Assembly (NCBI GenBank): GCA_963971405.1
Contig: OZ020491.1
Span: 27,675,019 to 27,739,018 of the forward strand
Length of the DNA: 64,000 nucleotides
Source of the DNA: Psococerastis gibbosa
Lineage: Eukaryota > Arthropoda > Insecta > Psocodea > Psocidae
Direction of reading: 5' to 3'
Every line of letters begins with the position of its first letter. Positions within the stretch are counted from its first letter, which is position 1. A model generated the notes under the pieces. That model did no database searches, had not been told where the DNA came from, and was given only the letters and a program-made list of their open reading frames with translations. The position numbers and the translations under genes are program-made. Positions 1-64,000 of this stretch are shown here, piece by piece.

Positions 1-95
1 CTTGTGCGAGTCTCTACACATCATGCGATCGGAGACGTGTCGTAACTCAACACAGGTATTACCTATATAGGCGACTGAAGAGGTTACAGTTATTG
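1..95 (+). repeat. Interspersed repeat family G, truncated by window edge
   Basis: This matches 5200-5330 and 23367-23475, sharing a core around GCGATCGGAGACGTGTCGTA. Fuller copies end in an A-rich tail after a CAATAAA-like string (about 23493), which suggests a retroposed non-autonomous element. No coding sequence is seen. Confidence 0.6.
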
Positions 96-205
96 AATGG
101 CCTACTTGTCCAATGCCAACAACCCTATGGATTTCGGACTTATTTGTATTGTTTCCGTATGAATTGAACTGGCATACGGTCTCGATGACAACTTATATAC
201 TTCTT
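96..205 (+). repeat. Interspersed repeat family C, partial
   Basis: It contains TTGTCCAATGCCAACAACCC and ATGGATTTCGGAC, shared with 26300-26345 and 53548-53585. It abuts the family G fragment. No coding function is seen. Confidence 0.55.
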
Positions 206-280
206 TCAAAACTACAAAAAAAGAAATATCTTACCCTACCCCAATTATTCCAGGGGATTGCGCTAGGGCAGAGACAACAT

Positions 281-313
281 ACATACATACATACATATAT
301 ACATACATATATA
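281..313. repeat. (CATA)n/(TA)n microsatellite
   Basis: A run of ACATACATAC units grades into ATATATAC. It produces a spurious Tyr-Ile-His reading frame. Confidence 0.9.
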
Positions 314-404
314 CTGTATTGAAAAATATAATAATATATAAAAATATTGAAAAGCAGTGTTTCTTCATTATTTTTTAATTGATAATTTACCCTGTACATT
401 TCAT

Positions 405-1440
405 TATGTGGTGCTCTTATACCCGGAGTTGATTGCATTAGATTTAAGCAGGAGAAAGTTTTCGTGGTTTTCCTCATTGTAATGTTTTTTTTCCACAATA
501 TATTCTTTCTTTATTACCAGTCTATCATGATGATTCTTCCATATAAACGTAATTCTGTGGTGCTCTTATATCCGGAGCTGACTGCCTTCAGCCGAAGAAA
601 GTTTTCGTGGTTTTCCGTATTGCATTTTTCTTAATTCATTTTTTTTCTTTATTACCAGCCTATCGTGATTATTCTTCCCAATGCATGGTTCTCTTATATC
701 CGGAGTTAACTGCATTTGCTTTCAGCAAAGAAAGTTTTCCGATTTTTCCTCATTGTATTGTCTATTCTCTACATTCATTCTTTATTACCAGCATATCATG
801 ATGATTCTTCCCTATACAAGTAATTCTGTGGTTCTCTTATATCCGGAGTTAACTGCATTTGCTTTCAGCAAAGAAAGTTTTCCTATTTTTCCTCATTGTA
901 TTGTCTTTTCTCTACATTCATTCTTTATTACCAGTATATCATGATGATTCTTCCCTATACAAGTAATTCTGTGGTTCTCTTATATCCGGAGTTAACTGCA
1001 TTTGCTTTCAGCAAAGAAAGTTTTCCTATTTTTCCTCATTGTATTGTCTTTTCTCTACATTCATTCTATATTACCAGCATATCATGATGATTCTTCCCTA
1101 TACAAGTAATTCTGTGGTTCTCTTATATCCGGAGTTAACTGCATTTGCTTTCAGCAAAGAAAGTTTTCCTATTTTTCCTCATTGTATTGTCTTTTCTCTA
1201 CATTCAATCTATATTACCAGCATATCATGATGATTCTTCCCTATACAAGTAATTCTGTGGTTCTCTTATATCCGGAGTTAACTGCATTTGCTTTCAGCAA
1301 AGTTTTCCTTTTTTTCCTCATTGTATTGTCTTTTCTCTACATTCAATCTATATTACCAGCATATCATGATGATTCTTCACTATACAAGTAATTCTGTGGT
1401 TCTCTTATATCCGGAGCTGACAGCATTAGCCTTCGGCAGA
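405..1440 (+). repeat. Tandem array, unit about 143 bp, eight units
   Basis: Units are marked by GGTTCTCTTATATCCGGAG near 410, 557, 683, 830, 973, 1116, 1258 and 1397. The inner units (about 830-1390) are nearly identical. The outer two on the left carry many substitutions and length changes. Each unit includes a pyrimidine-rich stretch ending in ATTACCAG. Short open frames of 63-87 codons here are the same frame repeated and show no protein-like features. From 1441 to 1768 I see no feature. Confidence 0.92.
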
Positions 1441-1768
1441 AGAAAGCTTTCTTTGTTGTCCGCGTGTTGCCTGGCTGTCATGAAGCACAGCGGCTCATTT
1501 CATTATTTCAGTTGGGTCTCGGCGGCCGGCGCGTGTAGACCATAGTTGCTTTAGGAGTGTGTTGTTCGCATCGAGGTTTCCCCACGATCCACGTGCTTTT
1601 AATTTTGTGAAATATTCGACTATCTATTTATTTGCTGGTAGATTTTGTGTTCTTCTACATGTCATTTTGTCACGATATTTCTTACACGAAGAAACAAAGT
1701 ATTAAGCTATTTGTTATAATGGATTGATAATACAGTACATTAGTTACTAAGTAGTAAATAGCCTAGTA

Positions 1769-2180
1769 CAGTGGTTCCGTACCACTGTACCAGTCTGTGG
1801 GCCACTCAGGCCGACAATGTGTCGCTGTAGGCCACCCCTTCACATTTATTTTTATTATTATTATTTTTTTTTTTTTTAGAAATCTAAGTCTTTCAAAGAT
1901 ATTACTATATTTAGCTTACAGTATTGAAAAATAATTTCAGTTTTGTCATTTTATGTATACTTGTCTTGTTGAAAAAATTGGAATATATTTGATTTGATTT
2001 GACAGTATGATTTTAATGTACGGCAAAGTTAATGTGAAACTTGTGCACACTTGTTTTTTACAAGTTGTTATTGTTCTCGGCGTAGTGTTCTTGTTAATAG
2101 CTACGCTTTAGTCACTGCAGGCATTCTCGAGGACCATTTGCAAGGGTTTCGCGGACCACCGCTCCGGTTGGGAACCACTG
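1769..2180. mobile_element. hAT-type MITE, 412 bp, with 8-bp target duplication
   Basis: The element begins CAGTGGTTCC and ends GGAACCACTG, the terminus typical of Charlie-like hAT elements. It is flanked on both sides by the same 8 bp, GCCTAGTA (1761-1768 and 2181-2188). It has no transposase ORF, so it is non-autonomous and depends on an unseen hAT transposase. An internal AT-rich stretch includes an oligo-T run. Confidence 0.9.
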
Positions 2181-2286
2181 GCCTAGTATAATGGTTTTTT
2201 TAACGTCTTGAATTAGTTGAATTTCTTGCCTGTTCTACACGGTTAAGTATAATGAAACGTTACCTTGAATTCTGCTTGCCCATTCG

Positions 2287-2430
2287 CAGCGGCGTAGCCA
2301 GATTTTTTTTTTTTTTGGGGGGGGGGTCCAGTTTTCATGCAACATCAATACATAAAGTTTGCCCACTTACGATAGGATAGGGGGACGGTGTTTCATTTGG
2401 CTCTCCCCCCCCAATTTTTGTGATAGAGTT
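2287..2430 (+). repeat. G-run repeat fragment
   Basis: GGCGTAGCCAG is followed by a long T run and then a G run, a pattern repeated near 41768-41830. It looks like one end of a hAT-like element, but I could not find a matching second end. Nothing else is recognised to about 2640. Confidence 0.4.
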
Positions 2431-2647
2431 GAAAAGATGAAAGCCGTTCTCATGGACGTACGCATCGTCTAATTATGATCTTAATTTCCCTTGCCCTGGC
2501 ACCCGAGGGTTCGGTAGGTAGGGTCTCTCATGAGGAAGGGTTTTGAAAAAAAAAATAGGCCTGACATTGAGGAGTTTTACACATTTTGATGTATATATGA
2601 CAATGTACGTCTTGTAACGTATTCTAATAACGTTTAGGTTTTACAGC

Positions 2648-2734
2648 CGAAGAAAAGGGGACCCGGGGTTATTTTGAAAAAGAATAGAGCCAAAATAATG
2701 GAATTTACGCACAATAAATGCAGTTATGTTTATT
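2648..2734 (+). repeat. Direct-repeat segment, left copy, interrupted by the Helentron-like element
   Basis: This 87-bp stretch recurs at 3699-3785, where it runs on uninterrupted. The left copy is interrupted at its right end by the element at 2735-3614. The right copy therefore serves as an internal empty-site control. Confidence 0.8.
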
Positions 2735-3614
2735 GCTTTCCAATTTATACGTAGTATAAGGAAAGCTTTGTGACGGTCGAAATTTTCGATTCCGAGATTT
2801 CAACGGATTTACACGTTTTAAGGTCCCAGGTACCCAAAAAAGTGGTTTTTACGAAATGTCTGTCTGTCTGTCGTTCTGTCTGTCTGTCTGTCTGTCTGTG
2901 CGTCGATTTCCGGGCAAACTACTCCTCCCATTTTTATGAAATTCGGCATGTAGGTTCACAAAAATCATGCCTCGGAACGAATTTTTTTATTTGGGGCTAA
3001 CTTAATTTGGGGGGGGGGGGGTTTATTCTCAAAAAACTCCAAAAAAACGTCTAAAAAAATTATATTTCTCAAAAGCGGCTCCAATGATTTCTTTTAAATT
3101 CACATATATTGTATTCGTTATTAATGTTAACGAAATGCGGGGGGTCGCTTGCCCCGTGATAGTTTGGTTTTGGGGGTAAAAAATAAAAATAACTAAATTT
3201 TAATGAAAAATTACTAAAAAATAATTTTTCTGCGAAACCTTTCTATCGATGATTTCTACCTTCAGGTATGTTTTAGGTGTTAAATTGAGTAACGAAACCA
3301 GACAGGTTGCTTTCCCAGAAAAGTATTTCGTTTTGTAAAAGAAAAAATGTTTTTTTGAAAAAATGATAGAAAATTCACCCTTAAATGCATTGCGTGCCCT
3401 GCCAGTATTGCTGTGTGGTAATGTGTTGGTTGGTCTGACCTATCTAGAATTTACCTCACCTCCAGTGACGTCAGGTGGACAACCCCCCCCCCCCCCCCCA
3501 CGAGATATCGGAAATTTAACCATGGGAAAATTATTTAACATGAAATTACTCATTTTCTCTATCTACTAATTTTGATAAATTGGAAAGCATGTTCGAGTAA
3601 ACTCGGACCGGTTC
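2735..3614 (+). mobile_element. Helentron/HINE-like non-autonomous element, copy D1
   Basis: This is a full-length copy of the commonest element in the window. The 5' end TGCTTTCCAATTTATAC folds with the following GTATAAGGAAAGC into a hairpin. The inverse, ATAAATTGGAAAGCA, sits about 30 bp inside the 3' end, followed by a short CGAGT-AA-ACTCG hairpin and the terminus GGACCGGTTC. A (CTGT)n microsatellite lies about 130 bp in. Compared with the uninterrupted copy of the flank at 3699-3800, nothing was duplicated on insertion. Asymmetric inverted repeats, a 3' hairpin, an internal microsatellite and no target duplication are the layout of Helentron-associated elements (HINEs). No protein is encoded; open frames across it are incidental. 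Confidence 0.75.
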
Positions 3615-3698
3615 TATTTTACATGTGAAGATTATTACAGTGAACAGGGGGGGATACCCCGGGGAATAAATATCTAAAATATTTGTTGTTTTGCTTAT

Positions 3699-3990
3699 TA
3701 AAGAAAAGGGGACCCGGGGGTTATTTTGAAAAAGAATAGGGCCAAAGTAGTGGAATTTACGCACAATAAATGCAGTTATGTTTATATTTTACATGTGAAC
3801 AATATTACAGCGAATTTTAAAGATAGGCCTGAAATAGTTTGTCGAAATAAAATTTTGATTTTGCAGACGATAAATTTATTAACAAAACTGGAAATAGGGG
3901 GACCGGGGTCTCCCCGGACGAATTTTTTAAAATTTGAAAAATTCTGGAAAAAAAAAAAAAAATTCTGAAAAATTTGTTTGGGGGACTAGC
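3699..3990 (+). repeat. Direct-repeat segment, right (uninterrupted) copy
   Basis: It repeats 2648-2734 and then continues through ATTTTACATGTGAAC, the sequence found immediately right of element D1 at 3615. It is the reference empty site. Nothing else is recognised to about 4590 apart from a G run at 4084-4100 after CAGGGACGGATTCAGG, a possible hAT-like end. Confidence 0.7.
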
Positions 3991-4591
3991 CACTGCCCAT
4001 TCAAGTTTACAAACGTTTCTGAATTTATTTACCCAACTTCAACTGCTACATTATCTCCACCCAGGGACGGATTCAGGCAATGTGGGGGGGGGGGGGGGGA
4101 GGTACAGAAGGAAAAAACAGGGCTACGGGGTTTATTTAAAGAACTGTATTCCCGGAGAAGTTATTCTATAGGTAATCACCTTGTTACGGCTCCAGTAGAT
4201 TATCACTTTATTCCATTTGTACCTCCTGATAAGATTGGTGAAGATGACGTAATCGCCGAAAGGCATTAAAAATAGAGTAGGTCCCTTAAAATGGCATTCA
4301 TAGGGTACGCTATGTGTAGCTCTTTGTTGCAGTCGTGCGATATGGTACCAGTATAATGTGTTGGGTGTGCACAAAGTGCTATGGCGATAACAGTTTATTG
4401 CTAGTTAGGCTGTTATTGCAGACTTTATCGGTACCCAGAATTGAGACTGTTTGGCCTTCACCTCAAACAGCTCTGTACCTGAAACTGTTGCTACAGCAGA
4501 CGATAGTCGCCAGTGCCGTAGGGAGGGCATCCGGAGAGCAGTCACGATTCCGCGGTTGTTTCCACGTGGAAGCTGGCGGAACTCGCCATAA

Positions 4592-4967
4592 GGCGCCCAT
4601 TCCACCGACCGGCTAGGACTATTTACAAAAACAGTGACGTGGTAGCAGACATTCAAGACTTAGGCGGGGTTTCCACCGACGTCGCATTGCAGAATTGACG
4701 GTAATGTTTATTTTCCTCTATGCCATAGTTAAAATTGATCAATGATCATACAGTAAAATCACAAACAAACAAACTAAAATTAAAACTGGCGTCATGGGAT
4801 ATGTTAAGTACAAACATTTTAATAGATTTCTATAAAAAGAAAAATTCCGTCAATGTCATTTGCATTCTGCAATGCGAGGTCGATGGAAACGCCACCTAAG
4901 TCTTGAATGTCTGCTACCACATCACCGTTTTTGTAAATAGCCCTAGCCGGTCGGTGGAATGGGCACC
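4592..4967. mobile_element. PIF/Harbinger-like MITE, 376 bp, TSD TAA
   Basis: The terminal inverted repeats exceed 100 bp, beginning GGCGCCCATTCCACCGACCG and ending in its complement. The central region holds TTGATCAATGATCA and no ORF. The 3-bp sequence TAA flanks both ends (4589-4591 and 4968-4970). A TNA-type 3-bp duplication points to the PIF/Harbinger superfamily. Related copies lie at 45017, 49786 and 50548. Confidence 0.88.
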
Positions 4968-4994
4968 TAAGCCTAATACAGTCAAAAGCTAGCT

Positions 4995-5130
4995 ATTTAG
5001 ATTGCAAGTACACTCGTATCTGTACTTGGTTAATTCATGCTGTTGTCTGTTTCGTAGCGTTAATGGTAAGCTTGTCTCAGCTGTCCATTATCGCTTGTAG
5101 CCGGTGTAGGTTGACATCGAGAACGTATAC
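4995..5130 (-). repeat. Family C repeat
   Basis: The complement of the segment seen at 26390-26497 and 53640-53738, including GGTAAGCTTGTCTCAGC. Confidence 0.6.
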
Positions 5131-5149
5131 AAGTTTGTGGGACCAATAG

Positions 5150-5335
5150 AGTGAATCAGTGAGGTAGAGGCTCGCCAAGTGGCATGGAGGTAGCTTAGTT
5201 GTGAATCTCTTCACACCATTCGATCGGAGACGTGTCGTAACTCAAAACATGTATATTAAGTACTTAGTGAGGCCACTGAAGTGAAGAGCGGTTTCGGACA
5301 CATTCATTAAATTGCTTGTATGCAAATAATATTGA
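5150..5335 (+). repeat. Family G repeat
   Basis: It shares GATCGGAGACGTGTCGTAAC with position 1 and 23393, and ends in an A-rich tail at 5332-5342. Confidence 0.6.
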
Positions 5336-5504
5336 AAAAAAAGGATATTAAGTAAACAATTTTATGTTGTAATACATGAAATGCTGAATAACTTGTATTT
5401 TGCAACTAAACTTTAAAAATAATCTGTGCGGGGGGGAGGGGGGGGGGGGTAAGCTTGTCTATCCCTAGTTTCTTCGTTGCTCTGACCGTGATATGTCAGA
5501 ACAT

Positions 5505-5640
5505 GTTGTTGGTTCGAGTCCGACACTTGCTACATTTTCTGGCCATGCTTCGGAGGGCATGTAAAGCAGGCGGTCCCGGGTCTTCCTTGTTGAGTGTAAG
5601 ACAGGGCTTTATAGCGCTAGGTTGTGGAAGAGGCTAAAAG
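5505..5640 (+). mobile_element. SINE-A fragment
   Basis: It retains the B box GGTTCGAGTCC and the body (GGCCATGCTTCGGAGGGCAT) of the tRNA-derived SINE seen intact at 8731. The tRNA A-box portion is replaced by unrelated sequence. A G-run follows at 5675. From 5760 to 6040 nothing is recognised. Confidence 0.75.
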
Positions 5641-6040
5641 CCGGTTTGGTCTGTTAGTTCACATAGTGCGTTGGAGGGGGGGGGGGGGTTGATTTGCTCG
5701 CCACCCAGTGAACTTATGCAGGATACGGTCAGGCTTCAAAAATTTTACCCGCCCCCCTCACCAAAAAATACTAGTGTGTGTTGCGGGAGGGGGTGGGGAC
5801 CCAAATTGCTTTTTGCCCCGAAGTCCATGATATGATTCTCTCTTGCTTGACAGAAGAATACGAACCTGACATCTTGTAGGCTATGACTGCGGCCCTCGTT
5901 GATTTTCAAGTATGACGGCACTAAACTTCGGTATAATAGCCTATAATTGACATTGTCGATACATTACATCACTATCCACACGTGCCTAAATATCAATGTC
6001 ACCTGTCAATGTGCCTCACAACGTTTCTGGCACCTTCTCG

Positions 6041-6990
6041 CCAGATATTTGTTGGGGCGCAAGTAGTCTAGCTGGTAGAGACGTGGATTATAAACCTGAA
6101 GAAACTTGGATCGATTCCTAACCATCGGTTAAAATTGACATTGTCGATACATTACACGTGTCTATAAATACAATGTGCCTCACAACGTTTCTGGCACCTT
6201 GTCGCCAGATATTTGTTGGGACGCAGGTAGTCTAGCTGGTAGAGACGTGGATTATAAACCTGAAGAAACTTGGATCGATTCCTAACCATCGGTTAAAATT
6301 GACATTGTCGATACATTACAATACAATGTCCCCTGTCAATGTGCCTCAAAATGTTTTTGTCACCTTCTCGCCAGATATTTGGGACTGAGGTAATCTAGCT
6401 GATAGAGAGTTGGGCTAAGAACCTGAAGAAAGTTGGATCGATTCCTAACCATCGGTTAAAATTGACATTGTCGGTACATTACACGTGCCCTATAAATACA
6501 ATGTCCCCTGTCAATGTGCCTCACAACGTTTCTGGCACCTTGTCGCCAGATATTTGTTGAGACGCAGGTAGTCTAGCTGGTAGAGAAGTGGATTATAAAC
6601 CTGAAGAAACTTGGATCGATTCCTAACATCGGTTAAAATTGACATTGTCGATACATTACACGTGCCAAAATACAATGTCCCCTGTCAATGTGCCTCAGAA
6701 TGTTTTTGTCACCTTCTCGCCAGATATTTGGGACTGAGGTAATCTAGCTGATAGAGACCTGGGCTAAGAACCTGAAGAAAGTTGGATAGACTCCTGCTGA
6801 CCATCGGTATGATAGTCGAAACATCAATGTCACCTGTCAATATGCCTCAAAACGTTTTTGTCACTTTTGCATATTTTAGCCTAAACATCAATGTCACCTG
6901 TCAATATGCCTCAAAACGTTTTTGTCACTTTTGCATATTTTAGCCTAAACATCAATGTCACCTGTCGATGTGCCTCAAAACCTAGCCATC
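6041..6990 (+). repeat. Tandem array of about 170-bp units carrying tRNA-like segments, plus 64-bp repeats
   Basis: Five units begin at CGCCAGATATTTG near 6041, 6209, 6369, 6545 and 6718. Each contains a segment resembling a tRNA: TAGTCTAGCTGGTAGAGA in the A-box position and GGATCGATTCC in the B-box position about 40 bp later. From 6825 a second register of 64-bp units (CATCAATGTCACCTGTCAA) repeats about 2.5 times. The arrangement suggests a tRNA-derived SINE head that became a satellite. No tRNA gene is called because a full cloverleaf is not evident. Confidence 0.75.
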
Positions 6991-7338
6991 GTCCGTCAGT
7001 AGATAGTCTATAATTCACTTTATAGATACATTATTGCGTCACTATTTTACACACGAACCTATTGTGTTCAATTTCTTTGGGGAAGATGAAAGAACCATGC
7101 AAATATGTAGATCTACTTGTGCAGTGTACAGTATCTTTAGATCGAATAAAAATTCCCATTATTTAGGTAATTCTGAAACCTGGTTTATTCGTTGTAATTC
7201 TTCAAAACCGCGCGGAAACCCAATATATAAGGGATGAATTTGTTTCTAATCTGGAGTGATACGCCTCTAGAAGATCTTATAAAGGAATTCATCAACCATT
7301 TATAAAAGAATCATCTAGCTTAACACTTTCAATGTCGA

Positions 7339-7340
7339 TG

Positions 7341-7371
<31 letters not shown>
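7339..7371. repeat. Poly(A) tract
   Basis: An uninterrupted A run of about 33 nt, possibly the tail of a decayed retroelement. 6990-7338 shows no recognisable feature. Confidence 0.85.
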
Positions 7372-7373
<2 letters not shown>

Positions 7374-7584
7374 AAAAGACAGCGGTTTCTTTTTTAGTAT
7401 CTTAGGGTAACTTCCTTCATAAAGCCAACTATACTGTCTATACTGTACCCAAATGATTTGCTTTACAATATGTTGTGATAATTTATCTCCCATATCTTCT
7501 TCTAACTTAAAATTAGAAGATTTAGAAAATTTAGGAAGGGCGGATGATGATGACGATATAGACATATATACTGTATATATAAGG

Positions 7585-7735
7585 CATAAAGCGTGGGTTC
7601 AAATCCCGCCATCTCCAGACTTTTCTAGATTCTATAATTTCGGTTATAACGAGTAGGTTGCCTTTTCAACCTAAGTTAGTTTAATGTCAGTATTATACTA
7701 GTATATGCCATATATATAATTGTATATACAATATA
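7585..7735 (+). mobile_element. SINE-B copy (tRNA-derived)
   Basis: The B box GTGGGTTCAAATCCC is followed by the family body TTTCGGTTATAACGAG and CCTTTTCAACCTAAGTTAG. Other copies lie at 24421(-), 35505, 37300, 44770 and 45462. The A-box half is missing. Confidence 0.7.
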
Positions 7736-8339
7736 TTCTACATAATCTTCTTCAAATTTTTCTGCTTTTTCTGTTTCTTCTTCTTCTTCTTTTACTTCTT
7801 CCACCTCGGCGCTACAATTCGCACCACTTCTCTCCCCCACTGACATCTTCCATAGGTCACTTTCCACCTCGTCTCCTCATCTGTTCCATGGCCTTGCCGC
7901 TTTCTGCCACCACCGTGTCGCTCTGATGTATACGGAATATGGAACTCAGTGCTGAGTGAACAATGTCTTTTTAAGATCTCGACGTTCATATCGTAAATAG
8001 ATAGACTTGGGTATAATAGCGGCTGTGAGTTCCTTTGGAGGGTTAAATAACAAAGGGAGTAATTAAGGGAGGAGGGCATTTGGAGGGGGGACGGGAGGAT
8101 AGAATCAGATATCGCATGTAAATGTAATGTAAAAGGTAGTAATTCTACAAATGTCTAATTGCCCCCCTTCTACGTTTTAAAGCTTATAATATCAGGTGTC
8201 TTTTAAGACTCCCCCTTTTCGGCAATCTTTCGACTTTTCTTGGCATCGTTTTAGAATGGAAATTTTGCCCTATGGTGACCAATCAAAAATCGTTTTCCCG
8301 CCGCGTATTCGATTTCGAATAAAAATTTCGAAAGAAATA

Positions 8340-8660
8340 ATTGCACATAAATAAATTTATAAATATATACAGCATTTCTGTTAAATTATACAATCAAGTA
8401 ATCAACTAGTAATTCACCAGAAAGTATAAACTAAAATCGTCAAATCCAGGTAGTTCTGTCATTGTCATTGTGCTAGTGCCTCAGCAGTAACAGTGTAGAA
8501 AGCTTTCTCTAAGAGTTGGTCTCTAAGTAATTTAGGGAAGTTTGTAGCATTTCTCGAGGTCTTCCCGTTGTCTTGTGTTGTAGGTGTGGGTGTCCCCATT
8601 TTGTTTAAATTTCCCCCACACCTCAGGCTTTAAGATGTGTAAAATGCATCTAAATAAATA
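8340..8660 (-). pseudogene. 3' end of a non-LTR retrotransposon (same family as 62013-62655)
   Basis: Read on the minus strand, the segment contains the end of a reverse-transcriptase ORF, with residues like LEKAFYTVTAEALAQ before the stop, and a 3' tail shared with 62013-62340. An internal deletion removes part of the frame relative to that copy. It is a dead 5'-truncated LINE fragment. Between 7735 and 8340 nothing else is identified. Confidence 0.65.
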
Positions 8661-8730
8661 TGTGGGCTATGGGGCCAAATAACAAGTGCAAACTAGGGTA
8701 ACTTGACTTGACACTATAAGTTATTATCAG

Positions 8731-8935
8731 GACATGTATAGTGTAGTGGTACGGACTCTGACTTTCACACGAAAGGTTGTTGGTTCGAGTCCCACACTGG
8801 CTACATTTTCTGGCCATGCTTCGGAGGGCATGTAAAGCAGGCGGTCCGGGCCTTCCTAGTTGAGTGTAAGAGAGGGCTTTATAGCCCTAACTCCGCTAGG
8901 TTGGCTTAGTAATAGAAACAATAAAAAGTCCTTAT
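8731..8935 (+). mobile_element. SINE-A, near-complete reference copy
   Basis: A tRNA-derived head with A box (TAGTGTAGTGGT) and B box GGTTCGAGTCCC is followed by a family-specific body (CATTTTCTGGCCATGCTTCG, GAGAGGGCTTTATAGCCCTA) and the tail GCTTAGTAATAGAA plus A-rich sequence. The head looks closest to a Val-type tRNA in its CGAAAGG region, but that assignment is uncertain. Transcription would be by RNA polymerase III from the internal promoter, with mobilisation by a partner LINE. About a dozen copies are in the window. Confidence 0.88.
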
Positions 8936-8984
8936 TAAAAAATTATATAGCCTATTCCGATTCGTCTTGATGAAATCTATTATG

Positions 8985-9228
8985 TGAGCTTGCCAGCCGC
9001 CATACCAAGTTGAATCCAGAGCAGGTTCAAAGCTGCAGATAAATTGGTCGCGTGCACAGTGCCGGTAGGGAAACATGGTAGGACTTGTCCTGGTCACCTC
9101 CGAACTAATCGTGTGACTTCACTGTGTTTCCCAAGTGGTTCGGAATCCACTATAATCAGGAGGTCCACTGGAGTCGTATAGGCCCACACCGTGGCCTGGG
9201 ACTGTGTCAAACCATACTACTACTACTA
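8985..9228 (+). repeat. Family H retroelement 3' end with (TAC)n tail
   Basis: It shares GGTTCGGAATCCACTATAAT and GGCCTGGGACTGTG with 10068, 31622(-) and 41510. The 3' end is a short (CTA/TAC)n run, the kind of microsatellite tail left by non-LTR elements. No intact frame. 9230-9880 shows no feature that I can name. Confidence 0.65.
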
Positions 9229-9889
9229 TGTGAGCTTAAATAATACCTGTGTTTATATTCAGTACCCCTTATGTGTTGTAGCTTATTTTTTTGGCGGTCC
9301 TTCTTCTTAATGATATCTATCAATCAACCAATCAACCTTTGTCCATGGCCCACCAAGGTGGGATAGACGGCGTCCAAAACTAAACGTATGGTATAGGGAA
9401 TGATCTTGTATGTAGGTAGACAGAATCGTGATAGCCAATCGCTAATTTCCATTAATATATCATTAAAACGAACGGGCTACGCACTATATATATTCCTTAT
9501 TAGTGTCACCTTTATACCGTATCTCTTAAATTGACATAACTTAGTCGAATTTCTGACGCTGCTATATTAATGTTCTTACATTGTAGTAGTTTGAGTAGGT
9601 GGGTAGGTCCAAAGATAGTACATATCATATACTGCCATTTACAGGAAATGAAAATGATTTGTCATTTTCGCCCACCGAAATTCGTACATTAATAATTAGT
9701 ATGACATATTCACGATTTCAAAAATATCTTTCATTTGACAGGCATAGCAAGACACTACTACACATAGGCTACTACCAGTTAATAACTGGGAGTTGAGAGA
9801 AACTGGATTTTCTACGGGATTAACGCAGTTTTTAATTCGCATTTTTAGGCCTCATTAATTCATTATAACCTTCATCACGACCCTCCAGT

Positions 9890-10110
9890 CCTGCCAACGG
9901 CCGTACCATGTTGTGTCCACGGGAACAGGGCCTGTTCCAAACTGCCGCAAACTTGGTTGTGTTCACAGCGTTGGGAGGGGAACATGGTGTGACCTGATAA
10001 CGCACTAAGACTACCTGCCAGTCCTGGTCACCTCCGAATTAATTGTGAGAATTTACTATGCTCTCCAAGTGGTTCGGAATCCACTATAATCAGGAGATCC
10101 ACCCTGTCAG
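9890..10110 (+). repeat. Family H fragment, diverged
   Basis: It aligns with 8985-9180 over GGTCACCTCCGAA and GTGGTTCGGAATCCACTATA, and lacks the (TAC)n end. From 10110 to 11300 I see no gene, only C-rich and T-rich runs and a short duplicated ATTCCAAAATG segment (10862, 11115). Confidence 0.55.
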
Positions 10111-11309
10111 TCAACTCCCCTTCTCCCCGAGGTGAAGGAGTCTGCCCGTAGGGTGCCTCAAGTTAATAAACAGACTCACTCCCCCCTCCAGGCTGAGAGG
10201 GTTGCTTCAAGCACTAGTCTATAACGTGACGTTGTCCCCCCCCCCCCTTAAAGGCTTTCTTCCCCTCCCAAGCTAAATTCTTGGCGTTTACAGGCCTAAC
10301 ACAAGCTCATGAGGCATATTCTTTCAGAAAATAATGGGTAACTATATAAAAAAACATCAACAAAAATAAAAAAAAAATAAAACACGGGCGTCAATACGGA
10401 ATTAATCTGTAGCTTTTCTATACATCCTCAGTCGAGCTGAAAATTGTTTTTTTACTCGGTCATTTTGTTTCCCTGTATTCTTTTTTTTTTCAACAGCAAT
10501 AATTAGATCTACAGGAGTTTCCGAGAATTAGTAGACAATTCCTTTTTTATTTCTGCTGACTTTGATGCTTACGATACGTGCTGGCTATTTTGGTCTTTTG
10601 TTGTAAAGATTTCCGCTGACTGCAAAGAATTATTAGTTGAATGGGAAGTTAATCGAAGTTTTGATGGGGAAAAGTATTTTTTATTTTTGTGCATTATCCT
10701 CCTCCGTTGCGCAGGGGGCAATTTATAGTTATCGACTTCAGTTTTTTTTTAGGCCTTGCGTTCTTTTCTTCCTTAGCCTACCATCTTATCTGGTTTATTT
10801 ATTTGATAGTTTCATACGCGTAACGAGGTAGCGCATTGGCAACATCAACCACAGGGCATTTGATTCCAAAATGATTCCAAAATGGGGAGGCGGGTGTACC
10901 CGCGTTTAATATTGGACTCGTACCTGTCAGACTTGAAATGTCCTAGAGGCGCCAAAATGTAAATAACTAACTAAATAGATAAATAATTACTTTTTGTCAT
11001 AGTGGGCATCATCCGCATTTAAGTTGTGTAATGGCATACATTGCCACATTTGACTTTACTCGTAAACTTCCCCGATTCGCGAGCGTTTATGGAAACAAAA
11101 AACACTGGGCACTTGATTCCAAAATGGAGTAGGGGAGGTTGGGCGGCGAAGCCGCGTAGACCTCTCCACAGGGGGTGTAAACAATCAATGATAACTCGCT
11201 TAGGAGTGGATGGATAGCATTAAAAGAAGTCTACAATGTCATCACGGGACCCCTGCGGTTTTTAATCAGTAGCTATCCGTCCAAAGGGGAGGGGGGAGGC
11301 AGGAAAGGG

Positions 11310-12110
11310 TTTGTTTATACCCTATCATTTATATGTGTTTATTATGAGGTAGGGCTCTATATTAGACAGGTATTGTCATCCGCCATGTTGTATCCATTTT
11401 AAGTCTGGTCTATAAGCAAAGCATTGGGTGTTTACCGATTTATTTTTAGAAATTTATCGTTATTTATTTGTTATTATTTAAAAAAAAAACGTTCTACCAA
11501 TTAGGGAAGTGCTTATTAAAAAAATACTATAAGGGGTTTTAGTTATTTTCAATCTTTTACTTTCTTACAATACTTACCATATAGGAATTAATGGATACAA
11601 AATGGCGGATGACAATACCCGGGTATATAGTGCCTTATTATGAGGTACTTCCGCCATGAGAGTTCTCGAACCGGGTTATTTTTGATCTGTCGTCATTTAC
11701 TTATTATCTTTAAGAAGACAGGGTGTGGGGGGTACTCGCCACGGAAGCAGGGTTCTACTTATTGGCTACCACAGTACGCCACGTAACGAATTATTAGAAG
11801 CCTACTTTCGGAGTAATTTTCTTATCCGCTCTGGACCACACACACTCCGTTATTCCCTATCATTTATATGTGTTTATTATATGAGGTACTTCCGCCATGA
11901 GAGTTCTAGAACCGGGTTATTTTTGATCTGACGTCATTTACTTATTATCTTTAAGAAGACAGGGTGTGGGGGGGGGGGGGGTACTCGCCATGGAAGCAGG
12001 GTTCTACTTATTGGCTACCACAGTACGCCACGTAACGAATTATTAGAAGCCTACTTTCGGAGTAATTTTCCGCTCTGGACCACACACTCCGTTATTCCCT
12101 ATCATTTATA
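11310..12110 (+). repeat. Local tandem duplication, period about 241 bp
   Basis: The segment starting ATGAGGTACTTCCGCCATGA occurs at about 11640 and 11881, followed by nearly identical sequence through TATTCCCTATCATTTATA. A partial left unit (CCCTATCATTTATATGTG, about 11320) lies left of an inserted inverted-repeat element at 11369-11619. Confidence 0.8.
11369..11619. mobile_element. Small inverted-repeat element (MITE candidate)
   Basis: Ends are inverted repeats of about 30 bp: GGTATTGTCATCCGCCAT at the left, its complement at 11602-11619. No ORF, and no convincing target duplication. Confidence 0.6.
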
Positions 12111-12330
12111 GGGGTCTTCACAGTGTTGGTGTTATCGAGTTATATGTGCCATCCAAGTTAACACACAATTGTGAGTGGACCTCGGGAGTGAGTTATTATG
12201 CTATATCGAAAATATTTAACAAAGTAAACAACGTGGTAGTAGTCAGACTTTCGTGGCACGGGTTTAAAGAAAGTGGCAGAACTCTATTCTAGTGCCACAT
12301 TTGTTTATATTTTTTGTTCATTTTGGTTAT
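12111..12330 (+). mobile_element. Fragment of TA-flanked element with end GGGGTCTTCACAG
   Basis: It matches the left part of the complete copy at 37411-38082 and also 39998-40095. The right end is lost. It holds the uninterrupted sequence GCCACATTTGTTTATATT that the Helentron-like element split at 37638. 12330-12790 has no recognised gene. Confidence 0.7.
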
Positions 12331-12794
12331 TATAATTTTAAGTATTTACGGTAATTGCTTGTGATAATAATAGATTATGCAAATAAATTTAAATGCTACA
12401 AAATTAAGGCTATGTTTTATCCTTTTCCAATGACTGTCGAAAGGCAGCAGGAATACCTACAGCATGTGGAATACCTCCACATATGCTGGAGGCAGCGCTA
12501 AATTCAGTAATGTTTATTATTTTCCCTCTTGTTGATGGGCAGAAAACTGCTGAGAAAATGGTAACTAAGATGGGGAAGTAGCCATAATGTGAAGACATTT
12601 GCATTTTTTCCTGCTGTGGGGGGTTTTTGTACCTTTTTTGCCGGTTGTGTAGCCCCATTACCCCGGCAATTTATAGACATCTTCCTCCTCTTTCATATTG
12701 TAAGCACGCTGCCGACACGGGTTACAAGGGACTAACCAACACTTTCATCAATAGAAGCGCTGATTTTATAAAAGTTATAGCGTTTTTTTTTTTT

Positions 12795-13275
12795 TGCTTT
12801 CCTATTTATACGTATACGGAAAGCTTTATGATGGTCAAAATTTTCGACTCCGATATTTCAACGGATTTACACGTTTTGCGGTACCGGGAACCAAATAAGA
12901 GGTTTATACGGAGCGTCTGTCTTGTCTGTCGCTCACTCTGTTCATCGATTTCCGGACAAACTACTCGGTCGATCTTGATGAAATTAGCCATGTAGGTTCA
13001 CAAAAATCATACCTCGGGAAATTTTTTTTATTTTGTGCTAACTCAAATTTGGGGGGTTTTATTTTTAAAAAAATCCAAAAAAACGTCAAAAAAAATTATT
13101 TGTAAAAAACGGCTGCAACGATTTCTTGGAAATTCACATATATTGTAGTCGTTATTAATTTAAAAAAAATGCGGTGGGTCGCTTGCCCCTTCATAGTTTT
13201 CTTCTGGGGGTAAAAAAATAAAAATAATTCAATTTTCATGTAAAATGAATAAAAAATCATTTTTGTCTTTGTCAT
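12795..13275 (+). mobile_element. Helentron/HINE-like element, 3'-truncated copy D2
   Basis: It starts TTTTGCTTTCC with the terminal hairpin and has the shared central region, but only a remnant of the CTGT array. It breaks off before the 3' hairpin. A GC-rich segment follows at 13300-13350. Confidence 0.7.
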
Positions 13276-13394
13276 AAAAAGCTTGTTTATTTATTATTTA
13301 CGAGCGGGGCTTGGGACAGCTTCGCGGCCCCGCCCCCTTGCGCTTGCGACCGCATGACACGTGAGAATGGTCGTAGTGGCCCTATTTAGTTGTT

Positions 13395-13655
13395 GAACCC
13401 AAGCCAAGCAGTTAACTAACAAAATGAATATCTGGCTTTGCACACAACCCCCATTCATAATAAGGGGCAACTCAGGTACCGGCACAGTGGCACTCCACAA
13501 CTCCACAACAGTCCCCTGCACTTAGCTTAACCAAGCAGTTATACCTAACAAATTAATATGAAAACCTGGCGTTTATAAGGGGTAACTCAGGTACCGGTAC
13601 AGTGGGACTCTACAACTCGTGACCCCTCTAGAACAGTCCCCTGCACTTAGCTTAT
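13395..13655 (+). repeat. Two-unit tandem duplication, about 135 bp
   Basis: CCAAGCAGTTA, AACTCAGGTACCGG and CAGTCCCCTGCACTTAGCTT occur in the same order twice. Confidence 0.75.
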
Positions 13656-13789
13656 GGACATGGAAGTCTCCAAAGAACAACCCAACGATTATCAACTTCA
13701 ATTTCCAGAATTTTCTAATTTTCCCGCGCAATTTTTTAAATTTTTTCTGTCATAAGAACCTTCTACTGACAAGAACAAACACAACAATA

Positions 13790-13875
13790 ACAAAAATAGT
13801 GAAATCGGTCCAGCCGTTCACGCGTGATAGCGTGACCAAGGGAAATAGGGATTCATTTTTATATATAGAGACTGG
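13790..13875 (+). repeat. Interspersed-repeat end with arthropod-style motif
   Basis: The string GTGAAATCGGTCCAGCCGTT followed shortly by ATTCATTTTTATATATAGAG resembles an end I associate with common arthropod interspersed repeats. That association is from memory and is not shown by the sequence. 13880-14655 has no other identified feature. Confidence 0.35.
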
Positions 13876-14658
13876 AACAGTGTTGTATTTTTTTTTTTGC
13901 CGATAAAGGTATTTCGACGTATTCCCGCGATGTGTCGCAAAATTGTAAAATATGTATTTTCGTGATGTGTCCCACGTACCTGTTCGTACCTATATGGGTC
14001 TAATATATAGGTGTTAATGTCTCAAGTAATCTAAGAAGCCCTTGACAATCCCAATTGGTCATGGCCCAACCATGTCTAATTCGGCACACCATTTGTACCA
14101 TTCTTTACACATTTTGTGACCCATCCTGTTATATCCTCTTTCGATAAGGCAATTTAATGCATTCTTTCATGGGAAGGAGCCCTATTATGTTTTATAGTGG
14201 CTTGGAATCGTTTTGAATTTGTGCAAAAATGTCACAGCGTATTTCAAGAAATGTTTACTAGACGACATTAAGCGAAAACTAATTTTAAATAATGACAATT
14301 TTAAGAAGGAGTCTTATTATGTGTTTTAGTGGCTTGGAAGCGTTTTATATATTTGCGCAAAAATGTCAAAGCATATTTCGAGAAATGTTTACTAGACGGC
14401 ATTAAGGCCACAAAAAAATAATTTTGAGTTAGTGGTATGCTGCAAAACGCGTATAGTATCAAAAAATATTAATTAAAATATTACAACCCATAATGTAGAA
14501 GCATTCGGTTTTGAGAAGTTTTTTGTCTCCCCGGCATTTACATTTTCAAGTGAAAAATCGCTTTTTGGATACATGCTCCTCATAATATAGGCCCAGCGTT
14601 GAGCAATTTATATATATTTTTTAAATTTAATGTACTGTAAGGCTGTACGTTAATGTTA

Positions 14659-15045
14659 AGAGTACATGCTACATGTACGTAGAAAATTATCACCCCAAAA
14701 ATAAAATTACTTTTCATATTTTTATATCATTAACTCAGCAATTTATTTATTTGGCTTATTTCACTTGTAGAAGACTATTTCGTGCATCACATAATCGGGT
14801 ATTTTCACTTTTCGGATTTGTAGTTTTTCCAAAAATTCTATTTTACACGAAATTTTGGTCCTCAATGGTTTTTATGCAATAACTAAGGTACCACACTTGT
14901 AATATTTCCTATTATATGATGCATGAAGTAGTCTTCTGCAACTTACATGAGCCAAATCTTTAATAACTTGCTTTGTTAATTAATAAAAAAAATTATAAGT
15001 CAATTAAAAAAAATGGGTGCTAATTTTCAACGTTAATTGTGAGTA
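14659..15045. mobile_element. Foldback TA-type MITE, variant subfamily
   Basis: The left half (ACGTAGAAAATTATCACCCC, TTGTAGAAGACTA) is inverted in the right half (TAGTCTTCTGCAACTTACAT). It shares the internal sequence of copies at 17162, 26595, 57038, 57836 and 61686. Confidence 0.7.
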
Positions 15046-15571
15046 ATAACTAGGAAAAATTAAAAAAATAGTACCGTTAGGCGTTATCATTTTAACAAAT
15101 GTTACCTTTAGGCCTGAATTATAACCATAAAAATTAAAACCGGCCCCCTTTGTGACCTAGAAGGGCTGTTTAACGAACTTAACCCAGATATTGATATGAT
15201 AAACCTGCGTGGAAAGTTGACACTTTACAGCACCATAAATATCCTTCAAAGTTCAAGCCGCTGTACACCAAACCTCGCGTGATAGGTGCCCAAGCTATCA
15301 AATACCACCTCACCAATACACTCAGTTGCATTTCAATGCCCGAATACAAGCCAATAAACCCATACATGGCATCCAAATCACTTCGATTATCATTCATGTA
15401 GACATTAAAAAAAGTTGGCCGTAGAACTAAACCTTGAGGAACGCCGTTGAATTAGAATTCAATGTGAGGTGCCACCCACACTCAGGGGATGCATAGTTTG
15501 ACGGACTAATAACAGTATGTAGACATGGATCACACATTTCAACTATTTTTTTTCTTTCGATTTCACGGACT

Positions 15572-15870
15572 TGACTGGACCTACCGGCGTGTAGGAATGA
15601 CTGGAAGTTGTGTGACTTCTTGTAACAGTTATGGCTGGTAGCCAGTTGGTGTCCTGACGTACGTGATGTTAGTGGTATATTTTCTGTTGCTTTAGTAGTG
15701 CGGTGCTGTGCTTCTTGCATGGGGTAGGTTGAGGTTGGACCTACCAGCGTGTTGGAATTGGTAGTTGTGGGACTTCTTGTTGAAGTTTTAGTTAGTGTCC
15801 TGGCGTAGGTGGTATAGTTTCTGTTGCTTCAGTAGTACTATGATTTTTCCATGGGGTAGGTTGTGTAGGT
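15572..15870 (+). repeat. Two-unit tandem duplication, about 150 bp
   Basis: GGACCTACC(G/A)GCGTGT, GTGGTAT and CATGGGGTAGGTTG recur in order in both units. No coding feature. 15045-15570 and 15870-16210 contain nothing I can name. Confidence 0.65.
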
Positions 15871-16214
15871 TATTGGTTTCATCGCCGCCGTGGGGCGACA
15901 ACCCATTGAGGGTATAGGCCTGAAGACTTGCAGAAAGGAGATTCCTTACTAGGGAACTACTCTATTGAATAATTGCAAAACCCCATGTTGGTGATCGTTG
16001 CTGTGGTCCAGTATAATGAAATATGAAAAACGTCTTTATATTAGGCGCGCTTTAGCCCCGAACCAGCTAACCTATATTTGTTTACATATTAGTATACATC
16101 ACATTAAATTTTTTCACGAGAAAAAAAGAAAATAAAAAGGGAGAAAATAATAATAATAATACAATACCAATAATATATCGCTCACTCATTCATTCACTCT
16201 CACAAATCACTCCC

Positions 16215-16300
16215 CAAAAAATCTCCCCAAATTATTCTCCGCCCTAGTTTCTTCTGGCAAGGAGTTCCAAAACCTAGCCAGCGTTGTGCTTATTCTGTTT
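16215..16300 (-). pseudogene. Possible reverse-transcriptase C-terminal remnant
   Basis: The minus strand encodes a short stretch reading ARFWNSLPEETR, a pattern common near the C terminus of LINE reverse-transcriptase ORFs. The flanking frame is broken. This is a weak call. Confidence 0.3.
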
Positions 16301-16751
16301 TGTTTTTATAGCCGTTGAGGATTAAGGTCTGAGAACTTTCGTGACTACCACTCTATTTGGGATATTTTGTTGGATGGCGCTGGTGATCTAGTTCTGTAAG
16401 CCGCTTCTGTGCTTCTTCCGTGACGTTTGCTATGGATGAGATTGGGTGTAGACATAAGCGTGAGATGCGTCAGATTTCGTAGAAGTGGGAAATTGGCGGG
16501 AAATACTGCAATACTGACAATATGCTAATTTCTCGCGCCTTCCATTCTTAATTATCGACTGTCCGTTTTAGTGGCTACAGTTCTAGATATTGTAGGAGAG
16601 TTGAGGTATTGGAGGGTGCCAAAAATATTTTTTTAAATTCTGGGGATATCTGCAACGTCTTTCAGTGGCTGGTCGTATGAATCGTAGCATCAGGGGGTTC
16701 CAGGCTTCAAAAAACATTTTTGGCGCGTCCAAATGTCCCATATATTCTATA

Positions 16752-17062
16752 GGGGTATTCACTGTGCTGGTAGAAAAGAAAAATGGGGAAATAGAAAAAC
16801 CTAACCTGACTTACTTCCAATGTTTCTTTGCCTTATGAACATCTGCTGTAGTCCACCTCTTGCCACATGTTTCCTTTTGTTGTTTTTTAATTAATTTCTG
16901 CAGAAGATCTCATTTTTTAAATTAAATAAAAATAAAAAGCAATACAACAACAAATATGGCCATTTTAGATTCCCCAAGTGCAGTTCCCCAACCTACCGGT
17001 TTTTCTATTTTCTCTCAGTTTCCTGCTTTCCCTTAGGGTAAACCAAACACAGTGAATACCCG
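16752..17062. mobile_element. MITE with TIR GGGGTATTCACTGTG, about 311 bp
   Basis: The left end GGGGTATTCACTGTG is mirrored by CACAGTGAATACCC on the right. TA precedes the left end. An inverted relative lies at 59985-60402. The terminus resembles that of the element at 37411 (GGGGTCTTCACAGTG). No ORF. Confidence 0.7.
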
Positions 17063-17161
17063 TTATATAGAACTCATATGGCCCCATTCTAAGTATCAAA
17101 ATGCCATATTTCATTTTACTTTAATTGCTTTATACTGAACCTTTTAATGGTTAATCTCCTA

Positions 17162-17548
17162 AGAGTGTAGGTCCCGTAGGAATTATACGTACTCCAAAAT
17201 CAGTTTTAGAGAGTTCTTATATTTTATTAATTACCAAAGCAAGATATTAAAAATTTGGCTCATTTAAGTTGTAGAAGTCTACTTCACTTGCGTAATATAA
17301 TATGGTATTTTTCATTTTTTGTACGTACCCTAGCTTTTTCATAAAAATTATTGAGAACTAAAATTTCACGTAAAATACTCGTAGATACCATGAAAAACTG
17401 AAAAAAACAAAAATTACCCTATTATATGACGCATGAAGCAGTCTTCTACAATTTTAATGAACCAATAACTTGCTTAGTTAATTAAATAAAAAATAAGAAG
17501 TATTAAATTTCGGGCTGCCAATTTCCTACGGGACGTACAGTACACTCT
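17162..17548. mobile_element. Foldback MITE, Tc1/mariner-like, TSD TA
   Basis: It begins AGAGTGTAGGTCCCGTAGGA and ends TACGGGACGTACAGTACACTCT, with TA on each side. Most of its length is an imperfect palindrome, so transcripts would fold on themselves. No ORF. It sits about 140 bp upstream of the start codon at 17685, inside any 5' flank or leader of that gene. Confidence 0.8.
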
Positions 17549-17684
17549 TAATTGTTTTTCTTATTCATATCGTACAATAGTGACAGTTAACTTGCAGTTT
17601 TGTGATACAATGTGATTATGTCGCAAAGAAAATAGTTAATAGCACAATTTAGTTACTGGTGTGGTGTGATATTAAACCATCAAG

Positions 17685-17778
17685 ATGAGGAAATCTTCAA
17701 CCCCTCGGCTCCAGTGGAGGGTGGTGCTAACCCTTCTTTGCCTTCTGCCTAGTCCAGCCTTCTCACAAAACATGCGAG
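17685..17778 (+). CDS. First coding exon: signal peptide of a putative LDLa-containing secreted or membrane protein
   Basis: The exon encodes 31 residues plus one base: a basic start (MRKSSTPRLQWR), a hydrophobic core (VVLTLLCLLPSPAF) and a likely signal-peptidase site after AFS, before QNMR. The start has A at -3, and an in-frame TAA at 17673-17675 excludes a longer frame here. A donor GTAAAT follows at 17779, leaving the intron in phase 1. The phase matches the LDLa exon at 60656, and joining the two gives Ala at the junction, then K-C. A signal peptide, phase-1 intron, then LDLa exon is the LDLR-family gene layout. The family beyond 'LDLa protein' is inferred. Exons between the two could have been missed. 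A copy of the exon end with a broken donor lies at 17990-18006. Confidence 0.6.
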
Positions 17779-18260
17779 GTAAATTTGTGTGTGTGTATTC
17801 TTCAAGTACATTGTGCGTTATGATCTTGAAGTAGAAACTAATTCTGGCACAAACCTTATCAAGTAAAAACTATTTATAGTCAGACTGGTGATTTGATGCC
17901 GTTGTACCGTTTAATGTCTGTCTCGATACGGTCTATTTACATTTATCCTGTTACTGAAAATGAGAAAAATGAGCCTTTAGTCCTTTACACAAAACATGCG
18001 AGGCAAATAATTATTCTGATGGTATTTTGCAATTATTATAATTATATTATTTATATTATTATTTATATTATTATTATTATTTATATTATTTATATTATTA
18101 TTATTACATAAATATTGTACGTTAATGTCTTGAAGTAGAAATTAATTTATGATGATCAGTTCTGAGACAAACATTATGAAGTACCTAAAACTATTTATAG
18201 CCAGGCTGGTGGATCGTAAATTGTTGCCTTAGCATTGTTTACTGTCTGTCTCGATACGGT
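17779..18260 (+). repeat. Local tandem duplication including the end of the signal-peptide exon
   Basis: Sequence from ACAAAACATGCGAGGTAAAT through CTGTCTCGATACGGTCT (to about 17935) is repeated from 17988 to about 18265 with divergence and an inserted ATT-rich microsatellite (18037-18110). In the second copy GGTAAAT reads GGCAAAT, so the splice donor is lost and only the first copy can act as an exon. Confidence 0.75.
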
Positions 18261-18771
18261 CTGCTTACATTATACTATATACGTTGTTCATATGTTCATT
18301 GAATTCACGCACCAGCTAAACTCATGAGCTATGTAGGGAAAAACACAATGTAAGTTGACCCCTCGCTACTAGGAAGAGCTTCCAAACACACGGTCTTTCT
18401 CATTTTCACTTAGAAGATAGGTTACGCGTGGGTGCTTTAAAGCCAGGTAGGACCTTCTTGCAATATTTAATTAAGTAAGGGAGAAAATTCCTGTCTATTC
18501 TTCATGTACATGCAGCAGAGGCATTGCATGAAATGACCGCAAAACACGTAAGTCAACAATAGCATTGCATTTGAGGCAGAGTTTTATTTGAAAGCAGTAT
18601 AAAAATCATCACACAAGAATGAGATGGGCCTCTTGTAAATTCGCGTTACGTGAGATTTCAATATGGCTCTAGGTGACAAGTGTTGTTTTTGTTTAAATTT
18701 TGTTTTTGTTTAGATGCGTGCTTGTGTAACTTTTCTATGGTGCATCTGTTTTTAGAACATGGCAGTGTCAG

Positions 18772-18968
18772 GACATGTAGCGTAGTGGTACGGACTCCGA
18801 CTTTCACCCGCAAGGTTGTTGGTTCGAGTCCAACACTTGTTACATTTTCTGGCCATGCTTCGGAGGGCATGTAACGCAGCCGCCCCGCGACTGCCTAGTT
18901 GAGTGTAAGAAAGGGCTTTATAGCCCTTATTCCGCTAGGTTGTGCTTAGTCATAGAACAAAAAGTCAT
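18772..18968 (+). mobile_element. SINE-A copy
   Basis: A complete head with A and B boxes (TAGCGTAGTGGT, GGTTCGAGTCC), the body and an AACAAAAAGTC tail. It lies 500 bp from another copy in the same orientation. Confidence 0.85.
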
Positions 18969-19271
18969 TATTTATTTTAGAAATATATAATAGAATTCTT
19001 TCTTCTTCTTTTGGTTGGGCTGGCAGAAACAGCCTCTGCTCATGTCTCATGTTGATTTTCACAAGAAATACCGATCGTAGACCCGTCAAAAATGTTCACT
19101 AAATTAGAAGAAATGCTCCTCTAGATTCCAATTTCCGACATGTGGCCTTCACTAACACCAATTGGCCACAGTTGTTGGACTCCTTCCTCGGAACTACCAC
19201 ACCCATCGTTTTTGTACCAATCATATTCAATAATGGTGGCAAATTCATGCTAAAAATATCATGTATCATCA

Positions 19272-19468
19272 GGGCATGTAGAGTAGTGGTACAGACTCCA
19301 ACTTTCACCCGAAAGGTTGTTGGTTCGAGTCCCACACCTGCTACATTTTCTGGCCATACTTCGGAAGGCATGTAAAGTAGGCGGTCCCGAGTCTTCCTAG
19401 TTGAGCGTAAGAGAGGGCTTTGTAGCCCTAACTCCGCTAGGTTGGCTTAGTAATAGAACAAAAAAGTC
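19272..19468 (+). mobile_element. SINE-A copy
   Basis: Complete; starts GGCATGTAGAGTAGTGGT and ends GCTTAGTAATAGAACAAAAAAGTC. From 19470 to 19950 nothing is recognised beyond AT-rich sequence. Confidence 0.85.
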
Positions 19469-19949
19469 AAAATTATTTTTTTTATTTTTATTTATCATTG
19501 TATCAAATTCTGTAAAAGTTGTCTCCTGTTCGTCCCGACATTTTTGACAACTCAGATAGATATGCGTCTCAAATGTTAAAATTGTAATAAAGACTTGAAA
19601 ATTTACTTACTTAAACATTGTCAGCATGTAGAGGAACATTTCTCCTGATTAACATTATCTCATTTATTTCTTAAGCAATATTAATTAATTAAAATTTTAT
19701 TTTGTCAAAACACCGGACAGTGGGCTGTCCTATATTTGCTCATTATTGCCAGGTAATCGGTCTTAGTCTACGGTATAAGATTACTAGGAACAACGCAAAA
19801 TTAGTCAATTCCCTTGAATGCCTGCAATAGGCGGCAGGTCTCTGTGTAGCGTAGAATTATAACCTCCAAATATGTATAATCTCCTATAGATAATGATATT
19901 GGATAATTTCCAAAAAAATGCGTTACATACCCGTCTGACCAGATGAAGT

Positions 19950-21110
19950 CAGTCTGTCAGCCTCGGGGCAACTCCCACCCATTGCGAATAAAGTCTTTGC
20001 ATACACAATTACCTCGTGTAGGGTCCAATTTTCAGTGACGTCTTCAGTGGGATCAATGTCTCTTTGATCAGACAGTTCGACTTCAAGAAGATCTTCGTCA
20101 TTTTCTTCTTCTAGTTATTCTTCATGCTGTCCATCTTTCAGCTCCTTTTTATCATCCCTCAACCCATTGAAAATGTTGACTTCAAGAAGTTATTCGCCAT
20201 TTTCTTCTTCATCATCACCTGCTGTCCATCATTCAGCTCCTTGTAATCATCCCTGAACACATTGCGAATATAGTCTTTGCATACACAATTACCTCGTGTA
20301 GGGTCCTATTTTCAGTGACGTCTTCAGTAGGATCAATGTCTCTTTGAGCAGACAGTTAGAATTCAAGAAGGTCTTCGTCATTTTCTTCTTCTAGTTCTTC
20401 TTCATGCTGTCCATCTTTCAGCTCCTTTTTATCATCCCTCAACCCATTGAAAATTTAGACTTCAAGAAGTTCTTCCTCATTTTCTTCTTCTAGTTCTTCT
20501 TCTTCATGATCACTTGCTGTCCATATTTCAGCTCCTTTTTATCATCCCGCAACCCACTGAGAATATAGTCAATGTATGCATGATCTCCTCGTGTACGGTC
20601 CAATTTTCAGTGACGTCTTCAGTGGGATCAATGTCTCTTGGAGCAGACAGTTAGACTTCAAGGTCTTCGTCATTTTCTTCTTCTAGTTCTTCTTCATGCT
20701 GTCCATCTTTCAGCTCCTTTTTACCATCCCTCAACCCATTGAAAATGTAGACTTCAAGAAGTTCTTCCTCATTTTATTCTTCTAGTTCTTCTTCTTCATG
20801 ATCACCTGCTGTCTATCTTTCAGCTCCTTTTTATCATCCCGCAACCCATTGAGAATATAGTCAATGTATGCATGATCTCCTCGTGTACGGTCCAATTTTC
20901 AGTGACGTCTTCAGTAGGATCAATGTCTCTTGGAGCAGACAGTTCTTCGTCATGTTCTTCTTATAGTTCTTCTTCTTCCTCTTCGTGATCACCTGTTGTC
21001 CATCTTTCAGCTCCTTTTTATCAACCCTCAACCCATTAAGAATGTAGTCTTTGTATCGAGTGTAGAGTCCTATTTTCAGTGTCGTTTTCAGTAGGATCAA
21101 TGCCTCCTTA
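19950..21110 (-). repeat. Tandem array, about 290-bp unit, encoding a degenerate acidic peptide
   Basis: Units are marked on the + strand by CGTGTA(G/C)GGTCC(A/T)ATTTTCAG near 20013, 20295, 20590 and 20883, with a decayed fifth near 21058. Read on the minus strand, each main unit encodes nearly the same peptide, with elements GLRDDKKELKDGQHEE, LEEENDED, RDIDPTEDVTEN and TLHEV, interrupted by roughly one stop per unit. A Glu/Asp-rich protein segment therefore seems to have been amplified and then decayed. I do not recognise the protein. A transposase tail is possible. No splice structure could be assigned. Confidence 0.65.
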
Positions 21111-21744
21111 AGTTCTGTATGCTCAAAATAGAATTTCTCATAAAATATCGATCGATTAGAAGCCGTAAATTAGAAGAAGTGCTCCTCTATGGCATCTCAT
21201 TTAAAGATATGGTTCTACGATCTATATCTCGTGAGAAATTCCAATTTGTACCAAAAACGTGTTTGGGGGCGTCCGATCTTAGAAACATTACGCCACGCTT
21301 CAATGATCCGACCCAATTAATAACAACATACGCTGCCTAGTCATTGACCTTCCTTGCTCTTAGAGAGCAATCCCCATCATTAGATCATCAGTGCAGATGC
21401 ATTGAACTCAAAACTGTTTATTGCATAGATTAATCGAGCCAAGCCCAACTCGTCTGCTTCTGGAATCTACATCTGTCGCATAATGAGATTATGCTCCGGT
21501 AATGGAGCAGAACGAGATGTTGCCCATCAGTGACCTACCTACATAGTCAGTCACTGGCTTATTCATTAGGCCAATCGGCCTATCCTAAATGGGATTGGTT
21601 AAATGCAGTGTTCTACTTTCAATGAAAGGAGGGAGTCCTGCAAGGCAGTGTTGTGAGACTTTTCTTTTATGTTCCATACATGAAAAGGCTGATGGAAGCT
21701 CAGCTGCTTCACCGGGTGATGTTTTGGTTGACTTCATTGGTATA

Positions 21745-22012
21745 GGTGGCTATTCCACCGGCGATTTTACTTCATTTTTTATTATTTCATCGACGTTTGT
21801 TTTGTTTTAAGGAGACTGTTATGTAGATACTTAACTTATCTATTATAAATTAAGTTATAATATGGTAGAGACTTGTTAATGATGTCTGCTACCATATTAT
21901 AACTTAATTTATAACAGATAAGTTAAGTATCTACATAATAGTCTCATTAAAACAAAACAAACGTCAATGACAAAATCATAAATGAAGTAAATTCGCCGGT
22001 GGAATGGCCGCC
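21745..22012. mobile_element. Near-perfect palindromic MITE, PIF-like, TSD ATA
   Basis: A 268-bp element whose two halves are inverted copies over almost the full length. It starts GGTGGCTATTCCACCGGCGA and ends CCGGTGGAATGGCCGCC, with ATA on both sides (21742-21744 and 22013-22015). The ATTCCACCG core matches the TIR of the 376-bp PIF-like family. Only a few bases (around 21877) separate the arms. 21110-21740 has no identified feature. Confidence 0.85.
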
Positions 22013-22025
22013 ATAGATGAGTATG

Positions 22026-22240
22026 AGGCCCGACGCATATTGAACCCAGCTTACGCGTAGCTCACGCCCAACCTACGCGCAGCACACGCCCAACCTACGC
22101 GTGGAAGGTTCTGTGAAGCACACTAACGAATGGGTTGCCGCACTTTGGACCCAGCACACGGCTACCCCAGTCAGTGGTGATCCACGCGTGGAATCGATGC
22201 CCGCACAGGAGCACGACACGCCTGCCACTGTGCCACATAA
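22026..22240 (+). repeat. CpG-rich patch with a 22-bp minisatellite
   Basis: CACGCCCAACCTACGCG recurs in tandem next to ACGCG-containing variants (22050-22105). The patch is unusually rich in CpG for this AT-rich region. No ORF or promoter element is evident. Confidence 0.55.
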
Positions 22241-22249
22241 TATACTGTA

Positions 22250-23330
22250 GTGTATATCAAAAAGTAGATGAGCTTCTACTTGATCTCATTTATGGCTTTT
22301 CAATCTACATTTGATGTGCATTTAATATTTTACTCCCTTAAGGGTTTTCTCTCCTCCAGCTGTCTCTAAAAATGAATCCCTCGCCAGTCATAGATCTGAT
22401 GTCATAGAATATCAAATACCTAGTCGTTAACAATGATTATTATTAGATTTGCATTGAGTCGCGTGCCTGCATACCTGCGTCTCCTACAAAGGTCATTCTG
22501 CAATTTTTTTCTTGGCATAACTCAAGATGTATCCTTTGTTGTCAGTAGGGTACCGCCTTCCTGTTCTTCCAGCTTCGGATATGTTTTATTTATTTATTTA
22601 TTACCTCACTCGCCGCCGCCATCTTTAATTCAACATGTTTATCACTCTTCGATGACAACAGCATATTTACGCAAGGAAGGAAATATCTATATTGCAGTAT
22701 TACATGGCATATACAATAACACTGATTTTTAAACTAACATTCTAACTAACTGACTGTGCGTCCTCGGTTGAGAGCCCCAAACCTCCCATATCTCCATTTA
22801 AACAATACTAGTACTGTATGAATTAATTGACCACTTTTCTCTTTTTTAGGTAAGTTTAATTTTTTTTAAAGTTTTATCTTCACCGAGGAGAAACTATCTA
22901 CGATCAGAGCAATGGGTGGTAAGTCATATACTAGTATAGCCAACCTTTAACCTTAGGGCTGTTCTTACAAACTTAAAAAAATGCTTTCCACCATATAAAT
23001 GTGGACCCCCCCCCCCCCACTGCCCCCCCTCGCCCAGATAAAGCACAGTCCCACCACCTGTAATTTTACATTTTTTTTTCTTTTTTTTAAATTACACCAT
23101 TGCATTTAATTAGGCTTCCGCCATCAGCTTTCTTGCGGCCCAATACATCACATTAAATCTGCTGAACCTCTGCTACTGAAGAGAGCCAGGCACGTCTTAA
23201 GGTATTTACCATCGCCATAGTTCATTTCAAGACAATACCTATAGCGGTTAGTAAGTTTACCTTTAGAAAGTTTGCACGCAGAAAGGTATCTGGAAATTGA
23301 TGGGAAGTGACAAAAGAACAAGCAAGGATA
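22250..23330. other. Stretch without assignable genes
   Basis: AT-rich sequence with a C-run at 23009-23021 and poly-T tracts. A possible acceptor (CTCTTTTTTAG, to 22849) and a GTAAGT (22919) bracket a short open stretch, but I could not support it as an exon. Confidence 0.4.
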
Positions 23331-23515
23331 AATGGCCTTCGATGGCATAGTGGTAGCTTGTTCGTACTTGTGCGAGTATCTACACACCATGCGATCGGAA
23401 ACCTGTCGTAACTCAACACAGGTATTACCTACAGAGGCGCCTGAAGAGGTTTTTCGGATGCACTCATTGAATTGTTTGTATGCGAATAATCTTTCAATAA
23501 AAAATATAAAAAAAT
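23330..23515 (+). repeat. Family G repeat, longest copy
   Basis: It includes GATGGCATAGTGGTAGC, which resembles a Pol III A box, then the family core and an AATAAAAAATATAAAA tail. No convincing B box is seen, so SINE status is uncertain. Confidence 0.6.
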
Positions 23516-23532
23516 GCCTTAACAACTTGAAA

Positions 23533-24373
23533 GAACCGGTCCGAGTTTACTCGAACATGCTTTCCAATTTATCAAAATTAGTAGATAGAGAAAATGAGTA
23601 ATTTCATGGTAAATAAGTTTCCTATGGTTAAATTTCGGATATCTCGGGAGGGGGGGGGGTCCACCTGACGCCACTGGAGGTGAGGTAAATTCTAGATAGG
23701 TCAGACCAACACATTACCACACAGCAATACTGGCAGGGCACGCAATGCGTGAATTTTCTATTATTTTTTCAAAAAAACATTTTTTTGCACAAAACCAAAG
23801 ATTTTTTCGGGAAAGCAACCTGTCCGGTTTCGTTACTCAATTTAACACCTAAAACATACCTGAAGGTAGAAATCATCGATAGAAAGGTTTCGTAGAAATT
23901 TTTTTTTAGTCATTTTTCATTAAAATTTATTTATTTTTATTTTTTTACCCCCAGAAGCAAACTATCAAGGGGCAAGCGACCCCGCGCATTTCGTTAACAT
24001 TATTAACGACTACAATATATGTGAATTTATAAGAAATCGTTGGAGCCGTTTTTGAGAAATAATTTTTTTAGACGTTTTTTTGGAGTTTTTTGAGAATGAA
24101 ACCCCCCCAAATTAAGTTAGCCCCAAATAAATTTTTTTTTTCCGAGGTATGATTTTTGTGAACCTATATGCCGAATTTCATAAAAATGGGCGGAGTAGTT
24201 TGCCCGGAAATCGACGCACAGACAGACAGAACGACAGACAGATAGACAGACAGACATTTCGTAAAAACAATTTTTTTGGGTTCCTGGGACCTTAAAACGT
24301 GTAAATCCGTTGAAATCTCGGAATCGAAAATTTCGACCGTCACAAAGCTTTCCTACGCTTAAATTGGAGAGCA
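23533..24373 (-). mobile_element. Helentron/HINE-like element, full-length copy D3
   Basis: On the minus strand it runs from the hairpin end GCTCTCCAATTTAAGCGTAG to GGACCGGTTC. The microsatellite reads (GACA)n on the + strand at 24220-24256. A G run interrupts the 3' portion at 23650. Confidence 0.78.
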
Positions 24374-24420
24374 AAAATTAATACTTGAAACCAGAGTTGA
24401 CTCTCTCAATGGACTTTTTA

Positions 24421-24592
24421 TTGCAGTATTATATGGTATGTATAACACTGACATTAAATTTACTTTGGTTGAAGAGGGAACCACCTCGTTATGACCGACA
24501 TTAGAGGATATAAAAAAAACTGGACTTGGCGGGGATTCGAACCCTCTGTCTACGCCTAACAGCTGGACTACTAGACCAGAAGCAGAAGAAAC
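24421..24592 (-). mobile_element. SINE-B copy
   Basis: Minus strand: TCTAGTAGTCCAGCTGTTAG, then GGGTTCGAATCCCCGCCAAG, then the body with the TATAAC/TGAAGAGG signature. Both head and body are present. Confidence 0.75.
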
Positions 24593-24879
24593 TTTTAATG
24601 CCTTTTAATTGCTGGTCTGACAGTAGGAATTGTTTTGATTAACCATCTGAACGCATTGGCATTGAAGATGAATGCATTCCATTGAGAGGTTGCATAGGTG
24701 CTTTCGTTACACCATTAATTATTTTTAACCGCAGAGTTCAGGGGTTCCCAAAGACCCAAACAGAAGGTCGCTAATGTTTTTATTTATTATTTTTTATCTT
24801 CATACGACTGATCCCACCTTTACTTGTTTGAGGCAGAGGTATCCATATATTTTGTAATGTAAAATTATGTCGCTAACTC

Positions 24880-25190
24880 TTTATTGAGTGCCTCCGCCTT
24901 CGGGGCCCAATCCCAGAACAAAAGAGTGCCCTTGTTGTGGTTGCTTATTTAGTTGTGGCAACTATTCGCCCCGTCACATAGTCATCCTCGGGCTACGTGG
25001 CTTTTTACAGACAAGTCTGCACCACCAGACTTGCCACCACACCCTCCGATGATGCCGCTGCTTGGTCAGGGACTGCGTATTCGTTATATTCGCAGCTAGC
25101 AGCCTTACATGGTGGGGGCCTTTTCGCTATCCGCCACCTGCGACCCCGCTTGTAAGCCTGCAGCTCATCCCTAGCTAGCCTAAGAGTATT
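24880..25190. other. GC-richer unidentified segment
   Basis: This stands out by composition (GGTGGGGGCCTTTTCGC, CGACCCCGCTTGTAAGCC) from its AT-rich surroundings. No repeated copy is seen in the window and there is no clear long frame. It is possibly part of a retroelement leader or LTR, but I cannot support that. Confidence 0.3.
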
Positions 25191-25283
25191 CCCTCAATTT
25201 TCATGTGAATACAGCAAGGTGAATGTAATTAGCATGAAATCTGATAAATCATAGAGTAGGTAAAATTACTATATAATTTTTAA

Positions 25284-26234
25284 GAACCGGTCCGAGGTCA
25301 CTCGAACATGCTTTCCAATTTATCAATTAGTAGATAGAGAAAATGAGTAATTTCATCGTAAATAATTTTCCTATGGTTAAATTTCGGATATCTCGGGAGG
25401 GGGCGGGGGGTTGTCTACCTGGAGTCACAGGAGATGAGGTAAATTCTAGATAGCTCAGGCCAAGACATTACCACACAGTAATATTGGTACGACCAGGGTA
25501 CGGATCCAGCCCATTTTTTTTTTTGGGGGGGGGGGGGGGTCAAAATAGGAAAAAATATGTAGGATCGGTTAAATTAAATTAGCGTAATAAATAAATTTAC
25601 AATAGATTTACCAAATTATGGGGGGGGGGGGGGGGCAGCTACGCATTTGAGGGCGAATTTTCTATAATTTTTTCAAAAAAAACATTTTTTTTGCACAAAA
25701 CCATAGAGTTTTTCGGGAAAGCAACCTGTCCGGTTTCGTTACTCAATTTAACACTTATAACATGCCTGAAGGTAGAAATCATCGATAGAAAGGTTTCGCA
25801 AAATAATTATTTTTTGTCATTTTTCATGAAATTTGAGTTATTTTAATTTTTTTACCCCCAGAAGCAAACTATCAAGGGGCAAGTGTCCCCCCGCATTTTA
25901 TTAACATTAATAAGCGCTACAATATATGTAAATTATAAAGAAATCGTTGGAGCCGTTTTTGAGAAATAATTTTTTTAGACGTTTTTTTGGAGTTTTTTGA
26001 TAATAAACCCCCCCCCCCAAATTGAGTTAGTCCCAAATAAATAAAATAGACTCGAGATATGATTATGATACATGCCAAATTTCATAAAAATCGGCCGAGT
26101 AGTTTGCCCGGAAATCGATGAACAGGCAGAGCGACACCACTTTTTTGGGTTAATGTGTAAATCCGTTGAAATCTCGAAATCGAAAATTTCGACCATCACA
26201 AAGCTTTCCCTATACTAGATATCAATTGGAAAGC
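25284..26234 (-). mobile_element. Helentron/HINE-like element D4 with nested G-run element
   Basis: Minus-strand copy with the 3' end at GAACCGGTCC (25284) and the 5' hairpin end near 26234. The CTGT array is reduced to a few bases. It is interrupted at about 25497-25640 by a separate element. Confidence 0.75.
25497..25640 (+). mobile_element. G-run-bounded small element nested in D4
   Basis: It starts near CAGGGTACGGATCCAGCCC, then a T run and a G run, and ends in a second G run. A relative with the same interior (AAATAGA, AGCGTAATAAATAAA, CAATAGAT) lies at 40512-40690. Other copies of D are continuous across this point. Confidence 0.55.
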
Positions 26235-26268
26235 ATCCAATTGTCCTGGATGACTCTTCATAAACCTA

Positions 26269-26497
26269 GGCGTACTATAGTGGCCCATAGGTCCCTTGTC
26301 CAATGCCAACGACCCCATGGATTTCGGACATTATTCTTATTATTTCCGTATGAATTTTTGGCCATTGGCAAACTGGGATACGTCCTTGATGTCAATCTAC
26401 ACCGGCTACAAGCTATAATGGACAAGTTGAGACAAGCTTACCATTGACGCAATGAAACAGGCGAAAGCATGACTTAACCAAGTACAGACACGAGTAA
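26269..26497 (+). repeat. Family C repeat, long copy
   Basis: It runs from GGTCCCTTGTCCAATGCC through TGATGTCAATCTACACCGGC to CGAAAGCATGACTTAACC. Same content and order as 53503-53738. Confidence 0.7.
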
Positions 26498-26594
26498 AGT
26501 GACTTTAGTTCAGTAAATTTCTTTTATCCCCAAAACTATATGCAGTAAATAAATACGTACGCTTGTGGCCTCATTTACATCAGACTACAGTCCT

Positions 26595-26982
26595 TAATAG
26601 GATATGCTACGTAGAAAATTGGCACCCCAAAATTAAATACTTTTCTTTTTTTATTTAATTAACTCAGCAAGTTATTAAAAATTTAGCTCATTTATAAGTT
26701 GTAGAAGACTACTGCATCATATAATCGGGTATTTTTACTTTTCGGTTTTGTAGTTCTTCCAAAAATCCCAGAATACGCGAAATTTTAATCCTGTCTGGGA
26801 TTCATGAAAGAACTAAGGTACCAAAAATTTAATATTTCCTATTATATGATGCACGAAGTAGTCTTCTACCACTTCCATGGGCCAAATATTTAATGACTTG
26901 CTTTGTTAATTAAATAAATAAATAAAAAGTCAATAAAAACAACAAATTTGGGGTGCTCAATTTCTACGTAGCATGTCCTCTT
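26595..26982. mobile_element. Foldback MITE, TA type, variant end ATGCTACGTAG
   Basis: Left end ATATGCTACGTAGAAAATTG, right end CAATTTCTACGTAGCATGTCC, with palindromic interior halves. Confidence 0.75.
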
Positions 26983-27423
26983 AAAACCTTCACCTATAAC
27001 GAAAACAAACAAATTGAGCCATCAACTACACTCGCATCGTATTGGGCGCACCTAACGCTATCAGGGCAGTACCATCTTCATTTCTTCTTCTTTAACACCC
27101 TCACAAATCGCTTGACAGCGTTGCTGTCCCTAAGCAGATCCAATCCTAGCGATACAAGACGAGGTTCACTATAACTCACAGACCTGTAATGCAGTAATTC
27201 ACTTTGTTGGGTACTTCTTCAGGTACCAGAGTGTTGTGAAAGGTATACGGCGAGTTGTAACGTGTCTTTCAAGTGACAGATGTTTTTAGAATACCTGAAG
27301 ACCTGTTTGTGGTAGTTATACTTTGTGGTGTGTCTACGTACTACTCTGTAGCACCGGTACGGTACCTGAACTATATATAAAGGTCATGAGATATCGGTAG
27401 ATATTTTTAGATTGCATACTATA

Positions 27424-27720
27424 CGTAGGGTTGACTCGTATCCGTACTTGGTTAAGTCATGCTTTCGCCTGTTTCATTGCGTTAACGGTAAGCTTGTCTC
27501 AGCTTGTCCATTATGGACTCGACACGTACTCGACTGACTGGCATAGTCTCAGCACGTTATCATGTGTCCAACCATGTTTGCCGCAGCTTGGAGCAGGCTC
27601 TGTTCTGGTGGATTGACCTTGGTATGGCCGTTGGTCCAGTGGCAAGCTGGTATACGTCCTTGATGTCAACCTACAGCGGCTACAAACGGTAATGGACAAG
27701 CTGAGACAAGCTTACGATAC
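27424..27720. repeat. Inverted pair of family C segments
   Basis: GGTAAGCTTGTCTCAGCTTG (27488-27507) is mirrored by CAAGCTGAGACAAGCTTAC (27698-27716), with extra complementarity on both sides. A transcript would form a stem-loop with a loop of about 180 nt. 27720-28380 has no named feature. Confidence 0.65.
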
Positions 27721-28383
27721 GAGTCTGGATGTAGCCTTCGCAAATAGTATTTCTTTAGAAGGAGGTTTCACATAGCTAGAAGCCTTTTAAGTGCGATGTT
27801 GGCCTCGATTGGTCCATAGCGAAGAAAAACAAACAATAAATACTTTCTGTTTATTTATTGAGAACCTGGACACCTATTGTACACCTATAAACATGTCCAC
27901 CTTCACGATCTCCATAGTTACCAATGAAAAAATTAGCACAGCCTATATAGTTAACAGTCTATTAAAATTTGCTAATATATGCGAGTCTGTTTGTAGTACA
28001 TTCTAAAGAACCTCTAACCTTTTAAACTTCAGATTTCTATCTTGTGATTTTCCTACACAAAAACCAGGTTCCTTGAATTTATAACTTTATAGGCAGTTCT
28101 GACCGTTTTAGGTATGTTTGAGATGTCATTTAAAAGAGCCTATGATGTCTATTCCAATTTTTATTGTGGGCAAAGGTGATAGGAGCTTTTGTAAACTGAC
28201 TCCAAAGTGGGGGTAATAAAAATAAATATTAATTTTTGGGCTTCAAGTAATGTCAATGCGAATGTCAATGCTATTTCGTATCTTTATAGCGAGCGATTTG
28301 AAATACAATTGGTTTGGCCATTGATCTAGTCAGGTATTAACTTCAGAGGTGGTCCGAGGAGGTTATAATGAATAAGAATACTA

Positions 28384-28580
28384 GGACATGTAGAGTAGTG
28401 GGACGGACGCTGACTGAAAGGTTGTTGGTTCGAGTCAGGTTTGAGTCCCACACTTTCTAAATTTTCTGGTTGTGTTTCGGACTGCCTGTAAAGCAGACGG
28501 ACCCGGGCTTCCAACGTGGGTGAGTTGAAAGAGGGCTTTATCGCTCTGTCCGCTTGGTGGGCTTAGTTATAAAAGAAATT
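28384..28580 (+). mobile_element. SINE-A copy, diverged
   Basis: It starts GACATGTAGAGTAGTGGGAC. The B-box region is duplicated (GGTTCGAGTCAGGTTTGAGTCC), and the body ends GGTGGGCTTAGTTATAAAAG. Confidence 0.8.
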
Positions 28581-28611
28581 CATTATTATTTTATTGATTT
28601 AAGACCGTTAA

Positions 28612-28725
28612 GCCTTACAGGTGTTCAAAAGCCCTACAGGTGTTCAAAAGCCTTACAGGTGTTCAAAAGCCTTACAGGTGTTCAAAAGCCTTACAGGTGT
28701 TCAAAAGCCTTACAGGTGTACAAAA
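28612..28725 (+). repeat. 19-bp minisatellite, about six units
   Basis: GCCTTACAGGTGTTCAAAA repeats almost perfectly, starting about 30 bp after the end of the adjacent SINE-A. Because 19 is not a multiple of 3, any reading frame cycles through three peptides, so it is not coding. Confidence 0.92.
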
Positions 28726-28968
28726 TAAAAGGAAATATCGTTTCGTAAGAGTATCCTAGAGTTCCTGAAAAATAATGTTTTTTATACTGTTGACGACGCA
28801 CTAGCTAACTTAAAAAATGTAAAATTGTGAAATTGGTTCATTACGCAATTTCCCTTATACTGTACTGTTGTATGTATACTGGAAATAAAGTTTTTATATT
28901 ATTATATTATTATTATTATCGATCGTGGAGCTGCATAAATAGGAAGAAACTAAGAAAATTATCTTTGT

Positions 28969-29820
28969 TGCTTTCCAATTTATACGTAGTATAAGGAAAG
29001 CTTTGTGATGGTCGAAATTTTCGATTCCGAGATTTCAACGGATTTACACGTTTTGAAGTCCCAGGAACCCAAAAAAGTGGTTTTTACGAAATGTCTGTCT
29101 GTCGCTCTGTCTGTCTGTGCGTTGATTTCCGGGCAAACTACTCGGTCGATTTTGATGAAATTCGACATGTAGGTTCACAAAAATCATACCTCGGAACGGT
29201 TTTTTTATTTGGGGCTAACTTAATTTGAGGGGGTTTTATTCTCAAAAAACTCCAAAAAAACGTCTAAAAAAATTATTTCTCAAAAACGGCTCCAACGGTT
29301 TCTTTTAAATTCACATATATTGTAGTCGTTATTAATGTTAACAAAATGCGGGGAGTCGCTTGCGCCTTGATAGTTTGCTTCTGGGGGTAAAAAAATAAAA
29401 ATAACTCAATGTTCATAAATATAAAAAAATTTCTGCGGATCCTTTCTATCGATGATTTCTACCTTCACGTATGTTTTAGGTGTTCAATAGGATAACAAAA
29501 ACGGGCAGGTTGCATTCCCAAAATATTATTTGCTTCTGTGCAAAAAATTAATTTTTGAAAAATTATGGAAAATTCACGCTCCAATACATTACGTGACATG
29601 TGCCATTGTTACTACTGTTACAATGTATTGGTCTGTTCGTTCCAGAATATGCAATTGAGTTTTTAGGGGTTTTTAATATATATTGAGGTGAACCCCCCCC
29701 CCCCCCCATCGAGGGATCTGAAATTTAACCATGGGGAAATTATTTCCTATGAAATTACGCATGTCAATATCTACTAATTTATAAATTGGAAAGCATGTTC
29801 GAGTAAACTCGGACCCGTTC
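28969..29820 (+). mobile_element. Helentron/HINE-like element, full-length copy D5
   Basis: All hallmarks are present: 5' hairpin at TGCTTTCCAATTTATACG, (CTGT)n near 29092-29118, inner inverse ATAAATTGGAAAGCA, 3' hairpin, and the end GGACCCGTTC. Confidence 0.8.
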
Positions 29821-29884
29821 TTTGTCACATGGGCGAATTTTTGGACCTTCGGCCCACTGTTACAACAATTAACCAATTAAAATA

Positions 29885-30200
29885 TCTTATCTTACTTACT
29901 TCTTACTTACTACTTACTTACTCCTGGATGTTACGGCCCGTGAAGGGTTTTGGCCTGTTCTGCCTCCTCTGGGGTCGCCAGATCCACCTCGACATCGTCC
30001 AGCCATCGCATCCGTGGTCGTCCCATTCGTCTTCTCCCTTGGGGCACCTTGTGTAAGGCTGGTCTTGTTGCCCTATTGTCTGGCATTCGTTCCACATGCC
30101 CTAGCCACCTGATGCGGGCTCTCTTGATTTCGGCTACTATCATTGGTTCTTGGTACATCGCGTAGAGCTCATCCTCTCTACGGATACGCCATTCTCACAT
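29885..30200 (-). pseudogene. Non-LTR retrotransposon 3' end: reverse-transcriptase C-terminus
   Basis: The minus strand encodes residues typical of the tail of an endonuclease/reverse-transcriptase ORF: IRWLGHVERMPDN, GRRRMGRPRMRWLDDVE and AEQAKTLHGP before the stop. Downstream on that strand is a (GTAA)n-type tail (29885-29930). Only the last roughly 90 codons remain, so this is a 5'-truncated, inactive copy. 30210-30995 has no named feature. Confidence 0.75.
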
Positions 30201-30998
30201 CGCATAGGCCATAGAACAATTGAGGAGCTTGGTTACAAACGTGGCCAACTCCCTTTTTTCACAAAATGGGGTTTTGATCCGACCTCGCAGAAACTTTTAA
30301 TGTCCACCTGTACGTTGTAAAATAAAGTGACAAAAGCAGCCAGATTGCGCACAGAAGCGCTGAGAAGTCTAGGGTAAGCAATAAACTTAATGCAATTTTC
30401 TACAGAATATCCGCTCTCCTGAAAAATTCTACAACTTGGAGTTGGCCATGTTTGTAAACAGCCTCCTCAATTGATCCGTAGCATTTTGATATAATATATC
30501 ATGCATATGATGCAGTTGTATAGATAGATTGATAGAAAATCCTTTTGTTTATCTAAAAAAAAAAAAAATTGTAGAGCTACAATGAGAATTGCGAAGCCGT
30601 TCCGTTCCACAATCCAGTTCTTTTTCAACTTCGCCAGTATCTCCATTGTACCTGGACCTGATATAAATATTAATAAGGTGCTAGTAGTTTAGCAGTGACA
30701 CATAATGTAGGGGTAGTTTCTGGTTGATCCCCAGGGCTCCATCCCCTCACCGCAAGTGGCTAATTGCTTTATTGCCCCGTGGCCTCACTCTGACAGCTCG
30801 GGGACTTTTCCCTAGATGTTGTCTCTTTTCTGCTGGTCATTTTCGTATTTTACTAGCCGTAGGGATTGTTGGTCCAATTGTATGCTCATCTCTGTATTCA
30901 GAGGTCGTCGGCTCGAAAACAGATTTTCTCATTTCTTCATGAGGAGGCATGGAGGCATTAGAAATATACATGTAAAGTATACAATGACAAGGCATCAA

Positions 30999-31190
30999 GA
31001 CATGTAGCGTAGTGGTGTGGTACGGACTCTGACTTTCACCCGAAAGGTTGTTGGTTCGAGTCCCAAACTGGCAACATTTTCTGGCATGTAAAGCTGGCGG
31101 TCTCAGGCCTTCCTAGTTGAGTATAAGAGAGGGCTTTGTAGCCCTAACTCCGCTAGGTTTGGCTTAGTAATAGAAACAACAAAAAGTTAT
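30999..31190 (+). mobile_element. SINE-A copy, left arm of an inverted pair
   Basis: Near-complete copy with a small internal deletion after ACATTTTCTGG. It faces the next copy tail to tail. Confidence 0.85.
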
Positions 31191-31254
31191 TATTTATTTA
31201 TTTATTTAAAACTGGCCCTACAGGCTATCATTGTACATTCTAAATATAAATAAA

Positions 31255-31469
31255 TAAATAAGGACTTTTTTGTTCTATTACTAAGCCAACCTAGCGGAGT
31301 TAGGGCTACAAAGCCCTCTCTTACACTCAACTAGGAAAGCCCGGGACCGCCTGCTTTACATGCCCTCCGAAGCATGGCCAGAAAATGTAGGAAGTGTAGG
31401 ACTCCACAACACCAACACCAACAACCTTTCGGGTGAAAGTCAGAGTCCGTACCACTACTCTACATGTCT
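31255..31469 (-). mobile_element. SINE-A copy, right arm of an inverted pair
   Basis: Near-complete copy in opposite orientation, about 65 bp from the previous one. The pair could form a hairpin of roughly 190 bp in any read-through transcript. Confidence 0.85.
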
Positions 31470-31621
31470 GATGTACTGATATTTTGACAACACAATGATT
31501 GATACAGATGTAAACAACACTTATAAAATTAGTGACGTCATAGATAGAAGAATAATGGCAACCAACAGAGCATACTTCGCGAACCTGACACCGCTCAAGT
31601 CAAGACTTATATCTAGAGATA

Positions 31622-31785
31622 CTAGTAGTAGTATGGTTTGACACAGTCCCAGGCCACGGTGTGGGCCCATAGGACTCCAGTGGACCTCCTGATTATAGTG
31701 GATTCCGAACCACTTGGGAAACACAGTGAAGTCACACGATTAGTTCGGAGGTGACCAGGACAAGTCCTACCATGTTTCCCTACCG
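31622..31785 (-). repeat. Family H retroelement 3' end
   Basis: Complement of 8985-9228, including the (TAC)n-type end (TACTAGTAGTAGTATGG on the + strand). Confidence 0.65.
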
Positions 31786-31789
31786 GAAT

Positions 31790-32303
31790 AGAGATACTAA
31801 ATTGAGGATATATAAAACCCTTATCAGGCTTTTTGCAACATACGCCTCGAAAACCTGGATTCTTACTGTCAATGACGCAAACCAACTGCGAGTATTGGAA
31901 AGAAAGATAATAAGGAGAATCTATGGGCCCCTATACTAAGACGAAGAGTTGCGTATAAGAAACAACGCCGAAATAGACGCAATACGGAGAAGACATAGTC
32001 CGGTTTATACGATGAAAGTGCAACGCATATAAGATGGCTGGAACACGTTGTAAGAATGTCAGACGACCGCATGCCGAAAAAGATGCACAAAGCAAACAAA
32101 GACGACTGGCGTCCTCGAAAACGCTGGAAGGATAAGTTGGAAACTGACCTTCGCGAGTTGGGAGTCCGTAGATGGTGGAGCTTTGTACAAAACCGAGATG
32201 ACTGGAGGAGTGTTGTCCAGCTGGCCAAAACCCACCAAGGGCTGTAGATCCAGAAGAAGAAGAAGAAGAAGAAGAAGAAGGAGAAGAAGAAGAAGAAGAA
32301 GAA
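31790..32303 (+). pseudogene. Non-LTR retrotransposon 3' end with (GAA)n tail
   Basis: Frame 1 encodes LRIYKTLIRLFATYASKTW and ERKIIRRIYGP, typical of the RT C-terminal region. After a frameshift the frame continues with MSDDRMPKKMHK, DDWRPRKRWKDKLETDLREL and WRSVVQLAKTHQGL before the stop at about 32245. An AGAAG-type microsatellite (32250-32303) forms the 3' tail. Another copy of this tail, in the other orientation, is at 51955-52150. Truncated and frameshifted, hence inactive. Confidence 0.82.
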
Positions 32304-32847
32304 TTGATATTTCATTAGGCGTTGAATTATTTACACTTCTAAGGCTTTTCCCCACCATTTGTCTCTCAATTCAGGTTTATAATAAGTCTATAACCGTTCA
32401 CAGCGGCACCGCAATCATCAAAGACAACCTTGTTCATACGATTAAGATAAGGTCCAGGTACTTATTCAGGTTGTTATTATCTCTGATAGCCTGCTGCTAT
32501 TTAATTAGACTTTAAATCAAATACTGCATTAAGTCCATTCCAAGTAGTACGGGATACCTATCTAATAAGTCAAAAAAATTGCTCATTATCAGGGGTATTC
32601 AGTTTACTAAATTGGCGCAGTCTGTTACAAGTGTAATTTTGTCTCATGCAGCCTGTTAACAATGTTATGGATTACCCCGGACGCAGGCGCGGATCTACGG
32701 CTAAGGGGGCTAAAGCCCCCCCCCCATTAGGGACCTCAAAATGCGTAAAACCCCACTATTTCTGTCCTATTTTTCACAAATTTTCTCCCGGGGGAGAGGA
32801 CCAGTTTGCCAATGGCCAGAAATAAATAAATAAATAAATGATGACGT

Positions 32848-33330
32848 TTCTTCTATTACTAAGCCAACCTAGCGTAGTTGGGGCTATGATGCCCTCTCTT
32901 AGGCCCGTATTACACTGTAAAACATTTTATTAAAGTTATTTGACAAAGATCTTTGATAGTGTAATAGGCCATATTTTATAAAACATTTCTTTTTTAAAAT
33001 TTCCTTTATAAAATGTAATTGGTTGGCATTACATTTTATGAAGGAATTTGAAGAAGATTCCAAAATGGCGAAGTTCAGTTGGACTGTTGAAACTTTCTTT
33101 TATAAAAGACCCATTCTTCAAATATTTTATAAAATATGTTATAAAATATGTTTTATAAAATGTTTTACAGTGTAATACGGGCCTTAGACTCAACTAGGAG
33201 GGCCCAGGACCGCCTGCTTTACATTCCCTCCGAAGCCAGAAAATACAGCCAGTGTCGGACTCGAGCCAACAACCATTCGGGTGAAAATTACTAATCTAAC
33301 TCTACGTATCACTCTGGCAATATCATTAAT
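32848..33330 (-). mobile_element. SINE-A copy split by a MITE
   Basis: Tail and body lie at 32848-32901; the body and tRNA head continue at 33184-33330. Removing the insert and one TTA restores the family sequence CTCTTAGACTCAACTAGG. 32320-32680 has no named feature; a G/C-run fragment lies at 32690-32730. Confidence 0.8.
32902..33183. mobile_element. PIF-like MITE nested in SINE-A, 282 bp, TSD TTA
   Basis: Left end GGCCCGTATTACACTGTAAA, right end TTTACAGTGTAATACGGGCC, flanked by TTA (32899-32901 and 33184-33186). The host SINE shows the site before insertion, which makes the 3-bp duplication certain. The interior repeats ATTTTATAAAA motifs; no ORF. Confidence 0.9.
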
Positions 33331-33941
33331 GGCCACGAAACCATGGTGTAAAGGACCAATGGGTCACGTTATAAGTGGGCCTAGGACCATACCATCAAGA
33401 CATTATTTAAATTAACAATCTGTGTGTTTTTTAGACTAAATTTGTTTACACTAGTAGTAATGCATCACTTAAATTTGACACGAAACTCTCTTTTTCAAAA
33501 AAGTATTTTCTACAAGATTTCAGAGGTGTTTCAACCCGCTGGTTCCAACCTTAAAGCCGTGCCTGTACAGACGAAAAATAAATTTTGATACTTTGACATT
33601 ATACCAGCAGGTTGACGAATGTAGGGTAAGCTGGGGTGAAGTGGGTATCGCAGTTTCACAAAGCGCTTGTTAAAAAGAACGTGTCGGTATATTGTACGGT
33701 AACCGGACTCGGTACACACTTGACTTCCCTTGTGTAACTTAACACGCACTTTTTCTGTTTTTAACGGCGAAATAAATTGCTGTCCCCGTTTTTTTTTTTA
33801 CCCAAAAAGAAGAATTGCAGTTGAAGGAGGCAAAAATTCGGATCTGCTCAATTAATGACTCTCAAGGTGTATTCATTCTTTTCTATATTTGGGCTGGAGG
33901 GAGGGGGTGTTCTGAAAGCTCACTTCCAAAAGTCTACACAG

Positions 33942-33986
33942 TGCCACTGAAGACCTCCATCGCAGATATTGACGAAACGTTTGGAA
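33942..33986 (+). ncRNA. Hammerhead-like motif, third copy
   Basis: CACTGAAGA, 20 nt, then GAAACGTTTGGAAG, matching the order and spacing of two copies at 41882-42030 on the other strand. The stem II region is less well paired here than in those copies. Whether it self-cleaves is unknown. Confidence 0.35.
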
Positions 33987-34257
33987 GTACGCTTTCACAT
34001 AGACCACAACCGGGACCGTTCGCATAATAGTCGGTTGTTTTAGGTTCAGTTTTTTTTTATAACACATTTGGGGTTGTTGGGCCACTCACCGAAAAATATT
34101 ATTGAGTCTGGCTGCTTAAATCATTCAAATGTATTTTTTTGTATTATTAAGAAATTAAATGTGTACCTCCAAGGGTTCAATGAAAATCGTTTCAATAGGT
34201 AGATGAAATCTCCCTAAAATTGACCACGGCCCTTTGTCTGCGACCTTACGCATAATC

Positions 34258-34403
34258 AAGGCCGTGCCCAGGGGGTGGTCCAAGGGGGCCGGACCCCCTC
34301 CGAAATAAAAGTCCTGTGCACTGGATAAAATGGGCTTTCATTAATGAGATTCGGAAAAATAAAATTGGACCCCCTCCCCAAACGAAAACCTGGACACGGC
34401 CTT
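34258..34403. mobile_element. Short relative of the hAT MITE at 61024
   Basis: It starts AAGGCCGTGCCCAGG and ends CCTGGACACGGCCTT, like the termini of the element at 61024-61619. No clear 8-bp duplication. 33330-33940 and 34404-34725 have no other named features. Confidence 0.6.
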
Positions 34404-34727
34404 GCGCTTAATAGTCGGAATCCTACCCACTACTCTAAATATGTACTGAATAGAAAAACGGTAAAGGAAAAGCTAGGTCTAAAGGTAAGCTGGGGGTAGT
34501 ATAAACAAACAAAATAAACATAAAAAACGAACGGGTGAAAGAAACATATTGTATCTCCGCAGATTGAGTTGGCGATAACATCAGATGTGGCCTACTTCAC
34601 CCTCCCTCCTTACCCTATCTCGTTTAAATCACCTTTGAGTGTCCTCTGTATACGGGGCTAAAGCTCGCCTGAAAATAAAGACGATATTTCATTTCATTTC
34701 ATTTCTGTGGTAGACTGGAGGGCTAGG

Positions 34728-34985
34728 CGTACCGTAGAACTATTTTAGAGTATAATAGAATAATAATAGAATAGAATCTTTCTTCTTTAGTTTCAATCCA
34801 ACGATTAGTTTGCAGCAAATCATTCCACCTCCTTCTCCACTCCTCCCTGTCTTGGGCCGTTCTCTTTAGTTCCTCGTAGGTTCCGCAACTCATATATATC
34901 TTTAGGTCTTCTGCGTACGCCTTCCTTGGTCGCCCTCTTGCATTGGTGCCTTCAATTGTGCCTTCTATTATGGTGCTTACGAATA
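34728..34985 (-). pseudogene. Retrotransposon reverse-transcriptase tail
   Basis: The minus strand encodes TIIEGTIEGTNARGRPRKAY, then AQDREEWRRRWNDLLQTNRW. The second half is a common ending of this type of RT ORF. IIEGTVEGTN recurs at 51590. Only the C-terminal part remains. Confidence 0.7.
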
Positions 34986-35099
34986 GAATATAAATTAGAA
35001 TCTTGCTATGGATTGCCAACAGTTCACAAAGAAATCACGTACAATAAAAAGAAATGTCGAATTAAAAAAAAACCAAAATTGGTAAACTGCACTGAAATT

Positions 35100-35530
35100 T
35101 GCCGTGCGTCACAACAGAAAAATCACGGTAAGTTGACTAAGGCATACAATGCAATTATTACGTGAACAACAGTTATCACTCATCTTACAAATGATGTATA
35201 CGAATAACCGAAATTAGAGGATATGGAAAAATCCCTGCAGTTCACGTCACAGCAGAAAATTTAATGTAAGTTGACTAAGGCATACTGTGCAAGTGTTTCA
35301 CGAAAAACCGTCTTCACTCATTTAACCAACTATATACTGCATACGAATAACAGTAATTAGGGAATCTAGAAAAATCTGGACATGGCCAGTCCACGTCACA
35401 GCAAAAAATTTAATGTAAGTTAAGTAAGCATAGTGTGTAAGTGTTATTACGCGAACAACAGTCATCACTCATCTTACGCATGATATACGATGTACGAATA
35501 CCTAACCGAAACTAGGAAATCTAGAAAAAT
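35100..35530 (+). repeat. Tandem duplication, about 150 bp, three units
   Basis: CGTCACAGCA(G/A)AAAATTTAATGTAAG and ATCTAGAAAAATCTGG recur in order, with GAATAACCGAAATTAG variants between them. Confidence 0.7.
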
Positions 35531-35690
35531 CTGGCCTTGGCGAGATACGAACCCTTCAAGTCCAGATTTTCCTAGTTCCTCTAATTTCTGTTATACTGAG
35601 GAGGTTGCCTCTTCAACCTAAGTTGGTTTATTATCAGTATTATATACCATATAATGCTACAATATTTTGAAATACAGTATATATGAATAC
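35505..35690 (+). mobile_element. SINE-B copy, partial
   Basis: Body with CCTCTAATTTCTGTTATACT and GGTTGCCTCTTCAACCTAAG, ending near ATAATGCTACAATA. The preceding GGCGAGATACGAACCC may be an inverted head fragment. Confidence 0.6.
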
Positions 35691-35748
35691 TCGCATCGCA
35701 TTCATCATTTTATAAGCTGTTAGATGACTCTATGCCTCAATCCACTTA

Positions 35749-36483
35749 CTTACTTCTTACTTCTTAGTACAGGGCTTCCAGCTCAGGTGATGCCGACTGC
35801 CTGATGTCTCAGAAATGCCCTTGACGCTAGTGCCCACATGTTCGGAGTGCACAGGATCTTTTGATGTGCGCCCTCCTTTTGTCCAACCTGATCCCGTAGT
35901 TTGTCCCGTAGTGTGCATGGGGCCGAGCACTGCAGGAGTATGTGTTCTAGTGTTTCATTAGCTAGACCGCATGCACGGCATACTGGAGATTCGATTAGAT
36001 GAAAACGGTGTAGGTATTCATTGGTAGTAATGTGGCCTGTTCTTGCTCTAGCAGCAAAGGATGCAACGCTTCTGCTTATCCCGCGATACTGTACTGGTGA
36101 AGCCGGCTTCGGTTGTATTGCGTACAGGGCTCTACCTGTGGAGGAAACCCTCCATCTTTGTATCCATTCTTGAAGCAGGACTCTGTCAGCAGCATTCTTG
36201 CAGTGTGTTAGTGAAAACTGGGGTTCTTGAATTGGTGCCATTTTTGCCGCGTCTTTTGCTATGCTATCAGCTATTTCATTTCCAGAGACACCGCAGTGAG
36301 CAGGGATCCATTGCATCGTTATCTTATTTTGTTTGCTTATTACATTTTTCATTAGTTCTCTTGTTTCTTCTATACGAAAGTGATAGGGTCCTGGAAATGC
36401 CCGTAACAGAGCTTGAAGAGCTGATCTGGAATCGGTTAGGATACAAATTTCTTGATTGTTATATATCATACAGCATTGCAGTG
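35749..36483 (-). pseudogene. 5'-truncated non-LTR retrotransposon: RNase H domain and zinc-knuckle C-terminus, with TSD
   Basis: The minus-strand frame (36469-35783, 228 codons) is uninterrupted. It holds an RNase H-like domain, with ILTDSRSALQAL near the start and WIPAHCGVSGNEIADSIAK about residues 53-71, then a C-terminal CRACGLANETLEHILLQC zinc-binding pattern. This is the usual end of Jockey/R1-type ORF2. The insertion is bounded by 13-bp duplications CTCAATCCACTTA (35736-35748 and 36484-36496), with a (GTAA)-like tail at 35749-35766. The upstream reverse transcriptase and endonuclease are missing, so the copy cannot move. An open frame and clear duplication argue for a fairly recent insertion. 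Confidence 0.88.
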
Positions 36484-36499
36484 CTCAATCCACTTAACG

Positions 36500-37025
36500 T
36501 GACTTTTCTGCGGTGACGTGAACTTAGTGTAGTTTACCAATACCGTAATATGGAATAAATATTGTTGATTAAAAGCCCTTAAAAGGCACAAGTCGTAAAA
36601 CGTCAAATGTAAAAAGGCCAGTAAGCTGGACTACACAAACAAAATAAATATAGAAAAGAACGGGTGAAACAAACATAACCATTTTACGGATTGTGTCTCC
36701 CATTTTCATAATATGAAGTTAAAAAGTAAATAAACAAATAAAAAAGCGTGACACCACAGCCTACTGAGAAGTGGTAAATGATCCTGTTTCTTGAACCCTT
36801 CCGTATTTGGGATTTATTGTTATTTACTTGCTGCACGCGCCTAACATTGCAATGCCACGTAATGATGATTTATTATAAACACTAATTTTAATAAGACATG
36901 TTTTTTGTTTGTTTTACTTTATTTTATTATTATAACAATATTTTTAAATTATTTGAGTTGTTAACTATACTTTAGATTTTTATGTTTTTGCTTGTTTACT
37001 ATAAATTTAAGTTCAAAAGTGGAGG
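36500..37025. other. Stretch without assignable features
   Basis: AT-rich sequence with fragments resembling the 35100-35530 repeats near its start. No frame or repeat beyond that is supported. Confidence 0.4.
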
Positions 37026-37029
37026 CGCC

Positions 37030-37143
37030 AGACAGACAGACCGACAGACAGACATTTCGTAAAAACCGTTCCTGGTGCCTCAAAACGTGTAAATCCACTA
37101 AAATCCCGAAATCGAACATTTCGACCATCACAAATCTTCCCTG
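37030..37143 (-). mobile_element. Helentron/HINE-like fragment
   Basis: It retains the (GACA)n microsatellite, the AAAACGTGTAAATCC region and CATCACAAATCTTCCC from the 5' end of the element. Confidence 0.65.
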
Positions 37144-37299
37144 TGGGTCATGTCACTGCAAAATATGACGTAATTTGCGGCGCGCCGGGGTAGCCGCCAA
37201 TACTAATTCCCTAACACCAATACGAACTCGATCAAGACGATGTTATGTGACGTCATTTCATGGTCTTCCCTGTGTTATAACCGAAATAAGAGGGTGTAG

Positions 37300-37405
37300 A
37301 AAGTTTTTCCATGCCCTCTAATTTCGGTTATAACGTGGAGGTTACCTCTTCAACCAAAGTTAATTTAATGTCAGTGTTATATACTCCATATAATACGGCA
37401 ATATA
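37300..37405 (+). mobile_element. SINE-B body fragment
   Basis: CCTCTAATTTCGGTTATAAC, GAGGTTACCTCTTCAACC and a TATACTCCATATAATAC end. The tRNA head is missing. Confidence 0.65.
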
Positions 37406-37410
37406 TAATA

Positions 37411-38082
37411 GGGGTCTTCACAGTGTTGGTGTTATCGAGTTAGATGTGCTATTCAAGTTAACACACAATCGTGAGTGCACCTCGGGAGTGAGTTATCATG
37501 CTATATCGACAGAGTAAACAACGTGGTCGTAGTCAGACGTTCGTGGCATGGGTTTATTTTGCAAATAAACGTTTATTTATTCATTTATTTATTTATTTAA
37601 AGAAAGTGCCAGAACTCTATCCTAGTGCCACATTTGTTGCTTTCCAATTTATGCGTAGTATAAGGAAAGCTTTGTGATGGCCGAAATTTTCGATTCCGAG
37701 ATTTCAACGGATTTACACGTTTTGAGGTACCAGGAAATTACGAAATATCTGTCTGTCGCTCTGTCTGTCTGTCTGCCTGTCCGTCTGCCTGTATGTCTGT
37801 CTGTCTGTTCATCGATTTCCGGGTAAACTACTCGGTGGATTTGGGTGGAATTTGGCGTGTAGGTTGACAAAAATCATACCTCAGACCATTTTATTTCATT
37901 TTGGGCTAACTCAATTTGGGGGGGTTTTATTCTCAAAAAACTCCAAAAAACGTCTAAAAACATTATTTTATTTTATTTTTTTATTTAGTTAGCTGGTTAT
38001 CGGGTTATTGGTGTGTTAACTTAGATTGATATAACACACTTAACTAGGTATAACTCTATAACACGAACACTGTGAAGACCCC
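37411..38082. mobile_element. TA-flanked element, TIR GGGGTCTTCACAGTGTT, split by a HINE copy
   Basis: Left end GGGGTCTTCACAGTGTTGGT and right end GAACACTGTGAAGACCCC are inverted repeats, with TA at 37409-37410 and 38083-38084. The interior is shared with 12111 and 39998. It contains an inserted Helentron-like fragment at 37638-37970. No transposase frame. The TA duplication suggests a Tc1/mariner-type mover. Confidence 0.78.
37638..37970 (+). mobile_element. Helentron/HINE-like element D6, nested and 3'-truncated
   Basis: It starts at TGCTTTCCAATTTATGCG, directly after GCCACATTTGT. In uninterrupted relatives (12290, 40045) that site continues TTATATT, so the 5' end sits at a T-T step. The (CTGT)n array is long (37749-37808). 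Confidence 0.72.
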
Positions 38083-38529
38083 TATTGTCTTCTATGGGTG
38101 CCGGCGTTTGGGCTCTTGTAATCCATCACAGTTAACAACACCGGTCAGCATTCATTTTTTAATTTTTACAATTCTATTTTTTTCCTGCAAAAATCATTGT
38201 ATTATTATTGTTAACCTAAAAGCTAATTAATTACCTTATCTAGCATATTTTATTGTTACAACTGTCAAGTAGCCTGTTATCAGCAACTGCTAAAAAAACT
38301 TCCCAATATTTTACTTATAAGCTGAGTTGTTCGCACCTTAAGGTATAGCGAATCCCTCTTAAAAACTGAGGTTCGCAAAAATTCTGTCGCTGAAAATTCC
38401 CTAAGAGTTCTTTTGTCATGAGAAGACTGACGAGACTATGGCCCGCCCACACAACAATAGGGCTTCTTACTAATGACTTTAATGCGTTTCTTGCCCCTAG
38501 TACCGAATTCTGCTCGTACGTATCACCGG

Positions 38530-39065
38530 AATAGTAGTGTTTCTTCTTCTGAGGCCACAGTCTCTACGATTGGTTGGCAGCAACTCTACCCAGAGGCGTA
38601 AAGTTTTAGAGTGATGGTGGGGCAATACTAAGTAGACCTTATGACGTCATCAGGCAGGATAAGGAAAAATTGAAAATAAAAGTGCAAAATGTAGTAGGGT
38701 TTTACGCATTTTAATAGTAGTAAAGTATAGCTGTAGATTTTACAGAGCTAACAAAGGATTGCTTATATTCATATTGCTGCAAAGAGGCCCGGGGGGTCTC
38801 CATGAACCACGTCTTACAATGCTCGAGGCTGGAGGGGGGGGGCTCCCCCCCCAAAAAGAGCAGGGTGGGGCAAGATGGACTGCCCCGCCACCTTTACGCC
38901 CCTGACTCTACCTACCTTCCCCAGCTCTCTTGGTCCTGCTTCTTCCTCTTCAGTTCTTGGTACGTTCGAGCTCCTGCGTCCTGCTTCAGTTGACCCATGA
39001 ATTCCTTCTTCTGTCGCTCTCATCAATTGGTTTCTTCTACTGCTCTCATTTCGCTCTTCTCGTAC
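38530..39065 (-). pseudogene. Retrotransposon reverse-transcriptase tail split by a hAT MITE
   Basis: The minus strand contains KKEFMGQLKQDAGARTYQEL then a broken frame, and after the MITE a sequence like LLPTNRRDCGLRRR. It shares KKEFM and LPPTNR-type ends with 51605-51720. It is degenerate. Confidence 0.55.
38591..38904. mobile_element. hAT MITE, 314 bp, with 8-bp TSD
   Basis: Starts CAGAGGCGTAAAG and ends CTTTACGCCCCTG; flanked by identical ACTCTACC (38583-38590 and 38905-38912). A G/C run pair (GGAGGGGGGGG, CCCCCCCC) lies near 38830-38851. No ORF. Confidence 0.9.
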
Positions 39066-39069
39066 ACTC

Positions 39070-39990
39070 TATTATGAGTTAGCAGCTGCAGTATTTACTG
39101 TATAACATAGAATAAGAAGAATGGCAACTTACCCTCTGGCTAGAGTTAGTTTGGGGTGTTTAGGACTCGAAAGCAAAAGGGTAATATATTTTCCACTTGC
39201 TACTTACATGATAGTATCAGGAAGAAAATTTGCCATGAATATTTTGGTGTCCTATGCATACATAGTATAAGGAAAGCTTTGCGATGGTCGCTTTTAGTTT
39301 TTTGATTTCACAGATAGCTTGTAATTTAGTTCACTAATAATAATATTTTTTAATTGTTAGTTTGGGGCCCCTTATGGTGCCTCTTGCACCTGCGGCTTCC
39401 TAGCCCCCCCCCCCCTCTGTCATCATTACTGACTTATTGAAAATGTTATGCTAGCCTGCTCATCAGATTCTTTTAATAGATAGGCGAAATTCCCAATAGT
39501 TGCGCCATTGAACTTTATATTGTTGCGTCGTGACGAAGATGGCATCTAAATATTTGGATTCCCACGCTTAGAAACATTTCACAGCAAATATATACAAGTT
39601 GCTGGACCATTCGAGAGAGGTCGAGATTTTTTTTAGAGACAGCCCTGTTTTCCAATGCCAGATTTCAGCATTTCTGCTTTAAGCAGCCTTGTCAACATGG
39701 GGGAGTGAGTCTGTTATTAACTTGAGACACGGAAATTATACACACCAAGGTAATACTGATTTTAACCAACCCTGCTAAAATATATTAAAATACCAGTGAT
39801 GAGCAACTTTTGTACAAAACTATAGCGCCCAACCAATCACATCATTCAAAGCATAGGCATTAAAATTTTCTAATGATATAAATTGAGGCAGGGGAAGGTG
39901 CAGGTCTGTACCTTTGAGTCCCTATATGGGCCTACTTTGCAAGGAAGGCTGGTACCTTGTTTTTTAACTATTGAAAACATGAAATAGTAG
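39070..39990. other. Stretch without assignable genes
   Basis: It contains only a roughly 40-bp Helentron-like end fragment at 39262-39300 (AGTATAAGGAAAGCTTTGCG) and a C run at 39406-39415. Confidence 0.4.
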
Positions 39991-39997
39991 TAGGGGT

Positions 39998-40110
39998 AGT
40001 TCGTGGCACGGGCTTAAAGAAAGTGGCAGAACTCTATTCTAGTGCCACATTTGTTTATATTTTTTGTTCATTTTGGTTATTATAATTTTCTCTTTTCTTT
40101 TATAATATTC
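39998..40110 (+). mobile_element. Fragment of the GGGGTCTTCACAG element
   Basis: Matches 12253-12345 (GTGGCACGGG, GAACTCTATTCTAGTGCCAC, GTTTATATTTTTTGTTCATT). Confidence 0.65.
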
Positions 40111-40511
40111 TCCCCCATCCTTTGGACGTGGCCAAAACCTTTGCAGTTGCTTGTTCACTATTCTGCTCCTTATGGAATCCATTTGCAGGCTTGCTCGTTG
40201 TACGTATTCTTGATGGTTTGGAGATGGTAGTTGGAAGTGCCTAAAACCTACAGAAATGCAAAGAAATACTGCTTATTGCGTCCCTGCATTGGGAAGGAAG
40301 CTAGAGAAAATATTTTGAACCTTCTACCCCATTTTCTAGGAAGAAGAGCCTGAGGCTAGAGACGTAGTTATTGGTACTTGGAAGACAATGTAAGTTGATT
40401 CCCACTCTTCAGACAACAAGATCGTATTTCAAACGCGTGGCAATTAAATTTTCTGAGTGTCAGCGTCATGCGAGTTGTAAGCAGGGGCGGAACTAAGTTG
40501 TAATCAGTGCA

Positions 40512-40697
40512 ATAGAGGGATCAGGAACGGATCGAGCCCATTTGGGGGGGGGGGGGGGGTGGTTGGGAGTCAAAATAGATTAAACATATGACTGTAGTAT
40601 CGATGAAATAAGAGCGTAATAAATAAACTACCAATAGATCTACTAAATTTGGGGGGGGGGGGGGCAGACGGCTGCCCCGGTTCAAAATCTGGCTCTG
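40512..40697. mobile_element. G-run-bounded small element
   Basis: Starts CAGGAACGGATCGAGCCC and ends AAAATCTGGCTCTG, with internal G runs and the interior of 25497-25640. CAG...CTG termini hint at a hAT relative, but no 8-bp duplication is visible. Confidence 0.5.
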
Positions 40698-41008
40698 TTC
40701 ACTCGCCACTACGCGCTTCCATCTACACCACGAGGAGGTACAGATTACAGATTAAGGCGTCTTCGGCTCCCTGACCACTAGCTAGTGAGTGCTCAGACGC
40801 TTAGCTACTGTGAAGTTATCGCGGCTCAAAATCGGTCCCCTAGCTGTTCAGTTGCCATTACGCGCTTCCATCTTCACCACGAGGAGGTCCAGATTACAGA
40901 TTAAGGCGTCTTCGGCTCCCTGACCACTAGGTAGTGAGTGCTCAGACGCTTAGCTACTGTATAGTTATCCTGATTCAAACTTAGTGCCCTATCTGTTCAG
41001 TTGCATGA
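40697..41008 (+). repeat. Tandem duplication, about 154 bp, two units plus a fragment
   Basis: TACGCGCTTCCATCT, CACGAGGAGGT and TTCGGCTCCCTGACCACTAG recur in order starting at 40697 and 40851. 41010-41505 has no named feature. Confidence 0.85.
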
Positions 41009-41509
41009 CCAAAGTTTTCCTTCACTTTGCACAGCTTCCCTATATTCAGAGAAAAAAACTCCATACATTTCAAGGTAACGGGTATTAAGAGAAAGCAGGG
41101 GGTACTTAATGCGCCCTTGGGGGAACTGAGAGGGTGAGTGGCGGGGGAGGCGCTAAGTAGGGGGTAACTATTTTACGAGGTTCTTAACGTTTTTTCACCG
41201 TGGAAGCAAAGCCTTGTTCAATGAGGTTTTAATGCAGATTTAACATCTTGAGTATCGAGTTCCTTAGCATATGTTAACAACCCTTCCTTTTTGCGTCTTT
41301 CCCCCTTTTCAGGAGGGTAGGACTTAGAAATTTTGAAAGAGACCTACCTACCACTGTATGTGGTCTAGAACAGTCCAGTTGGATTAGACTATGGTCGTTC
41401 GAAACTTGGTATGAAGATTGAACCCGTAACGTTCGATCGGACCTGGATCCACCTAACTTAAGAGAATATGGAACGAAGATATTGGTCGTTCCTTGATTAG
41501 ACCTATTCC

Positions 41510-41752
41510 AAGCCGGCCGCCACACCATGTTGAATCCAGCGGACCAGAGCAGGCTCAAAGCTGCAGATAACTTGGTCGTGTGCACAGTGCCGGTAGGGAA
41601 ACATGGTAGGACTTGTTCTGGTCACCTCCGAACTAATCGTGTGACTTCACTGTGTTTCCCAAGTGGTTCGGAATCCACTATAATCAGGAGGCCCACTGTC
41701 CTATGGGCCCACACCGTGGCCTGGGACAGTTTCCAACCATACTACTACTACT
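41510..41752 (+). repeat. Family H retroelement 3' end with (TAC)n tail
   Basis: Nearly the same as 8985-9228, ending ATACTACTACTACTAG. An open frame of 75 codons spans it but is not shared intact with the other copies. Confidence 0.65.
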
Positions 41753-41881
41753 AGATCGATTCCAAGCACGTAGCCAGGATTTTTTTTCGGGGGGCTAACT
41801 ACCAGGGGTTCGGGGGGGGGGTATGGAATACCCCCAGTAAAACGTCGGGTCGCCCCCCCCCCCCGTGACTTTTTAAGAATG

Positions 41882-42055
41882 CAAACGTTTCGTCAACATC
41901 TGCGGTCGACATCTTCAGTGGAACTGCGTAAACTTCTAAGATTGTATCTCGGAGGCTCAGCAGCGACTGTCTCGAAATGAAAGCGATCTTCCAAACGTTT
42001 CCTCAACATCTGCGGTCGACATCTTCAGTGGAACTGCGTAGACTTCTAAGATTTA
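41882..42055 (-). ncRNA. Two tandem hammerhead-ribozyme-like motifs, 110 bp apart
   Basis: On the minus strand each unit reads CTGAAGAT, GTCGAC, a 7-nt loop, GTTGAC (or GTTGAG), then GAAACGTTTG. CTGAAGA fits the hammerhead core CUGANGA, GTCGAC and GTTGAC can pair as stem II with one unpaired U, and GAAAC follows. In the unit at 41988-42030, TTCCA before the core pairs with TGGAA after GTT, giving a 5-bp stem I. The palindrome AAACGTTT leaves only a tiny stem III, as in tandem or dimeric hammerheads. Such motifs occur in Penelope-like elements and retrozymes. Catalysis is not shown by sequence alone. Confidence 0.42.
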
Positions 42056-42169
42056 TTTGGTTTAAGTTACAATGATTTAATCAATGGAAGTTGTACAGGA
42101 CTATACTTCATACACAAATCAAATAAAAATAAGAAAAATACACGAATTATTTTTACAAAATTATTACAA

Positions 42170-42345
42170 TATCATAGGGTATTTTTAATTTTTGGTGTTT
42201 TAATTGTCCGCATTTGCAAGTGGGGTCCTCCGTCAGTCCCCACCTACACAGGTTAAAAAAAACAGCGGATAGTGATACACTTGGGCTTTGGGGATTTTTA
42301 TTGAGTGACAAAAATAGAGCCACCCACTGTGTGTTAGCCATGTGT
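42170..42345 (-). pseudogene. Reverse-transcriptase C-terminal fragment
   Basis: Minus strand: NLCRWGLTEDPTCKCGQ, the cysteine motif found near the end of many LINE ORFs. It matches the longer copy that follows. Confidence 0.55.
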
Positions 42346-42526
42346 TTATAGACAAGAAGTTATCTATAGCGTTTGATTGAAAGCAGATGCTGACCACTAT
42401 GGGCTATCCAATAAAGTATTATGTATTACTGCACTCAACCTATGCACATATTGTGCATTATAATACAATAATATGATATAATAATTTGCAGCATTATACT
42501 ATTTCATTTAAACTATCTTTACTTAC

Positions 42527-43140
42527 TTACTTACTTAACGTGTCCGGGCCTAAGACGCGTGACACGTTCATCCAAAACATTGCGGCCAGGTTGGCCTTGT
42601 CGTTGGCGTCCAAGAGATCCGTTTGAGACACAGCTTCTCCTAGTCTCGGGCACACCAGAAGGTGGCCGTCGTCTTGTTGTCGCAAGTCGAATCTTCCGCC
42701 AGTCCCCACCTACACAAGTTAGCGCGGCATCTTGTTACCACCGTTCTTAGCCTAGTCAGGTTCCACCATGCAGGGTACGACAGTTGGGCTCCGGGCGCTA
42801 TTTTCTCCTAGATGTTTGGAGTTAGGTTCTTCCACCTGTCGATGCGATTTGAGCTGGCTGTTCCCTCCACCCGTGTTGTTCGACTGGAGAAACTCTTTCT
42901 GGACTTCAGGCGGTTGCACCCAGCTGACTGTCCGTGAAGTGGATACAGGGGGTCCTCCTCTACTTTTGTCCTTTCGACGTCTTCCAGAACGGAGCGTCGG
43001 ATAGTTGGAGGAGCAATGCCGATGATGGGGTAGATCTTGTGCACTGGGGTGGGTTTGAGACATGGAAGAACTCAGGAAGGAGCCTTCCCGAAGATAGCGC
43101 TTACTTGAGACTACGGCACTAGAATGAGCGATCGGGCGTG
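42527..43140 (-). pseudogene. Non-LTR retrotransposon reverse-transcriptase C-terminal region, frameshifted
   Basis: The minus strand encodes in succession IIGIAPPTIRRSVLEDVER, EEDPLYPLH, SAGCNRLKSRKSF, then after frame changes NLCRWGLAEDSTC, DGHLLVCPRLG and NDKANLAAMFW before the stop. All are typical of the region after the RT domain in LINE ORF2. A short (TAAG)n run (42522-42538) is the likely 3' tail. Several frameshifts make it inactive. Confidence 0.8.
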
Positions 43141-43547
43141 CCTGGTAACGGCGGGAATTACCCCATCGGCCAATCCTTCCACCAACGCCAAGCGACAACA
43201 ACCCTACTAAACCAAATCGGCTTTTTTCAAAGGCAGCCCTAATAAACGATCGCTGATATGTACAGTTACGGGTTTGAGAGGGACAATATCGCTGTATCTA
43301 CATTTTTTTTCAATAAAGACATTTTTATTATTGTATATACAATAGATATACTATACCAATAGGAAAACTGTACAAACATCTAATAATCGAGAATAACTAT
43401 TTTAAGTATTTAAGCAAAATTGTGGGAAATACTAAGATGCAAATGAGAAATGAAGACAAATTGTGACAGACTATTCCTATAACGCAAAGCAAGTATGACA
43501 GACACCAATTACAGACAGACAGACAGACAGACAGACAATTAAGAAAA

Positions 43548-43810
43548 GTATTTGGTTTTGTACAAAAAAATGATAGAAAATTCACGCTCAATTTCATTGC
43601 GTGCCCTGCCAGTATTGCTGTGTGGTAATGTGTTGGCCTGACCTATCTAGAATTTACCTCACCTCCAGTGACGTCAGGTGGACACCCCCCCCCCTCCCCG
43701 AAATATCGGAAATTTAACCATAGGAAAATTATTTACCATGAAATTACTCATTTTCTCTATCTACTAATTTGATAAAATGGAAAGCATGTTCGAGTAAATC
43801 GGACCGGTTC
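43548..43810 (+). mobile_element. Helentron/HINE-like 3' fragment
   Basis: Carries the 3' third of the element, through ATGGAAAGCATGTTCGAGTA to GGACCGGTTC. A (CAGA)n array lies just upstream (43510-43538). Confidence 0.75.
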
Positions 43811-43814
43811 TTTT

Positions 43815-44765
43815 CTATATATTGCACCTTCTCCGGGGTTACTGGATAAGGAAAAAAGTGAAAGTGAATTGATGAAAAAAAATTATCTATGATTAATAAT
43901 TTATTAAAAAGTCAAAATTTATTTAATAAGGAAAGTCAGTAGCTTACAAGAACCTATTTACATTCAAGTTCACCCTCCCACGTAGCACAGTAATACCCTA
44001 GTCTAGGGTCACGTTCGAAGGCCGTCCATTAGAGACGAACGGCTGGAATCATTAGGTGCGAACTGTCTGAACGCCGTCCGTCGGCAGGCAATGGGGCGCC
44101 GTTCGACGTCAGAACGGCTGCTCTGTCTTTTTCACTTACGTAATTGGAGCCAAGAAAATTGTCTAAATGCTTATTATTTTGCTATCATATTCAAGGCCGT
44201 AGTATGGGTTCATGGGGGTTCAACCCCCCCCCCCCCCCCCCCCGTAACGAAATGGCTTGACACTAGATAGAATGGGATTTTGGGAGGAAAAATAAAAACT
44301 ACTTCTACTTTCAAGCGATCGTGTGATTCACCATAAGAAAGTAGGAGGAAGAAGAACATTTTTTATGAAATTTATTTTATTCAAAAAATTTGACTACGGT
44401 GGTTTGCATTAGAAGTCAGAAATTTCAATTTCTTTTTGGCGCGAAACGATGATCATATCTCTCCCATTATAAAACTCAAGGCCTATCTTTCGAAGTCCAC
44501 GGAAAATTTATCGGGGAATTTGTGATGGGAGCGTAATGAAGCGTTATCTATGTCCGAGGTTTTCCGATTTTCCACCTGGTGCGTTACTGCCAAAGTCAAT
44601 CTATCGGAAAATATAGCCATCCGACTACATGTCTGCGACTTTTCCGGTATTTTACCATAACAATTGCATGGGCTTGTTGCGATTTTGTGGTTTCTTTCAT
44701 CTAAATCAGTCGAGAAAAAAAACAGTTTTTTGAGAAAGCTAGCATTTTTTATTATCGTATATTAT
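43815..44765. other. Stretch without assignable genes
   Basis: Includes a CpG-rich patch with repeated GAACGGC strings (44010-44130) and a long C run (44224-44243) after GGCCGTAGTATGGG. No frame or repeat family is supported. Confidence 0.4.
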
Positions 44766-44769
44766 TGTA

Positions 44770-44935
44770 GTATTACAATATATGGTACAAATATAACTCT
44801 GATACAAAATTAACTTTGCGGATTCCTCGTTATATATCCTCTAATTTCGGTTACAACGAGGAGGTTACCTCTTCAACCAAAGTTAATTTAATGTCTGTGT
44901 TATATATATACCATATGATACTGTCATATAATTAA
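44770..44935. mobile_element. Two SINE-B ends fused head to head
   Basis: 44770-44828 is the inverted terminal part (ATGGTACAAATATAACTCTG, AAATTAACTTTG), and 44832-44935 is a + copy of the body. The two halves can pair. Confidence 0.6.
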
Positions 44936-45016
44936 TAAAACAATGCCTTTAGGCCTATACAATTAAGTAAGCTCACAGCAGACCTGTTGTGTCAGATAGT
45001 TGTGTAGTTGTGCTTA

Positions 45017-45402
45017 GTTCCACTGACCTCTGATTGCAGAATGCAAAGACATTGACGTGGTAGCAGACATTCAAGACTTAGGCGGGAATTCCACCGACCT
45101 CGCATTGCAGAATACAAATGGCATTGACGGAAATGTTTGTTTTACTCTATGCCATAGTTAAAATTGATCAATGATCATAGAGTAAAATCACAAACAAACT
45201 AAAATTAAAAAATGGCGTCATGGGATATGTTAAGTACAAACATTTTAATAGATTTCTATATAAAAAGGAAAATTCGATTTTCCGTCAATGTCATTTGCAT
45301 TCTGCAATGAGAGGTCGGTGGAATACCCGCCTAAGTCTTGAATGTCTGCTACCACGTTAATGTCTTTGCATTCTGCAATGAGAGGTCGGTGGAAATCCCG
45401 CC
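45017..45402. mobile_element. PIF-like MITE, 386 bp, TSD TTA
   Basis: Interior as at 4592, with the outermost arms replaced by a second copy of the GACCTC(T/G)GATTGCAGAATGC segment, so the termini differ from the other copies. TTA lies at 45014-45016 and 45403-45405. Confidence 0.78.
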
Positions 45403-45461
45403 TTACCTGTCTAGTAATACGAATCATGTCAATAAGAGCCCATACAGAGGATTTAGATTTT

Positions 45462-45565
45462 GTAGGGGCTAGTGGCCCAGCAATTAAGACGACGCCCCGG
45501 TTAGGCGTAGATCGTGGGTTCGAATCCCACCAAGTCCAGCAGTTTTTCTATATCCTCTAGTTTAT
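45462..45565 (+). mobile_element. SINE-B with the best-preserved tRNA head
   Basis: The A-box region is TAGTGGCCCAGCAATTAAGA. The segment ACGCC-CCGGTTA-GGCGT forms a perfect anticodon-like stem-loop, and GTGGG-TTCGAAT-CCCAC forms a perfect T arm. Position 33 is C rather than U, and the acceptor stem is poor. It is followed by the SINE-B body start (TTTTTCTATATCCTCTAG), so it is a SINE head and not a tRNA gene. Confidence 0.7.
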
Positions 45566-45752
45566 TTTAATTTAATTAGCTTTTTTTTAAAGAAATTTTT
45601 ATCTGACATTCTGACCATCTTCAAATATTTGCGTTTGTAGAACTAGAAATTATTATTTCATATCCAAAAATACAAGGTCATACTTTTTTTACCAAATATT
45701 TGAAATGTCTCCAATCGTGGGGCGACATATAAACCGCAAAAATAAAAATAAA

Positions 45753-45928
45753 CTTTTATTACTAAGCCAACCTAGCGGAGATAGGCCTATAAAGCCCTCT
45801 CTTACACTCTACTAGAAAGGCCCGGGACCACCTGCTTTACATACCCTCCGGAGCATGGCTAGAAAATGTAGCAAGTGTTGGACTCGAACCAACAAACTTT
45901 CAGGCGAAAATCGAAGTCTGTACCATAT
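45753..45928 (-). mobile_element. SINE-A copy
   Basis: Body and B box (GGACTCGAACCAAC on +) are intact. The A-box end is truncated near 45928. Confidence 0.8.
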
Positions 45929-45929
45929 T

Positions 45930-46610
45930 TATGTCCTATTATTTGAAAATAGAACTAAGGAAAAATGAAGAGCGAGGAAGTGACCGACATTTTATGAAAA
46001 TCACCGGCTAAACAGCAAAGGGGGAAAAACATTGAAATATAGTGGGCAGTGAAAAAAAAAGAACAGTATAGATATATTTCGAGCAGGTAAACGTTGTGGG
46101 CGCATAACCTGTTGTAGGGGGGGGGGGTGCGTGACAGAAAACCTGTTAAAAGGCTAAAAGTGCTGAGCTTTATCGTCAGCAGCTATCGATCATATGACAT
46201 ACCCCATTACAAGGTCTATATAACCATTCCCATATGTCAAATAAAACTCCAATCCCTACAGCTGACATATGAATACACCAAACTCCTGTCTCTAGCTGAG
46301 TGCTTATAAAGCTTGTACGACTAGGCCTACATGATAGAAATGGGATGTTTGTTTTGTATTTTATTTTTGCGGTACGCAGGCTAATTATCATGGTATACTA
46401 TATATAGTTCAGTTGGTAGAAAATTGGACACTGCATTTTATTTGGGGGGGGGGGGGGTCTGACCTCAAAATGCCGCCTCAGGTATAAACTGAGAATAAAG
46501 TAGAATAAAGAGAATTTAAGTGGAGCGACTTAAAAATTAGGTTGTCACAAAGAACTTGTATTATATTACACTAGAAGAACCTTTGGCGCTAGTGTCGCAT
46601 GGTCATTTGA
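45930..46610. other. Stretch without assignable genes
   Basis: G runs at 46119-46128 and 46442-46456. Otherwise AT-rich with no supported frame. Confidence 0.4.
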
Positions 46611-46620
46611 AAACCCAAAT

Positions 46621-46982
46621 ATCCGCCATATTTAGGTCTTCACAGCAGGGGGTATTATGTATTTTATTTACAAATTAAGAGAAAACGCCTATTTTTTGCC
46701 GTTATTATTGCCTATAATTTAGTTTTGCATTTGCTACATTTGAAATTTCATAGGGTGCAGTTACTGTTTTGGATTATTGAACTTATTTGATGCTATTGTT
46801 TCTTTTTAATCAATATAATTATCAGCTATTTTTGAAAAGCATATTTATTATAATAGTAAAGTTAGACAGCCTAAATATTTAATAAAGACAATTTTTTTTA
46901 GTTTTAAAAAGATTTTGGGTTACCATAAGAAAACTATTGAGTTTCATTTGGCGCGAAAGCTTAAGGCCTAAATATGGCGGAT
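46621..46982. mobile_element. Inverted-repeat element candidate, 362 bp
   Basis: ATCCGCCATATTTAGG at the left is exactly complemented by CCTAAATATGGCGGAT at the right. The interior is AT-rich without an ORF. The ATCCGCCAT core recalls the ends at 11369 and 49436. No target duplication was identified. Confidence 0.5.
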
Positions 46983-47149
46983 CCTGAGTTTTTCTATTGG
47001 TCCCCTACTTCCGCAAATAAATCAAATGGAGGATTGTCATTTTGCCGCCTTTTCAAAATTTGGGGGGTCATGACCCCCGTGACCCCCCCCCCCCTGTTGA
47101 GGGTTGAGGTTTGAAAGTCGACTCAAGCGGAAGAATCGGTACGAGTTAA

Positions 47150-47830
47150 CCCGAACATGCTTTCGTATTTATCAAATAGTATAGGTATGGAGATAGGCAC
47201 TCCAGCAGCAGTGATTTGCCAAAAGCCCTCACACTCGGCCATTAAAAGAAAGTACAAGAGATAATTTAAGATAAAGTCCCATACAGTATGGAGGAATTCA
47301 GCACTGTTTGCTGAGACGGAGACTTCTTTGATGTGCGTGTTTTTTTTTAGTGGTATATCAGTAGGAGGGGACCCTTTAGGACGAGCCTGTGCTGGGCCCC
47401 CTTTTACTATAGCTAATATCTGAAACTATAACTAAAATTTTACTGTAGATGCCTCATCGGTATTTTTGCTTATACGTAGTATAAGTAAAGCTTTGTGTTG
47501 GTCATAATTTCTGTGGACTTACACGTTTTGCGGTCCCAGGAACCAAAAACAGGGGTTTTTACTTTTTACAAAACTTTCGGTCTGTCTAATCGTCGATTTT
47601 TGGGCAAACTAATCGGGGGATTAGGATGGAATTTGGCATTTAGGTTCACAAAAATCATACCTAGGACCCACTTTTTTATTTTGGGCTAACTCAATTTGCG
47701 GGGTATTACCCTCCGAAAATCGAAAAAAATGAATAAAAAAATTATCTATAAAAAACGGCTCCAGCGAATTCTTTTAAATTCACATACAGTATATTGTAAT
47801 CGTTATTAATGCAAATAAAATAATGCTCTG
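47150..47830. mobile_element. Diverged Helentron/HINE-like fragments
   Basis: A minus-strand 3' end lies at 47150-47180 (ACCCGAACATGCTTTCG). A worn + copy lies at 47466-47830 (TATACGTAGTATAAGTAAAG, GGACTTACACGTTTTGC, GCCTTTTTT-type decay) without the CTGT array. Both are older than the other copies. Confidence 0.55.
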
Positions 47831-48054
47831 TTCCTCTATAAAATACTCTACATTGTAATAAATATACTTTCTTCTACGCCGCCAGCTTAAAACCCCGCGA
47901 AACAATTATTAATTAATCTTGACTTAACTAAAATAAGCTTTCTGCATAGAAATGTTAAGTCAAAATATCAATTTTCGGTGATTTGTCGGGTATGCGTAAT
48001 TACAACGAAATCATTAGTGGAGGGTTCATTATAGCGGATTTGCGGGGGATTAAG

Positions 48055-48880
48055 GACGCCTTCCTGTACTACATCCCGACCCACGTCCTCGCTTTAACCC
48101 AGACAATTTTGACATTTCATATTTTTTGTGTAACGCTTTGGCGGGCACTGGTTTGCCCAGTGACTAAATCGTTGGCTTGTGAAGTTGGAGGTTCGAGGTA
48201 CTTTTTGTTAGCGACATAAGACGCCTTCCTGGACTACATCCCGACCCACGTCCTCGCTTTAACCCAGACAATTTTAACATTTCATATTTTTTGTGTAACG
48301 CTTTGGTGGACACTGGTTTGCCCAGTGACTAAATCGTTGGCTTGAGAAGTAGGAGGTTCGAGGTTCGAAGCACTTTTTGTTAGCGACATGAGACGCCTTC
48401 CTGGACTACATCTCGACCCACGTCCTCGCTTTAATCCAGGCAATTTTGACATTTCATATTTTTGTATGACGCTTTGGAGGGCACTGCTTTGCCCAGTGAC
48501 TAGTACTAGTAGTGCTCGTTGGCTTGTGAAGTTGGAGGTGTACTGTTCGAAGTACTTATTTGTTAGCGACTTGAGACGCCTTCCCGGACTACATCCCTAC
48601 CCTCGTCCCCGCTCTAACCCAGAAAATGTTGGCACTTTATATTTTTGTACGACGCTTTGGCCGGCACTGCTTTGCCCAGTGACTAGCACTAGATTGTTAG
48701 CTTGTGAAGTTAGAGGTGTAGTGTACGAAGCATTTATTTGTTAGCGACTTGGGACGCCTTCCTGGACTACATCCTGACCATGGCCCCTCCTCTAATTTTG
48801 ACATTTCATATTTTTTTATGACGCTTTCGTTGGCAGCGGTTTCGTTCCGTTTCCTTTCGAGGCGAGTCCCGAACGTCGAC
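48055..48880 (+). repeat. Tandem array, about 175-bp unit, five units
   Basis: Units start at ACGCCTTCC near 48056, 48221, 48393, 48576 and 48754. They contain TGCCCAGTGACTA, a GTTGGCTTGTGAAG segment and, in the early units, GGAGGTTCGAGG. The last resembles a Pol III B box 40 bp after an A-box-like string, so the unit may descend from a tRNA-like head, as at 6041. Open frames here are the repeat read through. Confidence 0.82.
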
Positions 48881-49376
48881 TGTCTAGTTCGAAATCCAGT
48901 CTTCCACCAGCCGCTGGACTACTCCGTACTAAATCTATAAAATCCACAATCTATCTTGCTGTCGATTTCCTACAATTGCTAAAAGGAAGATATACGAATA
49001 CAAAGAAATCCCTGCAGCGAGGGATATTTTAAGGGATTCCGATCACGCGTAGCCCTAATTGCGGAAAACCATAAGTGAATTCACCATTTTCGAAATTTCA
49101 TTAAATCCGCGCCCTTCCCCTCGCTGAATTTCTGGTTAACTGCAATCAATCAAATGTTGCCTCTTTTGTTCTTCATTTTTGGGGTTCGGGTAAACAGAGA
49201 ACTTACCAATTTTGGAAAATTGGGCCTATACAGCTTGCAGCTGTCGCGTAGCACCAGTGCAAAACTGAAAAGAATAGCCATGGGCGCCGAGTTTGAAAAA
49301 TCCGGGGAGAAGGGGGCCAAGTCTGGTCAAAAGATTAATTTAAATATCGTACATATACATTTTTACGTGTTTATAG

Positions 49377-49768
49377 CATAGATTTTAATAATAATACTAG
49401 ATATCGAACTCCCATGGTCTCTTTATGGAGTGTTGTGAAGCCATCCGCCATTGCTATAAGTGGATAGAAAGAACGGAAAGAACGCAAAGTACCTGTTATT
49501 AAATGAGTACTTCTCGATGAAATAAATTTTATCTTGATTTAATTTCAGTTAATATTGTCTTTTATGTAACTATTGATCAAAATCCACTGAAAATAAACTG
49601 AAAGATTGAACTTTTGAACGTAATTTTCACAGAAAATGTTAGGAAATCTCATAAGAACGCAAGGTGTTAATGAATGTAAACAACGTCTTCTATCCACTTA
49701 TAGCAATGGCGGCTGGCTTCAAAATATGCAGGGGAGTTCGTTATCTGGTATTATTATAAAAATCTATG
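49377..49768. mobile_element. Foldback element with 8-bp TSD, 392 bp
   Basis: Starts CATAGATTTT and ends AAATCTATG. Arms of about 100 bp include GCCATTGCTATAAGTGGATA and its complement. Identical 8-bp flanks GTTTATAG lie at 49369-49376 and 49769-49776, which suggests a hAT-type mover, although the palindromic arms are longer than usual for hAT MITEs. 48880-49368 has no named feature. Confidence 0.87.
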
Positions 49769-49785
49769 GTTTATAGTTACACTTA

Positions 49786-50176
49786 GGCGCATATTCCACC
49801 GACCGGCTAGGGCTAAATACAAATACGGTGACGTGTTAACAGACATTTAAGACTTAGGCGGGTTTCCATCGACCTCGCATTGCAGAATGCAAATGACATT
49901 GACGGAAATGTTTGTTTTTCTTTTATAGAAATCTATTAAAATGTTTGTAATTAACATATCCCATGACGCCATTTTTTAATTTTAGTTTGTTTGTTTGTGA
50001 TTTTACTCTATGATCATTGATCAATTTTAACTATGGCATAGAGTAAAACAAACATTTCCGTCAATGTCATTTGCATTCTGCAATGCGAGGTCGGTGGAAA
50101 CCCGCCTAAGTCTTGAATGTCTGTTACCACGTCACCGTATTTGTATTTAGCCCTAGCCGGCGGTGGAATAAGCGCC
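49786..50176. mobile_element. PIF-like MITE, about 391 bp
   Basis: Same arms as 4592 with the interior in the opposite orientation. The flanks TTA (left) and ATA (right) match imperfectly, so one has mutated. It starts only 9 bp after the duplication of the neighbouring foldback element. Confidence 0.82.
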
Positions 50177-50547
50177 ATAGCAAATTGCCTGGGTATCATG
50201 CGATTGCGACCCGATCATGGCGATATTAATACCGGGGTTAATATAATACTATGTCACGTGATGGTATTAATTCAATTGTTTAAAATAAATTAACAGTAAA
50301 TTTCAGAATTTTTTAATTTTTGATGTTGGTAATCGTCGCAAGAGTGCTAAGCGCGGAAAATTCAAATTGTGTCTATTTAAACAATTGAATGATCTTCGGC
50401 TATATTTTTGGTGAGTTTCTTAATTTGGTTGCATGTGTTGGTTTATATTTTTTAAATTTAAATTAATACTTTAGGTATACAGAGTTTGTTTATTTGACTG
50501 GTCTAGGACTATGTCATACACCATGTTAAAAGATAAGTTGTTCTTCA

Positions 50548-50931
50548 GGTGCCCATTCCATTGACCGGCTAGGGCTATTTCCAACAACGGTGACGTGGTA
50601 GCAGACATTCAAGACTTAGGTGGCGGTTCCACCGACCTCGCATTGCAGAATTGACGGAAATGTTTATTTTCCTCTATGCTATAGTTAAAATTGATCAATG
50701 ATCATACAGTAAAATCACAAACAAATAAACTAATATTAAAAAATGGCGTCATGGGATATGTTAAGTACAAACATTTTAATAGATTTCTATAAAAAGAAAA
50801 ATTCTAATTTCCGTCAATGTCATTTGCATTCTGCAATGTGATGTCGGTGGAAACGCTACCTAAGTCTTGAATGTCTGCTACCACGTCACCGTTGTTGGAA
50901 ATAGCCCTAGCCGGTCAATGGAATGGGCGCC
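50548..50931. mobile_element. PIF-like MITE, 384 bp, TSD TCA
   Basis: Starts GGTGCCCATTCCATTGACCG and ends in its near complement. TCA lies at 50545-50547 and 50932-50934. The substitution ACCG to TTGACCG is shared by both arms, as expected if the arms are converted together. Confidence 0.88.
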
Positions 50932-51529
50932 TCATTGCTGTTCTAATTTTTCCATGATTCAGAGACGGTTAAAGTCAACAGTCAGCTTAGTCATAGAAAT
51001 TTCGCACTTGTTTGTTCCGGTTCTACCACTGCTACTGACAAGAGATCGTTGCACCGGACGGTCGATTTTCCCAGCCAGAGACAAAACAAAGAAGATTGAC
51101 GAGAAAAAATATTAATTGAAGGGCGGATGGACATGTGGGGGAAATGGAGAAATCGCCTAATTGTCAGATTTATCATCATATAAAGTTTGCGCGACGGTTA
51201 TCAGACACTCATTGCTCAGTGTCAGATTGTGGTTTATTTACAATCTCAGCTGGAGGAACCACGTGACAATTGGAAGAGTCTGTTTCTTCTTTTAATGTCT
51301 TTGGCAATTTGGACCTTGGAGACGGCTACTCTGAAAAGAGAAGTCATGCTCTTGCCAAACCACTGCATCAGGTTTTTCAACCAGGATGTTCTTCTTCTGC
51401 CGGGAGCCCTCTGTCCTTAATCTATCTTCTCTTGGATTATTACAAGCAGAAGGTGATACTTTTCGTAACTCCTCACATGACCAAAGAGTGCTAGAGACTA
51501 TTAAAGAAGAGAGATCTGCTAACTCATAA

Positions 51530-51735
51530 AAAGTCGAAGAGCGAAATGGGTGGGATATTTGCTAAGACAGGAAAATCTGGTACATACCATCATTGAAGGC
51601 ACCGTGGAAGGAACCAATAGAAGCGGGAAGAAGGAATTCATGGATGAACTGAAGGAGGACGTAGGGGCTCGAACTGCTATGCTGCTATGCTATGCAGAGC
51701 TGCCGCCAACCAATCGTTGAGGTTGTAACCCCAGA
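51530..51735 (+). pseudogene. Retrotransposon reverse-transcriptase tail
   Basis: The + strand encodes RRAKWVGYLLRQENL, IIEGTVEGTN and KKEFMDELKEDVGART, ending LPPTNR and a stop, then CCAGAAGAAGAAT. A second copy of its start lies at 51880-51945 (GAGAAATGGGTAGGGC). The family is the same as at 34728 and 38530. Confidence 0.68.
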
Positions 51736-51954
51736 AGAAGAATGTCCACATGAAATGTTTCTGGTTTCATTGTCGAAGGCATGGACATGGTTCCTTTATA
51801 GTTTCATAATGTGCTCAGAACCACGTGACGAATGAATGAGTGCTAGAGGCTATTGGGGATGAGGGACAGCTGCTGCCTCATAAGTCATAAAACGTAGAAG
51901 AGAGAAATGGGTAGGGCATTTGCTAAGACAGGAAAATCTGGATAAGCTTCTTCT

Positions 51955-52150
51955 TCTTCTTCTTCTTCCGGCTCTACAGCCCTTGGTGGGCTTTGGCCTG
52001 CTCGACGACACTCCTCCATTCTTCTCGGTTTTGCACAACGCTCCACCATCTGGAGACTCCCAACTTGCGAAGGTCATTCTCTAACTCGTCCTTCCAGCGG
52101 TTTCTTGGCCGTCCTGGCAGTCGTCTTCCCGTCATGCTTGCTTTGTACAT
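51955..52150 (-). pseudogene. Non-LTR retrotransposon 3' end with (GAA)n tail
   Basis: Minus strand: MTGRRLPGRPRNRWKDELEN, DLRKLGV, then WRSVVEQAKAHQGL and a stop, followed by a CCGGAAGAAGAAG tail. It closely matches 32090-32303. Confidence 0.8.
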
Positions 52151-52387
52151 TTTTCAATAATGGATAAGCTAGTTGAGTAAAATCAGCTATTTTTACGCGG
52201 TCGCACCGGACAAGGTGGCAGCCTCGAGTCATCCCGCCAGAACGCATCCGTCAGCCGCATCCGGCAAAAAGGAATAGAATTTTGCTGGCCTAAGGGCACG
52301 ACTTCCCTGTTCAAAGCAGTCTTCATAAATTGCCATGATGATCGTCAATCTTCGGTAGAAGAGGCATTTAAAGCAAAACCGTGTTTT

Positions 52388-53220
52388 TGCTTTCCAATTT
52401 ATACGTAGTATAAGGAAAGCTTTGTGATGGTCGAAATTTTCGATTCCGATATTTCAACGGATATACACGTTTTGAGGTCCCAGGAACCCTTTTTACGAAA
52501 TGTCTGTCTTTATGTCTGTTCATCGATTTCCGGGCAAACTTTTGATAAAATTTTGCATGCTGGTTCACAAAATTCATACCTTGAGACACTGTTTTTTATT
52601 TTGGGCTAACTCAATTTGGGGGGTTTTATTCTTAAAAAACTCCAAAAAAAAGTCTAAAAAAATTATTTCTCAAAAACGGCTCCAACGATTTCTTTTAAAT
52701 TCACTTATATTGTATTCGTTGTTACTATATACAAAATGCAGGGCGCTTGCCCCTTGATAGTTTGCTTCGGGGGGTAAAAAAATAAAAATATCTCAATTTT
52801 AATGAAAAATGACTAAAACCTAATTTTTCTGCGGAACCTTTCTATCGATGATTTCTACCTTCAGGTATGTTTTAGGTGTTCAATAGAGTAACAAAACCGG
52901 ACATGTTGCATTCCCAAAGAATGTTTGGTTCTGTTGCAAAAAATTATTTTTTTGAAGAAATTATGGAAAATTTTTTACATTCACGCTCCAATACATTACG
53001 TGCTGTGTGTCATTATTACTACTATTACAATGTAATGGTCTGTTCCAGAATATGCAATTGAGTTTTAAGGGGTTTTTAATATATTGAGGTGGACCCCCCC
53101 CCCCCTCTCGAGGGATCTGAAATTTAACCATAGGGAAATTATTTACTATGAAATTACACATTATGTCTATCTACTAATTTATAAATTGGAAAGCATGTTC
53201 GAGTAAACTCGGACCGGTTC
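52388..53220 (+). mobile_element. Helentron/HINE-like element, full-length copy D10
   Basis: Both terminal features are intact: TGCTTTCCAATTTATACG and GAGTAAACTCGGACCGGTTC. The CTGT array is nearly absent (52500-52519), which shows how this segment varies between copies. 52151-52387 has no feature. Confidence 0.8.
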
Positions 53221-53502
53221 TTAGATGTTGTCGTTGACTCCTATATAATATGAGCAATGGAGACTGTCTCCAGTCGCCCCTGAGAGAATGTGATTTGCAC
53301 CATCAGCTGTTTGCCTCACGATCTCAGAATACCAATATTGCTCGCGTCAGTCGTGCCATAGCCTAAGCTGCCGGTACTTAGGCTTACGCTGACGGAGTGA
53401 AATAACAGAAAGTATTTGCATTCCCAAGCCACGCAGCATTGCCCCGTACCATAATTTGTGACAGAACGTGAATAGTGGGGGTACGTGATCATCGGTGAAG
53501 TT

Positions 53503-53738
53503 GTAATTTTTATGGACCCAGGCCTACTTATACTGGCCCACAGGTCTCTTGTCCAATGCCAATGACCCCATGGATTTCGCACATTATTTATATTGTTTTC
53601 GCATGAATTTTTGGCAAATGGTATACGTTCTCGATGTCAACCTACACCGGCTACAAGCGATAATGGACAAGCTGAGGCAAGCTTACCATTGACGCAATGA
53701 AACATGCGAAAGCATGACTTAACCAAGTACAGATACGA
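53503..53738 (+). repeat. Family C repeat, long copy
   Basis: Same order as 26269-26497, through TGAGGCAAGCTTACCATTG to ACTTAACCAAGTACAGATAC. Confidence 0.7.
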
Positions 53739-53763
53739 GTCAATAAATAAATAATAAATAACG

Positions 53764-53953
53764 GCTTTTTTGTTCTATTACTAAGCCAACCTAGCGGAGT
53801 TAGGGCTTTAAAGCCCTCTCTTACACTCAACTAGAAAGCCCGGGACCGCCTGCTTTACATGCCCTCCGAAGCATGGCCAGAAAATATAGCCAGTGTGGGA
53901 CTCCAACAACCTTTCGGGTGAAAGCCAGAGTCCGTACTACTACGCTACATGTC
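53764..53953 (-). mobile_element. SINE-A copy
   Basis: Full length on the minus strand from GACATGTAGCGTAGTAGTAC to the CTTAGTAATAGAACAAAAAA tail. The B-box area has a small deletion. Confidence 0.83.
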
Positions 53954-53993
53954 TTGATAGTGGGGGTAAATAATAAATAAATAACAAATATGG

Positions 53994-54186
53994 GCTTTAT
54001 GTTCTATTACTAAGCCAACCTAGCGGAGTTAGGGCTATAAAGCACTCCCTTACGCTCAACTAGGAAGGCCCGTACTGCCTGCTTTATATGCCCTCCGAAG
54101 CATAGCCAGTAAATGTGGCAAGCATGGGATTCGAACCAAAAACCTTTCGGGTGAAATTTGGAGTCTGTACCACTACTCTACATGTC
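53994..54186 (-). mobile_element. SINE-A copy
   Basis: Full length, 40 bp from the previous copy in the same orientation, separated by an AAATAA-rich tail. Confidence 0.83.
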
Positions 54187-54305
54187 TATATACTGTTAAG
54201 GAGTTCGAAAACTGTGTCCCGCAATCTGTGTAAGAGACAGTCACATATCATTATATTAAAATGTAGAGGTGTATTTCTTCAACGACGGTTTTGATAATAA
54301 TAATT

Positions 54306-54470
54306 CTCTCTCGCTCTCTCTCTCTCTGTCTGTCTCTCTGTCTGTCTGTCTCTCTGGCTGTCTGTCTCTCTGGCTGTCTGTCTCTCTGTCTGTCTGTCTC
54401 TCTGGCTGTCTGTCTGTCTCTCTGTCTGTCTCTATCTCTCCGTGTCTCTCTCTGTGTGTGTCTCTGCTGT
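54306..54470 (+). repeat. (CT/CTGT)n microsatellite
   Basis: CTCTCTCTGTCTGTCTCTCT-type repeat. It creates three overlapping spurious low-complexity frames of 87-101 codons (Ser/Leu/Cys-rich forward, Arg/Asp/Gln-rich reverse). Confidence 0.92.
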
Positions 54471-54627
54471 CTTTCGCCTTTCCCCACCCAGTATTCGTTG
54501 GACAAGGAGCATATAACCAATACAGTACATAATAATACGTTTACCAATACTACCATTACTATAACTATGTAATAACGTACGTAATACTGTTCAATTATAT
54601 AAATAATACTGTCCCCAATATGAAAAC

Positions 54628-55439
54628 AACCGGTCCGAGTTTACTCGAACATGCTTTCCAATTTATCAACATTAGTAGACAGAGACAATGAGTAATTTCA
54701 TGGTAAATAATTTTATTATGGTTAGATTTCTGATTTTTGGGGGTGGGGGGGGGGGGTTTCCACCTGACGGCACTGGAGGTAAGGTAAATTCTAGATAGGT
54801 CCGACCAACACATTACCACACAGCAATAATAGCAGGGCACGCAATGCATTTGAGCGTGAATTTTCATCATTAAAAAAAAAAAAACCAAATAGTTTTTTGG
54901 GAAAACAACGTGTCCGGTTTCGTTACTCAATTTAACACCTAAAACATGTGTGAAGGTAAAAATCGTGGATAGAAAGGTTTCTTTTATTTTTTTTAGTCAT
55001 TTTTCATGAAAATTTAGTTATTTTTATTTTTTTACCCCCAGAAACAAACTATCAAGGGGCGACCCGCCGCATTTTGTCAACATTAATAACGACTACAATT
55101 TATGGAAATTTAAAACAAATCGTTGGAGCCGTTTCTGAGAAATAATTTTTTTTAGATTTTTTTTTTTAGTTTTTTGAGAATAAGACCCCCCAAATTTAGT
55201 TGGCCCAAAAAAAAAATTATGCCGAGGTATGATTTTTGTGAACTTACATGCTAAATTTCATCAAAATCGACAGAGTAGTTTGCCCGGAAATCGATGAACA
55301 GACGGACAGACAGGCTTGTCGTAAAAAACACTTTTTTGGGTTCCTGGGACCTCAAAACGTGTAAATCCATTGAAATCTCGGAATAGAAAATTTCGACCAT
55401 CACAAAGCTTTTCTTATACTACGTATAAATTGGAAAGCA
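54628..55439 (-). mobile_element. Helentron/HINE-like element, full-length copy D11
   Basis: Minus strand from TGCTTTCCAATTTATACG (55439) to GGACCGGTT (54628). (CAGA)n is short. It ends 350 bp upstream of the eIF4A-like ORF. Confidence 0.78.
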
Positions 55440-55729
55440 ATAATAATAATAAAGTCTTCATTGAAAAAAAAATGTTTAGATAGGCCTAAGTCTACAATTA
55501 ATCTATACATTTCCTGCGAAATTCAGCTTTTTGCTAAGAACGTGGGGGTCTCCGATTCTTTATGGCAGGGAACCCCGACTATTTTAGCCAAATCGACGCC
55601 TATCTATATAATAATTCTTTAATGGTCCACTTCTGCGCAGTTTCGACAGTTTAGTAACCAGTTGATTTTTGCACGATGCAGATCCACTTGCGTAACGGGT
55701 TGTAACAGAAAACGTCAGTCCAGTTCGGG

Positions 55730-55738
55730 TATATATTT
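55730..55738 (+). promoter_or_regulatory. TATA-like box upstream of the eIF4A-like ORF
   Basis: TATATATTT lies 53 bp before the ATG at 55791. If used, the 5' leader would be about 25 nt. Chance occurrence is easy in AT-rich DNA. Confidence 0.3.
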
Positions 55739-55790
55739 GTGTTTCTGCTGTATTTAATAAGCTATTCATTTAATTACAAATATTCAAGAT

Positions 55791-56909
55791 ATGGAGCAGC
55801 AAAGTTTCGATGAAATGGGACTGGATGATGATCTTATTCAGCAATTGAAATCACTGTGCATTGACACTCCAACACCACTGCAAAAAGGTGCGATTCCAAC
55901 GTTCATGTCACGTCGAAATACTATAGTGCAGGCCGAAAGGTGCTCAGGGAAAATGTCGGCGCTCTGTATATTTCTTGTGCAAATAATCCAGCCTGGAATC
56001 CTTCGTAAGCCCCAAGCTGTTATTGCAGTGCCCACATGGGAGGAAGCACGCGAGATCTCATGGTGGCTCATGGCGCTTGGTGCCCCTATGAATATTACTT
56101 GTAACGAACCGAGCGAATCGGTTCGGGACCCGTTTGACGTGGAGAAACTCAGTAACGGGATTGACGTGGTTGTAGGAACTCCGAAATGGATTGAAATAAT
56201 AATGCGTAATGGTCTCTTATCCACAGATTTTGTTGATGTATTCGCCCTTGTTGAGACGCAGATGGTAAATGGTATGTTCAAGGAGGAAATTGACTTTATT
56301 CGTGCCAATTTGCCATTAGATGTTCAAGTGGTTTCATTGTCCCATAGCTTACCTGAGGATATATTGAACACTACAAGAAAATTCATTCCCACCCCCTTCC
56401 GTATAATGACCCTTTTTGATTTTGGGTTTGTTGACGATAAATTAGGTGGACTTAAACACTACTTGGTGTCTGCACCGGACAAGTTGGAAAAATTTCAAGA
56501 AATATGCAGAAAACTGAAGATTTGGCGTTATCATACGATTGTTTTTTGCAACACGAAAGCCGCCGTTGACGATGTTGCTCGATTTGCGGATACGCAGGGT
56601 TTTTTACCCCTAGCCATGCATGCTGGTACTAGTAAATCTGATCAGAAGCATCTTCTGAAGCGATTTTGCACGAAGTTCCGTCGGCTTCTGGTCATGACAG
56701 ATCTCTTTCCCCTTTGTCCTTTAACAAAACAACAAAAAATTATTATCAACTACGATGTACCGGCGAGATATAAGGATTATTTCCGTAGAACACGTTTATG
56801 TAAAAATAATCTCTTTATCATAAATTTGGTGTCTTCCGTAGAACTCCACCGAATGGTCGAACTTAAAGGGTTCTTCAACTTAAACTTGGAAGAATTAACG
56901 ATGGACTAG
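55791..56909 (+). CDS. eIF4A-like DEAD-box protein with degenerate catalytic motifs, 372 aa
   Basis: An intact single-exon frame. ATG has G at -3 and +4, and an in-frame TAA at 55758 rules out a longer start. It aligns with eIF4A through both RecA-like domains: Q motif TPTPLQKGAI (Q31); motif I is AERCSGKM (48-55), keeping GK but losing the final T; Ia is PTWEEA; Ib is TPKW (130-133); DEAD is replaced by VETQ (154-157); SAT by SHS (184-186); IV is IVFCNT (250-255); V keeps only TD (303-304), its R and G gone; NYDVP (320-324); motif VI HRIGR is replaced by FRRTR (331-335). The length is slightly under the usual roughly 400. ATP hydrolysis and unwinding are therefore unlikely. An unbroken frame amid decayed DNA suggests it is kept as a protein, perhaps a regulator or RNA/eIF4G binder. 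No introns, which fits an old retrocopy; no poly(A) tail or flanking duplication remains. Confidence 0.85.
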   Translation: MEQQSFDEMGLDDDLIQQLKSLCIDTPTPLQKGAIPTFMSRRNTIVQAERCSGKMSALCIFLVQIIQPGILRKPQAVIAVPTWEEAREISWWLMALGAPMNITCNEPSESVRDPFDVEKLSNGIDVVVGTPKWIEIIMRNGLLSTDFVDVFALVETQMVNGMFKEEIDFIRANLPLDVQVVSLSHSLPEDILNTTRKFIPTPFRIMTLFDFGFVDDKLGGLKHYLVSAPDKLEKFQEICRKLKIWRYHTIVFCNTKAAVDDVARFADTQGFLPLAMHAGTSKSDQKHLLKRFCTKFRRLLVMTDLFPLCPLTKQQKIIINYDVPARYKDYFRRTRLCKNNLFIINLVSSVELHRMVELKGFFNLNLEELTMD

Positions 56910-57037
56910 TCTTCGCCATTTATTTGCAGCCATGTTGTAGGCTGAGTTTGAGTGGCATATTTCTTCGAGACCCTGTTTTAACTGTTTCTTTAAGTTTTTA
57001 ACTAGTGACGACTGGTGTATTTGAACCTAATGTCTTA

Positions 57038-57384
57038 AGAGTGTACGTCCCGTAGGAAATAGGTACCCCTAAATCCGTTGTTTTCTCAGGTTTCTTATTT
57101 TTTTTATTTAGTTAACAAAGCAGGATTTTAAAAATTTGGCTCATTGTAGCAGACTACTTTATTTATCATATAATAGGGTATTTTTAATTTTTGGTACTGT
57201 AGCTTTTTCATAAAAATGATTGAGAGCTAAAATTTCGTGTCCCCAATAATACCCTATTACATGATGCATAATGTAGTCTTCTACAACTTAAATTGAAATA
57301 ATTTTAATAACTTGCATAGTTATTTAAATAATAAGTAAAAATAAATATTAAATTTCGGTCTGCCAATTTCCTACGGTACACTCT
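57038..57384. mobile_element. Foldback MITE, TA type
   Basis: Starts AGAGTGTACGTCCCGTAGGA, ends TCCTACGGTACACTCT, with TA on both sides. It begins 128 bp after the stop of the eIF4A-like ORF. 57385-57835 is AT-rich without other features. Confidence 0.8.
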
Positions 57385-57835
57385 TATGGAAAATTTTGTA
57401 TTTTATATTAACTTTCCATAGTCTCTGGAACAAGTTAATAATAAATTTCGTCAAAATGACTCTAAGAACTATTTTTTTTTTAATTTGGAAAATTGTTTTA
57501 AAATGTAAACACGATTTTCTTACAAAATTAAAATCTGCCAAATTTGTCCGTAGGTAATCGATAAGTGACTCAACTTTTAATTTAACATGCTCCTACTATA
57601 ACTCTTGCTCTCTATGTTCTTATACATCAACTTAGAATAATTTTATACTTAATTTGTTCTCAATTTCATATTTAGCATGTTTTCATTTCATATTGCCTTA
57701 AATAGTGTTTTAAATTTCATTTTACAATACTCCAATAAAATACTACTACTACTGAATAGTAAAATCTCATTGCAAGAATGTAGCATGCTTTGCGTAATTT
57801 CCTAAATTTGAGTTAACCTCTAATCTTTCAATACT

Positions 57836-58213
57836 TAAAAGTGTACGTCCCATAGGAAAAAGATAGGTAACCCAAAATCTATTGTTTTTACAGACTTCCT
57901 ATTTTTTGCTTAATTAACAAAGCAAGAAATTAAAGATTTGGGTCATTAAAGCTTTGGAAGGCTACTTCATGAAGCATATAATTAATGGGGTGTTTTTAAT
58001 TTTTGATACCGTAGCTTTTTCATAAAAATGAGTGAGGGCTAAAATTTCATGTAAAATAGATAAATGAAAAAACTGCAAAATAAAAAATTAATAATACCCT
58101 ATTATGTGCTGCATAAATTAGTCTTCTACAGCTTAAATGATCCAATATTTTATTAACTTGCATAAGTTAATTAAATAAAAAATAAGATGTATTAAATTTT
58201 GGGCTGCCAATTT
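57836..58213. mobile_element. Foldback MITE, TA type, worn ends
   Basis: Left AAGTGTACGTCCCATAGGAA, right CTTACGGGACGCACGCTCTG, with the same palindromic interior (TAGTCTTCTACAGCTTAAAT). Confidence 0.72.
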
Positions 58214-58223
58214 CTTACGGGAC

Positions 58224-58549
58224 GCACGCTCTGAAGGGGATATGTAGAAAATAGACACCCATTGAAGATTTACTGACTTTTTATTGTTTATTTAATTAGC
58301 AAAGCAATATTGAAGAAATGCCTCATTTAAGTTGTAGAAGACTAATTCATGCATTGTACTATAGATAAGTTTCATTTTTGGTACTACAGTTCGTTCAGGA
58401 AAATTATTGGGGATAAAACTAGTAGCCTACACCAAAAATTTAACACTATCATACGATACATGAATTAATTAATCAAATCTTTAATAACGTGCTTATAATT
58501 AAATTTAAAAAATCATTTAATTTTGGTGTGTCAATTTTCTACATCCTTT
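58224..58549. mobile_element. Foldback MITE, variant subfamily, adjacent to the previous one
   Basis: Left GGGATATGTAGAAAATAGAC, right GTCAATTTTCTACATCC. It abuts the preceding copy within about 10 bp. 58550-58885 has no named feature. Confidence 0.68.
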
Positions 58550-58887
58550 TAAGCTGTGTTTTATATATATACTGTATATGGTATATAGTTGTAAATCACT
58601 TGAAACAGTTTGTATATACTGTATGTAACCATAGTACCTTGAACTGATTTCATTAATTTAACTGTAATCTTGTGGTGTCATTGTACTTTATAGCTACTAC
58701 CTGCATTACCATTTAACATTACTACCTGATTCAGGACTTGTAATATACATATGTACACTAATATGCAATACTTTGTATCTACTTCACGTCGAATCGTTTT
58801 ATTATGTGACTGGTGTTTTATTATTACTGTAATTTAATTAAAACTCCTCATTCAATGTTCAAATTACTTTCATTTTGACTTTGACTT

Positions 58888-58965
58888 TTTTGTTTGTTCT
58901 ATTACCAAGCTACCTAGCGGAGTTACGGCTGTATAAGGCTCTATCGGCCCCCGAGAAAAGCCAGT
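58888..58965 (-). mobile_element. SINE-A tail fragment
   Basis: GTTCTATTACCAAGCTACCT and CGGAGTTACGGCTGTATAAG from the 3' end of the family; the head is missing. Confidence 0.6.
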
Positions 58966-59202
58966 GAAAACTAATATAAATAAAATATATAAATAAATAT
59001 AAAATACACTAGCCACGTAAAACAAACACAAATAGTTACCGTAGTATGGAACCGCCCCCCCCTCCCCTTCGAGAAGTATTTTTGGGTCCGCCCTTGTAAT
59101 AATGTCACATGACTCTTTGGGGTTTGTTTACAATAATTTAATCCTATTCCACTAATCTGTGATCAGCATAGTAGAGCAAATTATAGCAATTATTTTTATT
59201 AT

Positions 59203-59680
59203 TGCTTTCCAATTTATACGTAGTATAAGGAAAGCTTTGTGATGGCCGAAATTTTCGGTTCCGAGATTTCAACGGATTTACACGTTTTGAGGTCCCAGGA
59301 ACCCCAAAAATGTGGTTTTTACGAAATGTCTGTCTGTCTGTATGCATGTCTGTCTGTCTGTGCGTCGATTTCTGGGCAAACTACTCGGTCGATTTTGATG
59401 AAATTTTGCATGTAGGTTTACAAAAATCATAACTCGGGACCATTTTTTAAATTTAGGGCTAACTCAATTTAGGGGGGTTTTATTCTCAAAAAACTCCAAA
59501 AAAAATTATAAAAAATTTATTTCGCAAAAATGGCTCCTACGATTTCTTTTAAATTCACATATATTGTAGCTGTTATTAATGTTGATAAAATGCGGGGGGT
59601 TGCTTGCCCCTTGATAGTTTGATTCTGGGGTTAAAAAAATAAAAATAACTAAATTTTCATGAAAAATGACTAAAAAAAAG
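59203..59680 (+). mobile_element. Helentron/HINE-like element, 3'-truncated copy D12
   Basis: Intact 5' hairpin and (CTGT)n array with an interruption (TATGCATG). It breaks off near GAAAAATGACTAAAAAAAAG. 59690-59980 has no named feature. Confidence 0.75.
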
Positions 59681-59984
59681 TAACTGTAATAGATATTTCA
59701 AACAAATTACTTGTGGGAAAAGTGTTTGGTTTCTTATGTATAATTTTATAATAACGAATATAAAAAATATAAAAAATTATTTTTTATCTTAAACCTGGGA
59801 TTTAAAATGTAAACAAGATGATTTTAGAATGGAAGAAAGTGCTATTCAAAATAGTTGTGCTTACATTTTTAACCTAAATAATTAAGCAAATACTAAACAG
59901 CATAGTAGGCCCTCAGGAAGGGGTTTCCATGTGTCCTCCCTTATCCACGTGACAACCTTTTTCTGCGTTATTACCTAAGAAATA

Positions 59985-60402
59985 GGGGCATTCACTGTGT
60001 GTGGTTTACCCTAAGGGAAAGTAGGAAACCGAGGGAATGGAAAATAGAACTCCAGTTTTATACGTAAAAAAATAATGTCATATTACCCAACCGGTAGGTT
60101 GGGGAACTGCACTTGGGGAATCAAAAAAGGCCACATTTGTTGTTGTTTTTTTTTTTTTTTTTTGAAATTTTGCGTTTTATTTTTATTTAATTTTTAAAAA
60201 AATGAGCTCCATGACAGAAATTAATAGGAAACATGTGGCAAGAGGTGGACTACAGTAAATGTCCATAAGTTAATAGCCAAAGGCAAAGAAACTTTAGAAG
60301 TAAATTAGGTTCGGTTTTTGATTTTATATTTCTACGGTTGGCAGAGGTATCCTCACGGTGAGCTATTTCTGTATTTTCCCATTTTCCCTATTTCTACCAT
60401 CC
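59985..60402. mobile_element. Relative of the 16752 MITE in opposite orientation
   Basis: Starts GGGGCATTCACTGTGTGTGG. The interior matches the complement of 16752-17062 (GTTGGGGAACTGCACTTGGG, ACATGTGGCAAGAGGTGGAC). The far end is rearranged around 60330-60402, with no clean terminus. A long T run is at 60147-60163. Confidence 0.65.
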
Positions 60403-60655
60403 CGTGGCTGGAGACCGTTATCAATATGGCTGCTAGTGTAGCCTGCACAAGATAAGTACAGAGTTTTTGACCGGGCCCAGGTATCCGTTCTGCTATGCTG
60501 CAATGTATAATAATACTTCGATATTTTTTGCGTTGGTACTTATCTCTGATAGTTGGCTTATGGTTAACGGGTGCCTCGTAAGGCATATTATGGCTCCCGC
60601 CGCTCCAGTTAATATATTTCTATGATTTCTACAGTGGTTTCTATTTCTTTCACAG

Positions 60656-60766
60656 CCAAATGTTTTGACGAGCAGATGCAATGTTCCGACTTGAAATGCA
60701 TCGACTCCTTCCGTCGTTGCGACGGGCATGACGATTGCTCAGATGGCGCAGATGAAAAGGAATGCC
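60656..60766 (+). CDS. Exon encoding one complete LDL-receptor class A module
   Basis: A pyrimidine-rich acceptor (CTATTTCTTTCACAG) precedes and GTAAGT follows. The 111-nt exon is phase 1 at both ends, the signature of shuffled LDLa modules. It encodes six cysteines spaced 6-4-6-5-8, with the calcium-binding core CDGHDDCSDGADE close to the canonical CDG..DC.D.SDE. The usual hydrophobic residue after the third cysteine is present (CID). LDLa modules bind ligands, often lipoproteins, outside the cell. The phase allows a direct join to the signal-peptide exon at 17685, placing this as the first module after the leader, as in LDLR, VLDLR, lipophorin or vitellogenin receptors. Further exons should lie beyond the window. 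Which family it belongs to is not decidable here. Confidence 0.85.
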
Positions 60767-60802
60767 GTAAGTAATTTTTTTTTTTAAATAAGTTAAAGCC
60801 AC

Positions 60803-60934
60803 TGGTCAATATTCCGTCATTTGTGATTAAAAAAGTTGAGATTTTTGTTTTAAGAAAACTATTATGTATATAAGTTAAGTATTTAAAACGAAAATCTCAA
60901 CTTTTTATAATCACTAATGACGGAATATTGACCA
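60803..60934. mobile_element. Short hairpin MITE just past the LDLa donor site
   Basis: Arms of about 50 bp, TGGTCAATATTCCGTCATT and its complement, pair almost perfectly and are separated by about 30 bp. It begins 30 nt after the GTAAGT. No target duplication is visible. Confidence 0.82.
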
Positions 60935-61023
60935 GGTTAGGTTATCCAACTAATGCAGTGGACCCAGAAATAATTTTAATTATTTAATTTTGTTTGTTCT
61001 TATTAATAATTTTTTATTGGAGT

Positions 61024-61619
61024 CATGGCCGTGCCCCGGTTTTGATTTCGGGGGGGGGGGGGGTCAAATTTTTGAAGTTATACTTCTTTACGATCGAGAG
61101 TGAATTTTGAGGATGGGCGCGCAGTTCACTGAAAAGTTCACAGAAAAAGTTTACAAAATGAAGCTGCCATCTTGTACCCGTGTTTTAGTTCTATATCCGT
61201 ACGATATAAATCAAAATATTTGTATTTAATATAATTAATAACACTAAATATTATTAAATTATTACTGTTAAATATTTATTAATACCTAACCTGGTTATTT
61301 AATATTTACAAAATAAAGAAATAAATTTAATAAAAAGTTTGTGATAAAAATTACAATTGAGCGTTAAATGTGTTTTAGTTCTATCCGTACGTATTTTTAT
61401 TTTTAATGATGGCAAAGAAGTATAACTTCTCATACATTAGTACATAAGTACACCCACTTTTTGGTAGGTTATATAGAACGCAGTACCTTACAGTTTTTTT
61501 AACGTAATTTATTAATGAGTTAATGGATGAATTCTTCAAACAATACAGGTTTACATTTAAAAAAATATTTCAGGGGGGGGGGTCCGGACCCTTGGACCAC
61601 CCCCCTGGGCACGGCCATG
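61024..61619. mobile_element. hAT MITE, 596 bp, with 8-bp TSD
   Basis: Starts CATGGCCGTGCCC and ends GGGCACGGCCATG. Identical 8-bp flanks ATTGGAGT lie at 61016-61023 and 61620-61627. G runs sit just inside both ends. The interior is AT-rich, contains GTTTTAGTTCTAT twice, and has no ORF. Confidence 0.92.
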
Positions 61620-61685
61620 ATTGGAGTTGCTGTAATAATGTTTTGCACCTGTGCATGTTATACTAAAAATTATGATTCCAATTTA

Positions 61686-62732
61686 AGAGTGTACGTCCCG
61701 TAGGAAATTGGCAGCCTGAATTTTAATACTTCTTATTTTTTATTTAATAAACTAACAAGTTATTAAAGATTTGTCTCATTTAAGTTGTAGAATATTTATA
61801 CTTCGTGTATAGTAGGGTTCTATTAATTTTTGATTTTGTAGTTTTTTCATGGTAATCTAATTTAAGTAAAATTTTAGCCCTCAAGAATTTATATGAAAAA
61901 GCTAAGGTACCAAAAATTAAAATTCCTATTATATACATGAAATAGTCTTCTACAACTTAAATGAGCCAAATCTTTAATAATTTTTACAATACAATACAAT
62001 ATATATTTCAGTTAAATTATGCAATACAAGTAAAGTATAAGATAAAATCGTCAGTATATCGTCAAAATCAGGTAGTTCTGTCATTGTCATTGTCATTGTG
62101 CTAGTGCCTCAGTGACAGTGTAGAAAGCTTTCTCTAAGAGATGGTTTCTAAGCAATTTAGGGAAGTTAGAAGCATTTCTCGCCGCTCTCAGTTCAATCGG
62201 GAGTTTTTTAAGGTAGGCGAAACCTTGTAGTATAGGATCCAGTCGCTCACACTAGGCTGTGCGTGGCGCTGGCCTTACAAGGTCTCCCCGTTGCCTCGTG
62301 TTGTAGGTGTGAGTGTCCCCGTTTTATTTAAATGTCCTCCACACCTCAGGCTTTAAGATATGTAAAATGCATCTAAATATGTACAGACTTGGGGCTGTCA
62401 TGATTTTTAATGATTTGAAGTGAGAGCGACTACTGTCACGAGGTCCCAGTCTTAGCATGTAGCGCACTCCCCTCTTTTGAAGCCTGAGTACAGCGTCCAT
62501 GTTCCCTACGGAAGTCCCTCCCCAGGCCAATATGCCGTAGTTTATATGGCTCATTACAAGTGAGTGGTAAGCCTGGAGAGTTACCTCCGGAGGACACACA
62601 GAGCTAAGGCGCCTGACTACAAAGAGGCCACTATTTAGTTTTTTTAATAGCTCAGCCATTTGCTTAGTTAATAAAATAAAAATAAGAAATCTAAAATTTC
62701 GGGCTGCCGATTTCCTACGGGACGTCCACTCT
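61686..62732. mobile_element. Foldback MITE, TA type, split by a LINE
   Basis: Left half 61686 to about 62012 (AGAGTGTACGTCCCGTAGGA), right end at about 62655-62732 (CTACGGGACGTCCACTCT), with TA on both sides. The intervening sequence is a non-LTR retrotransposon. Intact relatives show the uninterrupted junction AATAACTTGCTTAGTTAAT. Confidence 0.8.
62013..62659 (-). pseudogene. 5'-truncated non-LTR retrotransposon: reverse-transcriptase C-terminal region
   Basis: The minus strand encodes LLKKLNSGLFVVRRLSSVCP, HSLVMSHINYGILAWGGTS, LRLQKRGVRYMLRLGPRDS and HFKSLKIMTAPSLYIF, the conserved thumb and post-RT region of Jockey/CR1-like LINEs. After a frameshift near 62340 it continues as DPILQGFAYLKKLPIELR and LEKAFYTVTEALAQ, then a stop near 62105 and a 3' tail with ACAATACAATACAAT. 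The 3' part matches 8340-8660. It is inactive. It lies inside a foldback MITE, so it inserted later. Confidence 0.82.
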
Positions 62733-62734
62733 TA

Positions 62735-63525
62735 AGAGGAACCTAACACGCTTTTTAACTTAAATGAATGAATTGAATTAATTCGAGGCTTTCGAGCACT
62801 ATTCATAAAATTTTTGGACATTTTTATTTATTTTGTTTGCTTCTTGCACACATCTCGATAATACGATTGCCGTACAGCACAAACTAGGCATGGTTTCTTT
62901 CTTTTCGAGATACCGTATTGAAAAAAATGCGTTTAATTATATTTTGATTAAATTGTAATCAGAGTATTTACAAATTATGAGTACAGTAGATAATTATGGA
63001 AGAATTGATGCGCTACTTCCTGTAAAATTTGACTTTATTTTGATTTGTACATAAAACAGATGTACTGTATTTTGGGCATTGCGTTTTTTTTGGACGTGGG
63101 TCAGACAGAAAAAGACTTCCCAGTCTTAAAGTCTCGCCCCGTAAATAAAAGACGTTTATTATTATTATTAGTATTATTACAGCCCGCGACAAGTTAATTA
63201 ACTTGGGGCCCACTGAATTTTTGTATTACAATGGTACAACCCTTGAGCATTGAAGTTGGACCACCCTGTATTTTAAGAATGTTAATTTTGTTTGAAATTT
63301 TTTTCAATTTAATTTGAAAAAAAACTACATATATGGGTGGACAGAGGCATCATTCCTTTATAGAATTTCAGAAACTGAGTTCCTTCGCGTTGATACATAC
63401 CAATCATACCATATTTCTTCAAGGGGATGATCCTTATACGTAAAGATAAATCCATCTTCATTCCTTTCGTCATGGTATTGAATCTATTTTTTAATGTATA
63501 ATTTAGCATATTTTTATTTTTATTT
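62735..63525. other. Stretch without assignable genes
   Basis: Short (TTA)n at 63157-63180. Otherwise AT-rich with no supported frame or repeat. Confidence 0.4.
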
Positions 63526-63528
63526 ATT

Positions 63529-63715
63529 GACTTTTGCTCTATTACTAAGCCAACCTAGCGGAGTTAGGGCTATAAAGCCCTCTCTTACAATAAACTAGGA
63601 AAGCCCGGGACCACCTAGCTGCTTTACATGCCCTCCGAAACATGGGCAGAAAATGTAACTCGAACCCAAAACCTTTCGCATGAAATTCGGAGTCTGTACC
63701 ACTACCCTACATGTC
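63529..63715 (-). mobile_element. SINE-A copy
   Basis: Minus strand from GACATGTAGGGTAGTGGTAC to the tail. A deletion removes part of the B-box region (near 63655). 63716-64000 has no named feature. Confidence 0.8.
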
Positions 63716-64000
63716 GTGATACATATCTCTCTGTGGAAAGACGGACGAGTTGTTCTAAGAATGAACTGAGTATAAAAAGAAATAATTACGGACTTTTTAC
63801 AGCTTTTTGCAAGCGGTCCTACTTCATTGTCGTCACAGTGTTTTCTTCATACACCATTAATTTAAAAATGGTATAGACACATAGTTTAGTGTTTATCTCT
63901 GAAATTCTATAAAGGAATAATGCCTCTATCAACCCACATCCGTAGTTTATTCAGAATTAGAATTATGAAAAAATGCCAAAGCAATTTTTTTTTTTGTTTA

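Follow-up and report, generated by a model that had tools for sequence, protein, structure and literature searches.

Kinases and proteases have well-known pseudo-versions, but few pseudohelicases have been described; bacterial PriA is reportedly named in one paper on the subject. The nearest case in kind is Utp25/Def, a DEAD-box-like protein of the SSU processome with degenerate motifs and a non-enzymatic role, which according to the accessible part of PMC9539457 is conserved from yeast to human, carries a disordered N-terminal region, can dispense with its motifs Ia and VI and is called by the authors the first fully validated pseudohelicase. Intronless copies of DEAD-box genes are represented by those of PL10/DDX3 in the accessible text of PMC2874800. 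Among the matches listed on pseudohelicases and on eIF4A retrogenes or duplicates, in searches that covered the subscription literature thinly, we found no pseudohelicase derived from eIF4A. The locus described here is a candidate for one and, if our reading is true, it would reveal what in the body of eIF4A, a highly conserved helicase, remains of use once the chemistry is gone and would yield concrete binding predictions.

The window analysed is a stretch of 64,000 nucleotides from the insect Psococerastis gibbosa, and the features discussed are collected in the table. The sequence-only reading had reported a frame of 372 codons free of stops that covers both RecA-like domains; it is indeed intact from ATG to TAG, with Pfam matches to DEAD (1.7e-14) and Helicase_C (6.3e-08) and homology over residues 5-371. 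Nine ATG frames of at least 100 aa occur in the window and this is the longest of them (the next has 228 aa), lying in a stop-free stretch of 382 codons compared with 233 for the next longest. With 372 open codons having a probability of about 1.5e-12 under the flanking base composition, and 10-29 stops in each of the five other frames across it, a chance open frame is rejected. Its G+C content by codon position is 0.50, 0.34 and 0.43. Since an in-frame TAA precedes it with no ATG in between, 55791 is the first possible start. The frame sits in a stretch that is single-copy within the window, between repeat families that have further copies there; self-comparison finds 41% of the window repeated inside it, where the sequence-only reading had called almost all else decayed transposon.

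Features of the locus and of its flanks (positions in the window; dot, no strand assigned)
Feature	Position	Strand	Basis or remark
Left repeat copy, used as neutral yardstick	54612-55450	+	49/720 private changes (7%); 9 frameshifting indels in 839 bases
Stretch holding the frame, single-copy within the window	55453-57027	.	Window self-comparison
In-frame TAA upstream of the frame	55703-55705	+	No ATG between it and 55791
Intact open frame, putative pseudo-helicase of the eIF4A family	55791-56909	+	372 aa; ATG to TAG; Pfam and PDB matches
Q-motif remnant IDTPTPLQ, residues 24-31	55860-55883	+	Pro and Gln kept, Phe to Ile
Walker A remnant AERCSGKM (from SQSGTGKT), residues 48-55	55932-55955	+	Alignment
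Motif II remnant LVET-QM, residues 153-158	56247-56264	+	One residue deleted
Motif III remnant LSHSL (SAT to SHS), residues 183-187	56337-56351	+	Alignment
R240 to K243, positions of the MIF4G-contacting acids (eIF4A-I D265/E268, eIF4A-III D270/D273)	56508-56519	+	Alignment
Motif IV VFCNTKA, kept	56541-56561	+	Alignment
Motif V remnant MTDLFPLCPLTK	56694-56729	+	Arg and Gly lost
Motif VI remnant FRR---TRL, residues 331-336 (HRIGRSGR to RR---TRL)	56781-56798	+	Alignment
Right MITE-like repeat, used as yardstick over 57028-57386	57034-57386	.	32/260 private changes (12%); 3 frameshifting indels in 359 bases

The reading that we favour, and consider probable, is that of an intronless and fast-evolving gene of the eIF4A/eIF4A-III branch, probably retrocopied, which would have been kept even though it could no longer bind or hydrolyse ATP or clamp RNA. 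Like eIF4A-III/DDX48, the core of the exon junction complex and its best PDB match over the whole frame, the predicted protein has a two-lobe layout and a recognisable motif IV; unlike eIF4A-III it is without the ATPase and RNA-clamp motifs, carries R and K in place of the CWC22-binding D270 and D273, is about 34 residues shorter at the N terminus and is missing the last few residues. It is like Utp25 in being DEAD-box-like with degenerate motifs and, as we propose, a non-enzymatic role, and unlike Utp25, as the accessible part of that paper presents it, in being a bare core nearest eIF4A with a much more recognisable parent and in being known from one locus.

Membership of the family was judged from scores and from a tree. 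Human eIF4A-III is the top match among PDB sequences (147.6 bits, E 4e-42), followed by kinetoplastid eIF4A (137 bits), yeast eIF4A (133.5) and eIF4A-I (133.4), and at a distance by archaeal MJ0669 (101), CshA (81), Dhh1 (78), DDX6 (73), vasa (64) and DDX39B (57). A tree of 16 rows sets the protein, human eIF4A-III, human eIF4A-I and yeast eIF4A as one clade (99/100) against 12 prokaryotic-type rows, the other eukaryotic DEAD subfamilies being compared by score only. On this basis the protein is assigned by descent to the eIF4A/eIF4A-III subfamily, with the warning that its row has an extremely long branch (6.95) and was flagged for odd composition. The translation factor eIF4A-I belongs to the same subfamily, and the tree does not decide which paralogue is closer: neither of the two groupings is rejected (p-AU 0.29 and 0.41), the diagnostic sites read 27 eIF4A-III-like to 17 eIF4A-I-like among 107 that differ (p 0.17), and identities are 108/362 with eIF4A-III and 98/367 with eIF4A-I. 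No intron interrupts the frame, whose homology spans the full helicase core, and on that account it is likely a retrocopy, the absence of introns being the one feature that points this way, as neither a poly(A) tract (no run of at least seven A in 56910-57833 downstream) nor a target duplication (no exact direct repeat longer than 8 bases shared by the flanks that were compared) was found. A viral origin was considered and rejected: viral contigs searched with the protein alone gave no relative and, when searched with an alignment of the protein and eIF4A-III, gave three loci with 25% identity over 93 residues, while among viral structures the top three (two of them giant-virus by name) are 19-21% identical compared with 29% for human eIF4A-III.

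The helicase motifs were read from an alignment of the protein, human eIF4A-III and 83 DEAD rows, of which 80 come from genome loci and 3 from viral contigs. At 56 motif positions, whose limits are those that we presume, 14 residues are identical to human eIF4A-III and 4 are deleted, and outside the motifs 94 of 310 positions (30%) are identical; the 83 rows average 80% identity to eIF4A-III at the motif positions (minimum 66%) and 33% elsewhere. The body has thus diverged from eIF4A-III about as far as that of the 83 rows, whereas the active site has collapsed, as it has in none of them. The protein keeps 28 of the 63 sites that are constant in 95% or more of the rows, and its N lobe is better kept (70/201 identical) than its C lobe (34/146). 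No conserved patch emerges along the protein: identity peaks at 0.52 over 25 residues, no more clustering than chance would give (p 0.37). The acidic D401/E402 of eIF4A-III are kept as E367/E368, to which we attach no function.

Most of the motif changes listed in the sequence-only reading stand in the alignment, including those of Walker A and of SAT to SHS and the loss of the motif V Arg and Gly and of the motif VI residues, and so does the retention of motif IV. Two of its descriptions needed amendment: the DEAD site is lost as claimed, but VETQ does not replace it residue for residue, one position of LDEADEM being deleted in the aligned LVET-QM, and the Q motif said to remain does keep its Gln and Pro but has Ile in place of Phe. 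Motif Ib reads TPKW. In DEAD-box proteins the GG, Ib, V and VI residues serve as the RNA clamp and, given what is known of these motifs and the changes in them, both the ATP chemistry and the canonical RNA clamp of the protein should be lost. Walker A, DEAD, SAT, V and VI, intact in a functional DEAD-box ATPase, are not intact here, and what is left is a helicase-derived sequence with its catalytic motifs lost, as expected of a pseudohelicase at the level of sequence.

The locus combines an intact frame and two-domain homology with a selective loss of motifs and no decay. To gauge how far this departs from neutrality, a back-translated human eIF4A-III frame was evolved under an AT-rich substitution model (kappa 2, chosen; 1000 runs), and by the time it had drifted to 29.8% identity it held on average 16.3 stops and never fewer than 6, in counts that exclude indels and frameshifts, compared with 0 observed. 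The replaced residues are also milder than neutral (mean BLOSUM62 -0.47 vs -0.79, s.d. 0.11), a measure that is not decisive alone because the mildest of the 1000 neutral runs reached -0.45. The flanking repeats provide a second yardstick, on the assumption that the gene was already in place when they inserted: the wear of either one predicts about 15 disabling hits in the 1119-base frame, in which there are none, giving a Poisson probability of about 2e-7 for an intact frame. The right repeat starts 125 bases past the stop and has inverted ends with AGAGTGTAC and TA on both sides, and such ends and flanking TAs are as would be expected of insertion into pre-existing DNA. Simple pseudogene decay is rejected on these two counts, and the stops and frameshifts that build up with divergence in a processed pseudogene are missing. 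Because the simulated stops and the predicted hits are absent, the frame is, on sequence grounds, a protein gene that was constrained until recently or still is. The claim that the active site was lost while the frame was kept, the opposite of how a pseudogene decays, is upheld by simulations, flanking repeats and motif counts alike, and a present function of the frame appears likely.

The same evidence weighs on the other histories that could be proposed for the frame. It might be an ordinary processed pseudogene of eIF4A-III, left open by luck, and it is intronless, as are copies in transposon-rich DNA that are usually dead; yet no neutral run came as low as 5 stops even with frameshifts left uncounted, and 12 frameshifting indels have accumulated in the two neighbouring repeats, so we give this account almost no credence, and reject it unless the divergence arose under constraint elsewhere and the copy is new. 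The frame might also be a young duplicate, segmental or by recent retrocopying, of an active pseudo-helicase gene elsewhere, the copy itself not being needed. The repeats date the neighbourhood and not necessarily the copy, which leaves room for such an event, but the poly(A) run and the direct repeat sought around the frame are both absent, and we regard it as very unlikely. A gene that died recently, having been constrained and already catalytically degenerate until lately and having as yet gained no stop or frameshift, is the more serious alternative, although still an unlikely one. With no disabling hit, at most about 1.8% neutral change (5% level) can have accrued since constraint was lost, which allows for a death within that span, and the locus lies in repeat-rich DNA; the time window required is nevertheless narrow, and start, frame and stop are all intact.

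A retained gene could also act in a dominant-negative way, competing with eIF4A or eIF4A-III for eIF4G, CWC22 or RNA; the sequence-only reading had proposed competition for eIF4G or RNA. Both lobes are homologous to those of eIF4A, and in the available text of the papers cited below it is these lobes that partners bind. The binding patch, which was not in the earlier list of changes, speaks against it. The predicted eIF4G contacts of eIF4A-I, transposed from a yeast structure, are D265, E268, D296, T298 and R45 (accessible part of PMC7470955), and in the protein they read R240, K243, G270, L272 and Q17, so that all four positions of the published eIF4G-binding mutant differ from eIF4A-I. That mutant (D265R + E268K + D296A + T298K) was impaired in eIF4G binding, and E268R or D296K alone lowered it, as the same portion of PMC7470955 reports; D270 and D273 of eIF4A-III align with D265 and E268, and eIF4A3 D270K/D273K was unable to bind CWC22 (PMC4482076, text available in part). 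Two of the four changed positions carry the same letters as the eIF4A-I mutant.

The patch is to be read with some care. Arg stands at the D265 position in 75 of the 83 comparison rows and Gly at the D296 position in 77, where human eIF4A-III itself has Asn, and D265 alone may matter little because the D265R/eIF4G S738D pairing was dropped when the mutant eIF4G still worked without D265R (PMC7470955, in the part available). At the E268 position Asp is found in 67 of the rows and Glu in 8, which makes K243 clearly unusual, and since R and G are usual in other DEAD proteins it is on K243 that the weight of the argument mostly falls. From the alignment, the acidic MIF4G contacts of an eIF4A that binds eIF4G or CWC22 are replaced by R240 and K243, and competition for eIF4G or CWC22 is disfavoured, as far as the partly available sources go. 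With the GG, Ib, V and VI residues gone, the protein is unlikely to compete for RNA through its usual clamp. Taking both sides together, we consider the competitor improbable, and with moderate confidence expect the protein to have no MIF4G partner. As a separate observation, Arg at the D265 position in 75 of 83 prokaryotic-type DEAD rows and Asp in human eIF4A-I and eIF4A-III raise the thought that the acid at this position may be an acquisition of the eIF4A branch tied to MIF4G binding.

The favoured reading, a retained gene of the eIF4A branch, would then run as follows. A copy of an eIF4A/eIF4A-III-branch gene, probably made by retrocopying, would have evolved very fast and lost its RNA clamp together with the ability to bind and hydrolyse ATP, while selection retained it as a protein gene. 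The two RecA-like lobes presumably still fold but would no longer close on ATP and RNA, leaving the protein as an ATP-independent scaffold or adaptor. As its MIF4G-binding patch has also changed, a MIF4G protein (eIF4G, CWC22) is a less likely partner, and a scaffold with another partner is therefore favoured. More tentatively, and with some doubt as to the whole, the gene could be a lineage-specific eIF4A core that serves a novel partner as a scaffold independent of ATP and of MIF4G, perhaps within RNA particles of the germline, in which case DEAD-box pseudohelicases would have arisen once more, apparently independently, this time from a factor of translation or of the exon junction.

Structure modelling, which the sequence-only reading had called for, is compatible with the fold and does not establish it. 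With an alignment of 51 of the 83 loci, prokaryotic-type helicases, AF2 returned a model with a mean pLDDT of 85.6 and a pTM of 0.68; from the protein alone the pLDDT was 37, and because the model is driven by the alignment it speaks for compatibility and is no proof of folding. Ranked by E-value in Foldseek, eIF4A-III chains lead the PDB matches (TM about 0.68), but by TM-score Sub2 (0.81) and Pdcd4-bound eIF4A (0.77) are both closer, so the shape of the model does not point to eIF4A-III.

Elsewhere in the window a second MITE-like palindromic repeat lies beyond the right one, at 57834-58227. A frame of 228 aa at 35783-36469 on the minus strand, with RNase H and reverse-transcriptase zinc-binding domains, is probably the open 3' piece of a non-LTR retrotransposon. 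Long simple repeats (RQRDR-type and poly-Arg) occur in the open frames of more than 100 aa at 54251-54556 (minus strand) and 32198-32515 (plus strand), which advises care in calling such frames genes. A tRNA-Glu-like sequence at 18772-18843 is embedded in a SINE-like repeat of which 11 further partial copies occur in the window (53957-53847 and 8727-8843 among them), and because of these copies it looks like a tRNA-derived repeat and not a tRNA gene. ARAGORN and Rfam agree on a tRNA-Thr (anticodon GGT) at 45466-45538, whose 3' part and flank show 75-85% identity to three further sites in the window, and which may be a gene or the head of a repeat.
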